A stretch of 47,527 nucleotides of DNA from Enterospora canceri (taxonomy: Eukaryota > Microsporidia > Enterocytozoonidae), in the NCBI GenBank assembly GCA_002087915.1, contig LWDP01000008.1, positions 1-47,527 on the forward strand, read 5' to 3'. Under the pieces are notes generated by a model. It was not told the origin of the DNA. It was given only the letters and a program-made list of their open reading frames with translations, and did not search any database. Made by a program: the position numbers and the translations under genes. The stretch's first letter is position 1. Each line of letters starts with the position of its first letter. Positions 1 through 47,527 of the stretch are shown piece by piece.

Positions 1-144
1 GCCACCACTAGAAACAACAAGAAAACAAACTGTTGGAAATTCATCGAATTGGATGAAATAAGACACAATGAAAAGGTCCTAATGAAATACCTGGCACAAG
101 ATGACGAGTCAAAAGAGAACATTAGTGACTTATTTTATTTGTAA
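1..144 (+). CDS. 3' end of an unidentified protein gene (partial)
   Basis: The frame is open from the first base of the window to a TAA at 142-144 and encodes 47 residues. The fragment is hydrophilic, with an Asn/Lys-rich beginning and an acidic, Ser-containing end that finishes in LFYL. Its stop lies only 17 bp from the stop of the convergent histone H2A gene, which is the tight tail-to-tail packing seen elsewhere in the window. The fragment is too short and has no motif I recognise, so no function is offered. That it is coding is inferred from the open frame and the spacing. Confidence 0.55.
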   Translation, partial: ATTRNNKKTNCWKFIELDEIRHNEKVLMKYLAQDDESKENISDLFYL

Positions 145-161
145 AACACTCTTCATACTGT

Positions 162-515
162 TTAATTCTTTCTGGTGACTTCTGGTAGCCTGAATCCTCT
201 GCAGCCACCTGACTGGATGACGTAGTCCTTCAGCAATGAACTCAGCTCTCCGTCTGCATTGATTGCATTACTCAGGTGTCTTGGACTGATCTTCTTCTTA
301 TTTCCATCATCATGGGCCATTATTTTCCCTCCATCCAGCAATTCCAGGATAATGTACGCTAGAGCAGATGACATCGCAACCTGTGCGTCCTTTGAGACCC
401 TCATGTACGTGGTGTGCTTCATAATTCTCTTAACCTGTGTCAACTTAAAGAACATTCTGTTTTTGTCTCCAGATGATGTCTTCTTTACGTCTCTCTTTCC
501 ACTCTTTCCTGGCAT
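162..515 (-). CDS. H2A: Histone H2A
   Basis: Core histone H2A, 117 residues, which pairs with H2B in the nucleosome. A basic N-terminal tail (MPGKSGKRDVKK) is followed by a divergent histone fold containing the helix-2 segment ALAYIILELL and the diagnostic ISPRHLSNAINADGEL stretch, equivalent to the IPRHLQLAIRNDEEL region of other H2As. The C-terminal tail lacks an SQ(E/D) phosphorylation motif, so it is not an H2A.X form. The frame stays open upstream to 656, but the ATG at 515 is chosen because CCCCAAG directly precedes it and because the histone tail begins there. It is convergent with the fragment at 1-144 and divergent from the membrane protein gene at 814. Confidence 0.9.
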   Translation of the reverse strand: MPGKSGKRDVKKTSSGDKNRMFFKLTQVKRIMKHTTYMRVSKDAQVAMSSALAYIILELLDGGKIMAHDDGNKKKISPRHLSNAINADGELSSLLKDYVIQSGGCRGFRLPEVTRKN

Positions 516-813
516 CTTGGGGTAACAAAACACGCTGTTTTTATATGGAATTTTGGAGGGAAAGACGTCATAATTATTGAATTCAGTTTCACCAAAAAAA
601 CGTCTTAGAAGCATGTTATTATATGATATGTGTATACTTTGTTTACCATAGTACACAACAAATCACATTCCATAACTAAGCTATCATAATTTGACACAAG
701 GTAATAATCATTAATATATCAGTATATAATTAAACCTGGGTGAATATCATAATGAAAGGTGTTATTTTGTTTTATATCAGTAATGCGTTTATTTATCACA
801 ACAAACAACCCAT
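516..813. other. Intergenic region between divergent H2A and membrane-protein genes
   Basis: This 298-bp AT-rich gap must hold both divergent promoters. The first 141 bases next to H2A stay open in the H2A frame, but that stretch lacks any histone-like sequence and precedes the CCCC-marked start, so I read it as 5' flanking DNA. Near 720-735 there is an ATATATCAGTATATAATTAA stretch that could act as a TATA-like element. I see no RNA gene or further protein gene here. Confidence 0.4.
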
Positions 814-1764
814 ATGATAAAACTGATTGAAGTATTCAATGAAATATCCACCAAAATCATGATTCATTCAACAATGCTGATAGTCAAAAACACACTCTTG
901 TATTTGTTTGCCCAGCCAGAAGTATGTAAGATATCATCACAATTCAATCTCTACATCTCAGTCAAAGTTGGAAGTATCATGTTCTTCAATCTTATGATAT
1001 TTTTGGAGTTCATGAATGCCCTGATCAACGTAAATGTCCACATTTATGGCAGCACAATCATTACTCTGATGTGTTTCTATGGAGTAACAGTATTAGATTG
1101 CATCATACTCGTCTATAACATGGAAAAACACAACAAGTCGATTAACTATTTGCTCATGGGATTATTTTTGACTATAATTATAGTTGAAATGGGAATGGCA
1201 TTGGAATTTCATAGAAACATCAGTTATGTCTCACATAGATTGATCTCAAAACTAACAAATGACTCAATAGTCCTAGATGCGTACAATAAGAGACAGAGAC
1301 TTGCAGGAATGTACATGACATTCATATTCTTCCTTACTGTGAACATTTTGACCTTGTTCTACGATGTCACGAAAAGTGAAACAATAACACCGGTTAAGAA
1401 ACTCAGCATTACGTGGCTAGAAGGATTCTTATACGATTACATCAGGTTACTCCACATAACAGCACTAGCATTTATGGTTCTGCTTTTGGTTTACAGACTC
1501 AATGATGAGTTTATGCTTCAACGTGTATTGCTCAAGTTTATGGTAATGATATAGTTGAGTTGTGCATCATTATTGTTATTGATCAATATTATCTACGGAA
1601 ACACGGATATATTCTATATCAGTAGTGTATTGTTGGCCAATTTTGTCTATGGAATATATGCGATCTACGTGATATTTCAGGAAGCAAATTCATTGAATAC
1701 TGGACTAAAAGAATGCCTTAACAAGTCAAACAAAGATTTAAAAATACGAAAGAAATTGGCGTAA
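814..1764 (+). pseudogene. Polytopic membrane protein gene interrupted by an in-frame TAG
   Basis: The ATG at 814 follows CCCAT and opens a frame of 246 codons that ends in TAG at 1552-1554. The same frame then continues without a break for a further 69 codons to TAA at 1762-1764. The product would have about eight hydrophobic segments. The TAG falls inside one of them: KFMVMI lies before it and LSCASLLLLINIIY after it, so the downstream part reads as the natural remainder of a helix plus one more membrane span and a basic tail ending IRKKLA. This may be a recently broken gene, a sequencing error or a read-through stop. I do not recognise the family. The neighbour downstream is GPI18 on the same strand. 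Confidence 0.6.
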
Positions 1765-1810
1765 CACATAGATATTAACAATTGATTTATTGTTTTAGCA
1801 CCCTAATCTC

Positions 1811-2827
1811 ATGTCTTCAATTAACAGGAAAATCCTTAAAATATTCTGTATCACACAGATATCACTCTTTGGATTGAGTTACCTGACACGAATGACTGTT
1901 CAAAGGTTTGATAAAGCAGAAAGTGCGTCACCTCTCAAACATTTGATATCGTGGGATGCCATGCACTTTGAACAAATTCAAGAACATGGCTACTTTTATG
2001 AACACAGTATGGCATTTTTCCCACTACACATGAAAATAGCAAGTATTGTAAGCTGTTACATATTCAATAAGACTGTTGTATCAATTGTATTGAACAATGT
2101 GTACTTTTTGATATCGGCACTATTGATCTACAAAATAGTACTGATTCTGCATAAACCAGATGAAAATAAGCATAAAACAAGCATATTTGCCCTGAAAACA
2201 GCAACATATTTCCTACTGAATTCAGCCAGTGTAATTTATTCAACAATCTACACAGAATCACTCTTCACACTGCTGTTTCTACTTGGATTCTACAACTACC
2301 TGAATGGATCCAGTGTTCATTCTGCATGCTTATTCAGCTTATCAACTCTCTGTAGATCAAATGGAATTGCATTTGTGTGCTTTCTGAAACCATACTGGAT
2401 TATTCCATTTATGGTTCCATTTGGAATATATCAACTGTTCTGTATCTTATTGTACTGGAAGAATAACTGCAATTTCACAATAATCATTCCATACAATTTC
2501 ATACAGAAGACATATTGGAATCAGGGATTCCTAAAATTCTACACCTTGCAACAACTTCCAAACATAATCATTGGGTTACCAAGTCTTCTACTCGCATCAT
2601 ACAGTCTACACAGTTTCAAGTTCAATAGACTCTCCGCTCTTCTGATGTTTAAGTTGCTCATGACAGTAACAACAATTCACTGGAATATGGCAGGCAGATT
2701 TCTTGCATTTCATCCTCATATACACATGTGCATGGCTAAAATCAGTAACAGATATGTTATATACGCATTTCTCACACTTAGACTGCTATACATAATCATG
2801 TTCAGTGCATATTATCCACCAGCCTAA
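1811..2827 (+). CDS. GPI18: GPI mannosyltransferase 2 (PIG-V/Gpi18)
   Basis: Probable ER mannosyltransferase that adds the second mannose to the GPI anchor precursor from dolichol-phosphate mannose. The 338-residue protein is strongly hydrophobic with many membrane spans. It carries family hallmarks: ISWDAMHF near residue 47, the HGY/FFP segment just after (AEHGY..E..LAFFP in other PIG-V proteins), and CRSNGIAF near residue 180, all predicted on the lumenal or active-site side. It is shorter than the roughly 430-490 residues of yeast and human enzymes. The start is set by the ATG at 1811 with CCCTAATCTC before it. Its presence implies GPI-anchored surface proteins, expected in spore-wall and plasma-membrane biology. 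Confidence 0.85.
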   Translation: MSSINRKILKIFCITQISLFGLSYLTRMTVQRFDKAESASPLKHLISWDAMHFEQIQEHGYFYEHSMAFFPLHMKIASIVSCYIFNKTVVSIVLNNVYFLISALLIYKIVLILHKPDENKHKTSIFALKTATYFLLNSASVIYSTIYTESLFTLLFLLGFYNYLNGSSVHSACLFSLSTLCRSNGIAFVCFLKPYWIIPFMVPFGIYQLFCILLYWKNNCNFTIIIPYNFIQKTYWNQGFLKFYTLQQLPNIIIGLPSLLLASYSLHSFKFNRLSALLMFKLLMTVTTIHWNMAGRFLAFHPHIHMCMAKISNRYVIYAFLTLRLLYIIMFSAYYPPA

Positions 2828-2875
2828 AATAAATCAGGTTTCAATAACAAAAATATTGATTCTAACCCTAATAAA

Positions 2876-2983
2876 ATGTTTTTTATTTATATTCTTTTAC
2901 TAATACACCTGTCTTTACCCTTGGAACTTGACTTCAACATATTTCTCTACCATTTTATCACAATATATTTCCCCTTATCATAA
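2876..2983 (+). CDS. Possible 35-residue hydrophobic peptide gene
   Basis: In the 173-bp gap between GPI18 and the next gene, an ATG at 2876 is preceded by CCCTAATAAA, the same signal that marks neighbouring starts, and opens a 35-codon frame to TAA at 2981. The peptide begins MFFIYILLLIHLSL and is hydrophobic throughout, so it could be a single-span membrane peptide comparable in size to Ost4 or Tom5, although it resembles neither. The coding claim rests only on the start signal, the open frame and the hydrophobicity. Chance is a real alternative in AT-rich DNA, where Phe, Ile and Leu codons are common. Confidence 0.3.
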   Translation: MFFIYILLLIHLSLPLELDFNIFLYHFITIYFPLS

Positions 2984-3000
2984 CAATCCCCTAATTGATC

Positions 3001-3678
3001 ATGCTAAAAACAGTTTTGAGCTTCAAAAATGGGTTCCCTCTAATCAAGATATTCTGCAACAACCTGATGTACACCAATAACAATCCAATCAGATTCCTAC
3101 TGACATATTACTATTTCTTTGCAGCCTGTTTCGCTACATTACCAGTAGTCAAAATCCAAAGATACCAAATGTGCATCGTAGGCGGAATCAGCTCCACAGT
3201 TCTGGTCGAGTTCCTGATATTCGTTTTTGATGGTGAATCACGAACACATCCTGCTCTCCATATTGTGATGCTGATCATTATTTCCCTACTGATCTACATC
3301 AAAATAATCTCTCTTGTGATTGGAATTGCATCCTGGTCATTTATGCTAGCCATATTTCTCTCACTCATCTTCAGGAAGTCGGTGCTTCTCATGGCCTTCT
3401 TCCTGTTTCTGGTTGGAATCTTCCTTGAATTCGCTTCAAAAGAAATCAGCCTGAATTTATTCATGAACAAGACACTGATACTTGCACTTGGTGTCGCAAT
3501 GGTTGTCACAATCAACATTCCAGTCTACAGCTTCGTCAACCTGAATATTGCTGTTCTGCCCTGTATTCTAATCAGTGCAATAATATTTAATTATATCATG
3601 GATATGGTTGTGATACAGCTGATTAAAGAAAGAAAAAGACGAATAGAAGCAGCACGAAGACATCATCAACATTATTGA
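3001..3678 (+). CDS. Polytopic membrane protein, unknown family
   Basis: A 225-residue protein with roughly six hydrophobic segments and a very basic C-terminal tail, KERKRRIEAARRHHQHY, which should be cytoplasmic by the positive-inside rule. No catalytic motif or known family signature is visible. The ATG at 3001 is preferred over the in-frame TTG at 2995, and CCCCTAATTGATC precedes it. Together with the genes at 814 and 1811 it forms a run of three AT-rich membrane-protein genes on the plus strand. Its stop lies 11 bp from the stop of the convergent gene at 3690. Confidence 0.75.
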   Translation: MLKTVLSFKNGFPLIKIFCNNLMYTNNNPIRFLLTYYYFFAACFATLPVVKIQRYQMCIVGGISSTVLVEFLIFVFDGESRTHPALHIVMLIIISLLIYIKIISLVIGIASWSFMLAIFLSLIFRKSVLLMAFFLFLVGIFLEFASKEISLNLFMNKTLILALGVAMVVTINIPVYSFVNLNIAVLPCILISAIIFNYIMDMVVIQLIKERKRRIEAARRHHQHY

Positions 3679-3689
3679 CATTCTATCAA

Positions 3690-4145
3690 TTATTTCTTAA
3701 AGTTCTTTAGCACAAAAATGCAGTCTTCAATGTCCTTCACAATGTGCTGCTCTGTTTCACTTGCTTCACCCTTGCAGTCTTTCGCATTCACTGCCCTATC
3801 GTAGATCTTTTTGACATTTTCACGAATTTTCCCTAGAAGTGGCTTGTAGGTTGCATCTGCGTCCTTGTGGAGCTTCTCTATCGCATTCAGGTCGCAGATC
3901 CGAATGGATTCGTAAACATCCACGACATAGGCGTAGTTGTTAGGCTGACTCAAACACGTCTGTAGCAGTGCGTAGTACTGTGCGAACATCTCCCTAGACA
4001 AGTAGTAGAGGAGTGCAATGGTCTTGTAGAAGACCATGTTCTTGCTGCCTGTGTTGCAATACTGTCCAAAATATGCCAGAAACTTGCTGTAGTCCTTCTC
4101 CCTAACTGCTTTGTCCATTTGTTTCTCCATGCTTTCTGCTGCCAT
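3690..4145 (-). CDS. Possible Rpn12/PSMD8-like proteasome lid subunit
   Basis: A 151-residue, mainly helical soluble protein. The middle segment (ALLYYLSREMFAQYYALLQ, then NNYAYVVDVYESI, then a long helix ending in KKIYDRAVNA) follows the spacing of the CSN8/PSMD8/eIF3K domain of Rpn12, where LLFLLSQNRVAEFHTELE is followed by NVYIKHPVSLEQ. It is far shorter than the roughly 270 residues of yeast Rpn12, so the N-terminal TPR-like part would be largely lost. The start ATG at 4145 has CCC immediately before it. The upstream region (4151-4203) contains nested inverted repeats and a TTCTAGAA site. The assignment is by eye and tentative; another helical-repeat protein is possible. Confidence 0.45.
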   Translation of the reverse strand: MAAESMEKQMDKAVREKDYSKFLAYFGQYCNTGSKNMVFYKTIALLYYLSREMFAQYYALLQTCLSQPNNYAYVVDVYESIRICDLNAIEKLHKDADATYKPLLGKIRENVKKIYDRAVNAKDCKGEASETEQHIVKDIEDCIFVLKNFKK

Positions 4146-4156
4146 GGGCTAATAAG

Positions 4157-4203
4157 AATGTGTTCTAGAAGAAACCATAACACATTTTAGAACACATTAT
4201 GGT
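4157..4203. promoter_or_regulatory. Nested inverted repeats upstream of the Rpn12-like gene
   Basis: AATGTGTTCTA at 4157-4167 is matched perfectly by TAGAACACATT at 4188-4198. A second perfect pair, ACCATAA at 4174-4180 and TTATGGT at 4197-4203, is interleaved with it. The left arm also holds TTCTAGAA followed by GAAAC (4163-4175), a heat-shock-element-like arrangement of the same type as that before HSP70. The block begins 12 bp upstream of the minus-strand start codon at 4145, where the promoter of this gene should be. Function is inferred from position and symmetry only. Confidence 0.45.
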
Positions 4204-4250
4204 AGTCTAACTAACCATTAAATTAACCTTACATCTTTATTTAGTTGAAC

Positions 4251-4937
4251 TCAATTGAATTTAGCCAGGTGATCTGCTGCCTTCTCACAGAATTCCCTAT
4301 GTGCCTGTGCTATCTTCATAATGATTCCATTTATCATAGACAGATGCATGAACTCAGTCATATCAACAACGACTTCCTTTGCATTCTTCGTAAACTTCTT
4401 TTCCAATGCCTCTTTTTCCTCTTCTTTATAGACATTGGATTGCACCAACTCCTCCAGATCGTATCGCGTATTCTTCACAGTCGTACGCTGGTGATCAATA
4501 TGCCTACACTTCTTCTTCAACACAGCCAACTCCTCTACAATGTCACTCATCTTCTCGTTCATCTTTCGCTTATCAGCCGCAATACCCTCGTAGGAGGCAG
4601 AGAAGTCGCTACAGACCTGTTTCAGATGCTTGTCACTCACGCTATTGGCCAGCTCCATTCCAACAAATGCCGTATCCGTGTATATGTCATCCCGCCTCAG
4701 CGACTTTATGTTTGTGCTCTTTCCCAACGTGGTGCTCCACGAACTCAAATTCTTCAAAATGGTTCCACCAAACTCGTAGTTCGAAAGCCCCTTTGTTACG
4801 CCCTGTAACACGCTGATCTCGTCACGTACCTTCCTGTAGCGTGTCTCTACGTCATCGTATCCCTCAGGCAGCTTCGTGTGGATGTAATCAATCTTCTTCA
4901 TTTTTCTCTCAATGTATCTCTTTGCATCCTGCATCAT
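4251..4937 (-). CDS. BAR-domain protein
   Basis: A 228-residue, almost entirely helical and highly charged protein with the length and heptad pattern of a single BAR domain (Rvs161/Gvp36/amphiphysin type), a crescent dimer that binds and bends membranes in endocytosis or secretory traffic. It begins MMQDAKRYIERKMKKIDYIHTKLP, and the long central helices contain Lys/Arg patches. No SH3 domain follows, so it would resemble Rvs161 or Gvp36 rather than Rvs167. The start at 4937 is the first of two adjacent ATGs after CCCCTTT; an in-frame TTG twelve bases upstream is not credible as a start. The gene ends 105 bp before the Rpn12-like start and lies 29 bp downstream of the coiled-coil gene. Confidence 0.6.
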   Translation of the reverse strand: MMQDAKRYIERKMKKIDYIHTKLPEGYDDVETRYRKVRDEISVLQGVTKGLSNYEFGGTILKNLSSWSTTLGKSTNIKSLRRDDIYTDTAFVGMELANSVSDKHLKQVCSDFSASYEGIAADKRKMNEKMSDIVEELAVLKKKCRHIDHQRTTVKNTRYDLEELVQSNVYKEEEKEALEKKFTKNAKEVVVDMTEFMHLSMINGIIMKIAQAHREFCEKAADHLAKFN

Positions 4938-4966
4938 AAAGGGGACCAAACAAAACTATTTCACCC

Positions 4967-6808
4967 CTAAATTATGTCTGACTCATTTTCCACGTTTATG
5001 TCCTTGTAGTACATTTTCATCTGCTTCCTCAGGTTATCGCTTGTATTTCCGTCTTTGACCTCGTTCAGCTGATCATCCAACTTCTCAAACTTCTTCTGAA
5101 GTCGATCAGTGCGATCCATCATTTCACGAAGAGTCGTTGTCGTATGGAACGACCTGATTGACTCGCCTGAGTCCACGTCGAAGATGTCTGTCTTCTTTGG
5201 CTCAGTCTTATCCGCCAGAGTGTGCAACATCGACAGCTTTTCTGTCAATTTATCAATATCGAGATTGTTTCCTACCCTACCAAAATCATAGTCATTTTTC
5301 TGGGTGTGTTTTGGCTCATCGAATCCACCAAGAAATCCTGGCTCATTTTTGTACTCAGTGGGCAAGACAGGTGGATTCTGTTGTGGGGTGACTGTATCGT
5401 ATTGGCTTAGTCTGTCCTTGAATTTGTCTGTATCAAACTGCTTTCCGTAGTATCTTGGAACGTAAGGTGCTTCTACTTTATTCTTGGTGGCCGTATCATT
5501 CTTCATGGCTGCATAGCCGTATCCACCACTAACTCTGCTTTTGATTGGGCTGTTTATGGTCTGTTTGATGAATGAGAACTTGTCTGCTATTTCATTTTGC
5601 CTTGTTTTGTATAACGGGATAGTTTCTTTTCGTTCTTTCTCTTTTTCTGCATTTTTAGCCATATTTTCTATTTTAGCCTTAAATTCCCTATTTGCCTTAG
5701 TCAACTGTTCTATTTTATTGTGCAATCTCACAGTATCATCTCTACTGTCAACCCTACATAACTCATCATCCAGACGTTCTCTCAGGTCGTCTGCATCTTC
5801 CTGCATCTTCTTAATTTGCACCTTTTGCTTCTTAATCCTCTTTCTGTACTTCTTTTTCTTCTTTTCAAAGACCCCAGTCAAATCCATTCCTTCCTTGGCG
5901 TATTTCTCACTTTGAATTATTTTGTTCAGCTGTTTGTTCAAATACGCATTCTGCTCATTCAGGTTCCTGTTGATTCCCTCGTAGTATTTGGCACTGTTGC
6001 GATTCTTCTCATTCTCTGCCAGGTGCTTCTTGCTCTCAGTCAGCATCTTCGATAACTCCGAATTGCACATTGCAAGATTCTTCTCCTTCGTAGCCAACTT
6101 CTTCTCAACCATCTCCAGTCTCCTCTCATATTCAACAACCTTGATTTTAGCAGCTGAATTCCTGTTTTCTTCCTCCCTCTTCTCATTCAGCAGCTTCTTC
6201 AGTGCCTCTTCCCTCTCATTCGCAAGCTTATTCAGCATCTCCATCTCCTTGTCGTATGAACTGTATCTTTCAGTTGCCCTGTTTCTCAACTGCTCCATTT
6301 CCTCCATCTTCAACCGAGACATCTCCACCTCCCTCTTCTGCTTCTCCGAATTCACGTGCAACTCAGCCATCTTCTGTTTCTGGTCCTGAATGATTCTGTT
6401 CAATTCAGCCACATTTGATACCTTGAATTCCACGTCACTTTCTAGTTTCTGTGCATAGAACCTATTTTTCTGACTATTTTGCTCTGCCTCCAACTTCTCC
6501 CTGTTCAACCTCTGATTCTCTTCCAGCAGCCTGTTCTTCTCCACCACACTCTTCCTCAGTGTCTCCAACAAACTCTCATTCACCATATTAATGCGTATCT
6601 CATTCTTTAGTATCGCATCTCTAACTCCCTCCTTATTTTCCAATTTCAGGCTTGTGTTTATTTCATTGTATGTCTGCTGCAGAGACTCCAGCAGGTACTG
6701 TAGGTTACTACTCTTTTCTGCTATTGGCTCTACCACATTCTGTGACACACTCTTTCTTCCTCCAATGAAATCCTGTATTTCCCTGTTTATTTTGTCGTAC
6801 TCCACCAT
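4967..6808 (-). CDS. Long coiled-coil protein (613 residues)
   Basis: After a short N-terminal region (MVEYDKINREIQDFIGG) the protein is continuous, Glu/Lys/Arg/Asn-rich coiled coil from about residue 40 to 400. A less structured segment with Pro, Gly and Tyr follows (around 400-530, including SPIKSRVSGG), then a final helical stretch ending in NESDII. Such architecture fits a structural, cytoskeletal or spindle-plaque protein, but no diagnostic sequence names it. The start at 6808 follows CCCCA; the frame stays open upstream to 6877 without homology support. It is divergent from the Grn1-domain gene at 6936, sharing a 127-bp promoter region. Confidence 0.75.
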   Translation of the reverse strand: MVEYDKINREIQDFIGGRKSVSQNVVEPIAEKSSNLQYLLESLQQTYNEINTSLKLENKEGVRDAILKNEIRINMVNESLLETLRKSVVEKNRLLEENQRLNREKLEAEQNSQKNRFYAQKLESDVEFKVSNVAELNRIIQDQKQKMAELHVNSEKQKREVEMSRLKMEEMEQLRNRATERYSSYDKEMEMLNKLANEREEALKKLLNEKREEENRNSAAKIKVVEYERRLEMVEKKLATKEKNLAMCNSELSKMLTESKKHLAENEKNRNSAKYYEGINRNLNEQNAYLNKQLNKIIQSEKYAKEGMDLTGVFEKKKKKYRKRIKKQKVQIKKMQEDADDLRERLDDELCRVDSRDDTVRLHNKIEQLTKANREFKAKIENMAKNAEKEKERKETIPLYKTRQNEIADKFSFIKQTINSPIKSRVSGGYGYAAMKNDTATKNKVEAPYVPRYYGKQFDTDKFKDRLSQYDTVTPQQNPPVLPTEYKNEPGFLGGFDEPKHTQKNDYDFGRVGNNLDIDKLTEKLSMLHTLADKTEPKKTDIFDVDSGESIRSFHTTTTLREMMDRTDRLQKKFEKLDDQLNEVKDGNTSDNLRKQMKMYYKDINVENESDII

Positions 6809-6935
6809 TGGGGATAAATTTACCAGGAATATTTCACCTACTGCAATAAAATGGAATGAATCACACAATTCCCTCAATAAGCAAGGAATACAGTCAAATA
6901 GCAGTTATTCAACTTCCCTACAAATATTTCACCCA

Positions 6936-7169
6936 ATGGCACATAAAAAGAGAATGTCAAAACGAGTCTCAACCAGAAAGAGGGAGAAAATCAACAAGAA
7001 AGTCAAGGAGCACTACCGAAAGAAGAAGAGGGAGCAGAAAGAGAAGAAGGGCGTACCACGATCAGTGTTGATGACGACAGAGCACAAAGCGCATCTCAAG
7101 AAGATCAAGGAGGATACGGAAGCAAGAACACAGGCGTATTACGAGGCAGAAAACATGAGTAACTTGTAG
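6936..7169 (+). CDS. Stand-alone Grn1-domain nucleolar protein (GNL3/Nug1 N-terminus-like)
   Basis: A 77-residue, extremely basic protein: MAHKKRMSKRVSTRKREKIN, then KKVKEHYRKKKREQKEKKGVPR. This matches the Grn1/GNL3L N-terminal domain that starts the nucleolar GTPases Nug1 and nucleostemin (SKR.STR.R..I.KK...H.RK.RK..KK, then G[IV]P). In those proteins a circularly permuted GTPase follows; here the gene stops at 7169 after a short helix, so the domain stands alone. It probably works in 60S ribosome assembly. ACCCA precedes the ATG at 6936. The stop lies 11 bp from that of the convergent NAP/SET gene. Confidence 0.65.
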   Translation: MAHKKRMSKRVSTRKREKINKKVKEHYRKKKREQKEKKGVPRSVLMTTEHKAHLKKIKEDTEARTQAYYEAENMSNL

Positions 7170-7180
7170 TGATCAATAAA

Positions 7181-7726
7181 TTATTCCTCAGAATACGCGT
7201 AGAATGGTAGATTTGCGTAAAACTCGTAGAACAAGTCGAACATCTCCAGCGTCTCATCATCTGACTCGAAGTAGGCGAAGAGTGGACACGATTCCACCCC
7301 GTCTTTGTAGGTGAGTTGCATGGCGCCCTCTTCCCTTGCCATGAAGCCGAATGTCCTCTCCAGCCGCGTCTGCTCCACGTACGGATTCTCAAACAAGTCG
7401 ACTGTGACTTTTATTCGGTAGTTTTCCAAATATTCCGCCTTGATGAATTTGATGAATTCACAGTCGTAGCACTCATCTTCTCCTACGACGACCACAGGGA
7501 GCTTGGAGTGGATTTCCGGGAAGTTGTCGAGTGCCGCCGTCATCATCTCCCTCATCTCGTCCTCCTCCATCTTCTGGAAGAGGGAGTCCCTCTCCGCCAG
7601 AATCCCCTCATTCTGCTTCTGGAACTCCATCTTCAAGGCGTACTCCCGCTTCAAATACTCGTTGAAGTTCCCTTCAACCTCTTTCTGGATCTGCTGGATC
7701 TTCCTCTTTGTCTCTGCGTCAGCCAT
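7181..7726 (-). CDS. NAP/SET-family histone chaperone
   Basis: A 181-residue protein of the nucleosome assembly protein family, which carries H2A-H2B or H3-H4 dimers. A long N-terminal dimerisation helix (about residues 5-60, including LKREYALKMEF and ILAERDSLFQKM) leads into the earmuff domain: FPEIHSKLPVVVVGEDE, then ENYRIKVTVDLFENPYVEQ, corresponding to the NYRI.F.F..NPYF.N core of SET and Nap1. The usual long Asp/Glu C-terminal tail is reduced to a short ending, YAYSEE, and the domain is shorter than the family norm. The start at 7726 has CCC immediately before it. It is divergent from HSP70, sharing 141 bp that contain the heat-shock-like repeats. Confidence 0.75.
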   Translation of the reverse strand: MADAETKRKIQQIQKEVEGNFNEYLKREYALKMEFQKQNEGILAERDSLFQKMEEDEMREMMTAALDNFPEIHSKLPVVVVGEDECYDCEFIKFIKAEYLENYRIKVTVDLFENPYVEQTRLERTFGFMAREEGAMQLTYKDGVESCPLFAYFESDDETLEMFDLFYEFYANLPFYAYSEE

Positions 7727-7779
7727 GGGCATTTTCACCACTTTTTCCTTCTACCCTTTTTCTACCAGAACAAGTCTCA

Positions 7780-7831
7780 CCACTTCCCATTTCCTTCTAG
7801 AACACTTTCCACTTCCAATTTCCTTCTAGAA
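7780..7831. promoter_or_regulatory. Duplicated heat-shock-element-like repeat before HSP70
   Basis: Two imperfect direct copies of CCACTTCCNATTTCCTTCTAGAA lie at 7780-7802 and 7809-7831 (period 29 bp, one difference). Each ends in TTCTAGAA, a perfect nTTCnnGAAn heat-shock-factor half-site pair. The second is followed by a further TAGAA. The pair ends 36 bp upstream of the HSP70 ATG at 7868, a typical promoter position. HSF-type factors bind such inverted nGAAn units in fungi. That this array makes the gene heat-inducible here is inference. Confidence 0.6.
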
Positions 7832-7867
7832 ACTTTTTAGAATAAATTTTTTGTTTGTTAGAAGGGT

Positions 7868-9889
7868 ATGTTCAGAATGCTATGCGCATTGTATACGCTT
7901 GCCACCTGCACCGAGCAAACCAAGTCGCCTGTCTACGTTGGAATTGACCTGGGAACCACGTTCTCGTGCGTCTCGCTCTTCAACCCGAAGACTAAGCAGT
8001 ATGAGTACTTGCACTTTTCAGGTGACAATCCTGAGACTGTCCCATCTGTCGTCTACGTGGACGAGGAGAAGAAGGACGGCGTCTCACGCGTCCACGTCGG
8101 CTACGACGCAGTGGCGCGAAACCGAGAGAACCCGAATCCGTCGAACTACTTTTTTGGATTCAAGCGCCTTATGGGAATTCCCTACGGTGATAAAATTGTG
8201 AAGGACTTCAGGGAGTCAGTCACGTACCGATGCATGGAGTTTGTTCCAACTCGTGGCGCCGAGCCAATTGTGGTGTTTCCTGCCCAGCACAGTGACAAGT
8301 CGGCCACGAACTACTCTCCAACCGACCTGTCTGCCCTGGTGCTAGGGAAGATCTTTTCGATGATCACGAAGACCCACGAAATCATTGCCACCGTTGTGAC
8401 CACGCCTGCCTACTTTTCGGTGAACCAGGACACTCAGACGCGCCTTGCTGCCGAACACGCTGGCTTCGAACGGGTGACGATCTCAAAGGAGCCGACTGCT
8501 GCGTGCATCGAATACGCGCAGACTGGGAACATGCGCCTGGACGTCGAGGAGCGGATCCTCGTCTTCGACCTGGGCGGAGGCACCTTCGACATTTCGATCG
8601 TGGAGGTCGAGAACGAGAAGGAGAACCAGAAGTTGAATTCGAGCATCACCGTGGCCAAGTACGTTGGAGACAACTTCCTGGGCGGAGAGAACGTGAACAA
8701 CGCGCTCTACGACCACTTCAGGAGGCAGATTGGGCGGGAGCTGACTGGAAACGAGGCACTGCGACTGCGCCTGTTTGTGGAGCAGCTGAAGATCCGCGCA
8801 TGCACCGCCTTCGCAGGCGACTCGTCTGCGACGGTGAAGGAGAAGTTCTTCGACCGAGACGGAAAGGAGTTCGTCTTCGCGCTGACTGAGCCGCTCTTCG
8901 ACGAGCTGGCTGCTGCCGTCTACGGGCGAATCGACGAGCTGCTCTTCGACAGGCGAATTGGGCTGTTTCGCCAGGACAGCGACAAGGAGGCCCTTGACAA
9001 ACCAGTGAAACTGGGCGAGATTCAGAAGATCGTTCTGGTAGGCGGATCAACGCGTATTCCGTACATCAAGCGATACCTGAAAAAGAAGTTCAAGGGCGCA
9101 TCGATCCACGACGAGATCGACGCAGACAAATCGGTGGCAGCTGGCGCATGCAAAATGTGCGTGAACGCAGATGCGTCATCGGGCGAGCAGTCCGTGATGC
9201 TGCTGAATGCGACGACTCTTCCAATTGGAATTGCAGTCCACGATGGATCATTCAAGGCAGTGATGAGGAAGGACGTGGTGATTCCAACTGAGGCGTACGA
9301 GATATTCTCAACAGTCGAAGACAACCAGACCAGAATCACCCTTCAGGTTGCAACGGGGGTGAGGCCGCTTTTCAGCCAGAACCACCACATCGGCACGTTC
9401 GAGCTGGAGCTCAAGGAGCCACGGCCACGAGGAGTCCCACGAATCGAGGTTCGCTGCTCGATGTCGGCTGAATACGTTTTGACGGTGACTGCAACTGATT
9501 TGGATACGACGGTGTCGTCATCGAAGGTGTTTCAGGCCAACTACGTTGGAACAGATAAAAAGATGGTACAGGAGATATTGGAGAATGCAAAGAAGCACGA
9601 GACAGAGGATGCAGAGACAAAGGCACAGTTGGAGCAGATGCACCTCTTTACAAGGGCAGTGGAATTGTACGAGAAGCAGTTGAAGGATGCAACTGGTTTG
9701 AGTGAAGATCAGAGACTGAAGTTTGAGACTACGATTCAGACGTACAGGGAGTGGCAGAAGGAGAACAAGGACAAGGTGAAATCAGAGGAGATCGAGTTCC
9801 AGATCAGGGAGTTGGAGAAGGAAGCAAAGGAGTTGGCTGCAGCAGTAGCAGAATCAAAGGAGGAGAAGAAGGAGAAGGAGATGCTGTAG
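7868..9889 (+). CDS. HSP70: Hsp70 chaperone with N-terminal signal peptide (BiP-like)
   Basis: A complete 673-residue Hsp70. The nucleotide-binding domain shows phosphate-1 GIDLGTTFSCV (25-35), the EPTAA segment, phosphate-2 DLGGGTFDISIVEV and the adenosine motif VLVGGSTRIP. A substrate-binding beta domain (TLPIGIAV, GVPRIEVRCSM, LTVTATD) and a charged helical lid follow. Residues 1-15 (MFRMLCALYTLATCT) form a hydrophobic leader, so an ER location is likely. The C-terminus is KEKEML, not an HDEL/KDEL signal, and the NBD is unusually divergent for BiP. Codons are visibly GC-rich compared with neighbours, suggesting high expression. The ATG at 7868 lacks the CCC tract; heat-shock-like repeats lie upstream instead. 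A mitosomal leader is less likely because the leader has only one Arg and is hydrophobic. Confidence 0.85.
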   Translation: MFRMLCALYTLATCTEQTKSPVYVGIDLGTTFSCVSLFNPKTKQYEYLHFSGDNPETVPSVVYVDEEKKDGVSRVHVGYDAVARNRENPNPSNYFFGFKRLMGIPYGDKIVKDFRESVTYRCMEFVPTRGAEPIVVFPAQHSDKSATNYSPTDLSALVLGKIFSMITKTHEIIATVVTTPAYFSVNQDTQTRLAAEHAGFERVTISKEPTAACIEYAQTGNMRLDVEERILVFDLGGGTFDISIVEVENEKENQKLNSSITVAKYVGDNFLGGENVNNALYDHFRRQIGRELTGNEALRLRLFVEQLKIRACTAFAGDSSATVKEKFFDRDGKEFVFALTEPLFDELAAAVYGRIDELLFDRRIGLFRQDSDKEALDKPVKLGEIQKIVLVGGSTRIPYIKRYLKKKFKGASIHDEIDADKSVAAGACKMCVNADASSGEQSVMLLNATTLPIGIAVHDGSFKAVMRKDVVIPTEAYEIFSTVEDNQTRITLQVATGVRPLFSQNHHIGTFELELKEPRPRGVPRIEVRCSMSAEYVLTVTATDLDTTVSSSKVFQANYVGTDKKMVQEILENAKKHETEDAETKAQLEQMHLFTRAVELYEKQLKDATGLSEDQRLKFETTIQTYREWQKENKDKVKSEEIEFQIRELEKEAKELAAAVAESKEEKKEKEML

Positions 9890-9928
9890 TTGGAGTGGCT
9901 GATCAAATAAATGGTTATTTTACTCAGG

Positions 9929-10720
9929 CTATTCCTCGTGGATTTGGATCAGTTTGTTTGATTCAATTTGGTAGGTTGTGGAACCAGAGGCTCTTTCGAG
10001 AAGAAGGCGGCTTTCGAGGATGGACGCCCTTTTGTGGCGAGGGAGTCTGAATTTGACCAGGACGTGTCGGTCTCGTGACAGGTAGAGGAAGGTGCTCGTT
10101 GCAAGGGCACGGTCAGGCTGTGGGGATGGCTGTGGGGATGGCTGGGAATCGAGATCTACGTCAGATTTCAGGCAGAAGAGGGTTTCAGTCTCAAATGAAC
10201 TGGTTAGTGCGTTGGTGTCAGATTTGTTCGTATCTTTTATGGCTAATTCGTGATCATTTGATGCAATAACAAACTCAGCCACCACCTTGTCACGCGTCAG
10301 ATCGTAGAGGTGGAGCAGTGACTCAGTGAGAACACAGAGCGTATTGTCCAGAATAACATGGGATTCGTATCCACTGCTGTACTCAAAGAGTCTTCTGGAC
10401 TGAGACGTGTTCTTGTGAATCATGTATGCAACACTGTTGCAGAATACAAGCCAGTACGTCTCTTTTTCCTCCCCATCTACTATTTTGTGTGGTATTCTTA
10501 GTCTATGAATGCATTCGTCATTCTTGTTGAATATTTTACTGCCTCTTATGTACGAATTAGAGCATTCTACCAGTTTGACGTCTCTTGGCCTAGAGGCCTT
10601 GTTGTCTGTGTTTCTACTGGTATTACTTGCTTTCATGTTTATATTTAGCCCATTTATTTCAAACTCATTTCCACCTCTGAATACGCAGATTCGTCCTTCT
10701 TTCACAGTCAAGTTTTCCAT
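9929..10720 (-). CDS. Unknown 263-residue protein, possibly beta-rich
   Basis: The protein has an N-terminal region of short strands (TVKEGRICVFRGGNEFEING), a middle with WLVFCNSVAYMIH, HVILDNTLCVLTESLLHLYDL and similar strand-turn-strand blocks suggestive of propeller blades, and a low-complexity SQPSPQPSPQP stretch before a last block (TFLYLSRDRHVLVKFRL). No family is recognised; a reduced WD-like or nucleoporin-type propeller is a guess from the strand pattern. The start at 10720 has CCC directly before it. The stop faces HSP70's stop 39 bp away, and the start lies 14 bp from the end of the upstream coiled-coil gene on the same strand. Confidence 0.6.
   Translation of the reverse strand: MENLTVKEGRICVFRGGNEFEINGLNINMKASNTSRNTDNKASRPRDVKLVECSNSYIRGSKIFNKNDECIHRLRIPHKIVDGEEKETYWLVFCNSVAYMIHKNTSQSRRLFEYSSGYESHVILDNTLCVLTESLLHLYDLTRDKVVAEFVIASNDHELAIKDTNKSDTNALTSSFETETLFCLKSDVDLDSQPSPQPSPQPDRALATSTFLYLSRDRHVLVKFRLPRHKRASILESRLLLERASGSTTYQIESNKLIQIHEE
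10116..10146. repeat. 12-bp tandem repeat encoding Ser-Pro-Gln-Pro
   Basis: GGCTGTGGGGAT is repeated about two and a half times inside the coding sequence of the 9929-10720 gene. On the minus strand it encodes the SQPSPQPSPQP linker. It keeps frame and looks like slippage-generated linker sequence. Confidence 0.7.
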
Positions 10721-10734
10721 GGGCTACAAAAGTT

Positions 10735-12702
10735 TCATTCTGGTAAGTTGCTCTGGTTTCCTTGTTCCATTTCAGCAAGCAGCTCCTTAGCGTGTATCAC
10801 ATCCTCAACGTATCGGCGACAGAGAGTGAATTGAACAGCCAGTTTGCAGAGAGCTGGATCATCGTAGATTTCAAGGCGCTTGATTGTTTTATCAATCATC
10901 CTCATGAATCTGTGATCACATTCAAGTGTCCCATCATTCAGAGACTGCTGTATTTTGGAGAGTGTTTCCTGGTATATTGTGACATCAGCGGGGAATATCT
11001 CCTCATTCTTGAACAGATGGGCGTATTTCATGTTTTTGGTTGAAGTGGATGTTTGTTCATCTGTCTCTGTTTCACGACTCATTAGGCTGTTTTGCCTATT
11101 TGCTGCATGTAGTGCCCTGTTTTCTCTACGGAGGTCTTCAACCTGTTTCTGATACGTTGCTGTCTTCTTCTGATACTGCTCAACCTCATGTGTCTCTTTC
11201 TCCAGTCTAAGAATCTTCTCATTCAACTCGTCCTCTTTCTCTTTAGCCAATTTCTGTAAGTTACTCAAATTATCCAGTGATTTGTTTCGTATTTCAACAC
11301 TCTCATTCTTCAATCGTTCCAATTCCTTAACCAACCTGACAATCTGCTCATTCAAGTTGTCTATTTCTCGCATCTGTTCACCTTTCTCCTTCTCCAGCGG
11401 TGCCACGGTGCTTCTTCTCATTTTTTCCATCTCATCCTTCAGTCTTTCTATTTCCTGTTTGTACGCATTGGTCACCTTGTTGTGTCTATGATTCTCTGCT
11501 CTCTTGCTTTCAATCAGTTTCTTCTGCTCTGATATCTCCAGGTCCTTCTCTTGAATACTCTTTTTGTTCTCATTCAGTCTTTTTTCTAATTCACCTAGTT
11601 TTGTATTGAAATTGTTCCTGAGCTCTTTTTCTTTTAATGCAACTATTTCACCCTGCTTTTTGGTCAGGTTCTCTTTCAAGCTGCATATTTCCTGACTGGA
11701 TTCGTTTTCACGTATTTCCTGACTCGTCTTCAACCTGGCTATTTGATTCCTATACGACTCAATCAGTGCTTCAGTCTTCTCATCATTCGTGATACTGGCT
11801 TTCTGCTTATCAATCAACTCATCTTTGGTCTTGATCAATTCCTTGTTTGCTTTTGATAGCTCCTTGTTCTCAACTTCTTTGCTGTTGATTTGCTTCTTAA
11901 CCCTCTCCAACTTCTCTTCCAAGTGCTTCACAACCGATCCAATCTTCTCATTTTCTTCTATTAGTTTTTCTGCCTTATTTTTATTATCAGAATTCTCCTG
12001 GGTTATTTTCTTGTTTTCTTTTTCCATTTCATACGCATGTCCCTGTGCTTCTTCCAAAAGTTGCTCCAACTCATCCGCCTTCTCTTCCATGCACCCCAAT
12101 GCTTCTTTGATCATCTTCACTTCCTCAGTCAGCTCTTCCTTCTCTTTATCTCTCTCCTTCATCTTAATCATGATCTCATCCAGGTTCTTCTTAGACCCCT
12201 CCTTCAGAAGTTGCTTCAAATTCACCACCTTTTCCTCAATTCCGCCTATTTCACCCTCGAGTTTGCTATTTTTGGCCTTAATTTGTTCATTTTCCCGTTT
12301 AATGGCCTCATTCTCACTTGTTACGTTGTCAACCAGCTCTCTCAGTGTCTCAAAATCCGTATTATTCTCCTCCAAGTCCCTAGTCAACTCATCAACACTC
12401 TCCTGTAGTTCCTTTACCTCATCTTTGAACCTTTTTATGGTTGCTTCTTTCTCCTTGCCCTCCTTCAGACTGTTCTTCTCCAATTGGACTATGCTATTCC
12501 ACAGGGACTTCTTGCATTCCAGGAACCTTTCTTCCTGTCTCTTCTTCTCAGCCACAAACCACCTATAAAAACTATTGACCAAATCAGCAACTATCTCCAC
12601 CTTATTCTCTCCAGAAAGCGCCGTCTTCTCCTGCGACTGCCTCTGCTCAAGCAGATCCTCTACCTCGCGTATCAGTTTAGACAGCTTCTCAATGCTCTGC
12701 AT
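10735..12702 (-). CDS. Long coiled-coil protein (655 residues)
   Basis: From about residue 15 to 510 the protein is almost continuous heptad-repeat coiled coil (Glu/Lys/Leu/Asn-rich, for example LEENEKIGSVVKHLEEKLER), resembling myosin-tail or golgin/SMC-type rods but without a motor or ATPase head. The last 130 residues are different: a Thr/Ser-rich hinge (TETDEQTSTSTKN), then a compact helical domain (MKYAHLFKNEEIFPADVTIY to the end) with two Cys near LCKLAVQFTLCRRYVED. I do not recognise that end domain. The ATG at 12702 lacks a CCC tract and follows very AT-rich DNA. This and the 4967-6808 protein are the only two large rod proteins here. Confidence 0.75.
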   Translation of the reverse strand: MQSIEKLSKLIREVEDLLEQRQSQEKTALSGENKVEIVADLVNSFYRWFVAEKKRQEERFLECKKSLWNSIVQLEKNSLKEGKEKEATIKRFKDEVKELQESVDELTRDLEENNTDFETLRELVDNVTSENEAIKRENEQIKAKNSKLEGEIGGIEEKVVNLKQLLKEGSKKNLDEIMIKMKERDKEKEELTEEVKMIKEALGCMEEKADELEQLLEEAQGHAYEMEKENKKITQENSDNKNKAEKLIEENEKIGSVVKHLEEKLERVKKQINSKEVENKELSKANKELIKTKDELIDKQKASITNDEKTEALIESYRNQIARLKTSQEIRENESSQEICSLKENLTKKQGEIVALKEKELRNNFNTKLGELEKRLNENKKSIQEKDLEISEQKKLIESKRAENHRHNKVTNAYKQEIERLKDEMEKMRRSTVAPLEKEKGEQMREIDNLNEQIVRLVKELERLKNESVEIRNKSLDNLSNLQKLAKEKEDELNEKILRLEKETHEVEQYQKKTATYQKQVEDLRRENRALHAANRQNSLMSRETETDEQTSTSTKNMKYAHLFKNEEIFPADVTIYQETLSKIQQSLNDGTLECDHRFMRMIDKTIKRLEIYDDPALCKLAVQFTLCRRYVEDVIHAKELLAEMEQGNQSNLPE

Positions 12703-12759
12703 GTTTTGTTTTGAAAAATAAAATTTAAAACACCATAAACAAATATATTTATTTGCAGA

Positions 12760-13398
12760 CTACTCCTTGTTTATTCTCGTCTTGATCTCATCAAATACGG
12801 CCCTATTGTTCTCTTGTCCTGCCTCATAAAACGCCCTGAATTCCTCTGCATCCTTTTCCTTCTCAAATGTTGCAAAATAGGTCGTCCTCTTATAGTTCAC
12901 TTCTGCATCACTCTTATCATCTACTGCAACCCAAACATACGAGTTTGGAACTGATACTGCCTTGATCAGCTTCGCTGATGGAGCAATGTAGTGATCTGCT
13001 CCTTTCAGCATCAAATTGTCTCTCACCATCATTATTTTGTGTAGTCCTGATTTGGTACCCATTATCATAAGCATTCCTGATCCCCTGGTCTCAAGCTTCC
13101 CGGTTGAAGGGAGCAGGAAGTAGAGCTTAGCGCGCCTGACAAAGAGAGACGAACTCTCCACCTTCTTTACCAGATCAGCCTGTTGCTTCTTGAAATAATT
13201 TATGTCCTCTTCGTCTTGTTCTTTTGATGCAGTCTCATCCTTCTTTTTTACTAGAAATGGCGACTTTGCTGATCCTGCTATTTTCCCTTTCTCTCCTTCT
13301 TCTACCTTCTTTTCCACCTTTGTCTCCGATACGCTTTCATTTACGGAAACACTCTCAGTCTCATTTTGCTTCTCTTTCAATTCGCATTTCTCAGCCAT
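12760..13398 (-). CDS. Ran-binding-domain protein (RanBP1/Yrb type)
   Basis: A 212-residue protein. Residues 1-65 are charged and Ser/Val/Glu-rich; around residue 45 SPFLVKKK may be a localisation signal. About residues 95-212 form a RanBD: LYFLLPSTGKLETRGSGMLMIM, HKIMMVRDNLMLKGADHYI, then AVDDKSDAEVNYKRTTYFATF, corresponding to RanBP1's ...WKERG.G..K, ..R...LK..ANH.I and ...F.I.F. RanBDs bind Ran-GTP and help release cargo and hydrolyse GTP after nuclear export. Whether it is RanBP1 or the Yrb2/Nup50 type cannot be settled; no FG repeats are present. The start at 13398 has CCC directly before it, favouring it over the open frame that continues to 13503. Confidence 0.75.
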   Translation of the reverse strand: MAEKCELKEKQNETESVSVNESVSETKVEKKVEEGEKGKIAGSAKSPFLVKKKDETASKEQDEEDINYFKKQQADLVKKVESSSLFVRRAKLYFLLPSTGKLETRGSGMLMIMGTKSGLHKIMMVRDNLMLKGADHYIAPSAKLIKAVSVPNSYVWVAVDDKSDAEVNYKRTTYFATFEKEKDAEEFRAFYEAGQENNRAVFDEIKTRINKE

Positions 13399-13412
13399 GG
13401 GCAAATTTTTGG

Positions 13413-14480
13413 TCACTTTCTCTTCAACTTCTTCATAACCAGAATTCCAATGAGTACCAGCCCAAATACAACTAAAATTGCAATACTCAATGGCACAACC
13501 CACTTCTTCTTGCTCCCACCCTCTGTAGATGACTTTGATTCTGCTACCACATCCTTCTTCTGTCCAAACTTGTATTTCGTCAATATAATGTCCTTCTCCT
13601 TCTTCTGTCTCATAATCAGCTCCTCTAATGCATATGGCTCATAATCCGTGTCAAACTGACACCTCATTTGCACCAGTGCCTTTAGTCTCTGGTATTCTTC
13701 ATCCTTCTCATCAACTGCCTTAAATGTCAACATGGTGTCCAATGCATCCATCGGATTCACATTCCCTGTATTCTTTATTGTATTGTGAATCATTGCCTTC
13801 AAATCATCAAATGGAATCAGTGTTCCACCTCTCACTGACACCACTGGCATTGTCATTTTCCCAAAACCAACATCCCTAAACTGTATATTCAGATTATTGA
13901 ATATTTCACCTATGTGTGTCTTATAGTTGCTCTCGCTCTTCTTCTTGCTGTATAGAATCAAACAGTCTCCATTTACACTTACAGTTGCAAATAATGTCAC
14001 TAACACATGGTTATCCAGCACTGGTACGAATATTCTACAGTCTTTTGAATCTGTACCAGTGAACATCTGAATCAGATTCAACGGATCATTCTCCTCCACA
14101 ATCTGTAACTCCTGTACACAATTGTTCTCAAATGCGTATTGGACAAACTCATTGTACTGCTGCGTCAGTTTCAGACACTGTCCACATGCCCTATGCTCGT
14201 TAAATGTTGCATTTCTTGGCAGCTGAACACGCATTGTCTTTGCTTCCATGTAGACCGTGTCTGATTCAACACTACTGTTCATTCCTTGCGTGTATCTGGC
14301 TAGTTCAATCACCCCACATCCATTTCTAAGTCCAGCTGGACTCTGGCAGACATCCACCTTCTTGTCTATGACGAATGTGACATTCTTCAGATTGCTGTTC
14401 TCCAAGTCAATCTCTTCAAAGTAGCCAATAGCGCATTCTACTCTTTGTATTCCAATAAAGTCTAAAACCCCTAAATTCAT
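13413..14480 (-). CDS. Membrane protein with C-terminal anchor and dilysine-type tail
   Basis: A 355-residue protein. Most of it is hydrophilic with scattered Cys (including ACGQC near residue 99) and possible N-glycosylation sites (NVT, NSS, NAT). One clear membrane span lies near the end (VVPLSIAILVVFGLVLIGILV), followed by MKKLKRK. The tail places Lys at -3 and -5, the KxKxx form of the COPI ER-retrieval signal. The N-terminus (MNLGVLDFIGIQRVECAIG) is only weakly hydrophobic, so a lumenal location for the main domain is uncertain. CCCTTT precedes the ATG at 14480, and a stop codon lies in frame just upstream, so the start is fixed. The gene ends 14 bp before the Ran-binding gene. The family is unknown. 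Confidence 0.7.
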   Translation of the reverse strand: MNLGVLDFIGIQRVECAIGYFEEIDLENSNLKNVTFVIDKKVDVCQSPAGLRNGCGVIELARYTQGMNSSVESDTVYMEAKTMRVQLPRNATFNEHRACGQCLKLTQQYNEFVQYAFENNCVQELQIVEENDPLNLIQMFTGTDSKDCRIFVPVLDNHVLVTLFATVSVNGDCLILYSKKKSESNYKTHIGEIFNNLNIQFRDVGFGKMTMPVVSVRGGTLIPFDDLKAMIHNTIKNTGNVNPMDALDTMLTFKAVDEKDEEYQRLKALVQMRCQFDTDYEPYALEELIMRQKKEKDIILTKYKFGQKKDVVAESKSSTEGGSKKKWVVPLSIAILVVFGLVLIGILVMKKLKRK

Positions 14481-14677
14481 AAAGGGCTAAAAACTGATTG
14501 TTGTATTCGTGATAATCAACCCCTAACAGTCATGAAAATGGTAGTGAACTAAGTTGACTACAAGCATAATTATTGGACTACCAATTTCAATATCGTATTC
14601 CAATAGCAGGTGATGCCCTAGTGGTGACACAAAACAGTGTTTCACAAAAGAAATAAAATATCAGGCATGGAATAAGC

Positions 14678-15391
14678 ATGCAGATCCTCTTTCAGCTGAG
14701 CCACGTTGCTGCGATAGCCATCCCTTCCTTGTCTAGGTTTAAGCCAAAGGAATTAATCACAAGGAAGCCAAGTGAGACAACCGTATACAACGTAAAGGTG
14801 ATTGCACCTAAGGCGTATGCAGATTCGTACGAGATGACGCACGAGTCACTGGGCGTCGATCTCCAGAAGATCACGAAGGAGGTCGAGAACCAGATGAACA
14901 GCTCAGTCCGCTTTGTATCAAACGACATGCGCCTGAAAATCAACCTCGAAAGCCCAGCAAATCACCCAATCACAGACAAATTGGACAGCTCAATTTGCGA
15001 GGGATCGGTCTCAACCGTAACAAATCTGCTGAATGAAATCAACAACATCGACGCTGCTTCCCACTACATCGTGCTGCTTCCTTGCTCCCCTATGAATTAC
15101 ACGAAGGTCTTTGAGTCGATTCATATAGACGTTCCAATCATCCATCACTCACTGAATGTGCAATGTACGAGTCGAGTTGCAATCTTCCAAGAGACGAAGT
15201 ACGACAACCTGATGGCTACGTTTGGAAATGCGCTGATTCGCGTTCTGGGAAACAGGGGCGACACGTATTCGAAGTTGAATACGCTGAATTCAGGAGACAG
15301 CGGAATCAAGGTGTCAATGACCATCAACGAGGACACAATCCACGAGATACTGAATTCCAAGTGCTTCTTCAACATATTCAGCGTGGCATAA
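14678..15391 (+). CDS. Secreted protein, possible inactive ADAM/M12-like metalloprotease
   Basis: A 237-residue protein with a probable signal peptide (MQILFQLSHVAAIAI). The rest follows, by eye, the order of a reprolysin/ADAM catalytic domain: strand VYNVKVIAPKAY (36-47), helix ITKEVENQMNSSV (65-77), strand MRLKINLES, helix VTNLLNEINN, strand SHYIVLLPCS, and then ATFGNALIRVLGNRGD at 180-195. Laid over HExxHxxGxxHD, the last part keeps G191 and D195 but replaces the three His and the Glu with Asn, Arg, Gly and Ala, so no zinc could bind. Function as a pseudo-enzyme is speculation. There is no CCC tract before the ATG. The neighbour at 15451 is convergent, secreted and possibly related. Confidence 0.7.
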   Translation: MQILFQLSHVAAIAIPSLSRFKPKELITRKPSETTVYNVKVIAPKAYADSYEMTHESLGVDLQKITKEVENQMNSSVRFVSNDMRLKINLESPANHPITDKLDSSICEGSVSTVTNLLNEINNIDAASHYIVLLPCSPMNYTKVFESIHIDVPIIHHSLNVQCTSRVAIFQETKYDNLMATFGNALIRVLGNRGDTYSKLNTLNSGDSGIKVSMTINEDTIHEILNSKCFFNIFSVA

Positions 15392-15450
15392 ACGCATTCT
15401 ACTGAATAAGATCTCTGAAAGAAACATTAATTAGAGCATAAACAATCACG

Positions 15451-16326
15451 TTATTCAGGCACATCGGTTTCATCCGATTCAACTTCGTCATCTTCGACTT
15501 TCTTGATCGTAGTGGCGTATTTCTGAGCTGGACCAGGCTGTTTGATGATGTAGTTTGTTGGCTGAAGGTGAGGGACCTCTTTTTGCTTCAATGACTTTTG
15601 GTTGAACTTCCAGGGCTCAACTTCGCCCCATTTTGTTTTATCGATTTTGAGTTCGCGTCTCACTTCTTGTAGCTTCTTTTCTGTTTTATTATTCTCCACT
15701 TTACTGCTTGTTTCATCACTCGATATCGATTGCTCCTTCTTACTGTAATTTTTGAATTTCCTTACTCTCTTCGTCTTCCTGCATTCTTCAAATATTTCGT
15801 CCATTTTACCTGCTTTCAATCTCAGCCCCTTCTTCCTTCTTCTTTTTGTATCAGTCAAATCGGGCACTTTCTGTTCAAGCAGATTGCTTAGAAACTCGTT
15901 CAATGCATTTGCAGTCACTCCAAACAGGTCTTCATTGAATATATTGGCGTAATATCTACCTTGACATGCCTTGATTCTCATATGGCTCTCTAGGTCACTT
16001 GTGACTGCGCCTTTTCGTGTGGAAATGAATAGCAGTGTCGTATTCTTCACCGAGTTGTTTCTGACTCTGCACCGCATGTCACTGCGTCCAGCACATCCAG
16101 CCAGTTTCTTGTACTTCATTCGATATTCCCCATAGAAGAGCACCTCCTTCACCTTCAGGTTCAATCCCACATCTTTCAATATTTTCTGGTTGTAATCTTC
16201 AACAAGTCCATGAACCATTTCAGGTAGATGTGGATCAGTAGTGAGTCTCTCATACAAGAAACTGAGCTCTATCGCGCCTCCAAGGACACAGCCCACCAGT
16301 AGCAGCATCCCAATCCTTGTTTCCAT
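15451..16326 (-). CDS. Secreted protein with basic tail, possibly related to the convergent neighbour
   Basis: A 291-residue protein with a clear signal peptide (METRIGMLLLVGCVLGGAIE). Residues 20-155 carry Cys pairs (C77/C86, C121) and possible N-glycosylation sites. Their layout resembles the 14678 gene: a helix EMVHGLVEDYNQKIL, strand LKVKEVLF, strand NTTLLFIST, then TANALNEFLSNLLEQ. This last segment shares the NALxxxLxN spacing with the degenerate zinc-box region of the neighbour. From about 160 on, the protein is very basic and low in complexity (TKRRRKKG), with an acidic end (VEDDEVESDETDVPE). No CCC tract precedes the ATG. Export through the secretory pathway to the spore wall or host is likely; any enzyme function is not supported. 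Confidence 0.7.
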   Translation of the reverse strand: METRIGMLLLVGCVLGGAIELSFLYERLTTDPHLPEMVHGLVEDYNQKILKDVGLNLKVKEVLFYGEYRMKYKKLAGCAGRSDMRCRVRNNSVKNTTLLFISTRKGAVTSDLESHMRIKACQGRYYANIFNEDLFGVTANALNEFLSNLLEQKVPDLTDTKRRRKKGLRLKAGKMDEIFEECRKTKRVRKFKNYSKKEQSISSDETSSKVENNKTEKKLQEVRRELKIDKTKWGEVEPWKFNQKSLKQKEVPHLQPTNYIIKQPGPAQKYATTIKKVEDDEVESDETDVPE

Positions 16327-16383
16327 CTACAATCGACTTGTTATTCGTTTTAGGTTCTGTTGAAACAATCCACAAATAGTCAA

Positions 16384-18201
16384 CTAGAGCCAGTAGTTGA
16401 ACTCATTGAAGAGGTTTGTGGTGCTGAATTCCTCGCTCTCATCAATTGCTGGGAATATTGTGTCGATGAACTCATTCAGCGTAACATACGATCCAATCAG
16501 TGATGCTGAATATTCTGAATGAATCTGCCCTTTTGGGTTTATTGTGTATATTCGCGTCTTGGGTATGTTCAGTGTCGTGTACGAGACCACGTCAGAGAGC
16601 TTATTGCCGAATCCAGCAACAAATACGCCTTCCCTACATTTTGGATCAAACAATTCCTTAATTGCCCTTAACACGGCCACTTTGAATTCACCTGCTTTTT
16701 TGGCAATAACCTCCCTGTAAAGTGCACCCATGAGACCATCTGGATTCAGCAGAATTGGTCCATCTGGTAGACGATGACTGTCCTGCTCCACCTTCTCCAG
16801 ATACTCCCTGGTTGTATGAGACTGTCCCAGTGACCTTGAAGAAAGGTAGATGATTTTGTAGCCATTTTCAACTATCTTCGAAAAGAGTGGTGCTACACCA
16901 ACATGTGTCCAATCTGTTCCAATATATCCACTAATCAGTCCCCATACGTCTGATTTCGTGATAGTTCCATCGATGTCTGAGACCACTAACTTGTCTGTCT
17001 CCTCCCATAGATAAATGTACGATTCAAGTTGTTCATCAATTCCGCCTATTTTGAAAACTGCCTCATTTTTGCCTTTTTTCAGGTGAAGGCCTTTCAACTC
17101 CTCTGAGTTCAGAAAGAGCGTGAACTGAATGTCTCGTTTAACGGGCTTTCTGCTTCCAAACAGGTTCCATCCGAGACTCTCATTGTGCATCTGCTCCAAA
17201 ATGTCCAACAGGTGCTTCCGCCTGTTTCTGCTCATTTTGACTTCAAAGAAGACTGTACAAAACTGGACATAGGTGAGAAAGAAGGAAGTTCTATCGTCCT
17301 GGAGAAGAACAATAAGCGACTCCGCATCCTCGATCTTCCTTGTGACGTATTTGGAGAAGGTGGCATGCGGCTTTCCGTTCTCAATTCGGACGTAGTGGGA
17401 CTTGCTAAACTGAAAGGTGGTTCCAGGCCTGTTTTCGTAGACTGCCTCAAGAAGCAGAAGGAGCTCGTGGTGCTTGTTTATCAGGAACTCACAGTGTTCA
17501 GTTGATGGAAGCAGGTAACTGAACTTCTCGTAGAGCATGCTCAAATCGTAGTAGTTTTCGTAATTTGCCTTAAAATGGATATTTTTCGAGTAGATTCTCC
17601 TTCTGAGATTGAGCATCCTTTGTCGCTTCCAGTCGAGGATATCGGCAGCAGAGAGGTAATTGTGTAGTGCAAATCGCTTATTGGTCTTGTCGACCACCAG
17701 AAGGTTTCCCTTGCTGCTTACAGCTTCCTCCTTGCTGCCCATAAACTGGGCACTTTGAGAAAAGCCAGGATTCAGGTAAATTTTGTTTTCTTCTGCCTTT
17801 GTATCGCAATGTGACTGAGTTTGACTCTTTGATTGCTCTTCTTTACATGGATCTGTATCAAAGAATGCATTTTCCATGATCGAAAGTACCAGAGACTCGT
17901 CATATTGCTCCTTACTCAAATAAGAGACGTCAAAATCAACAGACTCCTCAAAATAGAGGTCTCCTTGTGGCGTGATTGTCATGTTCACGTCTGTCATCCG
18001 TCCATTAATGAGCAGATGGACTACCTGGCTCCTGCTGTTCAGAAACTGCATTTTGCTGAATCTGAGCTGGAATGGACTACACTTGTACGATCCATCCTGC
18101 TTCTTGATTACAATGACGTCATTCACGCCGGAAAGTGTGATTGGATTCACACTGTTGTATATTTCCGAGACACTTGTGAATATTTTGTTTACTACACCCA
18201 T
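16384..18201 (-). CDS. PAH1: Lipin-type phosphatidate phosphatase
   Basis: A 605-residue lipin/Pah1, which dephosphorylates phosphatidate to diacylglycerol for triacylglycerol and phospholipid synthesis and acts at the ER/nuclear membrane. The N-lipin domain is clear at residues 1-90 (VNPITLSGVNDVIVIKKQDG, then CSPFQLRFSK). The C-terminal LNS2 haloacid-dehalogenase domain begins near 405 with the catalytic DxDxT motif as DIDGT (409-413), followed by TKSDVWG, IYLSSRS near 451 and GPILLNPDGL near 481. The middle is much shorter than in yeast (862 residues) or human lipins. The initiating MGVVNKIF aligns with the amphipathic N-terminal helix, fixing the start even though only a weak CACC lies upstream. 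Confidence 0.92.
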   Translation of the reverse strand: MGVVNKIFTSVSEIYNSVNPITLSGVNDVIVIKKQDGSYKCSPFQLRFSKMQFLNSRSQVVHLLINGRMTDVNMTITPQGDLYFEESVDFDVSYLSKEQYDESLVLSIMENAFFDTDPCKEEQSKSQTQSHCDTKAEENKIYLNPGFSQSAQFMGSKEEAVSSKGNLLVVDKTNKRFALHNYLSAADILDWKRQRMLNLRRRIYSKNIHFKANYENYYDLSMLYEKFSYLLPSTEHCEFLINKHHELLLLLEAVYENRPGTTFQFSKSHYVRIENGKPHATFSKYVTRKIEDAESLIVLLQDDRTSFFLTYVQFCTVFFEVKMSRNRRKHLLDILEQMHNESLGWNLFGSRKPVKRDIQFTLFLNSEELKGLHLKKGKNEAVFKIGGIDEQLESYIYLWEETDKLVVSDIDGTITKSDVWGLISGYIGTDWTHVGVAPLFSKIVENGYKIIYLSSRSLGQSHTTREYLEKVEQDSHRLPDGPILLNPDGLMGALYREVIAKKAGEFKVAVLRAIKELFDPKCREGVFVAGFGNKLSDVVSYTTLNIPKTRIYTINPKGQIHSEYSASLIGSYVTLNEFIDTIFPAIDESEEFSTTNLFNEFNYWL

Positions 18202-18346
18202 GCGGTGAAATTGTGACCTGTTTTGACTGGAAGTTGAAGTAGCGTGTTTTACAATGATTCAATCATAATTTGCCTCAAATGACAGTTTCTTATACCAATT
18301 TCAACTACCTGAATAACTTATAAAATAATTGTCTAAAAATAGCCCA

Positions 18347-18868
18347 ATGGCAGAAAACACCCTAAGATACAATTTATTGAAGAAGGTGTTCAAGAAGGCA
18401 GTTGCTGAGATGTTTGACGATGAAACCTACAGAAACATCGATGCTGGTGATTCTCTCTGTAATTTGGAGAAAAATGAGTCAGAAACAATTGAGTCATTTC
18501 TAGGGAACATGCGTATGAAATTCAGTCACAAATTCAAGGAGAAGACACTTCAATACGATTTGGAGCATTTGCTTGACAACTTAGACAGAGACATTCGCAA
18601 TGGACGCGTGTCTACGCAATGTGTGCGTGATGAGAGCTACATTAGTGAGATATTTGAAAGCTGCGTGGTTGAAGAGAAGGAGGCAGTAGCTGCAATGGTG
18701 GAAGAAGAGCACAGAAACATCCAGGAGCAAATTAGAGAATTGGACTCGAAGATCGAGGAAACAAACAGAGCCATCAAGGAACTCAACAAAGAGAACAAGG
18801 ATTTGACTAAAGAAAGTAAGAAACACACCACAGCACGGGCCAAATTCAACAGAAAGTTCAGTAGTTGA
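18347..18868 (+). CDS. Helical protein, possibly kinetochore Nnf1-like
   Basis: A 173-residue, all-helical protein. It starts with RYNLLKKVFKKAVAEMF, continues with a charged helical middle (GNMRMKFSHKFKEKT, LEHLLDNLDRDI) and ends in a coiled coil (EQIRELDSKIEETNRAIKELNKENKDL). The order of an N-terminal R..LL..VF..A helix, a middle helical hairpin and a C-terminal coiled coil resembles Nnf1/PMF1 of the MIND kinetochore complex, but conservation in that family is low and this is a weak call. ACCCA-type sequence (GCCCA) precedes the ATG at 18347; an upstream in-frame TTG at 18329 is ignored. Confidence 0.6.
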   Translation: MAENTLRYNLLKKVFKKAVAEMFDDETYRNIDAGDSLCNLEKNESETIESFLGNMRMKFSHKFKEKTLQYDLEHLLDNLDRDIRNGRVSTQCVRDESYISEIFESCVVEEKEAVAAMVEEEHRNIQEQIRELDSKIEETNRAIKELNKENKDLTKESKKHTTARAKFNRKFSS

Positions 18869-18899
18869 CTAGTTCTTGTCTATCCATCTACTTATCTAC

Positions 18900-19172
18900 T
18901 TAAAACAAGCCTGCTGCCATTTCTGCGTCTTTTCTGGTGTGATATTCCTCATTCCACTCTTTTTCTCTTCTTTTATGTGCTCTAGTCTTTAAGTGAACAG
19001 TTAAAGTGTGCTCATCTTTGAATATTCTGTCGCATTTCTCACACACGTATTCTCCAGATGCTTCAACTCTCTCTGTCTTAATCTGATCAAGCGGCCTGCT
19101 GATGAATCGGGTGAGTTTGACCAGCTTCCTCGTGTTTCGATTCTGCTTCGATTTTTTGGTGCACTTTCGCAT
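18900..19172 (-). CDS. BUD20: C2H2 zinc-finger ribosome assembly factor (Bud20/ZNF593)
   Basis: A 90-residue protein. A basic N-terminus with RFISRPLDQIKTE leads to YVCEKCDRIFKDEHTLTVHLK and a C2H2 finger (C44, C47, H60, H66) followed by KRREKEW. This is the layout of Bud20/ZNF593, where a DLDQI segment precedes YYC..C...F....L..H..GK.HKRR.K. Bud20 binds pre-60S particles and helps their nuclear export. The first ATG in frame is at 19172; an upstream TTG at 19190 would add six residues but is not credible. Only 21 bp separate the stop of the upstream gene from this start, so its promoter must lie inside that gene. Confidence 0.8.
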   Translation of the reverse strand: MRKCTKKSKQNRNTRKLVKLTRFISRPLDQIKTERVEASGEYVCEKCDRIFKDEHTLTVHLKTRAHKRREKEWNEEYHTRKDAEMAAGLF

Positions 19173-19193
19173 GGCATCAAAAACAGCCAACTT

Positions 19194-19463
19194 TTAGGCG
19201 CCTCGAAGAATCTTCGTGATGTCCTTACAGATCGGTTTCAGTGCATCGTACGAGTCCAAGTTGCATATACAGACGATCTCCTTCCTTTTTATGTACTTTT
19301 TGACTTCGTCACGAAGATACTCGTTATACAGGTGCATCTGCTTCGGATACTGGTTCACGTAGACGAACACGTGCGTTCTGGTCTCGAAAATGCGTATTTT
19401 GGTGCTGACGTTGTTGTATTTCTCACTGAAGTCAGCGTAGGCAGTGCGGTTACCAGTGTTCAT
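19194..19463 (-). CDS. Small unknown protein (89 residues)
   Basis: The ATG at 19463 opens an 89-codon frame encoding a mixed alpha/beta protein (TKIRIFETRTHVFVYVNQYP, a charged helix around EYLRDEVKKYIKRK, strand EIVCICNL and a final helix). The alternation of strands and helices suggests a compact single domain such as a small RNA-binding or Alba-like fold, but no signature supports a name. It has no CCC tract. It ends 21 bp before BUD20 on the same strand and is divergent from VMA7 (54 bp). Confidence 0.65.
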   Translation of the reverse strand: MNTGNRTAYADFSEKYNNVSTKIRIFETRTHVFVYVNQYPKQMHLYNEYLRDEVKKYIKRKEIVCICNLDSYDALKPICKDITKILRGA

Positions 19464-19517
19464 AAAAGGAGTAGAGGCCCTGATTCATTAGCAAGTCAGA
19501 AACAGGCAAAATAAACA

Positions 19518-19805
19518 ATGACTACGAATATGGCAGTTGTAGGAGACAAGGAGACTGTGAATGGATTCAGGATAGCAGGTGTCCATCCAAAAGACAACGA
19601 GTTGATGACAGTTGACAGCAACACGAGCAGACAGGAGGTTGAATCATTCATAATCAGGAATTTATGCAACAAGAAGACTGGAATTCTGTTCATTTGTGAC
19701 TTCGTAGCAGATGCATTCAAAGAGCAATTGAGTGACCATAAGGAAGATTCACCTACGATAATGGTGATACCAGGATCCAGAAGCAATCTCCGCGTAAAAG
19801 AATGA
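19518..19805 (+). CDS. VMA7: V-type ATPase subunit F
   Basis: A 95-residue V-ATPase subunit F, part of the central rotor stalk of the V1 sector that couples ATP hydrolysis to proton pumping. It shows the family order: MAVVGDKETVNGFRIAGV at 5-22, then RNLCNKKTGILFICDFVAD and PTIMVIPGS near the end. The C-terminal helix is trimmed: after IPGS only RSNLRVKE follows, while fungal and animal proteins (about 118 residues) continue with a YDP..D helix. The first ATG at 19518 and the one at residue 5 are both possible; neither has a CCC tract. Confidence 0.88.
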   Translation: MTTNMAVVGDKETVNGFRIAGVHPKDNELMTVDSNTSRQEVESFIIRNLCNKKTGILFICDFVADAFKEQLSDHKEDSPTIMVIPGSRSNLRVKE

Positions 19806-19820
19806 CTTGTCAGATACTCT

Positions 19821-19967
19821 TTACTTCCCAACCTTCTTCTCGTAGCATTCCACAATATTCTTGTCTATTTCCCTAGTTATCTTTGCTCTGAGTCTTGTTG
19901 CGCCCTTCTTCTTATACTTCGTCTTCTTTTGAACTATCTTTATCTTCTTCTTGATATTCTGTGGCAT
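19821..19967 (-). CDS. Small basic protein, possibly UPF0390 family
   Basis: A 48-codon gene. The product starts MPQNIKKKIKIVQKKTKYKK, continues with GATRLRAKITREIDKNIVE and ends CYEKKVGK; more than a third of the residues are Lys or Arg. The ATG at 19967 follows CCCAAATTCAT, the local start signal, and the frame closes at TAA 16 bp from VMA7's convergent stop. The layout of a basic N-terminus with KKG followed by a helix containing I..[NK]I resembles the small nucleolar UPF0390/LYDG10 proteins, but only loosely. A nucleolar or ribosome-linked role is plausible from composition. Confidence 0.6.
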   Translation of the reverse strand: MPQNIKKKIKIVQKKTKYKKKGATRLRAKITREIDKNIVECYEKKVGK

Positions 19968-20017
19968 ATGAATTTGGGCTAAAATATTTCAGTCATTTAC
20001 TAAGCAATAAATACAGA

Positions 20018-21121
20018 CTATCTTGGACTGTTATGTGGTTCATTGTACGTCTGTTCATCCTCTGAGCCATAGTACTCCCCCTGTGCTTCATACTCTTGCA
20101 CATTTCCCCCTGTCTGTGAATAATATTGGTCGTAGTACTCCTGTTGCTTCTGCCAGTAGTACGAGTCATCCTGCATTGGACTGTAGTACTCCTCACCTCT
20201 GCTGAGCATGTTGTTGGCTCTCATCTGCTCCAGATAGTAGCTGTAGCATGTTGGACACGTTGAGCCACTTTGAGTGTTCTTGAACTCGTTGACGCGTCCT
20301 GCTGTATTGCATACGATGCATGCGACTGTTTCTGGCGTGTTCTTGACTGCCTTAGTCCTTCCTTCTGAATTCATTGAAAATGGCCTATTTCGCCCATGAA
20401 GCTTCAGGTAGAGCCCACAGGCGTTGCAAAGGAGAACGCGGCCATTTCCGCCTCGTCTCCAGCTCGGAGTTGACGTCGTCTTGCAGTTCGAACAGATGCG
20501 CTGCTTGCTCTTCTTCTTCGTAGGAAGCCTGTTCCGCCTCTGCTTCTTCATTTCTGCAATTTGATACGCATTTGGGTACATGAAGCTCTGCTCGTCACCG
20601 TACGCCCCAGACTGGTACCGCATGTTCTCTTGTGGCCCTGTCTCTGCGTAGAATGGCTCCATCTGCTCCTGCTTCATCCCCACCTGCTCGCCTCTGTTTG
20701 TTTGCATGTTGTAAAAATGCTCCTCATCAAAATACATCATATGCTCGTTCTCATACCCGTGTGCCGTGTTCTGCATCTCTGGATACGCCCGATGACACCC
20801 CCTTGCTTCGTTCTCCAGCTTCTTCTCCCCTGTATCGTTATTCATTGATGTGATTTTAGGGCTGTTTTTGCCAGAATCACCCTCGTCTATTTTCACTCGC
20901 CCATCAAAAATGTTTCGATACGAATCAAACAGACTTCTCCTTTCTGTAACTCCCCCTATGGATCCATTTCCACCAACCTGCTTATGAGACCGTTTCAAGT
21001 GATCTGATTCGGTAGCCTCGTTCTGCTCAGCATCGCCACAGTCGACGCAGTCTCTGGGTCTGGCCGTTGTTTGCTCCACGTCGTGCTCTATTTCATCTGA
21101 TATGTCCTGTGATTCTATCAT
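20018..21121 (-). CDS. GATA-type zinc-finger transcription factor
   Basis: A 367-residue protein with a long disordered acidic/polar N-terminal half, then a basic stretch (MKKQRRNRLPTKKKSKQRI) and a GATA finger at 210-235: C-x2-C-x18-C-x2-C with STPSWRRG, LLCNACGLYLKLHGRNRP. This predicts binding to (A/T)GATA(A/G) sites. A second C-x2-C-x17-C-x2-C cluster (C268, C271, C289, C292) follows after VKNTPETVA; it has finger spacing but lacks the TP.WR and NACG residues. The C-terminus is Tyr/Gln/Ser/Glu-rich, typical of an activation or interaction region. CCCCCATA precedes the ATG at 21121. Confidence 0.85.
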   Translation of the reverse strand: MIESQDISDEIEHDVEQTTARPRDCVDCGDAEQNEATESDHLKRSHKQVGGNGSIGGVTERRSLFDSYRNIFDGRVKIDEGDSGKNSPKITSMNNDTGEKKLENEARGCHRAYPEMQNTAHGYENEHMMYFDEEHFYNMQTNRGEQVGMKQEQMEPFYAETGPQENMRYQSGAYGDEQSFMYPNAYQIAEMKKQRRNRLPTKKKSKQRICSNCKTTSTPSWRRGGNGRVLLCNACGLYLKLHGRNRPFSMNSEGRTKAVKNTPETVACIVCNTAGRVNEFKNTQSGSTCPTCYSYYLEQMRANNMLSRGEEYYSPMQDDSYYWQKQQEYYDQYYSQTGGNVQEYEAQGEYYGSEDEQTYNEPHNSPR

Positions 21122-21286
21122 TATGGGGGTGTCAGTCTGATATTTTTGATATTTGCCGTTTCAAGTGCGACTGGTGCAACACATTGCATCAATGAAGCAA
21201 TTTGGTCCAGAATGATATCAGAATGACAGTAGTTAATTTCAAATCAGAATTGCTCAAATTTTTACACGGCATATTGCCCATTTAAT

Positions 21287-22315
21287 TCAACTATTTGCCG
21301 AGTTCTGGGCGATGGCCAGGACGGCACGAGCCACGTCCAGAATCAGCGCCAGTGTCTCAGTCACCGACCCGAGGTTGCTGATTCCCTCGACCAGGAATCT
21401 GTGCATTTTTAGGTTGTTCGCGTCCTCGTTCTTGATGTGGCTGCTTTTGCTCAAGACGGAGTCCAAGGCAGGCAGAATCCTCGTTTCCTTCAGCGACTCG
21501 AAGTCGACTGGCTCAGAATTCGCCTTCAGAAGCGCACTGAGAACTGCACAAAACTCGTTGACTTCCTCGTCGAAGACAAAGAGCTCCTTGAACGGCTCAA
21601 TGTCCCGGATGAGGGAGCTAACAAGACGGGCGTAGCCGTCTTGGTACTCGCCAGCCTCTTTTGCTGCTGCAATCCTCTCAGCTGCCTTCTTCATCTCCTC
21701 ATCCATTCCCTTGCTCCTTTCAATGGCCTTAAACAGTTGAACTGGATGCGACACGGTTTCAAGAAAGAGGAGGCTTTGGGCATCCAGCTCGTCTTCGACT
21801 ACGCCTTCGATGAATTCGCCTATTTCGTCGTGCTTGATGTACTTCCTGCTGTACTTCACGTATTCGATGACTTTGTTGAAGAAGCCAAGGGGCATTGCCT
21901 CTTTTATGAACGATTCAGCCGTGTACGTCTCCTGGAGACTTCCAGCTGTTTCAGCGAGTTCCACAGCCAGCTCGTCCATTGCGATGCTCTCGCTGCTTCC
22001 AGTCGCCTCAGAGCCATCTTCAAAACGGTAGTCGAAAACAAGCAGCACATCGACGACGAGGTTCCTGAACTTCGCTTCACTCAGCCCAGCCAGCTTCTCA
22101 AACATCGCTGCGCCTCTGTTCACGTCCTCAGCGCCATTTCGGTTGTTTATTTCGTTTATTACGTCTTCGCATAATTCAAGGAACTTCACGCTTGGCAGCT
22201 TCAACAGCTTCGCCATGGCCTCCTTCTGCCGCTCAGACACCTCGGTGCCTCTCGCGTCATGGCCAGCGTACGACTCAAGCGCCTCCTTCACGTTGCTGAG
22301 ATGTAGGGAATCCAT
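21287..22315 (-). CDS. Spa2/GIT homology (SHD)-like helical protein
   Basis: A 342-residue helical protein. Residues about 29-59 (RQKEAMAKLLKLPSVKFLEL, then CEDVINEINNR) and 67-97 (RGAAMFEKLAGLSEAKFRNL, then VVDVLLVFDYR) form two tandem repeats matching the Spa2 homology domain pattern, A..KL..L....F..L..DV..E...R, which in yeast polarisome scaffolds and animal GIT proteins binds kinases and exchange factors. The remaining residues form one long helical domain with no coiled coil like that of Spa2. The start at 22315 is the first ATG, without a CCC tract. The gene lies 33 bp downstream of the nucleotide transporter's stop side on the same strand order. The SHD call is by eye. Confidence 0.6.
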   Translation of the reverse strand: MDSLHLSNVKEALESYAGHDARGTEVSERQKEAMAKLLKLPSVKFLELCEDVINEINNRNGAEDVNRGAAMFEKLAGLSEAKFRNLVVDVLLVFDYRFEDGSEATGSSESIAMDELAVELAETAGSLQETYTAESFIKEAMPLGFFNKVIEYVKYSRKYIKHDEIGEFIEGVVEDELDAQSLLFLETVSHPVQLFKAIERSKGMDEEMKKAAERIAAAKEAGEYQDGYARLVSSLIRDIEPFKELFVFDEEVNEFCAVLSALLKANSEPVDFESLKETRILPALDSVLSKSSHIKNEDANNLKMHRFLVEGISNLGSVTETLALILDVARAVLAIAQNSANS

Positions 22316-22348
22316 GATGATTCATCCTCTTTTTTTAAAACAGCAGTC

Positions 22349-24061
22349 TCATCGAACTGTTTCCGAATCCAATCGGTCGCCTACGGGTGATTTGCCACTG
22401 TTATCGAGATACGTGTCATTCTGTACAGCCCGCTTGTAGTCGGCATGGACCTTGATCATCATGAAGAAGACCAACCCAAAGAGGGCGGCCCTGATCATGA
22501 ATGTCAGAAATGCGAAGTATCTGACGTCATTCTTGTGAAAGACGTTCACCAGAACTATCACATAGATGCTTGCAAGCAGCTTCCCTATTTTCTGGGCCAA
22601 TCCATCAAAAATGCCCTTGTAAATAATTCGCTTTTCTGGGTCTATTTTCACACTGAGGCTCTCTTTTATCACGTCGTAGAACGAGTACTTGCCCACTTTG
22701 CTCAGGAGATTCGATGTCATCACCAGAAAGGCCTCCCACTCGAAGTAGGCAGTGGCTGAGTTGATGCCAAACGTAAACAGCGATCTCTCCCCAAAGTGCG
22801 TAAACGGGTAGTTGATGGTCGAAAACAGGCAGATCAGGAAGTCAGGGACTGTGCAAGCAGCACAGACGACGGCAGCAAATCCCAGAATTCCAACTGTGCC
22901 AAAGATTCGCTTGAAAACGGGTACAAGCATAAGGTAGACTGAGATTGCAGAAGTCAGGAAGCATTCGATCGACTTGTACTTGCTGCTGAGGGCGCTGCTT
23001 GAGTCGCCCTGGCCTGGATTCCTGTTCATATGCGGATTCTGCTGCAAGAAGTCAGAATAGGCCACAAACGAGTACATTGACGTGACTGAGTCAATTGCAC
23101 TAGCAAAATTGTAGGCAACGGCAAAGAGACACATTCCAAGGAGCCAGGGCGTCCGACAGACGATTCGCAGTGACTGTGACAGTCCCACATTCGTCTTTGC
23201 CTTGGGCGTCTGCTGGCCTATGACGTGGCCTACGTAAAGTGGCTTTCTAAATTCACGGTCACTGAGTCTCTTCATGAAGTAGAGGGCGCCGTAGAACAGA
23301 GAGGCCACACAGATGCTAGCACAGTAGTAGATCCACTTGGTCGATGCAATGGCACGTTGGTCTATCAAACGAGCCATAAATTTGGCAAGAAAGACTGAGA
23401 AGAAAAGAGAGGCATTTGCGCCCAGCAGAATCAGGAAGATGTAGCGGGACATCTGTTCGTGTGTCACATTGGCCGTAAAGTACATCATGTAGCCGCATCC
23501 AATCAGAAATGACGTCGACGAGTCGAGTATCACGTAGAAGAGCGTCATGACCAGGTTATTAAGCATAATCAGGGGCTGTCTGAAAATGTTGAGGCCTCTG
23601 ATTGTCCATCTGCTTCCTGACATGATCTCCTGTGCTACGCCCTTTTCTATTACAAATCTATCGAATACCGTTAGGAATCCCCATGCGAGGTAGAGCCCGA
23701 TGAAGAAGAGGATGAACATGGATGTTCCCCTGTTTACGCCGTGTTTAGCGTGGATCCGATTGACCACGCCCAGTATCGTGATTGAGGCGCAGAATGTCAG
23801 CAACTCGAGCCAAATGGCCACTGTTGCGTCCTGAAATGTGTCGAGGACCAGGATCTCCTTAAACTGCCTTATGAATGCGTAAGTCAGCCCCACCAAAAAG
23901 AAGCTCAAGTTTGCCAGGGCAACGCGCTTGTACTCGCTGGGTATGAATGGTGCTATGGAACCAATTGCGGTGTTCTTCTTGGCCTCTATTGCCTCCTTGT
24001 ACTCCTCGTAGGTCGGTAGATCAGTGGTGATTGGCTTTCCGATATCAGTAGAATGAGACAT
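22349..24061 (-). CDS. NTT: ATP/ADP (nucleotide) transporter, NTT/TLC family
   Basis: A 570-residue protein with about 12 membrane spans, of the bacterial/plastid-type nucleotide transporter family that microsporidia acquired by horizontal transfer and use to import host ATP and other nucleotides. Family signals include the first span after YKRVALANLSFFLVGLTYAF followed by RQFKEILVL, a Lys/Glu-bearing TM start, and the late IDPEKRIIYKGIFDGLAQKIGK loop. The N-terminal 40 residues are a soluble cytoplasmic lead. The start at 24061 (MSHSTDIGK) has CCCA before it; the frame continues upstream to 24223, but that would overlap the RFC gene and lose the signal. Only 58 bp separate it from the divergent RFC start. 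Confidence 0.92.
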   Translation of the reverse strand: MSHSTDIGKPITTDLPTYEEYKEAIEAKKNTAIGSIAPFIPSEYKRVALANLSFFLVGLTYAFIRQFKEILVLDTFQDATVAIWLELLTFCASITILGVVNRIHAKHGVNRGTSMFILFFIGLYLAWGFLTVFDRFVIEKGVAQEIMSGSRWTIRGLNIFRQPLIMLNNLVMTLFYVILDSSTSFLIGCGYMMYFTANVTHEQMSRYIFLILLGANASLFFSVFLAKFMARLIDQRAIASTKWIYYCASICVASLFYGALYFMKRLSDREFRKPLYVGHVIGQQTPKAKTNVGLSQSLRIVCRTPWLLGMCLFAVAYNFASAIDSVTSMYSFVAYSDFLQQNPHMNRNPGQGDSSSALSSKYKSIECFLTSAISVYLMLVPVFKRIFGTVGILGFAAVVCAACTVPDFLICLFSTINYPFTHFGERSLFTFGINSATAYFEWEAFLVMTSNLLSKVGKYSFYDVIKESLSVKIDPEKRIIYKGIFDGLAQKIGKLLASIYVIVLVNVFHKNDVRYFAFLTFMIRAALFGLVFFMMIKVHADYKRAVQNDTYLDNSGKSPVGDRLDSETVR

Positions 24062-24119
24062 TGGGTAAATTTTTGAAATTGGAAATTTGTGGAGGAAATG
24101 GGAACAATTTTGCCCCGGA

Positions 24120-25034
24120 ATGGAAGAGGAAGAGGAGACCAAAATCACTGAAAAGTACAGGCCAACGAGTTTAGGAGGTGTCAGGGGAAATGAAGAAATT
24201 TTGATTTGTCTTAGGAAATTCAACCTGGTGGATCTGCCAAATATGCTGTTTTATGGGCCATCTGGAACAGGGAAGACCACGTCAATCAGGGCACTGCTGA
24301 ACAACAAAATGAGTCCAATCAACGTGTTGGAGCTGAATGCGTCAGACGAAAGGGGAATCGACACCGTACGAAACAGAATCAAGCAGTTTGCTGAGACGTC
24401 AGTGGAACACAGGCTGGTGATTCTGGATGAGGCAGACAGCATGAGCAAGGATGCACAGGGTGCATTGAGGCGAATAATGGAAGACTACCCAAATTGCAGA
24501 TTCTGCCTGATTTGCAACTACGCCAGGAAAGTGATTGAGCCAATTCAGTCGCGATGTGCCAAATTCAGGTTTACGCCAATTAGTCCATCTCAAACACGAA
24601 TGTGTGTTGTGGACATTCTGAGGAAGGAGAATGTGGAAGTGAGAGACGAGGAGGGACTGGAGTTGCTGGTTGAGTCATCAGACGGAGACTTGAGGAGACT
24701 CGTGAACGACATTCAGGGAATAAAAAGGGCGTATGGGTCCATTTCAAGGGAAAACATGGAGGAGTTTCTGGGAACAGTTCCAAGAGAGAGAATTGAGGCA
24801 ATTTACTCCATTCTGAAAGATGGGGAGATTGGATTCAAGGAGGCATTTGACAGAATAAGGAAGATGGAGGTAGAGACAATGGCAATAGTGGACGAGGTAT
24901 TCAAGAGGGTGTTGAAGAGTGATAGAGAGGACAGGTTCAGAATTATCAGGGGACTAGGGGATATTGAGGTTGGAAAGGCGATAGAATGCAGTGATCACGT
25001 TCAGTTGGCTGTTTTGGTTGGATTATTCAAATAA
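24120..25034 (+). CDS. Replication factor C small subunit
   Basis: A 304-residue AAA+ clamp-loader subunit that helps open and load PCNA on primed DNA. Visible motifs: EKYRPTSLGGVRG (RFC box II), Walker A GPSGTGKTT (46-54), LELNASDERGIDTVRN, Walker B ILDEAD (101-106), ALRRIMEDY, and the SRC trans-acting arginine motif (144-146). The SRC motif and FRF after it, plus FCLICNY, favour the Rfc2/Rfc3/Rfc4 group; the ILDEADSM and FCLICNY wording is nearest yeast Rfc2 (human RFC4), but paralogue assignment is uncertain. CCCCGGA precedes the ATG at 24120; upstream in-frame codons from 24087 are ignored. Confidence 0.9.
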   Translation: MEEEEETKITEKYRPTSLGGVRGNEEILICLRKFNLVDLPNMLFYGPSGTGKTTSIRALLNNKMSPINVLELNASDERGIDTVRNRIKQFAETSVEHRLVILDEADSMSKDAQGALRRIMEDYPNCRFCLICNYARKVIEPIQSRCAKFRFTPISPSQTRMCVVDILRKENVEVRDEEGLELLVESSDGDLRRLVNDIQGIKRAYGSISRENMEEFLGTVPRERIEAIYSILKDGEIGFKEAFDRIRKMEVETMAIVDEVFKRVLKSDREDRFRIIRGLGDIEVGKAIECSDHVQLAVLVGLFK

Positions 25035-25064
25035 ATTGTACAAAATAGTTTCAGACCCTTGTGC

Positions 25065-26882
25065 ATGAATATTCAGAAAAAGAGCATCTTTGAAGAAGTA
25101 GAAGAGGTGGTGGAACAATCGGATAGAAGCCACGAGTGCGACGAAGAGCAGAGTGAAGAGCAGGAGAAGCAGGCAGAAGAGAGGTTGAACCAATCTATTG
25201 CCATTTTGAGCGAACTCAAGCATAAGATTTATTCGTATGGGAAAATGAACCAAAACGCCCTGAGAAATCTGAGATGCATTTTGGACGAGTTGTTGAATTG
25301 GACTGGAAGTGAAATCAGTTTCAAGCCAAACACGGTGATGCTTGAACTGTTGGATGAATTGGCATTCGTCAGGGCAAAGGACGACTTCTATCTGATTCTG
25401 GTGCATGCAATGCATTGCAACAAGACGTATTCGACTGCACTTTCGGTGTTGAATTTGATGATAAAACACAAACAATTTGTGCCTGATTTGTTCAAAACAA
25501 AGAGATTCGCATTTTTCATATCAGAAAAGCTACTTGAAGAAATCACGGCACTACAAACGAACAAGACCAAGGAAGAAGCACAGAAGATCATGTCAGAGAA
25601 GAGTATTGAAAGTTGCTTCAATTCAGAGACAGAAAATACAATTGGATCCAGTAATTCAATAAGGCGACTGATTCAATTTGCCACAAAAATCATCCAATTC
25701 CATAGGCCATTTTCATACACGCTTCAAAGTGTCAACTTCTTCAGCCTGTTGAATTTGTTGATCATCAAGGAGACTGCTGAGTTGTACAACGTGGTATTTG
25801 ATGGCTTGGATTCTGGTTTCGTAGAATGCGAGGTTGTGAAAGGTGTTTCAAGTGATCTATACAAGAACTACGCTGATGGAGCAGTATTCGAAATCAGGAG
25901 ACGGGGATTGGAGGAAGAGCAGCTATTGAGAAACAAAATTCTGTTTGAATTTAAGACGAATGAGGGAAGAAATAGGGGCACTAGGGATGATGAAGCACTC
26001 TTCTACGATCTTCAGGTGACAATCCTGGTGGATTTGGTGGAATATTTTGTGGAAGACATGCATCCAGTGATGGCATACAAACCAATTGGATACATAAGGA
26101 ACGAGATCATTGGAGTGATCAAAGAAAAATACGCCGAATACGACAGAATCAGGAACAAAAATCGCAAGGTATCAAAAGTCCAGATTAAAAAGATCACTGA
26201 TGAAATAGAAAATTGGTTGATCTACTACAGAAAACACCTGGAACTTGGAAACAGGGTGCATTCAACACTTCTCAAATCAATTTTGTACAACATCAACCTC
26301 ACCAAGCAAACCAGGTACAACAGCCTGATGATTGCATTCCACCACATCAATGACTTTGAATCACGTTCATACATCAATTTGATCAACATCAGAAACGTAT
26401 TCAACTGCCTGGAATACAGTTTATCAGTTTCTGATACCCTAAAAATAGTTGAAATCCTGAAAGTGATATACAACAAGGAGAGTAACAAACACTACAAACC
26501 AACCTATTTGGTAGTGCTACGATCTGTTCTAATCAGACTTGAGGCGTGTGATGATGAATCTGATTCTCTGATCAGTGCCATTGGTTGGATCCAGGCGTAT
26601 TTCAAGGACTTCGTCGATTTCATCAGGGCTGATCAAGTGAACTGTGCTGAAATTCTGATTCAGCCTGCAATTTCAAAGAAGAAAGCAAGGCAAAAGACGT
26701 ACGAATTGGACCAGGAAGATGAGTTGGATCTGCTTCAACGTGCTGAAAACCTGATCAACACCGATAACTTTGTGATGAGTCACCAAAGTGTGATTGAATC
26801 AGAAATCGACAAACTGCCTGAGAAGAAGGAGACTCGCAACTTCCTGGGTGATTCTGACTCAAATCCACAGAATGCCCCTTAA
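25065..26882 (+). CDS. Large helical protein, unknown (605 residues)
   Basis: An acidic N-terminus (EEVEEVVEQSDRSHECDEEQ) is followed by repeated amphipathic helices across about 50-540 with no membrane spans, giving the impression of a helical-repeat scaffold. The C-terminus is again acidic and polar (KKARQKTYELDQEDELD...). I recognise no family. CCCTTGTGC precedes the ATG at 25065; an in-frame TTG at 25059 is ignored. The stop codon TAA (26880-26882) is followed after one base by the ATG of the next gene, whose CCCC signal lies inside this reading frame, so this C-terminal sequence is constrained by two functions. Confidence 0.7.
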   Translation: MNIQKKSIFEEVEEVVEQSDRSHECDEEQSEEQEKQAEERLNQSIAILSELKHKIYSYGKMNQNALRNLRCILDELLNWTGSEISFKPNTVMLELLDELAFVRAKDDFYLILVHAMHCNKTYSTALSVLNLMIKHKQFVPDLFKTKRFAFFISEKLLEEITALQTNKTKEEAQKIMSEKSIESCFNSETENTIGSSNSIRRLIQFATKIIQFHRPFSYTLQSVNFFSLLNLLIIKETAELYNVVFDGLDSGFVECEVVKGVSSDLYKNYADGAVFEIRRRGLEEEQLLRNKILFEFKTNEGRNRGTRDDEALFYDLQVTILVDLVEYFVEDMHPVMAYKPIGYIRNEIIGVIKEKYAEYDRIRNKNRKVSKVQIKKITDEIENWLIYYRKHLELGNRVHSTLLKSILYNINLTKQTRYNSLMIAFHHINDFESRSYINLINIRNVFNCLEYSLSVSDTLKIVEILKVIYNKESNKHYKPTYLVVLRSVLIRLEACDDESDSLISAIGWIQAYFKDFVDFIRADQVNCAEILIQPAISKKKARQKTYELDQEDELDLLQRAENLINTDNFVMSHQSVIESEIDKLPEKKETRNFLGDSDSNPQNAP

Positions 26883-26883
26883 A

Positions 26884-27567
26884 ATGAACATATTTTTTGG
26901 ATCTATTTCTGCTGCAATAGTACCGGTCTCAGCTGCCAATCTGCTGTATCCCCTGAACACTGACACTGATTCGCGTATTAAAAAAGAGACCATCATCAAC
27001 AGAAACATCGTAGTTGAATTCAATGGCCCATTTGAGCAAATTGGCATCGATTGCGTCCTTCACACAATTTACGAGTACAAAATTGAGGAGAAATCAAACA
27101 GAGTCAGCCAATACTTCTATGAAAACAGCAGATTCATTGACGTAGGTGCCAGCTGCAAGCTCAGGGACACGACACTCACCATTTCCATCAACAATGTCCC
27201 AGATAACGTGCTCTATTTCTACTACTGTTTTAGAATCAAGTACCCAAATGGTATTGAAATTGGTATTTTGGACGAAACGGTGTACACAAAGGAGAATAGC
27301 GAGCCAAAGAGAATCAAACTCACAGACCTTGATGGCCACACACACCCAATGAGCAAGCAGCACCGTGACATGATATTCAAGGACACCTCAAGTGTAGCAC
27401 AAAACATGAAAATACGAAATGTTCGTCACAACAAGGCTGAATTGGCCAACAAATTGGTGATAATCTGCCTAGTAATTGGGGTAGTACTGGCATTCATCTC
27501 ATTTGTTCTAGAACGAAACTACGAGACCAAGAGAAAAGAGAGCGACGATGAACTAATTGATCAGTGA
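26884..27567 (+). CDS. Type I membrane protein A of an adjacent pair
   Basis: A 227-residue protein with a probable signal peptide (MNIFFGSISAAIVPVSAA), an ectodomain of about 165 residues with strand-rich blocks (NRNIVVEFNGP, IGIDCVLHTIYEYK, TTLTISINNVP), two or more Cys, and one C-terminal membrane span (LVIICLVIGVVLAFISFVL) before a short charged tail. The ATG at 26884 comes one base after the stop of the upstream gene and is marked by CCCCTTAAA. The ectodomain start shares an NRxIV..FN.P pattern with the next gene. No known family is recognised; surface or ER location is inferred. Confidence 0.7.
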   Translation: MNIFFGSISAAIVPVSAANLLYPLNTDTDSRIKKETIINRNIVVEFNGPFEQIGIDCVLHTIYEYKIEEKSNRVSQYFYENSRFIDVGASCKLRDTTLTISINNVPDNVLYFYYCFRIKYPNGIEIGILDETVYTKENSEPKRIKLTDLDGHTHPMSKQHRDMIFKDTSSVAQNMKIRNVRHNKAELANKLVIICLVIGVVLAFISFVLERNYETKRKESDDELIDQ

Positions 27568-27616
27568 TCCAGGTTGTCCACACTCCCTGAATCACTAAAA
27601 ATATCCCCTATTTCCG

Positions 27617-28297
27617 ATGCTATGGAACTTGATTCAACTCATCAAAAATGCAGCCGTTGGAGACCAAACACAGGTTGGAACTCTCATCAACGACTCGCAG
27701 TGCAACAGACTGATCGTCACAGTCGACTTCAACAAGCCAGTCCTCATCGACAGTGCCCAAATTGTGTTCATCAAATACAGTGACGCAATTCAGGGCAGCA
27801 CCTTCGTCCACCTCCACAAGAGCCTCTACCTCGACCTATCCAAGTTCACTACGACTGAACTAAAGAAGAATGAGCTGACTACGAAGACTCTTGAAATAAC
27901 GAACCTAAGGAAGTTCATTAAGGAATATGCTGGGGTAGCAGGTCGATTGGAATCAGCCCAGTACAACGAGATGTTTGTTTTGTTCAAAATGCTCTTTTTC
28001 ACCAGAAACAGCGGCACCTTCTCGACGCCTCTCCTGACTTTCACTGGTGACGTGGTCAAGAAGCTGCCATACGCGGAATACGAGACATTTTGGATCCAGA
28101 AGTCGCTCTACCGGGTGACAGCAGCCCCGAGACAGCGGTTCCGCCGCTTCCACGTGGCCAGGACGTTCCTGACGATCGCAGCCGTCCTCTTTCTCGTCGG
28201 AGTCCTCCTTGTCCTTGCCAAGTGGTACATCGAGTACAAGAAATACGGTAGAAGAATCAAGAAGGCCTATAACAAAATTGAGGGAGTTGGTAGGTAG
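27617..28297 (+). CDS. Type I membrane protein B of an adjacent pair
   Basis: A 226-residue protein of the same size and layout as its upstream neighbour. It has a weakly hydrophobic N-terminus (MLWNLIQLIKNAAV), then CNRLIVTVDFNKPVLIDSAQ and IVFIKYSD, a helical/strand ectodomain and one C-terminal span (FLTIAAVLFLVGVLLVLAKWYI) with a basic tail (YKKYGRRIKKAYNK). NR.IV..FN.P is shared with protein A at the same place, so the two may be diverged tandem duplicates. CCCC at 27605-27608 lies nine bases before the ATG. The second half is visibly richer in G and C than the first. The family is unknown. Confidence 0.7.
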   Translation: MLWNLIQLIKNAAVGDQTQVGTLINDSQCNRLIVTVDFNKPVLIDSAQIVFIKYSDAIQGSTFVHLHKSLYLDLSKFTTTELKKNELTTKTLEITNLRKFIKEYAGVAGRLESAQYNEMFVLFKMLFFTRNSGTFSTPLLTFTGDVVKKLPYAEYETFWIQKSLYRVTAAPRQRFRRFHVARTFLTIAAVLFLVGVLLVLAKWYIEYKKYGRRIKKAYNKIEGVGR

Positions 28298-28306
28298 TTA
28301 ACTTAT

Positions 28307-30154
28307 TTATGCGATGATGTTTATCTTGCTCTGGAGCCTCTTTGTGTAGAGGTTGGCTGGTGTCCCGTAGACGTTGATGATTCCGATCTCATTGAGCTTC
28401 TCCTCGAGCATCGCATTCCCGCCCATGTCGATGTACGAGCATCCTGTGAGATCGAGGGTGAATCCCGATTCCAGGTACTGCAGGTCGACTGCAAACTCAT
28501 CGAGTGTCAGGAAGTAGACTGGATAGTCGATCTTGACGTACTTAAGCGTGTTGTAGTTGACTTCGTCGCCATAAACCGGCTTCACCTGCCTCTTTCGACC
28601 TGCTATTGCTGCCTTCAGAACGGATAGACTTATTGCTGCAATCACGAAGCAGAATCCCAGGGCTGTTGAACAGAAGTAGCTGAGAACGACGCCTGCTGCC
28701 CAAATTGTTGCATCTGTCCCATTCATTGCCCTAAATGGCTCGTAGCCGTAGCACTGGATGAAGACCATCCCCATGTACGAGAGCAGAACGTGGCCTACGA
28801 GAAGTGGAATGTACTCGACCACGAATGGTAGGGCGATTCCCAGGAGAGCAAAGACGCCTGCGAATACCAGGGCAAATTGGCTGTAGCCACAGCCCAGTTT
28901 CGCCACCAGAAGCGAGTAGCAGTTGACGAAGTAGGAAGGAAACCCGACGACTGAGGTGGCTGCGTTACTCAGTGCCTGTGCCTTCCACTCCCTGTTCAGG
29001 TCGTAGTCTCCCTCCTTCCCGGTGCAGCTGACGAATGATGGCACATTCACGTTGATGTGGATCATGTTGAATATCGTGACGGTGATGATTTCACCGATGT
29101 TCTCGAGGAGGCAGCTGATGATCATCCCAAAATCAACTCCAGTCGTCGTTTGATCAGTGAACTTGAAAATGGCTGAGACACCCGTGTTTAGGGCACCGGT
29201 GAAGAAGACCGGTTTGAAAAGGGGCGCCTCCTTCTTGAGACTGAGGTGCCAGACGAGGTGGACGGCAGCAGCAACGGCGACAGCCGCTGCTGGAAGCAGA
29301 AACTGAAATGGGGCGAAGTTGTCGATGGCCCAGACCACCGCAGCCAGCCCGAGCACCAGTGCGACGTATCCGTAGCTCTTCACTGCCCAGAGATCCGTCT
29401 TCTCCCCAGCGGCCGTCTTTGCCTCCTTCACCCGCTCAAAGAGCTCCTTTGCGTCGCTGATTGGGTCTTTGAGCATAAACAGCCCAATCGCAAGCATCAC
29501 CGCATTCACCGCAAGAAGTGGCACCTTCTTGCACGCATTTCCAAGCTTCTTTTGGGCGACGAGCCCAGAGGCGCCTGCGAAGAGCAGCGTCGTGAACGAG
29601 CAGACGACCCACGTGCAGAGCGCAGACTGCGCCGCGATGACGTCATCAGACGCATTCGCGTTCTGCTTCGTCAGCTCACGCGCCACAATTCGGTGGCAGG
29701 CGCCTGAGATCGAGTTGAACGACTGTTTGGCCTCGAGGATCACGCCGGCAACGAAGGCCGTGTTCAGGCTGCTTGCGAAGTTGAAGACGACGTTGCTTAG
29801 GACGGTGCCAGCACAAAATGCAACCAGGCTCAGTGTACGACACATTTCACCAAAGACATCGGATCCACGAGAGTCATCCGCCTTGAACAGGTCTTTTCCA
29901 AACGAAATGAAGTCGCAGAGTGTCATGATCGCAGCAGTGGCAGCACTGATGGCACCTGCTTTGATTCCACTGAGATTGTCGCTCTTCTCAGGCTCAACGA
30001 CCATTTCAGGGCCGTCTTTATCAAGTTGTTCAGCACCACAAATGTTGTCATTTTTAGTGCTGTCATTTTCAGTATTGACATTGACATTGTTCTCAATGTT
30101 GTCACTGTCATTACTATTAGTATTCTCAACACCCTCAACACCATTGTCACTCAT
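28307..30154 (-). CDS. SulP-family anion transporter with STAS domain
   Basis: A 615-residue protein. The first 55 residues are low-complexity Asn/Asp/Glu/Thr (tandem NxE/NxN runs), followed by about 11-12 membrane spans and a C-terminal cytoplasmic STAS domain (about 535-610: VYFLTLDEFAVDLQYLESGF, then LDLTGCSYIDMGGNAMLEEK). STAS with a D[LC].GCS.ID...N core and the SulP-like membrane region identify an SLC26/SulP-type transporter of sulfate, bicarbonate or related anions, close to the vacuolar Ygr125w type in yeast. CCCCAA precedes the ATG at 30154. The codon use of the membrane part is strikingly GC-rich. The substrate cannot be inferred. Confidence 0.75.
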   Translation of the reverse strand: MSDNGVEGVENTNSNDSDNIENNVNVNTENDSTKNDNICGAEQLDKDGPEMVVEPEKSDNLSGIKAGAISAATAAIMTLCDFISFGKDLFKADDSRGSDVFGEMCRTLSLVAFCAGTVLSNVVFNFASSLNTAFVAGVILEAKQSFNSISGACHRIVARELTKQNANASDDVIAAQSALCTWVVCSFTTLLFAGASGLVAQKKLGNACKKVPLLAVNAVMLAIGLFMLKDPISDAKELFERVKEAKTAAGEKTDLWAVKSYGYVALVLGLAAVVWAIDNFAPFQFLLPAAAVAVAAAVHLVWHLSLKKEAPLFKPVFFTGALNTGVSAIFKFTDQTTTGVDFGMIISCLLENIGEIITVTIFNMIHINVNVPSFVSCTGKEGDYDLNREWKAQALSNAATSVVGFPSYFVNCYSLLVAKLGCGYSQFALVFAGVFALLGIALPFVVEYIPLLVGHVLLSYMGMVFIQCYGYEPFRAMNGTDATIWAAGVVLSYFCSTALGFCFVIAAISLSVLKAAIAGRKRQVKPVYGDEVNYNTLKYVKIDYPVYFLTLDEFAVDLQYLESGFTLDLTGCSYIDMGGNAMLEEKLNEIGIINVYGTPANLYTKRLQSKINIIA

Positions 30155-30277
30155 TTGGGGTAAAAATATTCAAATGTAAAATATTTGATTAATTTAATTT
30201 GTGATCATTTAATCAAAATACTGTTTGACACTCTCTACTGTTTCGTATCTGTTGAAACAGTATTGTATTTCTGGGTC

Positions 30278-30748
30278 ATGTACGAGTCATTGCTGAGGAA
30301 TGGGAGTGAGAAGGTTCTCTTTGGCTCATTCATTGGAACACGTGAGACCGAGACTGAGTTCGTGGCCAGTGTAACTGGAATCAGGGAGAAGAACGGCCTA
30401 CTTGCTGCCGAAGTTGAGTTGGATGGGCCAAGTGGAACCAAAGAGAGATTCACGTGGCTGTTTGAGACCAAGAAGCAGCTGACTGCCCAGGTGGAAGAGT
30501 GCTATTCGATGCTGGTCAGGTTGGGACTCTTCTACCAGGAACTGCTTGGGATGCTTCAGAGTGGGACACGGGTGGACGTAGCCAGTAGCAAGTTGGATAA
30601 CACGGTGGAGATGGAGAGGAAGCTGGCTTTGTTGAATGAGCTGTTCAGGAAGACAGCAGAAGTAGAGAAGAATCAACGTAGGATGAATGATGAACTAAGT
30701 GATAAGATCAATGAACTACTATGCCTATTTTGTGGAGATGGTAGATAA
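30278..30748 (+). CDS. Small unknown helical protein (156 residues)
   Basis: An ATG at 30278 opens 156 codons. The first 60 residues look like strands (VLFGSFIGTRETETEFVASV, LLAAEVELDGPSG), and the remainder is helical with a coiled-coil-like end (MERKLALLNELFRKTAEVEK). No family is recognised. The frame is open upstream to 30185 but only via TTG; the ATG has no CCC tract, although GGGTC precedes it. Divergent from the SulP gene by 123 bp and convergent with SPF1, stops 47 bp apart. Confidence 0.6.
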   Translation: MYESLLRNGSEKVLFGSFIGTRETETEFVASVTGIREKNGLLAAEVELDGPSGTKERFTWLFETKKQLTAQVEECYSMLVRLGLFYQELLGMLQSGTRVDVASSKLDNTVEMERKLALLNELFRKTAEVEKNQRRMNDELSDKINELLCLFCGDGR

Positions 30749-30794
30749 CGTAGTTATGATTATAATTATAGGGGGTGTATCACATATTAGGTGA

Positions 30795-33700
30795 CTACTT
30801 ATTCTTCTTACTATCCTTACTACTACTATTATTACTACTATCCTTACTACCCTTATTACTACCCTTACTACTCTTTTCACCCCTGTGTAGCATCCTGTCC
30901 TTACAAACCAAATCGATGATCCAAGTCAGCCCAATCATTGCAACACACAATCCAATCAGTCCACTCTTCCTTCCACCGAGATCAACGCATCCAAGCCACT
31001 CGTTCAGGTCTCCATGGATATTCAGAATGATATTCAGTGGAATTCCAAGCATGCAAACAAGAGAGAGCAGGAGCATTGGATTCTCAGAAATATCCTCCCT
31101 GAATGGTCTACCAATGTAGTTGAATGCAAATGTAGCAATGGTCTGAACCATTCCTAGGGCAAATACAGCCGTATTCAGGGAACCAGGGGCAAACTTGGTT
31201 GACTCACCTGATTTGGTTGATTCACTTGATAAATTGTGACCAGTGAAGTAGCGGACCACGAGAGCATCGTCGCCAAAGAGCCAGACCAGGGCAACGAAGC
31301 AGAGGGTGTGGAGGGCGCCCTGGAGCAGGACGCTGCAGACGAGGCCGGTGCTGAAGATCGAGTCGGCAACGCGGCGGCCGTCTACGACGTCGAGCGTCTT
31401 GCCGCGACTGATCGCGTTGAAGGCGAGGGAGTTCAGGACGCCAAGTGAGAGCATCTGCTTCTCGCTGAACTTGATTTCAAAGAGGTCGAGTAGGCCAATT
31501 GTGAAGGCAGAAATAAGCGAATTCAGGGCAAGGATCTTGTACATCTGGACAGTCGTGGAGGCAGAGGAGCGGCCCTGGAGGACGATGTCGATGACTGGGC
31601 GCAGGCTGCTCGACCGAATCGTGAATGGCGCAGCCACTGACGCATCTCCAGGCTTGAACTGCGAAACAGTCTCAGTTAAGCTTAAAGTGGATTCATGCGC
31701 AGGAGACGACTCCTTAGAACAGGCTAAGACTGCGACGCCCACGTCGGCCGCCTTCAGCGCCCCGACGTCGTTGGTTCCGTCTCCAACCATCATCGTCCTC
31801 TTCCCTGCTCGCCTGTACCACTCCACAATCCGCTCCTTGTGGGACGGATCTGCCCTGGCAAATACGCCGTATTCACCAACTCGACTTGTTTGAAGCACCG
31901 AGTCGATTTCGGAGCCAACTGCGATCTCGCCGCCCACTCCCAGGCGGGCTGCGACTGACTGGGCCGTGTGCCTGTTGTCTCCTGTGATCATCACCACACG
32001 ATGGTTGCTTCCTATCAGCTGCCTCACAGTCTCCTTCGCGTATTCCTTAATTTCAGTTCCAAAAAGAAGAAAGCAGCAAAATGTCAGGTTGCTGTGGTCC
32101 ATCTCGTTCTTCTCCTCCTGTGTGACACTGTATCGACCACTTATCTCCTTGTACGCAACTGCTATGACTCGATGGCCCTCTTTTGCGTATTCTTCATATT
32201 CGTCATAATTTGTTACCTCACTTTCTAGCAGTTTTGCTACTGTTTCTGGTGCTCCCTTTGTAACCAGAAATCGTCTTCCACCGTGTTCGACAATCACAGA
32301 CTGACGCCTGCTTTCTGAGCTGAACGGGTATTCAGCCACCTTCGTGAAATCAGAAACAAAGCGATTCTTCTTCTGCAGGTAGTCGAAGATGGCCATGTCG
32401 AGTGGATCACCATCAAACTTGTTTTCAATCAGTTGGAGATCGTTACAGCAACTCAGAAGGAAGTCAGTGTATGAATCATCCTCAAATTGGACTACATCAA
32501 TTAGTTTCAGGGTGTTTTCAGTCAGAGTTCCTGTTTTATCAAAGCAGCAGACATTCAGCTTCCCAGCCTGCTGAATTCGGTAGGGCTCCAGGCAGTAGAT
32601 TCCCTTTAGGAAGAGTGATCGAACGGCCATCTGGACAGATGTGCCCATTTCAAGGGGCAGCTCAAACGGAATTGAGTTGGTGAAGAGGATCACGATGTCG
32701 AGAAAGAGGGCGTGGCCTCTTTTGGTGCTGTAGAAGAACATCAGAATTGATGCAAGGACTGAGATTGTCGAAAGTGCAATGACGAACTTCAGTGCCTCCT
32801 TGTCGTACTTCAGCTCGTCTGAGAGGAGCATCTTGTTCAGAAGAATCCCCTTTTCAGTCTCAAAGCCCGTTTTCAGAACAAGGCACTTTGTGGGCTGGAG
32901 GACTTTGAGGACTTCGGTGCCTGAAAAAAGCAGGTGCTTTTTGTGCTTCGATTCGTCAAAGAAGTCGCTGGTTTTGGAGTTTGAGACTGCGTTTTTGACC
33001 AGTGGAACCGACTCGCCTGAGAGCATCGCCTCGTTCACGACGGCACTGCCATCGAGGATGAGCATGTCGCAGGTGACAGAAGACTTCTGGTTGCTGAGGA
33101 CGATGACGTCACCAGGAACCAGGGCAGTGGAGCTGATTTTGGTTTCTGACTTCTTTTTGATCACAGTGACAGGGGTTTCGACAATCTCGTAGTTCTGGAA
33201 CATCTTGAGCGTGACAAGGTGATTCAGTGTCATGGCGCCCTCAGCCCCAAAGGAGACTGCAATTGAGAAGAGCGAGTTCAGGACGTAGTCGTCAAAGAGT
33301 GTCAGAATCGATGAGAAGATCGAGAAGCAGAAGAGGGGGCTTGTGATCTGCTCCTTGAAGAGGGAGACGAACGTGCGACGTGGGAACTGGAGCGTGTTCT
33401 TGGGGAAATGATCCTGGTATTTCTGACAGTAGTCGCCATTCATCAGCTCTTGTAGCGTGTAGTTCCACTGTGGTGATATCTTTTTGACTGTTTTGTTATT
33501 CAAATTCTCTATGAAATATTTCTCATTATTGAAAACGAAAAACATCTTCAGGCCTTCTTTCTTGAAATCCTCCTTGAATATTCTGCATATTTCATTCTGG
33601 TAGAAAATGAAGAGATTTTCGATGGTAGAGAGCTGAGAGAGGTCTTTGTGCTCAGTGAAGCATTCAAAGATGTGGATTTTGCTGGACCAGTAAGTTGCAA

Positions 33701-33860
33701 GAAACAGGCACAGGGAAGAAGTCAATAAGACTATTCCGAGTTCGTACCAGATGCGACTTAGGGCGAGTAGGGGTGCAAATACAAGCGGTAGCATGTAAAG
33801 TGAGAGATACCAAGGTCTCTCGGTGTAGAATTTGGTTGTGTTCGATCTTGTGCTATTCAT
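30795..33860 (-). CDS. SPF1: P5A-type P-ATPase (Spf1/ATP13A1)
   Basis: A 1021-residue P-type ATPase. P5A identity comes from the P-x-E-L-P motif variant IPFELPLE (398-405) and the stretch YCLEPYRIQQAGKLNVCCF before the phosphorylation motif DKTGT (441-445). Actuator SGES (281-284), TGDN (626-629) and the hinge GDGTNDVGALK (693-703) are intact, so it should be active. P5A ATPases extract misinserted helices from the ER membrane. It is shorter than yeast Spf1 (1215 residues). The last 28 residues are a Ser/Lys/Asn low-complexity tail (SSKGSNKGSKDSSNN) encoded by the repetitive DNA at 30800-30880. CCCCAC precedes the ATG at 33860. Confidence 0.92.
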   Translation of the reverse strand: MNSTRSNTTKFYTERPWYLSLYMLPLVFAPLLALSRIWYELGIVLLTSSLCLFLATYWSSKIHIFECFTEHKDLSQLSTIENLFIFYQNEICRIFKEDFKKEGLKMFFVFNNEKYFIENLNNKTVKKISPQWNYTLQELMNGDYCQKYQDHFPKNTLQFPRRTFVSLFKEQITSPLFCFSIFSSILTLFDDYVLNSLFSIAVSFGAEGAMTLNHLVTLKMFQNYEIVETPVTVIKKKSETKISSTALVPGDVIVLSNQKSSVTCDMLILDGSAVVNEAMLSGESVPLVKNAVSNSKTSDFFDESKHKKHLLFSGTEVLKVLQPTKCLVLKTGFETEKGILLNKMLLSDELKYDKEALKFVIALSTISVLASILMFFYSTKRGHALFLDIVILFTNSIPFELPLEMGTSVQMAVRSLFLKGIYCLEPYRIQQAGKLNVCCFDKTGTLTENTLKLIDVVQFEDDSYTDFLLSCCNDLQLIENKFDGDPLDMAIFDYLQKKNRFVSDFTKVAEYPFSSESRRQSVIVEHGGRRFLVTKGAPETVAKLLESEVTNYDEYEEYAKEGHRVIAVAYKEISGRYSVTQEEKNEMDHSNLTFCCFLLFGTEIKEYAKETVRQLIGSNHRVVMITGDNRHTAQSVAARLGVGGEIAVGSEIDSVLQTSRVGEYGVFARADPSHKERIVEWYRRAGKRTMMVGDGTNDVGALKAADVGVAVLACSKESSPAHESTLSLTETVSQFKPGDASVAAPFTIRSSSLRPVIDIVLQGRSSASTTVQMYKILALNSLISAFTIGLLDLFEIKFSEKQMLSLGVLNSLAFNAISRGKTLDVVDGRRVADSIFSTGLVCSVLLQGALHTLCFVALVWLFGDDALVVRYFTGHNLSSESTKSGESTKFAPGSLNTAVFALGMVQTIATFAFNYIGRPFREDISENPMLLLSLVCMLGIPLNIILNIHGDLNEWLGCVDLGGRKSGLIGLCVAMIGLTWIIDLVCKDRMLHRGEKSSKGSNKGSKDSSNNSSSKDSKKNK
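30800..30880. repeat. TTACTA/ACCCTTACTA-type microsatellite coding the SPF1 tail
   Basis: The region is built from repeats of TTACTAC, TATCC and TTACCC units, which on the minus strand encode Ser, Lys, Asn and Gly at the end of SPF1. The same kind of sequence makes the Asn/Ser/Lys/Gly insertion in RPN2 (47080-47250). Confidence 0.7.
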
Positions 33861-33933
33861 GTGGGGTAAAATATTTTATGCATTCAAGACTATTTAAGCT
33901 TAAATTACATAAATATAGAAATAAATAATATTT

Positions 33934-34776
33934 ATGCTTATAATGTGTAGACTGCTCTATGGTATTTGCTTGGATGTAGGGGAGGGTGACGAGCGCTTGA
34001 AATACTTGTTATCGGATGCGTTTGAACCTGAATACAACAAGAAAATCACCAGATTGTTCACCAAGTTGGAGAAAATAAAGACATCTGATTATGCTATCGA
34101 AAAACAGAAGTCAGATGTGTTTGAAGGTGTCAATTTGTGTTACCTTGACAAGTGCATGGATGATCTTGGGAAATTATACGAGCAAACGAACAAAATGCTC
34201 TTTGAGATAATTAACAACGCAATATTCCTCTTGGATCATGTTTCTGATGAAGAATCACCAGAATTCCAAAGAGTCAATCTTCTCAAATATTATGCTCTTA
34301 CTCTAAAACACCACAAAGATATTGTTTTAGCTCATAAAAGTAGGATTCCGGGTATCTACGCTAATTCATCCCACAAAGATGCTCTTAAATTCGAAATCAT
34401 CAAATTCAACAGAATTTTATCAGAATTGAAGTCAGATTTAACCTGGATCAGAAACAAGAAGTTTGCTGCAACCAAATCACTTAAAAAATGCATCAGAAAA
34501 AGAACTAGAAACATCAAGACATACAATTTGATCAGATCAGGTGATATTGATCAGTTACCTGACTTCTACAGCAACTTACTTACCAATGGATCTCTCCCAG
34601 AATACACTGAGAAACTCATCAACCTGATTTTATTTCAAAAAGAAATAATCAAAACCACCAAATCTCTGATTGACATGCTCAAAACAAAAGAGGTTGAAAA
34701 CGAATCCCTGATTCTCTTAATGACTCAATACGGTATGAATCTGCCTAGTCATTTCTCCCCTTCACCTCTCTCCTGA
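33934..34776 (+). CDS. Helical, probably secreted protein, unknown (280 residues)
   Basis: The N-terminus (MLIMCRLLYGICLDVG) looks like a short signal peptide, followed by about 255 residues of charged amphipathic helices with few Cys and a Ser/Pro end (HFSPSPLS). There is no CCC tract before the ATG at 33934, as with the two secreted proteins at 14678 and 15451; a TTTAAGCTTAAA palindrome lies at 33893-33904. The 3' end overlaps the convergent PUP3 gene by 32 bp. Codons are AT-rich compared with PUP3. No family is recognised; a lineage-specific exported protein is possible. Confidence 0.65.
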   Translation: MLIMCRLLYGICLDVGEGDERLKYLLSDAFEPEYNKKITRLFTKLEKIKTSDYAIEKQKSDVFEGVNLCYLDKCMDDLGKLYEQTNKMLFEIINNAIFLLDHVSDEESPEFQRVNLLKYYALTLKHHKDIVLAHKSRIPGIYANSSHKDALKFEIIKFNRILSELKSDLTWIRNKKFAATKSLKKCIRKRTRNIKTYNLIRSGDIDQLPDFYSNLLTNGSLPEYTEKLINLILFQKEIIKTTKSLIDMLKTKEVENESLILLMTQYGMNLPSHFSPSPLS

Positions 34777-35362
34777 TCAGTCCCTCTTTGCCCACAATAT
34801 AGCACTCTGCGCCCCATCCACTCAGTGCATCCCTGTCAACTGCATTCAAAAATGATTGCATTGCAGTTGTAAACAGCTGTTCCACTTCCATTCCCTCTAC
34901 AAAAAGAGCTTCACAAATTCCAGTCAAATTGTCACATGCTGTTCCTGCCGTAACAAACTGGTACTCAGAAATATAGCCCAAACAGTCCAACGAATAGGCT
35001 CTTGGCTTGTTTTCTGAATCCAGTCCTGCTACAATTGGACTCAAATAGAGTGGACCTGTCTTCCTGTGTGAATACAGGATGTAGCTGACCAGTCCAACCA
35101 CCTCATCCACCTCAATTTCCCTTCCTTCGTTCAACTCAAACATCTTCACCTGCTTTTTTATTCTCTCATGCAAACTCTGGCAATCTGGGACAAATCCAGT
35201 CAGCCCCAGCACAACCTTCCTGCTCAGAACGAAGAGGGAACTCCTCTCTGTTCCAACAGTGAACGATGCCATTCCAAGTCTCCTGTCTCCTACAACAATC
35301 AGGGAGTCTCCTCCAACCATTGCCACAATTGACCCACCGTAATGTTCTGAGATGTCTCCCAT
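34745..35362 (-). CDS. PUP3: 20S proteasome subunit beta-3
   Basis: A 205-residue, non-catalytic beta-type subunit of the 20S core. It starts MGDISEHYGGSIVAMVG, then GDRRLGM, GLTGFVPDCQSLHERIKKQ and LSPIVAGLD, and ends with SFLNAVDRDALSGWGAECYI, all matching Pup3/PSMB3 (MSIMSYNGGAVMAM, ADRRFG, GLAGLATD, VIAGLD, LNAVDRDAVSGMG). The N-terminal Thr nucleophile is absent, as expected for beta-3. CCC is directly before the ATG at 35362; a further in-frame codon run to 35389 is discarded. Its stop overlaps the stop region of the convergent gene by 32 bp, so the two mRNAs must share their 3' ends. Confidence 0.93.
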   Translation of the reverse strand: MGDISEHYGGSIVAMVGGDSLIVVGDRRLGMASFTVGTERSSLFVLSRKVVLGLTGFVPDCQSLHERIKKQVKMFELNEGREIEVDEVVGLVSYILYSHRKTGPLYLSPIVAGLDSENKPRAYSLDCLGYISEYQFVTAGTACDNLTGICEALFVEGMEVEQLFTTAMQSFLNAVDRDALSGWGAECYIVGKEGLIRREVKGRND

Positions 35363-35399
35363 GGGTGAAATCCACAAACATTGTTTCACACCAGTTTAT

Positions 35400-36149
35400 T
35401 TACAGGTTGTGACGTAGAATGCGTTGAATACGAATGAAATCCACATCAGGAAGTTGGATGTGACTGTGTTTGAAGTTATCAATCAAGTAGCAGAATATCA
35501 GGTGTAGTACAAAATACCAGGGCATCATTGGTGAATCACTGATGAAAAGCAGATAGTTCGTAAGAGAGCCACGTGGATTGAATACGGGTGAGAGAGTCCA
35601 ATCAACCTGAGCAAATTCAGTTCCAATCCAGTACAACAGGTCAGTTGTGAACTTGTTGTACTGTTCATCAATATTGATCAGTAGAAACCATACTCCATTT
35701 AGAGATGGAGTATAAGTCAATTTGTTGATGTTGAATGGTTCTACCATGTACTCATTGCAATAGTGAGTTGACTTGATTGGGATCTGATTGTCTCTTAATC
35801 TTTTTAAGTTGATTAACAGCTGTTTCTTATCAATTTGAATTCTGTTACTGTAATTCTCATAGTACTCAAATCCATTGAGGTATTTGATTAGTTCATCAAA
35901 GAGTATGGCGTAGTCTGTGAAGCGTCTCTTCAGCAGAATCAGTGCATTTTCAACTGATCCATAGTTCACTGGAATGTAATTTGAGTAAATCAGGTAGTTT
36001 TGAGATTGAGTCATTCTGAATACAATTATATCACATAATGCGCAAATAATACGGGATGAGACTGAGAGTGGAACTGTATTGCGCACAAACAGGCCCATAA
36101 GGTTGGTGACTTTGACAAGGATGCTGAATAACTCAAGTGACATCAACAT
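35400..36149 (-). CDS. Unknown protein, 249 residues
   Basis: The start at 36149 (MLMSLELFSILVKV) has CCC directly before it, so the longer frame to 36227 is not used. The N-terminal 45 residues are hydrophobic and could be a membrane-associated region; the rest is aromatic and Asn/Tyr-rich (YYENYSNRI, GVWFLLINIDEQYNKF, MPWYFVLHLIFCYLI) with a basic end (IRIQRILRHNL). No signature is recognised. It lies 38 bp upstream of PUP3 on the same strand and is divergent from the small acidic gene at 36280. Confidence 0.6.
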   Translation of the reverse strand: MLMSLELFSILVKVTNLMGLFVRNTVPLSVSSRIICALCDIIVFRMTQSQNYLIYSNYIPVNYGSVENALILLKRRFTDYAILFDELIKYLNGFEYYENYSNRIQIDKKQLLINLKRLRDNQIPIKSTHYCNEYMVEPFNINKLTYTPSLNGVWFLLINIDEQYNKFTTDLLYWIGTEFAQVDWTLSPVFNPRGSLTNYLLFISDSPMMPWYFVLHLIFCYLIDNFKHSHIQLPDVDFIRIQRILRHNL

Positions 36150-36279
36150 GGGCAATAATTTGGAAAACAGAAAGTGGTCAAAATGTGGTAGAAAGACGTA
36201 GATTTCTGTTTTAGTCAGAGAAAACAAATCACTTTATTCAATCATCTGAGTTCATTTTGGCAAAAATTTAGCAACCCAT

Positions 36280-36471
36280 ATGGCAGCAGAAAAGAAAAAC
36301 ATCAGGGCAAAGAGTGACGACGGATCGTCCTATTCGGACTCGTCCATTGACAGCACGGATTCCTCGGAGATTTCATCGGGCTCAGAGACCTCAAACGAGG
36401 ACTCCACGTCCGTCAGCAGCGAGACCACGCTCAGCTCATCATCCGCAGATTCATCAGATCACGCTGCATAA
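36280..36471 (+). CDS. Small Ser/Asp-rich acidic protein
   Basis: A 63-residue protein beginning MAAEKKNIRAKSDDGSSYSD and continuing as almost pure Ser/Asp/Glu/Thr. More than 40 per cent of the residues are Ser, many in S/T-x-x-E/D contexts typical of casein kinase 2 sites, so it is likely disordered and phosphorylated. CCCAT precedes the ATG at 36280. It resembles low-complexity acidic nuclear or nucleolar proteins but no family can be named. The stop sits in GCATAAAT, mirrored by ATTTATGC at the convergent RTF1 end. Confidence 0.65.
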   Translation: MAAEKKNIRAKSDDGSSYSDSSIDSTDSSEISSGSETSNEDSTSVSSETTLSSSSADSSDHAA

Positions 36472-36515
36472 ATAATGTTAAGCTTAATTTGTATTTTGTT
36501 TGTTTGATTTATGCA

Positions 36516-37418
36516 TTACTTCTCAACTTCCTTCTCCCCGAGCTTCTTCACGCTCGTTACGCTCGCCTCGCGCCTCTTCTCCATCCACTGGTCCAGCACT
36601 TCCTTGTCGTGAATGTTCTTGAATCGCTCCAGATACTCCTGGTCCTCAATCTCCTCTAACTCCCGCTGTGCCTCTTCAGCCTCCTTCTTGTTCTTTCGCT
36701 GAATCGCATTGTCTCGTCTTTTAATCAGCCTCATCTTAAGCAGTGTCGTACTCTCTTTTCTTGGATTCGCCCTTGCTTTTCTGTTTAAATAGTCTGTGAT
36801 TTCCAGGTCAGTCAGGTTCCTCGTCAACTCCTCCTTTGCCTTCTTCGTCTTCCTCAGAATTCCAGCAAACAGCTCCCTGGTCACAGAATACTCCTCTACG
36901 AATGTCTCAAACTCCTCCTGCCTCAAAGAGCTGTTTGATACATTCACAATTGGCCACTGATTGATTACACGCTTTCCAGCATCAATCGTAAGCCCAATAT
37001 TGCAATAGACGTCTTTCTGGTTCTTCTTCTTAGGCAACTTGTACGATGGTATTTCTTCTACGCCAAGAATCTTCCCAGCTCGATAAGTGTTGTTTATGCG
37101 TACACGAACAAAGAGCCCCTTAATCAAATTGAAATTCGATCTAAAGACGCCCTTGATTAGGGTGTCTCGTCCAAGGACAAACTCCTGCTGAATTGGATTC
37201 ATATCGTCCTTGATGACAGCAATCTCTTCAGAGGGCTTGCTGCTGAACACACTCTTGTTTTCTTCGTTGGCTTTTTTGATTCTCTCTGCATCAATTTCAG
37301 CCTGTATTTCCTCGTGGCGCCGTGCTTTGTACTTCTCCTGCTCAAGTGGCGTCATTCTTCTGATCATATCGTCTTCTTCCGCTGTTAGTTTGAATTTATC
37401 TTCAAACTCTCTTGTCAT
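36516..37418 (-). CDS. RTF1: Paf1-complex subunit Rtf1 (Plus3 domain)
   Basis: A 300-residue protein. After a helical, charged N-terminus, residues 75-177 form a Plus3 domain (EFVLGRDTLIKGVFRSNFNL, IKGLFVRVRINNTYRAGKIL, GVEEIPSYKLPKKKNQKDVY, TIDAGKRVINQWPIVNVSNS), which in Rtf1 binds phosphorylated Spt5 and keeps the Paf1 complex on elongating RNA polymerase II. A long charged coiled coil ends the protein. It is about half the length of yeast Rtf1 (558 residues), and an obvious histone-modification domain for H2B ubiquitylation is not visible before the Plus3 part. CCCCTGT precedes the ATG at 37418. Confidence 0.88.
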   Translation of the reverse strand: MTREFEDKFKLTAEEDDMIRRMTPLEQEKYKARRHEEIQAEIDAERIKKANEENKSVFSSKPSEEIAVIKDDMNPIQQEFVLGRDTLIKGVFRSNFNLIKGLFVRVRINNTYRAGKILGVEEIPSYKLPKKKNQKDVYCNIGLTIDAGKRVINQWPIVNVSNSSLRQEEFETFVEEYSVTRELFAGILRKTKKAKEELTRNLTDLEITDYLNRKARANPRKESTTLLKMRLIKRRDNAIQRKNKKEAEEAQRELEEIEDQEYLERFKNIHDKEVLDQWMEKRREASVTSVKKLGEKEVEK

Positions 37419-37486
37419 ACAGGGGCATAAAACCAAAATATTTGTCAACAAACAAAATCATTTGTTAGCTCGTCTGAGGCAGTGTA

Positions 37487-38176
37487 TCAGCCTTGTTTGT
37501 AGAGATTCCCCCTGAAACTCCTGTAGTCTTCATCCGCCTCGTCCCTCTTTTCATCCTTCTTCTCTTCCTCCCTAAAATACAAATCTCGTTCTGTTTGTCT
37601 CACCTGTGCCCTATTTTTAGCCTTCTGAATTGTTTCAGCATTTGTTCTAGTCACGTACTCAACATACTCATCGAGTGTCATTGTTTGAACATTTCTCATT
37701 TTAAACGGGTTTCCACCAACTTGGGTGACCTGAATTGGCCTTGCTTCCCCAGGCACATTCCTCTCCTCTTTTCTGCCTATCTTTTGAATACTCTTCTCCC
37801 TCTGAATTCCTTCGTAGTCAAACAATCCTCGTTTGTAGAAGTATTCCTCCAACTGGTTCAGCATCTCGTCATCATCCCAGTCAATCACCCTGAAATTCAA
37901 AATAGCCCGTTTTATTTCAATTCTCTTGCCTCTTTCTTTCAATCCGCTACTCTCCTCCTCAAAACAAGTCTCTTTTCCTATCATTTTGAAGAAGTTGACT
38001 AAATCTGCCTCATTTTGTGTAATTTTATACGTCAAATACCCGTAGAACTTGATGTAGTAACGAGATCGGTTTGTTTCATCATCTTCAAGTCTAATTTGAC
38101 TGAATTTTAGTACATCGCCTTCATCCAATTCCACATTTTCAATCACTTTCACAAGCAGTGCCTTGAAATTATCCAT
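37487..38176 (-). CDS. TAP42: TAP42/alpha4-like PP2A regulator
   Basis: A 229-residue protein. A reduced helical N-terminal part is followed near 145 by ARPIQVTQVGGNPFKMRNVQ and TMTLDEYVEY (165-174), then a charged tail ending DEDYRSFRGNLYKQG. This matches the C-terminal half of Tap42/IGBP1 (K.F.L.R...VFG.G..LPTMTV.E...., then acidic helix and D.FK...RG.GNR.NRG). Tap42 binds PP2A-type catalytic subunits under TOR control. The N-terminal domain, normally about 220 residues, is shortened. CCCCATTTT precedes the ATG at 38176. Lies between RTF1 and MKT1 on the same strand. Confidence 0.7.
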   Translation of the reverse strand: MDNFKALLVKVIENVELDEGDVLKFSQIRLEDDETNRSRYYIKFYGYLTYKITQNEADLVNFFKMIGKETCFEEESSGLKERGKRIEIKRAILNFRVIDWDDDEMLNQLEEYFYKRGLFDYEGIQREKSIQKIGRKEERNVPGEARPIQVTQVGGNPFKMRNVQTMTLDEYVEYVTRTNAETIQKAKNRAQVRQTERDLYFREEEKKDEKRDEADEDYRSFRGNLYKQG

Positions 38177-38255
38177 AAAATGGGGTTGTTAAGCATTTTA
38201 TTGAGAAAAGTGGTCAAAAACTCAACAGGATGCTCTGCTCCTAACAACTCGTCTC

Positions 38256-39713
38256 TCACTGCTTGTTCTTCTGTAGGAAATCTCTTGTTTCATTTGGCAT
38301 GTCGATCTTAACACAGTGGTTGAGCGTAAATTCGCTGATTTCTGGATCCCTCAAATCCTCCTTATTCAGTCCAAACGTGTTTACTGTCACGTACATCAGA
38401 CTCAATGCACTCAAATAGCTTCTGATTGTGAATGTGACTGCATACTCCTGCAAATCAACCACCTTGCTGCATCCACCGATATTTTTGTTTGAAAATCTCC
38501 TTTGACTTGCTATGCAGTTTGTGAGGGTGTTTGATAGAAACATCGTATTCTTGTTCTTTGTTAAATGCATGTAAACCAATCCCAGTATCTTATCAACTGA
38601 TTTCACACTTTCTACCCTGATATTGAAGGCACTCTTTACAACCTCAATGAAGTCCCTGGTATTGAACGTGTAGGTGCTTTTGAATTCGAATACTGATAAA
38701 ATGTATTCCACGATCTGATCAATTGGTGTCTCCTCGCTCTGCTTATCAGTCACGTAGATCAGCCTCTTCAACTCCGCCGGTGATATCTTGCAGCTGAATA
38801 GCTCCTCGTAGAAGACATTTGGTATCTTCCTACCGAATATTTTGTGGATATCAGAAGGCGGACTCATTGGATCAAGGGGCTCAACAACCCCATTCAGTGA
38901 CATTATCGGATGCCACCTGCAATTGAGATAGGCCTCATTGATCTTCTTCTTGTACTCCTCATTTGCCTCAATCTTCCTTTTAAGAGGCGAGATGAACATC
39001 CGTATGTCATCATTGTGATCACTTTGATCAAGCATCTCCTTCAGCACCTCATTCGAGTAGTTGTTCGCTATTTCAGGCAGCGTGGGACAGAAGTCGCATC
39101 CGCTTGCAATTGCGAATATCCGAAAGAATCCTCGTTTCAGTCCAAGCGCCTGTTCGATTTCAGACCGCTTGAAAATGCAGCACATGGCCGTTTTGAAGTT
39201 GAATTCAACCACAACGGAATTCACGTCCCTGAATAGGAACGAATCGGTTTTCGTGAAGATGTAGTCCACGCAATTCTGCTTAACGAAGTAGACACACTGT
39301 GCCACTGCGCTGTATGGTGCTCTCATGAACGCAATTTTGTGCTTCTCAAGCAATTTGTTGATAGGAATCACCAACAGTTCAAGAAATGCCTCACTTCGAC
39401 CAAATTTCATTTGGCCATGAGAATAAATCGTCTGTATGTCCATCAGACACAAGTCAGTTTGACTTGTGAACTCCTTCTTGTAGTTCAATCCATCCCAGAT
39501 CCAGAGCACGCTTGAGCTCTGTGCCAGCTCTAACAAGTGGCGCATGTTTTTATGCACATATCCTTCGAGATCTCCAATGAGCTCGTCCCTTTTGATGGCC
39601 TCGAAGTACTTTCTGATGAACCAGAATCCATCAATCGCAATGCTGCTCTCCTTCAGAGCTGGTAGCGGCCATTCACAGATTATCGGAAAGTCTTTAAGTG
39701 CTCTAATAGGCAT
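38256..39713 (-). CDS. MKT1: Mkt1-like post-transcriptional regulator (XPG-fold)
   Basis: A 485-residue protein with a nuclease-like XPG fold: IAIDGFWFIRKYFEAI near 26-41, a helical arch, FMRAPYSAVAQCVYF and DYIFTKTDSFLFRDV near 127-165, then FFRIFAIASGCDFCPTLPEI. The domain order and the APYSA.AQ..Y and AIASG.D..PTLP wording match Mkt1, a P-body protein that binds Pbp1 and controls mRNA stability. Several of the XPG catalytic acids are missing, as in Mkt1. PSDIHKIFGRKIPNVFYEEL corresponds to its C-terminal domain. CCCAT precedes the ATG at 39713. It is followed upstream by a 289-bp AT-rich gap. Confidence 0.78.
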   Translation of the reverse strand: MPIRALKDFPIICEWPLPALKESSIAIDGFWFIRKYFEAIKRDELIGDLEGYVHKNMRHLLELAQSSSVLWIWDGLNYKKEFTSQTDLCLMDIQTIYSHGQMKFGRSEAFLELLVIPINKLLEKHKIAFMRAPYSAVAQCVYFVKQNCVDYIFTKTDSFLFRDVNSVVVEFNFKTAMCCIFKRSEIEQALGLKRGFFRIFAIASGCDFCPTLPEIANNYSNEVLKEMLDQSDHNDDIRMFISPLKRKIEANEEYKKKINEAYLNCRWHPIMSLNGVVEPLDPMSPPSDIHKIFGRKIPNVFYEELFSCKISPAELKRLIYVTDKQSEETPIDQIVEYILSVFEFKSTYTFNTRDFIEVVKSAFNIRVESVKSVDKILGLVYMHLTKNKNTMFLSNTLTNCIASQRRFSNKNIGGCSKVVDLQEYAVTFTIRSYLSALSLMYVTVNTFGLNKEDLRDPEISEFTLNHCVKIDMPNETRDFLQKNKQ

Positions 39714-40002
39714 ATGGGTTAAAAAGTCTGAAATTTTAAAATACAGGCGTATTGTTCCATAAAGTACGGTGATTTGATATTATACGGCTGATCTCTTCTA
39801 CAATTATTTTTATCAGTTATTGAGGCATCATATTTGTGTATTCCCTAACATTTAATGATTTCCATAATCATCTCCTAAGAATCCAATACCATAATCACAC
39901 TCTATATTTCAACGTCCTATTTAGTGATCAGCTACTCTGAGTCTTATTGCTGCTATGATCACCTAAATCTACATTATTAATTTTAATACTTCATTTACTC
40001 CC
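39714..40002. other. AT-rich intergenic region between divergent MKT1 and small GTPase
   Basis: A 289-bp gap that must contain both promoters. It is AT-rich, with short TATA-like stretches (ATTTGATATTATA, ATTATTAATTTTAATA). I see no open frame of any length with a CCC start, no tRNA cloverleaf and no repeat. Confidence 0.5.
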
Positions 40003-40617
40003 ATGAAAACATTTCAGATCCAAAATGATCCAGTTTTGGGTAAAAACGACATTATGTACCACGTGACACTGCTGGGATCTCAAGGATGCGGAAAGACGGC
40101 CTTTTTGAATAGGTTGAAGAACACCCAAGAGACAAATGTGCCGATAGAGGAACTTTCGAAGTTAAAAATGAACAAAATGACGATAAAAATTTTTGATTCA
40201 AAGGCAAAATCAATTTATCTGAGATTATTTGATCCAAGTGGCCACGAGGACTTCGTCAGAGTGCGGGACCTTACAATCCCGTCTTCCGATTACCTGATAC
40301 TGCTCTTTGATGTGAGCAATTCTGACAGTTTCGAAGAAGCAAATCAAGTATTCACTAAAATTATATTTCGAAAGGGGAAACTGGGATCGAGAGTTGTTCT
40401 AGTTGCATCCAAAATCGACCTGTTTGATAAGAAATCAGTCACAGATGCAAAGACAGAAGAACTAAAGAGGTCACTCAATGCACTTGAATACGTGAAATGT
40501 AACTCAATCAGTGGCCTAGGCATAGATCACACAGTTCAGGTTATTATAAAGGACATTTTGAAAAGAGAGAGTGTTGATACCACACCATGGTGGAACTTCT
40601 GCTGCTGCACTCTCTGA
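40003..40617 (+). CDS. Prenylated small GTPase with altered G4 motif
   Basis: A 204-residue Ras-superfamily GTPase. P-loop GSQGCGKT (25-32); switch 2 DPSGHED (77-83) where DxxG is kept; the G4 base-recognition motif reads ASKID (135-139) instead of NKxD; G5 appears as NSISG instead of SA[K/L]. The C-terminus WNFCCCTL forms a CaaX box (CCTL) with a final Leu, favouring geranylgeranylation, preceded by two further Cys. Compared with Rab, Rho and Ras, the Asn-to-Ser change in G4 would lower guanine specificity. No clear subfamily. CCC is directly before the ATG at 40003. Confidence 0.8.
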   Translation: MKTFQIQNDPVLGKNDIMYHVTLLGSQGCGKTAFLNRLKNTQETNVPIEELSKLKMNKMTIKIFDSKAKSIYLRLFDPSGHEDFVRVRDLTIPSSDYLILLFDVSNSDSFEEANQVFTKIIFRKGKLGSRVVLVASKIDLFDKKSVTDAKTEELKRSLNALEYVKCNSISGLGIDHTVQVIIKDILKRESVDTTPWWNFCCCTL

Positions 40618-40686
40618 TTTGTTAGCTTTCAGAGCAGCAGCCTACGAATAAAAGAGTTGATATTTTTGAATACACATTTTAAGCCC

Positions 40687-41619
40687 ATGAAACTCAATGA
40701 AATTTTAGACGAAATCACAGTAAGATTCGTAATAAACACGAAGGAGTTCGCGCTCATTGATACGGACTACTTGTTTCTTCTAGAACAGGCATACTGGTTC
40801 GCAGTGGACTTCTACGGACTGGATAAGATCCAATACAAGCAGTTCTGTTTGCTTGTTCTGAAACACAATGGATTATTCGATAATCTGAATGATGTGAATG
40901 TGAATAGCAACATAAGTGAATCAATGAGTGAAGTATTCAAATCAAAGGAGCCTACTGCGGCCGTAATAAGCAAAGCAACAAAAATACAAAACAATGCAAT
41001 TTTGAACAATTTCCATAAGGAATGTGAGGACTTCAAGAAGTACAAGCAGAGTGTGCTAGTTTTTGGTGCAATTCTGTTCAATGGAGACATGTCAAAGGCA
41101 CTGGTTGTAAAACAGCACAATACGGGGAATATGGCATTTCCAAAGGGAAAGAAGAACGAAAACGAGTCAGGTGAGGAGTGTGCAATACGCGAAGTGTACG
41201 AGGAGATTGGATACGACATTTCTGACAAGATTGGCAGTCTGAGTGTGAAGATATTCAACAAAATAACACTTTTCATCATTCTGAATGTTCCAGAATTCAC
41301 ACACTTTGAACCAATTGTAAGGAATGAAATAGACTCAATATTCTGGGTAGATGTTGAGAACGTGCCACAGAATGTGAAGTTCAAGATAGTTGCAACGGCC
41401 TTGAACGAGGCCAAGGGGCTGATGAGCCTGTTCAAACAGAATTCATTCAAATTTAGAAATATGGATGCAATACTGGATGGAACCGAAGAAAAGGAAGAGA
41501 GAAATGACGGAAGAGAAAGAAACACGACTATTTGTAACAAAATAGGCAAATATATCACAGCACCAATTCCAAGACACGCCAGAACGATGGAAGAGTTGGA
41601 AATTCACAAAACCATATAA
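40687..41619 (+). CDS. DCP2: mRNA-decapping enzyme Dcp2
   Basis: A 310-residue protein that cleaves the m7G cap from mRNA. The N-terminal regulatory domain is clear (VRFVINTKEFALIDTDYLFL, LLEQAYWFAVDFYGLD), which binds Dcp1. The Nudix domain starts near 128 (VLVFGAILFNGDMSKALVVKQHN), and the box reads GKKNENESGEECAIREVYEEIG at about 154-175: all of G, E, REVxEExG are present. The C-terminal part is a short basic tail without the long disordered region of fungal Dcp2. CCC is directly before the ATG at 40687. MKT1, another P-body protein, lies one gene away. Confidence 0.92.
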   Translation: MKLNEILDEITVRFVINTKEFALIDTDYLFLLEQAYWFAVDFYGLDKIQYKQFCLLVLKHNGLFDNLNDVNVNSNISESMSEVFKSKEPTAAVISKATKIQNNAILNNFHKECEDFKKYKQSVLVFGAILFNGDMSKALVVKQHNTGNMAFPKGKKNENESGEECAIREVYEEIGYDISDKIGSLSVKIFNKITLFIILNVPEFTHFEPIVRNEIDSIFWVDVENVPQNVKFKIVATALNEAKGLMSLFKQNSFKFRNMDAILDGTEEKEERNDGRERNTTICNKIGKYITAPIPRHARTMEELEIHKTI

Positions 41620-41669
41620 ATTCATGCATTGTTAAGCTTATTTATGCAAACAAAATCAATGAGCCCTGA

Positions 41670-43196
41670 ATGAACATCAAAGAGAACTTGAAGAAGAAAA
41701 TCATCAAGGATGTGTTACGGGTCTACAAGGCCGATTGGTCTGTTTTGGTCTACGACAAGGCTGCTGGCGAGATCATGGTCGACCTGTTCACGAAGAGCGA
41801 GCTCAATGACCACACCATTTCGGAGGCATTCCTAATAGGCGCAAACAAGCCAGAATGGGACTTCCCAGCCGTCTATTTCGTGGCTGGAACCAATGCAAAC
41901 TACGACATCATCAACAAGGAATTCAATAACAAGACATTCAGTAAGTATTGTGTCGTAACCATTGAGGAGATTGACCCAGTCACAAACCTAAATAGCCTCA
42001 TAAAAGTAACAAACATAAAGTGCAATATCCGAATCCAGGAGGAGCGGATCTTCCTGGCCTCTGCCAATAACGCCTGTCTTGCAATGGAATTCATCCTCGA
42101 TACCAAATTCACTATTTATAAAATGCCATGCATCAAGCACACTCTGCCTTTCAGCAAGGCGGACGAGAAGGAGCACGTGGCCGAGTTCCTGTTCCTTGAC
42201 CGCTCATTCGACCTGTTTACGCCGCTTCTGCACTTCTTCACGTTCCGATCGGTGCTTGCTGAAAACGGGTCGACCAAAATTGACGATGGATCGAAGCTGT
42301 ACAAGAGCATCCGCTACAGACACATGGCTGACGTGCACAAGGTGCTCCAATACAACATCAACAAGCTGAACGAGAACATGGAGAAGCTGAACAAGAACCT
42401 CTCGACGTCTGAATTGAGCAAAATGGTCCTTGATGCGCCTGAAAATATCAAATTGAAGGCGTCAGTTGAGAAGTACTCCAACTTCCTGCGACAGGCGTTT
42501 GACAAGCTCGAGAACCTCCAGGAGCGCATTTCCGAGGATGAGAACTTCTGTAGCCTGATTGAGAGCGAGATGGCCCTTTCCACTGGTGAGAAGAACGGTA
42601 AGGCCGTTACGATCGACCTGAGCATGCTGTTTGACTTGCTTGCGAGTGCCAGATTGCACAAAACTGACAAGCTGAGACTGCTCTACCTGATCAAGTACAG
42701 GGGCGTCTCTCTGACAGTCACCGAAAGAAGCATTTTGAAGCAAAGCGGCTACTCAGCCGAGGACATCGACCTGAAAATCAAACTCGACAACAAGTACAAG
42801 AGAACCAAGCAGCCGCAATTCAAGTACGACATATCGCGATTTGAGCCACTGCTCGTAGACATCGTCAACGACTGCGTCGTAGGGGACTTCAAGTCGTACC
42901 TGGTGAAAGCCAACAACCTTCAGGCACGGACGAGTGAATCAGAGAAGCATTTCAGTCTCAGAAAGACGGCGATGCTCACGATAAGGAAGAAGGACGTGAA
43001 CAGAAGAAAGGTCGTCGTCTACATCAGAAACGGAATAACGTACGAGGAATGCAGGCTGGCCTACGACCTATCTGATGCACTTGGAATCGACCTGATTCTG
43101 GGAAGTGATCGGATGCTTGAGCCAGGATACGCCATTGATCTGATCAAGAAGAAGTACGCCAAAAGGGCAGAAAGAGAAGGAGGCAGTCGCAGTTAG
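41670..43196 (+). CDS. SLY1: Sec1/Munc18-family protein, probably Sly1
   Basis: A 508-residue SM protein that guides SNARE assembly in vesicle fusion. Domain 1 shows SVLVYDKAAGEIMVDLF, ELNDHTISEAFLIG, DFPAVYFVAGTNANYDII, matching Sly1/SCFD1 (WKVLIYD, VPAVYFV.PT..NI) better than Sec1 or Vps45. Later landmarks are FLFLDRSFDLFTPLLHFFTF, RYRHMADVHKVLQ and the C-terminal strand-helix NGITYEECRLAYDLSDAL followed by ILGSDRMLEPG. Sly1 acts in ER-Golgi transport, so this is the expected partner of the secretory genes around it. CCCTGA precedes the ATG at 41670. Confidence 0.82.
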   Translation: MNIKENLKKKIIKDVLRVYKADWSVLVYDKAAGEIMVDLFTKSELNDHTISEAFLIGANKPEWDFPAVYFVAGTNANYDIINKEFNNKTFSKYCVVTIEEIDPVTNLNSLIKVTNIKCNIRIQEERIFLASANNACLAMEFILDTKFTIYKMPCIKHTLPFSKADEKEHVAEFLFLDRSFDLFTPLLHFFTFRSVLAENGSTKIDDGSKLYKSIRYRHMADVHKVLQYNINKLNENMEKLNKNLSTSELSKMVLDAPENIKLKASVEKYSNFLRQAFDKLENLQERISEDENFCSLIESEMALSTGEKNGKAVTIDLSMLFDLLASARLHKTDKLRLLYLIKYRGVSLTVTERSILKQSGYSAEDIDLKIKLDNKYKRTKQPQFKYDISRFEPLLVDIVNDCVVGDFKSYLVKANNLQARTSESEKHFSLRKTAMLTIRKKDVNRRKVVVYIRNGITYEECRLAYDLSDALGIDLILGSDRMLEPGYAIDLIKKKYAKRAEREGGSRS

Positions 43197-43219
43197 CGAA
43201 ACCAAACTTTTTGCCCAAA

Positions 43220-43804
43220 ATGGCAGAAAACAAAAGCATCTACGCCTTCAGACTCAGGGACTACCGAAACAACGAGTTCAATCTTGGGCTATTCAGGAAC
43301 AAGGTGATCATAATTGTGAATGTGGCAAGCAAGTGCGGTCTCTCTGAGACGAGCTACCGCAAGATCAAGGAGACCCTCGACAGGCACAGAAACCAGGTCG
43401 TCTTCGTTCTGTGCCCGTGCAAGCAGTTTCTGAAACAGGAGCACGACGACCCAAATGAGATCTCCCAATTTGTTGAATCGAAGCTACGGGGCCACTACGA
43501 GCACGTCGAGGGGGTGGCTGAGAGCAACATCAGCGTTGAGAAGGAGGTGATCACGGAGAAGACGAATGTGGTGCTCACTGAGACGATCCATGTCCGGGGA
43601 TCCAACATCGATCCACTCTTTGACTTTCTGATCAGTAAAAAGGGCGGATTCATCACGAACACCATCAAGTGGAACTTCAGCAGCTTCCTGGTTGATCGAA
43701 ATGGCGAGGTTGTTGCCAGATACAGCCCAATGGACTTCATCACGTGGAACGACCCGAAGCTCGAGGCCGCCCTTGAGAGGAAGAATCAGCCCTACATTTG
43801 TTAG
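43220..43804 (+). CDS. GPX: Glutathione-peroxidase-like protein
   Basis: A 194-residue peroxidase. VNVASKCGLSETSYRKI places the peroxidatic Cys at 39 (selenocysteine position), CPCKQFLKQE (65-74) corresponds to FPCNQFGGQE with the catalytic Gln, and IKWNFSSFLVDRNGEVVARYSP carries the WN pair. Between FVESKLRG and the IDPLFDFLISKKGG block the protein has about 25 extra residues. The resolving Cys of thioredoxin-dependent forms is not obvious, so C65 or C67 might serve. Reduces hydroperoxides, probably for defence against host oxidants. CCCAAA precedes the ATG at 43220. Confidence 0.85.
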   Translation: MAENKSIYAFRLRDYRNNEFNLGLFRNKVIIIVNVASKCGLSETSYRKIKETLDRHRNQVVFVLCPCKQFLKQEHDDPNEISQFVESKLRGHYEHVEGVAESNISVEKEVITEKTNVVLTETIHVRGSNIDPLFDFLISKKGGFITNTIKWNFSSFLVDRNGEVVARYSPMDFITWNDPKLEAALERKNQPYIC

Positions 43805-43851
43805 GCTGGTTCCCAGGTGACTCGCCTAAATGGCCAGGACCTTAATTTCTT

Positions 43852-43925
43852 GGTTTCGTGGCGCAATAGGTTAGCGCGTTCGACTGTTAATCGAGAGGTT
43901 CTGGGTTCGATCCCCAGCGTGACCG
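43852..43925 (+). tRNA. tRNA-Asn (GTT)
   Basis: A 74-nt cloverleaf folds by hand: acceptor GGTTTCG/CGTGACC, D stem GCGC/GCGC with loop AATAGGTTA, anticodon stem TTCGA/TCGAG with loop CTGTTAA and anticodon GTT, T stem CTGGG/CCCAG with loop TTCGATC, discriminator G. Box B is GGTTCGATCC-like. The fifth acceptor pair is a T-T mismatch. There is no intron. A run of six T at 43928-43933 can end polymerase III transcription. Confidence 0.93.
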
Positions 43926-43927
43926 TC

Positions 43928-43933
43928 TTTTTT
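43928..43933 (+). terminator. Polymerase III T-run terminator of tRNA-Asn
   Basis: Six consecutive T begin three bases after the tRNA discriminator base, with another T run at 43938-43943 as backup. The next protein gene (TOA2) begins at 43952 right after the second run and its CCCC signal. Confidence 0.75.
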
Positions 43934-43951
43934 GGTCTTTTTTAGCCCCAG

Positions 43952-44293
43952 ATGTACGAGCTATACAGGACGACAGTCGTGGGCAGAGCCATGATGGACT
44001 CGATTGACGAGAAGGTGCGGAACAACGTCCTGACACCCGAGCAGGGCATTCTGATTGCGCAGAAGTTCGATGAGATCATCCCGCGGATATTCGAGCGAGT
44101 CACAAACACGATTGGATTCAAGGGGAAGATTGTCTCGTACAACTTCGTGGACGGAGTCTGGAAGTTCCTGTGCAAAGACCTGATGCTGAACGTGAACAAC
44201 ACGTACTACAACATCCCGTATACGCGAATTGTGGCATGTGATGCCGACACGAGTGCAGACGGAGGCAGGCGAAAGAGGAGAATCGGTAAATAG
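43952..44293 (+). CDS. TOA2: TFIIA small (gamma) subunit
   Basis: A 113-residue general transcription factor subunit that stabilises TBP on promoters. The N-terminal four-helix-bundle half is clear (MYELYRTTVVGRAMMDSIDE, LTPEQGILIAQKFDEII), and the beta-barrel half follows: FKGKIVSYNFVDGVWKFLCK, then KDLMLNV and RIVACD, matching Toa2/TFIIA-gamma (Y.LYR.T.IG.AL.D.LDE, FKG.L.TYRFCD.VWTF..K, KIVACD). It ends in a short basic tail, GGRRKRRIGK. CCCCAG precedes the ATG at 43952, which lies only 26 bp after the tRNA-Asn gene. Confidence 0.93.
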   Translation: MYELYRTTVVGRAMMDSIDEKVRNNVLTPEQGILIAQKFDEIIPRIFERVTNTIGFKGKIVSYNFVDGVWKFLCKDLMLNVNNTYYNIPYTRIVACDADTSADGGRRKRRIGK

Positions 44294-44348
44294 TGGCAGC
44301 CAATGGCTACTTGAAGAGACCTTAAAAATTATCAAAATTTCACCCATC

Positions 44349-46145
44349 ATGTTCAATTGGCAGAATAACAACCAGCAGAACCAATCGAATCAGAGTGGCC
44401 AACAGAACAGCTCATTTGGGTTTGGAAGCACGAATCAACAGAATCAGCAGAATAAGCCACTACAACTTGGATTCAGTGGTCAATTTGGGCAGAATGCATC
44501 GACAAACCAAGGCAGCCAATTTGGGCAAAATGCCCCTATGAACCAGTTTGGTCAATTTGGTGCACCATCTCAGCCAAATCAACCAAATCAGCCAAATTCA
44601 TTTGGTTTTGGCAGCAATTCGGGTGGTTTCTCCAACACCTCCTCATTTGGTTCCTCTACCTCAAATCAGCCCAATCAGTTTGGAACTGGCTTCAGCAGCA
44701 CCAACTCCTCGTTTAATCAAAATAAGCCATTTTCATCATTCAACCAAACTGGCACAACCAGCCCATTCAACAAAACGAGTAGTGGAATCTTTGGAAGCAC
44801 ACAGTCGAGTTACACGGGGACACAGCCCCAGTTTGGCACTGCCCAATCCACCTCATTCACCAAACCAACTCAATTTGGCAGTTTCAGTAGCTCATCACAG
44901 CCACAGTCTCAGCCTCAATCCCAATTCACTCAACCATTTCAGTCTACCCCTTTTGGTGCAAATAAACCAGCTCAACCTACGCAATTTGGTGCTACCTCGT
45001 CACAGCCACCCTACGCAACAACTCCATCTGCCTGGAACACGACCAACACGTGGTCAGCACCAGGAAACAGGGGCACCCAGGCAGCACCGTACAGCGAGAC
45101 ACGGGTCAAGGACGATAACAGGAATCTGAGTCTGATTGACGCAACTGGAATGGTCTGTTACAGGGAGAAGAGCAACGATGAGTTGAGGAAGGAGGACTAC
45201 GATTTAGGAAGGAAGAATGTTCCAACGAATGCGACTGCTACGACCACAACCAGTCCATTTGGAAGCAGTGGCCCAACTGGAAACCAGGCCAATTTCACCA
45301 GTCAGCCCAACCTGATGAACACAACCAGCCCATTTGGTCCACCATCACAGGGCCAACCAGCAGCAACCAACCCGTTTGGCCAACCTGGTTCAACTCAGCC
45401 CCAAAACCCGTTTGCATCAAACCCATTCACTCCCACACTAACTACCCCTACTACCAACCCATTCACCAACACACTAACTACCCCTACTACCAATCCATTT
45501 GGTAATCCACCTACTACCAACCCATTTGGTGCCACCTCACAAACCAATCCACTCAGTCACAGCAGTCTCCACCAACATGGACCACAAACCAGTGTCAATC
45601 TCAGTGATCCGTACCTGATATCCCACATCCAGTTTCCAACTCCTCTTCCTACGAAACCAGCCGTGAGAATCAGTCTCCCTGAACCGATATTCAGCAGAGC
45701 CAGGGGCGAGGAGGAGTTTGAGATTGAGATTCGTCCACCCAGAAAGTACCTGAGCAGAAGCATCTACACAATTCCAGAGGACATTGAGGATGGAAAGGTG
45801 GTGAGCAGACTGGTGATTGGGTTTGAAGGAAAAGGGAGAATCGAGTACACTGAGCCAGTCACATTCAGCAGAAGTGGACTCGATGACATCATCGTCAATG
45901 GAACTGACGTGGTGATCAACGATAAAATTGGAACAGGGTACAACAAGAGGGCACGTGTTGTGATTGAGGGTGTCTACCCGTACAGTCGCAGCAGTGGCAG
46001 TCACATTCGTGGGAAGCAGGAGACGTGGCCAAACAGGGGGCTGCAAGAGAGATTCATTTACGGGCTGAAGAGTGACATCAACAAGAAGTACGTTGACTAC
46101 GACTGTGAGAATGGGGTCTACGTCTACGAAGTAGAGCACTTTTGA
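44349..46145 (+). CDS. NUP98: Nup98-type FG nucleoporin ending at the autoproteolysis site
   Basis: A 598-residue nucleoporin. The first 255 residues are Gln/Asn/Ser-rich with many FG, GFG and PFG repeats that bind transport receptors. A GLEBS-like, Rae1/Gle2-binding segment follows near 258-290 (LSLIDATGMVCYREKSNDEL, RKEDYDLGRKN). A second repetitive FG region contains the 36-bp repeat. The Nup98 autoproteolytic domain lies at about 420-598, and the protein stops at EVEHF: exactly the HF residues after which Nup98 and Nup145 cut themselves (HF|S). So the gene encodes the mature N-terminal product and no Nup96. CCCATC precedes the ATG at 44349. Confidence 0.9.
   Translation: MFNWQNNNQQNQSNQSGQQNSSFGFGSTNQQNQQNKPLQLGFSGQFGQNASTNQGSQFGQNAPMNQFGQFGAPSQPNQPNQPNSFGFGSNSGGFSNTSSFGSSTSNQPNQFGTGFSSTNSSFNQNKPFSSFNQTGTTSPFNKTSSGIFGSTQSSYTGTQPQFGTAQSTSFTKPTQFGSFSSSSQPQSQPQSQFTQPFQSTPFGANKPAQPTQFGATSSQPPYATTPSAWNTTNTWSAPGNRGTQAAPYSETRVKDDNRNLSLIDATGMVCYREKSNDELRKEDYDLGRKNVPTNATATTTTSPFGSSGPTGNQANFTSQPNLMNTTSPFGPPSQGQPAATNPFGQPGSTQPQNPFASNPFTPTLTTPTTNPFTNTLTTPTTNPFGNPPTTNPFGATSQTNPLSHSSLHQHGPQTSVNLSDPYLISHIQFPTPLPTKPAVRISLPEPIFSRARGEEEFEIEIRPPRKYLSRSIYTIPEDIEDGKVVSRLVIGFEGKGRIEYTEPVTFSRSGLDDIIVNGTDVVINDKIGTGYNKRARVVIEGVYPYSRSSGSHIRGKQETWPNRGLQERFIYGLKSDINKKYVDYDCENGVYVYEVEHF
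45435..45532. repeat. 36-bp tandem repeat in the NUP98 FG region
   Basis: A unit starting ACACTAACTACCCCTACTAC at 45435 recurs at 45471, with a partial third copy after 45503. It encodes TLTTPTTNPF-type FG spacer repeats. The period of 36 keeps the frame. Confidence 0.75.
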
Positions 46146-46170
46146 CACAATAACTATTTTATGAATAATT

Positions 46171-47527
46171 CTAGCTATCACCAGTCCAATCTATCATATT
46201 CCACCTGTTTCTCCTGATGACGTCCTTGTAGTTGATCTTGGCCATGTTCTTCAACTCACCATCGTGCTTCCTCGTGATGTTTCCAATCTTCTCCTTCTTG
46301 TTTCTCTTGAATCGCCTGCTTCTCTTTGTCTCGTCCATGAACACGAATGTCTCCCTGTATTTGGTGCTGATTGTGGTGGTCTCAGTCGTCTGGTTGCCTG
46401 AATCGAGTCTGATGCACGGTGTAGGCAGAACCAGTGCTGATACAATTGCAGTCAGTGGAGTCCAATACCACGTATGGGCCATTAGTTGGAATGCTGCCAC
46501 CCTGAATGGATCAGTCTGCCCATTCATGTTTCTGATGCTCAGAATGGCCGATCTCCCTCCCAATTCCATCAGTGATCTCCCCAGTGATGCGCCAATCTTC
46601 ACGCACTTTGAGTCGACTCTGTTTGCGATGGTTGAGTTGAGCCACTTTGCTATTCGTACGAAGTTGGGCGTGCTGCTCTTGTTGGTGTAGTCGACCTCGT
46701 TGTACTGCTGTAGGGCTATTCCAATTCCAATTGCTGCCTGCTGTTTGACCAGGTCTTCTGTGTCGAAGAGAAGGGCTTCAAGGAGGCCGATCACGGTGGC
46801 AGCCTCGGATTCATCGACTGTCTCGGTGCTGAAGAAGCCCAGGCAGATGGCTGCTGCTGCCCTGACATGCATTGAGTGGGAGGTAGCAAGTGGAATCATG
46901 ATCTGTCTGATCAATATTGTGTTGTAGCCTATCACCAGTCCAAGGGCAATGACTGCGTGTCTACGAGTGTCATCTGATCCACTGTTGACGTGCTGGAGTA
47001 TCTGATCAATAACTGATAAGTTGCCTGTATTAGCATATGATGCACCCAGCCTATGAAGTAGTTCATCCAAATGTAGGTTGTTACTGTTATTACTGTTGTT
47101 ACTATTACAGTTGTTAACCTTACTGTCGTTCTTACTATTACAGTTGTTAACCTTACTATCGTCATTAGTTATTATTGTATTACCCTTGTTATTCTTATTA
47201 CCCTTACTACCACCCTTACTATTGTTATCACCCTTACTACTATTGTTACTTCCCATTCCTGTTATCATCCCCAGTGCCAAATTCACTACTCGTATCACCC
47301 TCTTGAAATCAGTTGATCTCCTGATCTCCCTAAGGTACTCTACGACAGTCATGTCATTGGTGCCAGCGTAGACCAGTCCAATCGAGTAGCAGGCTGTCTC
47401 CTGCGCCAGGGTGCTGTACTTCTCAAAGAGGAGACGTGTCCTCTGAAACAGGTCGTAGTCTCCTGTTCCAAACTTGAGAATTCCTAGGGCGAGATACGCC
47501 CCAAACAGAACACACTCGTCAGATGGG
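46171..47527 (-). CDS. RPN2: 26S proteasome regulatory subunit Rpn2 (partial, 3' end only)
   Basis: The frame is open to the window edge, so the N-terminal part of this normally about 950-residue scaffold of the 19S particle is missing. Visible are PC repeats of the toroid (ECVLFGAYLALGILKFGTGD, YSIGLVYAGTN, HAVIALGLVIG, HVRAAAAICLGFFS, KQQAAIGIGIALQQYNEVDY) and the C-terminal part. An Asn/Ser/Lys/Gly insertion of about 65 residues (encoded around 47080-47280) interrupts the repeats. The ending (KINYKDVIRRNRWNMIDW) is short. Identity as Rpn2 rather than Rpn1 rests on the repeat wording and the downstream LALVLPTPCIRL-type strand; it is fairly secure. Confidence 0.85.
   Translation of the reverse strand, partial: PSDECVLFGAYLALGILKFGTGDYDLFQRTRLLFEKYSTLAQETACYSIGLVYAGTNDMTVVEYLREIRRSTDFKRVIRVVNLALGMITGMGSNNSSKGDNNSKGGSKGNKNNKGNTIITNDDSKVNNCNSKNDSKVNNCNSNNSNNSNNLHLDELLHRLGASYANTGNLSVIDQILQHVNSGSDDTRRHAVIALGLVIGYNTILIRQIMIPLATSHSMHVRAAAAICLGFFSTETVDESEAATVIGLLEALLFDTEDLVKQQAAIGIGIALQQYNEVDYTNKSSTPNFVRIAKWLNSTIANRVDSKCVKIGASLGRSLMELGGRSAILSIRNMNGQTDPFRVAAFQLMAHTWYWTPLTAIVSALVLPTPCIRLDSGNQTTETTTISTKYRETFVFMDETKRSRRFKRNKKEKIGNITRKHDGELKNMAKINYKDVIRRNRWNMIDWTGDS
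47099..47157. repeat. 26-bp direct repeat inside the Rpn2 insertion
   Basis: A 26-bp sequence starting TTACTATTACAGTTGTTAAC occurs at 47099-47124 and again, identical, at 47132-47157 (period 33 bp, so 11 codons). On the minus strand it encodes SKVNNCNS twice. It lies within a longer TTACTA/ACCCTT low-complexity tract. Confidence 0.85.

What the first reader, a model, noticed from the sequence alone, without database searches (positions are those of the whole stretch)
44349..46145. Nup98 that ends exactly at the autoproteolytic HF site
In Nup98 and yeast Nup145 an autoproteolytic domain cuts after His-Phe to free the C-terminal Nup96 half. Here the domain is intact in layout, but the reading frame stops directly after HF. 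The catalytic Ser and everything beyond are absent, so the gene makes a pre-cut form and needs no self-cleavage. It shows a fused precursor reduced to its mature half, and raises the question of where Nup96 is encoded.
Basis: partly seen in the sequence, partly recalled or inferred. Interest (0 to 1): 0.8.

Follow-up and report, generated by a model that had tools for sequence, protein, structure and literature searches.

The report
Pre-cut Nup98 in microsporidia
In these tiny fungus-like parasites the gene for a nuclear-pore protein, which in yeast and humans is made as half of a larger protein that cuts itself in two, stops exactly at the cut, so the protein is made already trimmed; its former partner half has not been found.

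Summary
ORF 44349-46145 encodes a 598-aa Nup98 with FG repeats, a Gle2-binding segment and an S59 autoproteolytic domain, ending ...VEHF-TGA. By sequence and by fold, F598 lies on the residue just before the canonical cut (human F880|S881), so the nucleophile and Nup96 are missing. No frameshift: the next gene, Rpn2, is convergent, 25 bp away. Nor is it unique. Of 34 microsporidian S59 proteins (11 named species, 7 genera, plus unnamed assemblies), 33 end exactly at HF; one ends YFE. F is kept in 34 of 34, whereas yeast Nup116, also free of Nup96, has lost it. The genome has one S59 domain, unlike plants, where Nup96 keeps its own. Nup96 was not detected, but neither were Nup84, Nup85 or Nup88, while Nic96- and Nup155-type scaffolds were; divergence and loss cannot be told apart. 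Best reading: an old separation at the scissile bond that left a non-cleaving domain kept for docking. Separate Nup98 and Nup96 genes are known in plants; the exact, conserved pre-cut end was in none of ten literature searches. Caveat: length limits of my protein searches could hide fused homologues above 1,225 aa.

The parts
44349..46145 (+). Nup98 gene, 598 aa plus TGA stop
   Evidence: Open frame; start agrees with the MYNW start of its close relatives P0002 and P0003.
44349..45065 (+). first FG-repeat region (residues 1-239)
   Evidence: 20 FG dipeptides in the whole protein, 15 of them before residue 240; low pLDDT.
45066..45209 (+). GLEBS, Gle2/Rae1-binding segment (residues about 240-287)
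   Evidence: PF21240 matches 26 of 34 family members at E <= 0.01; in the window protein it is weak, E 0.09, below cut-off. The family profile matches the GLEBS peptide of 3mmy_B at E 1e-6. Predicted as two strands and two helices, with middling pLDDT of about 50-66.
45210..45599 (+). second FG/PF region (residues 288-417)
   Evidence: 5 further FG dipeptides, the last at residue 393; low pLDDT.
45603..45641 (+). conserved SDPYL..I.F segment before the APD (residues 419-431); possible scaffold-binding linear motif
   Evidence: D420 and P421 invariant, L423 and F429 nearly so, in 34 sequences; the function is inference.
45747..46142 (+). S59 / autoproteolytic domain (APD), residues 467-598, in the product state
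46137..46142 (+). His597-Phe598, the P2-P1 residues of the ancestral cut, here the C-terminus
   Evidence: Aligned to human H879-F880; F in 34 of 34, H in 33 of 34 homologues.
46143..46145 (+). TGA stop at the place of the catalytic Ser/Thr codon
   Evidence: Direct reading.
46171..47526 (-). neighbour: Rpn2 (26S proteasome), convergent, runs off the window end; leaves no room for Nup96
   Evidence: phmmer to yeast Rpn2 4ady_A, E 1.3e-24.

Best explanation
The gene is a true Nup98 whose reading frame was separated from Nup96 exactly at the autoproteolytic bond, early in the history of the microsporidia sampled here. The protein is synthesised in the form that other fungi and animals reach only after self-cleavage. 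The S59 domain cannot cleave, because the nucleophile at the position after F is not encoded, but it keeps its fold and its HF end. It most likely serves as the anchor that holds the FG barrier to the pore scaffold, through the surface that in other organisms binds the Nup96 N-terminus or the Nup88/Nup82 propeller. The terminal Phe stays under strong selection, probably because it fills the groove beside the old active site and so shapes the docking surface. Shown here: domain architecture, exact end, conservation, single S59 copy. Inferred: loss of activity, docking role, reason for HF retention, direction of change from fusion to separation.
For: Architecture: S59 at the C-terminus, GLEBS, 20 FG dipeptides. 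Exact position of the end by sequence and by fold; the last 8 residues have mean pLDDT 94. Conservation: 33 of 34 proteins end HF on a tree with about 12 changes per site in summed branch length (my addition of the lengths printed). Control: yeast Nup116, a stand-alone relative, reads H-AAEQT at the same place, so an S59 domain freed from Nup96 need not keep the F. One S59 domain only in the 2.24-Mb genome. Catalytic dyad H879/S881 (PMC1560137, passages). The APD anchors Nup98 to Nup96 or Nup88 (PMC11148069, passages).
Against: P0033 (unnamed assembly, contig of 2.6 kb) ends YFE: neither the His nor the exact end is absolute there. All three protein searches excluded long proteins (over 1046, 915 and 1225 aa), so fused homologues in unsampled microsporidia could be missed. 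No Nup96 or Nup88 partner was detected in this genome, so the docking partner is not shown. Yeast Nup116 keeps this fold without the F, which weakens a purely structural reason for keeping it. Among chains of the S59 domain alone the closest by sequence is the stand-alone Nup116, not a cleaved Nup98.
Confidence: 0.82

Rival explanations
1. Duplicate-and-loss: the gene descends from a stand-alone Nup98 copy, comparable to yeast Nup116 or Nup100, and the fused copy was lost, so nothing was ever split at the bond.
For: Among PDB chains of the S59 domain alone the best matches are yeast Nup116, for the single protein and for the family profile (62 bits against 54 for Nup98 and 34 for Nup145; full-length Nup98 chains score higher there, 83-91 bits, with their best stretch in the FG/GLEBS part). 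The 2005 survey PMC1257468 marks, as I read its flattened table, a microsporidian homologue in the Nup36/Nup100p row and none in the Nup98 row.
Against: Nup116 lost the F and runs on for 5 residues after the His, whereas 33 of 34 microsporidian proteins stop exactly at HF. Only one S59 domain remains, so no second copy supports it. Match rank reflects rate as much as descent.
Confidence: 0.13
2. Nup96 was lost altogether, with much of the outer ring, and the Nup98 frame shrank to its own mature half.
For: No match at E <= 10 for PF12110, PF04121, PF07575, PF12931, PF10168 or a human Nup96 piece, while PF04097 (E 2.5e-8) and PF03177 (E 2e-6) were found.
Against: The searches had no positive control in a microsporidian, and even the Nic96 match is below its Pfam cut-off. 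PMC3486916 (passages) names Nup84, Nup188 and Nup192 as without microsporidian homologues, which fits either loss or divergence. This differs from the best explanation only in the fate of Nup96, so the two are not exclusive.
Confidence: 0.3
3. Plant-type split: Nup98 stands alone and a separate Nup96 gene carries its own S59 domain and still self-cleaves.
For: This is the arrangement in Arabidopsis and rice: three S59 genes each, one of them MOS3/Nup96 or its orthologue (PMC1560137, passages; PMC2674657, table footnote).
Against: Only one S59 domain in the genome, by Pfam and with the window's own domain as query.
Confidence: 0.03
4. Assembly frameshift or premature stop in one genome.
For: None found.
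Against: Convergent Rpn2 gene 25 bp downstream and the same end in 33 of 34 homologues.
Confidence: 0.01

Closest known systems
Nup98 half of the Nup98-Nup96 precursor (human, Xenopus) and Nup145N of yeast and Chaetomium
   Same: FG repeats, GLEBS (in Nup98), C-terminal S59/APD ending at ...HF; same fold.
   Different: There HF is followed by Ser or Thr and Nup96, and the end is made by self-cleavage; here a stop codon follows HF.
Yeast Nup116 (and, from memory, Nup100)
   Same: Stand-alone protein with an S59-fold C-terminal domain and no Nup96; best sequence match among S59-domain chains.
   Different: Nup116 has Ala in place of Phe and five residues after the His; the microsporidian proteins keep HF and 33 of 34 end there.
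Plant Nup98a/b with separate Nup96 (MOS3/SAR3)
   Same: Nup98 and Nup96 in separate genes in most plants (PMC8685260, passages).
   Different: The plant Nup96 gene retains an S59 domain (PMC1560137, PMC2674657); here only one S59 domain was found. I did not see the exact C-terminus of plant Nup98.
Tetrahymena Nup98 paralogues and TtNup96
   Same: Four Nup98 paralogues, only one of them described as sharing a transcription unit with Nup96 (PMC5450191, passages).
   Different: TtNup96 is expressed in one transcription unit with MicNup98B, so the link is not fully broken there; here another gene follows at once.
Trypanosome TbNup158
   Same: Autoproteolysis lost (PMC4758718, passages).
   Different: Opposite outcome: the two halves stay fused for good.

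Membership tests
Nup98 (FG nucleoporin) | FG repeats in the N-terminal part | tested here: met
   20 FG dipeptides, last at residue 393.
Nup98 (FG nucleoporin) | GLEBS motif for Gle2/Rae1 | tested here: met
   26 of 34 members by PF21240 at E <= 0.01; family profile matches 3mmy_B GLEBS. The window protein alone is below cut-off (E 0.09), and no Rae1 orthologue was identified in the genome.
Nup98 (FG nucleoporin) | C-terminal S59/APD fold | tested here: met
Nup98 (FG nucleoporin) | anchoring at the pore through the APD (Nup96 or Nup88) | not testable with these tools
   Partners not detected; no binding data.
S59 autopeptidase (active) | His at P2 and Phe at P1 | tested here: met
   H597-F598 aligned to H879-F880.
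S59 autopeptidase (active) | Ser/Thr nucleophile directly after Phe | tested here: not met
   TGA follows; in 33 of 34 homologues nothing follows F, and P0033 has Glu.
Nup98-Nup96 precursor | Nup96 in the same frame | tested here: not met
   Stop after HF and convergent Rpn2.
Nup100/Nup116-type stand-alone paralogue | Phe of the cut site lost, short tail after His (read from the Nup116 structures only; Nup100 not seen) | tested here: not met
Plant-type split (S59 kept on Nup96) | second S59 domain in the genome | tested here: not met
   One match only; the genome may be incomplete.

The most novel reading that the evidence does not exclude
Microsporidia froze a self-cutting domain in its product state: the terminal Phe with its free carboxylate, once only a by-product of cleavage, is now a selected docking element, in a nuclear pore that has lost or rebuilt the Nup96-centred outer ring.
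Probability: 0.15. Interest if true: 0.75.

Novelty: new variant of a known kind. Interest (0 to 1): 0.48.

Why it matters
Why Nup98 and Nup96 are made as one self-cutting protein is unclear. A group of organisms in which the cut is written into the gene, yet the two cut-site residues stay conserved, lets cleavage be separated from what the cut end does. Other lineages show other outcomes (permanent fusion in trypanosomes, S59 on both genes in plants), so the states can be compared. It also poses a concrete question about very small nuclear pores: whether microsporidia still have an outer ring with Nup96.

Tried and rejected
Searching for Nup96 in the window's genome with PF12110, the helical families PF04121, PF07575 and PF12931 and a human Nup96 piece gave nothing; since no positive control exists here, absence is not shown. 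Nup88 (PF10168): nothing. Rae1, partner of GLEBS: human RAE1 as query gave five matches in four other WD40 genes (frames read); judged by eye and from memory one looks like Cdc20, one like Pfs2 and one like RbAp48, none like Rae1, so no Rae1 orthologue was identified. The Nic96 candidate found no solved structure by sequence.

Considered and rejected: frameshift or assembly error; a plant-type second S59 gene; an alternative start at 44241 (in frame, but it overlaps the TFIIA-gamma gene, and the close relatives start at the place of 44349).

Bias to tell: the three protein searches accept only proteins of 0.55-1.75 times the query length (329-1046, 288-915 and 385-1225 aa), so fused precursors longer than 1225 aa could not appear. 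No Nosema, Nematocida, Trachipleistophora, Mitosporidium or metchnikovellid protein was recovered by name. A word check showed that the first 20 microsporidian S59 domains share at most one searched word with human Nup98 or yeast Nup116, so the search tool could hardly have reached fungal or animal fusions. The pdb_via list covers only chains that Foldseek ranked.

Literature searches that listed no report of this C-terminus or of Nup98/Nup96 separation in microsporidia: (open-access PMC library only; listings read, and passages of the papers named in the report). [quoted passage not shown] it is not held. Against it, PMC1560137 and PMC8421043 (passages) say that cleavage is needed for localisation at the pore.

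Full report
What is in the sequence. The frame 44349-46145 on the + strand is open and encodes 598 residues. It begins MFNWQNNN, carries 20 FG dipeptides and a segment (residues about 240-287) that resembles the Gle2-binding GLEBS motif, and ends in an S59 domain, PF04096, E 5e-11 over residues 481-598. GLEBS is weak in this protein alone (E 0.09, below cut-off), but 26 of 34 family members match PF21240 at E <= 0.01 and the family profile matches the GLEBS peptide of the Rae1-Nup98 crystal 3mmy. The protein ends VYEVEHF, coded CAC TTT TGA at 46137-46145.

Is it an artefact? No. After the TGA there are 25 bases and then the end of a convergent gene, Rpn2 (E 1.3e-24 to yeast Rpn2). The three + frames downstream were read; they are broken by stops or run antisense to Rpn2. 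Three protein searches gave 33 relatives; with the window protein that makes 34, and all 34 were counted. Of these, 33 end exactly with HF. The exception, P0033, from an unnamed assembly, ends YEVSYFE. F is invariant in 34 of 34 and H in 33 of 34. Named species are Encephalitozoon cuniculi, E. romaleae, E. hellem, E. intestinalis, Vittaforma corneae, Hamiltosporidium tvaerminnensis, Astathelohania contejeani, Pancytospora philotis, P. epiphaga, Glugoides intestinalis and Enteropsectra breve. S59-region identity among the first 20 is 40-97%, median 48%. In a tree of all 34 the HF end is in every large branch; the printed branch lengths add up to about 12 changes per site (my sum). The window's genome is microsporidian: its SSU rRNA matches RF02542 over the full model at 1211 bits (that model also rings in 9 of 14 prokaryote controls, so the evidence is the high score and full length, together with the named homologues).

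Why the conserved HF is notable. A freed S59 domain need not keep it. Yeast Nup116, which has no Nup96 attached, reads NH-AAEQT at this place; Candida glabrata Nup116 also shows Ala after the His, though that is near the end of the crystallised construct. In microsporidia the Phe has not changed once in the sample. Cleavage cannot be the reason, since there is nothing to cleave. The likely reason is that the Phe helps shape the docking groove. In vertebrates the APD anchors Nup98 to the Nup96 N-terminus or to Nup88, and blocking it stops pore assembly early (PMC11148069, passages). That this holds in microsporidia is inference.

Where is Nup96? Not found. In the 2.24-Mb genome (75 contigs) PF12110, PF04121, PF07575, PF12931, PF10168 and a human Nup96 piece gave no match at E <= 10. 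Nic96 (PF04097, E 2.5e-8, below its cut-off) and a Nup155/133-type protein (PF03177, E 2e-6, just above its cut-off) were found; rescored as proteins both fall slightly below their cut-offs. So these scaffolds are only just detectable and the outer ring may be beyond reach; divergence and loss cannot be told apart. One S59 domain was found, which argues against the plant arrangement, in which MOS3/Nup96 retains its own (PMC1560137, PMC2674657). Published surveys: Bapteste 2005, as I read its flattened table, marks no microsporidian Nup98 or Nup96 but does mark one in the row Nup36/Nup100p (PMC1257468, passages), which may be this protein. Neumann 2010 treats Nup96-98 as one row and reports seven Nups for E. 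cuniculi (PMC2951903, passages); the flattened table does not let me read the E. cuniculi cell. The Trachipleistophora genome paper names Nup84, Nup188 and Nup192 as without microsporidian homologues (PMC3486916, passages).

How it may have arisen (inference). In a fused ancestor everything after the Phe is removed anyway, so a stop exactly at the nucleophile's position leaves mature Nup98 unchanged once Nup96 is made, or dispensed with, by another route. Some Ser codons lie one substitution from a stop, so a single step is possible in principle. Duplication followed by loss of the fused copy is the main rival and is not excluded; in its favour, among S59-domain chains the best sequence match is the stand-alone Nup116.

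Limits. The searches could not return proteins above 1225 aa, so fused genes in other microsporidia would have been missed; several major groups were not recovered by name; the protein end is predicted, not measured; the partners are unknown. Novelty: separate Nup98 and Nup96 genes are known in most plants (PMC8685260, passages); in Tetrahymena only one of four Nup98 paralogues is described as sharing a transcription unit with Nup96 (PMC5450191, passages); loss of cleavage is known in trypanosomes (PMC4758718, passages). None of the ten literature searches listed a report of the exact, conserved pre-cut end in microsporidia. I class it as a new variant of a known kind.

Noticed in passing
P0033 (homologue, unnamed assembly): The only one of 34 microsporidian Nup98s that does not end HF: it ends SYFE, with His replaced and one residue added. 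Either a real relaxation of the rule or a sequencing error on a 2.6-kb contig.
   Followed up: partly
N-termini of many homologues, e.g. P0016, P0020, P0021, P0025, P0026: A conserved N-terminal motif of the type FFQxTPxK is present in many microsporidian Nup98s but absent from the start of the window's own branch (MFNW/MYNW). Function unknown.
   Followed up: no
45603-45641: The SDPYL..I.F segment just before the APD is strongly conserved (D420, P421 invariant in 34); perhaps a scaffold-binding linear motif.
   Followed up: no
window genome G000: No clear Rae1 orthologue was found with human RAE1 although a GLEBS-like segment is kept; only other WD40 proteins matched.
   Followed up: partly
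46171-47526 (-): Rpn2 gene with a low-complexity Asn/Ser/Lys-rich insert at about residues 93-150 of the part in the window.
   Followed up: no
43952-44293 (+): TFIIA gamma subunit gene immediately upstream; an in-frame ATG for Nup98 at 44241 lies inside its 3' end, but the start at 44349 fits the relatives.
   Followed up: partly
22349-24061 (-): Polytopic membrane protein of 570 aa that looks, from memory, like a microsporidian nucleotide (ADP/ATP) transporter; not searched.
   Followed up: no
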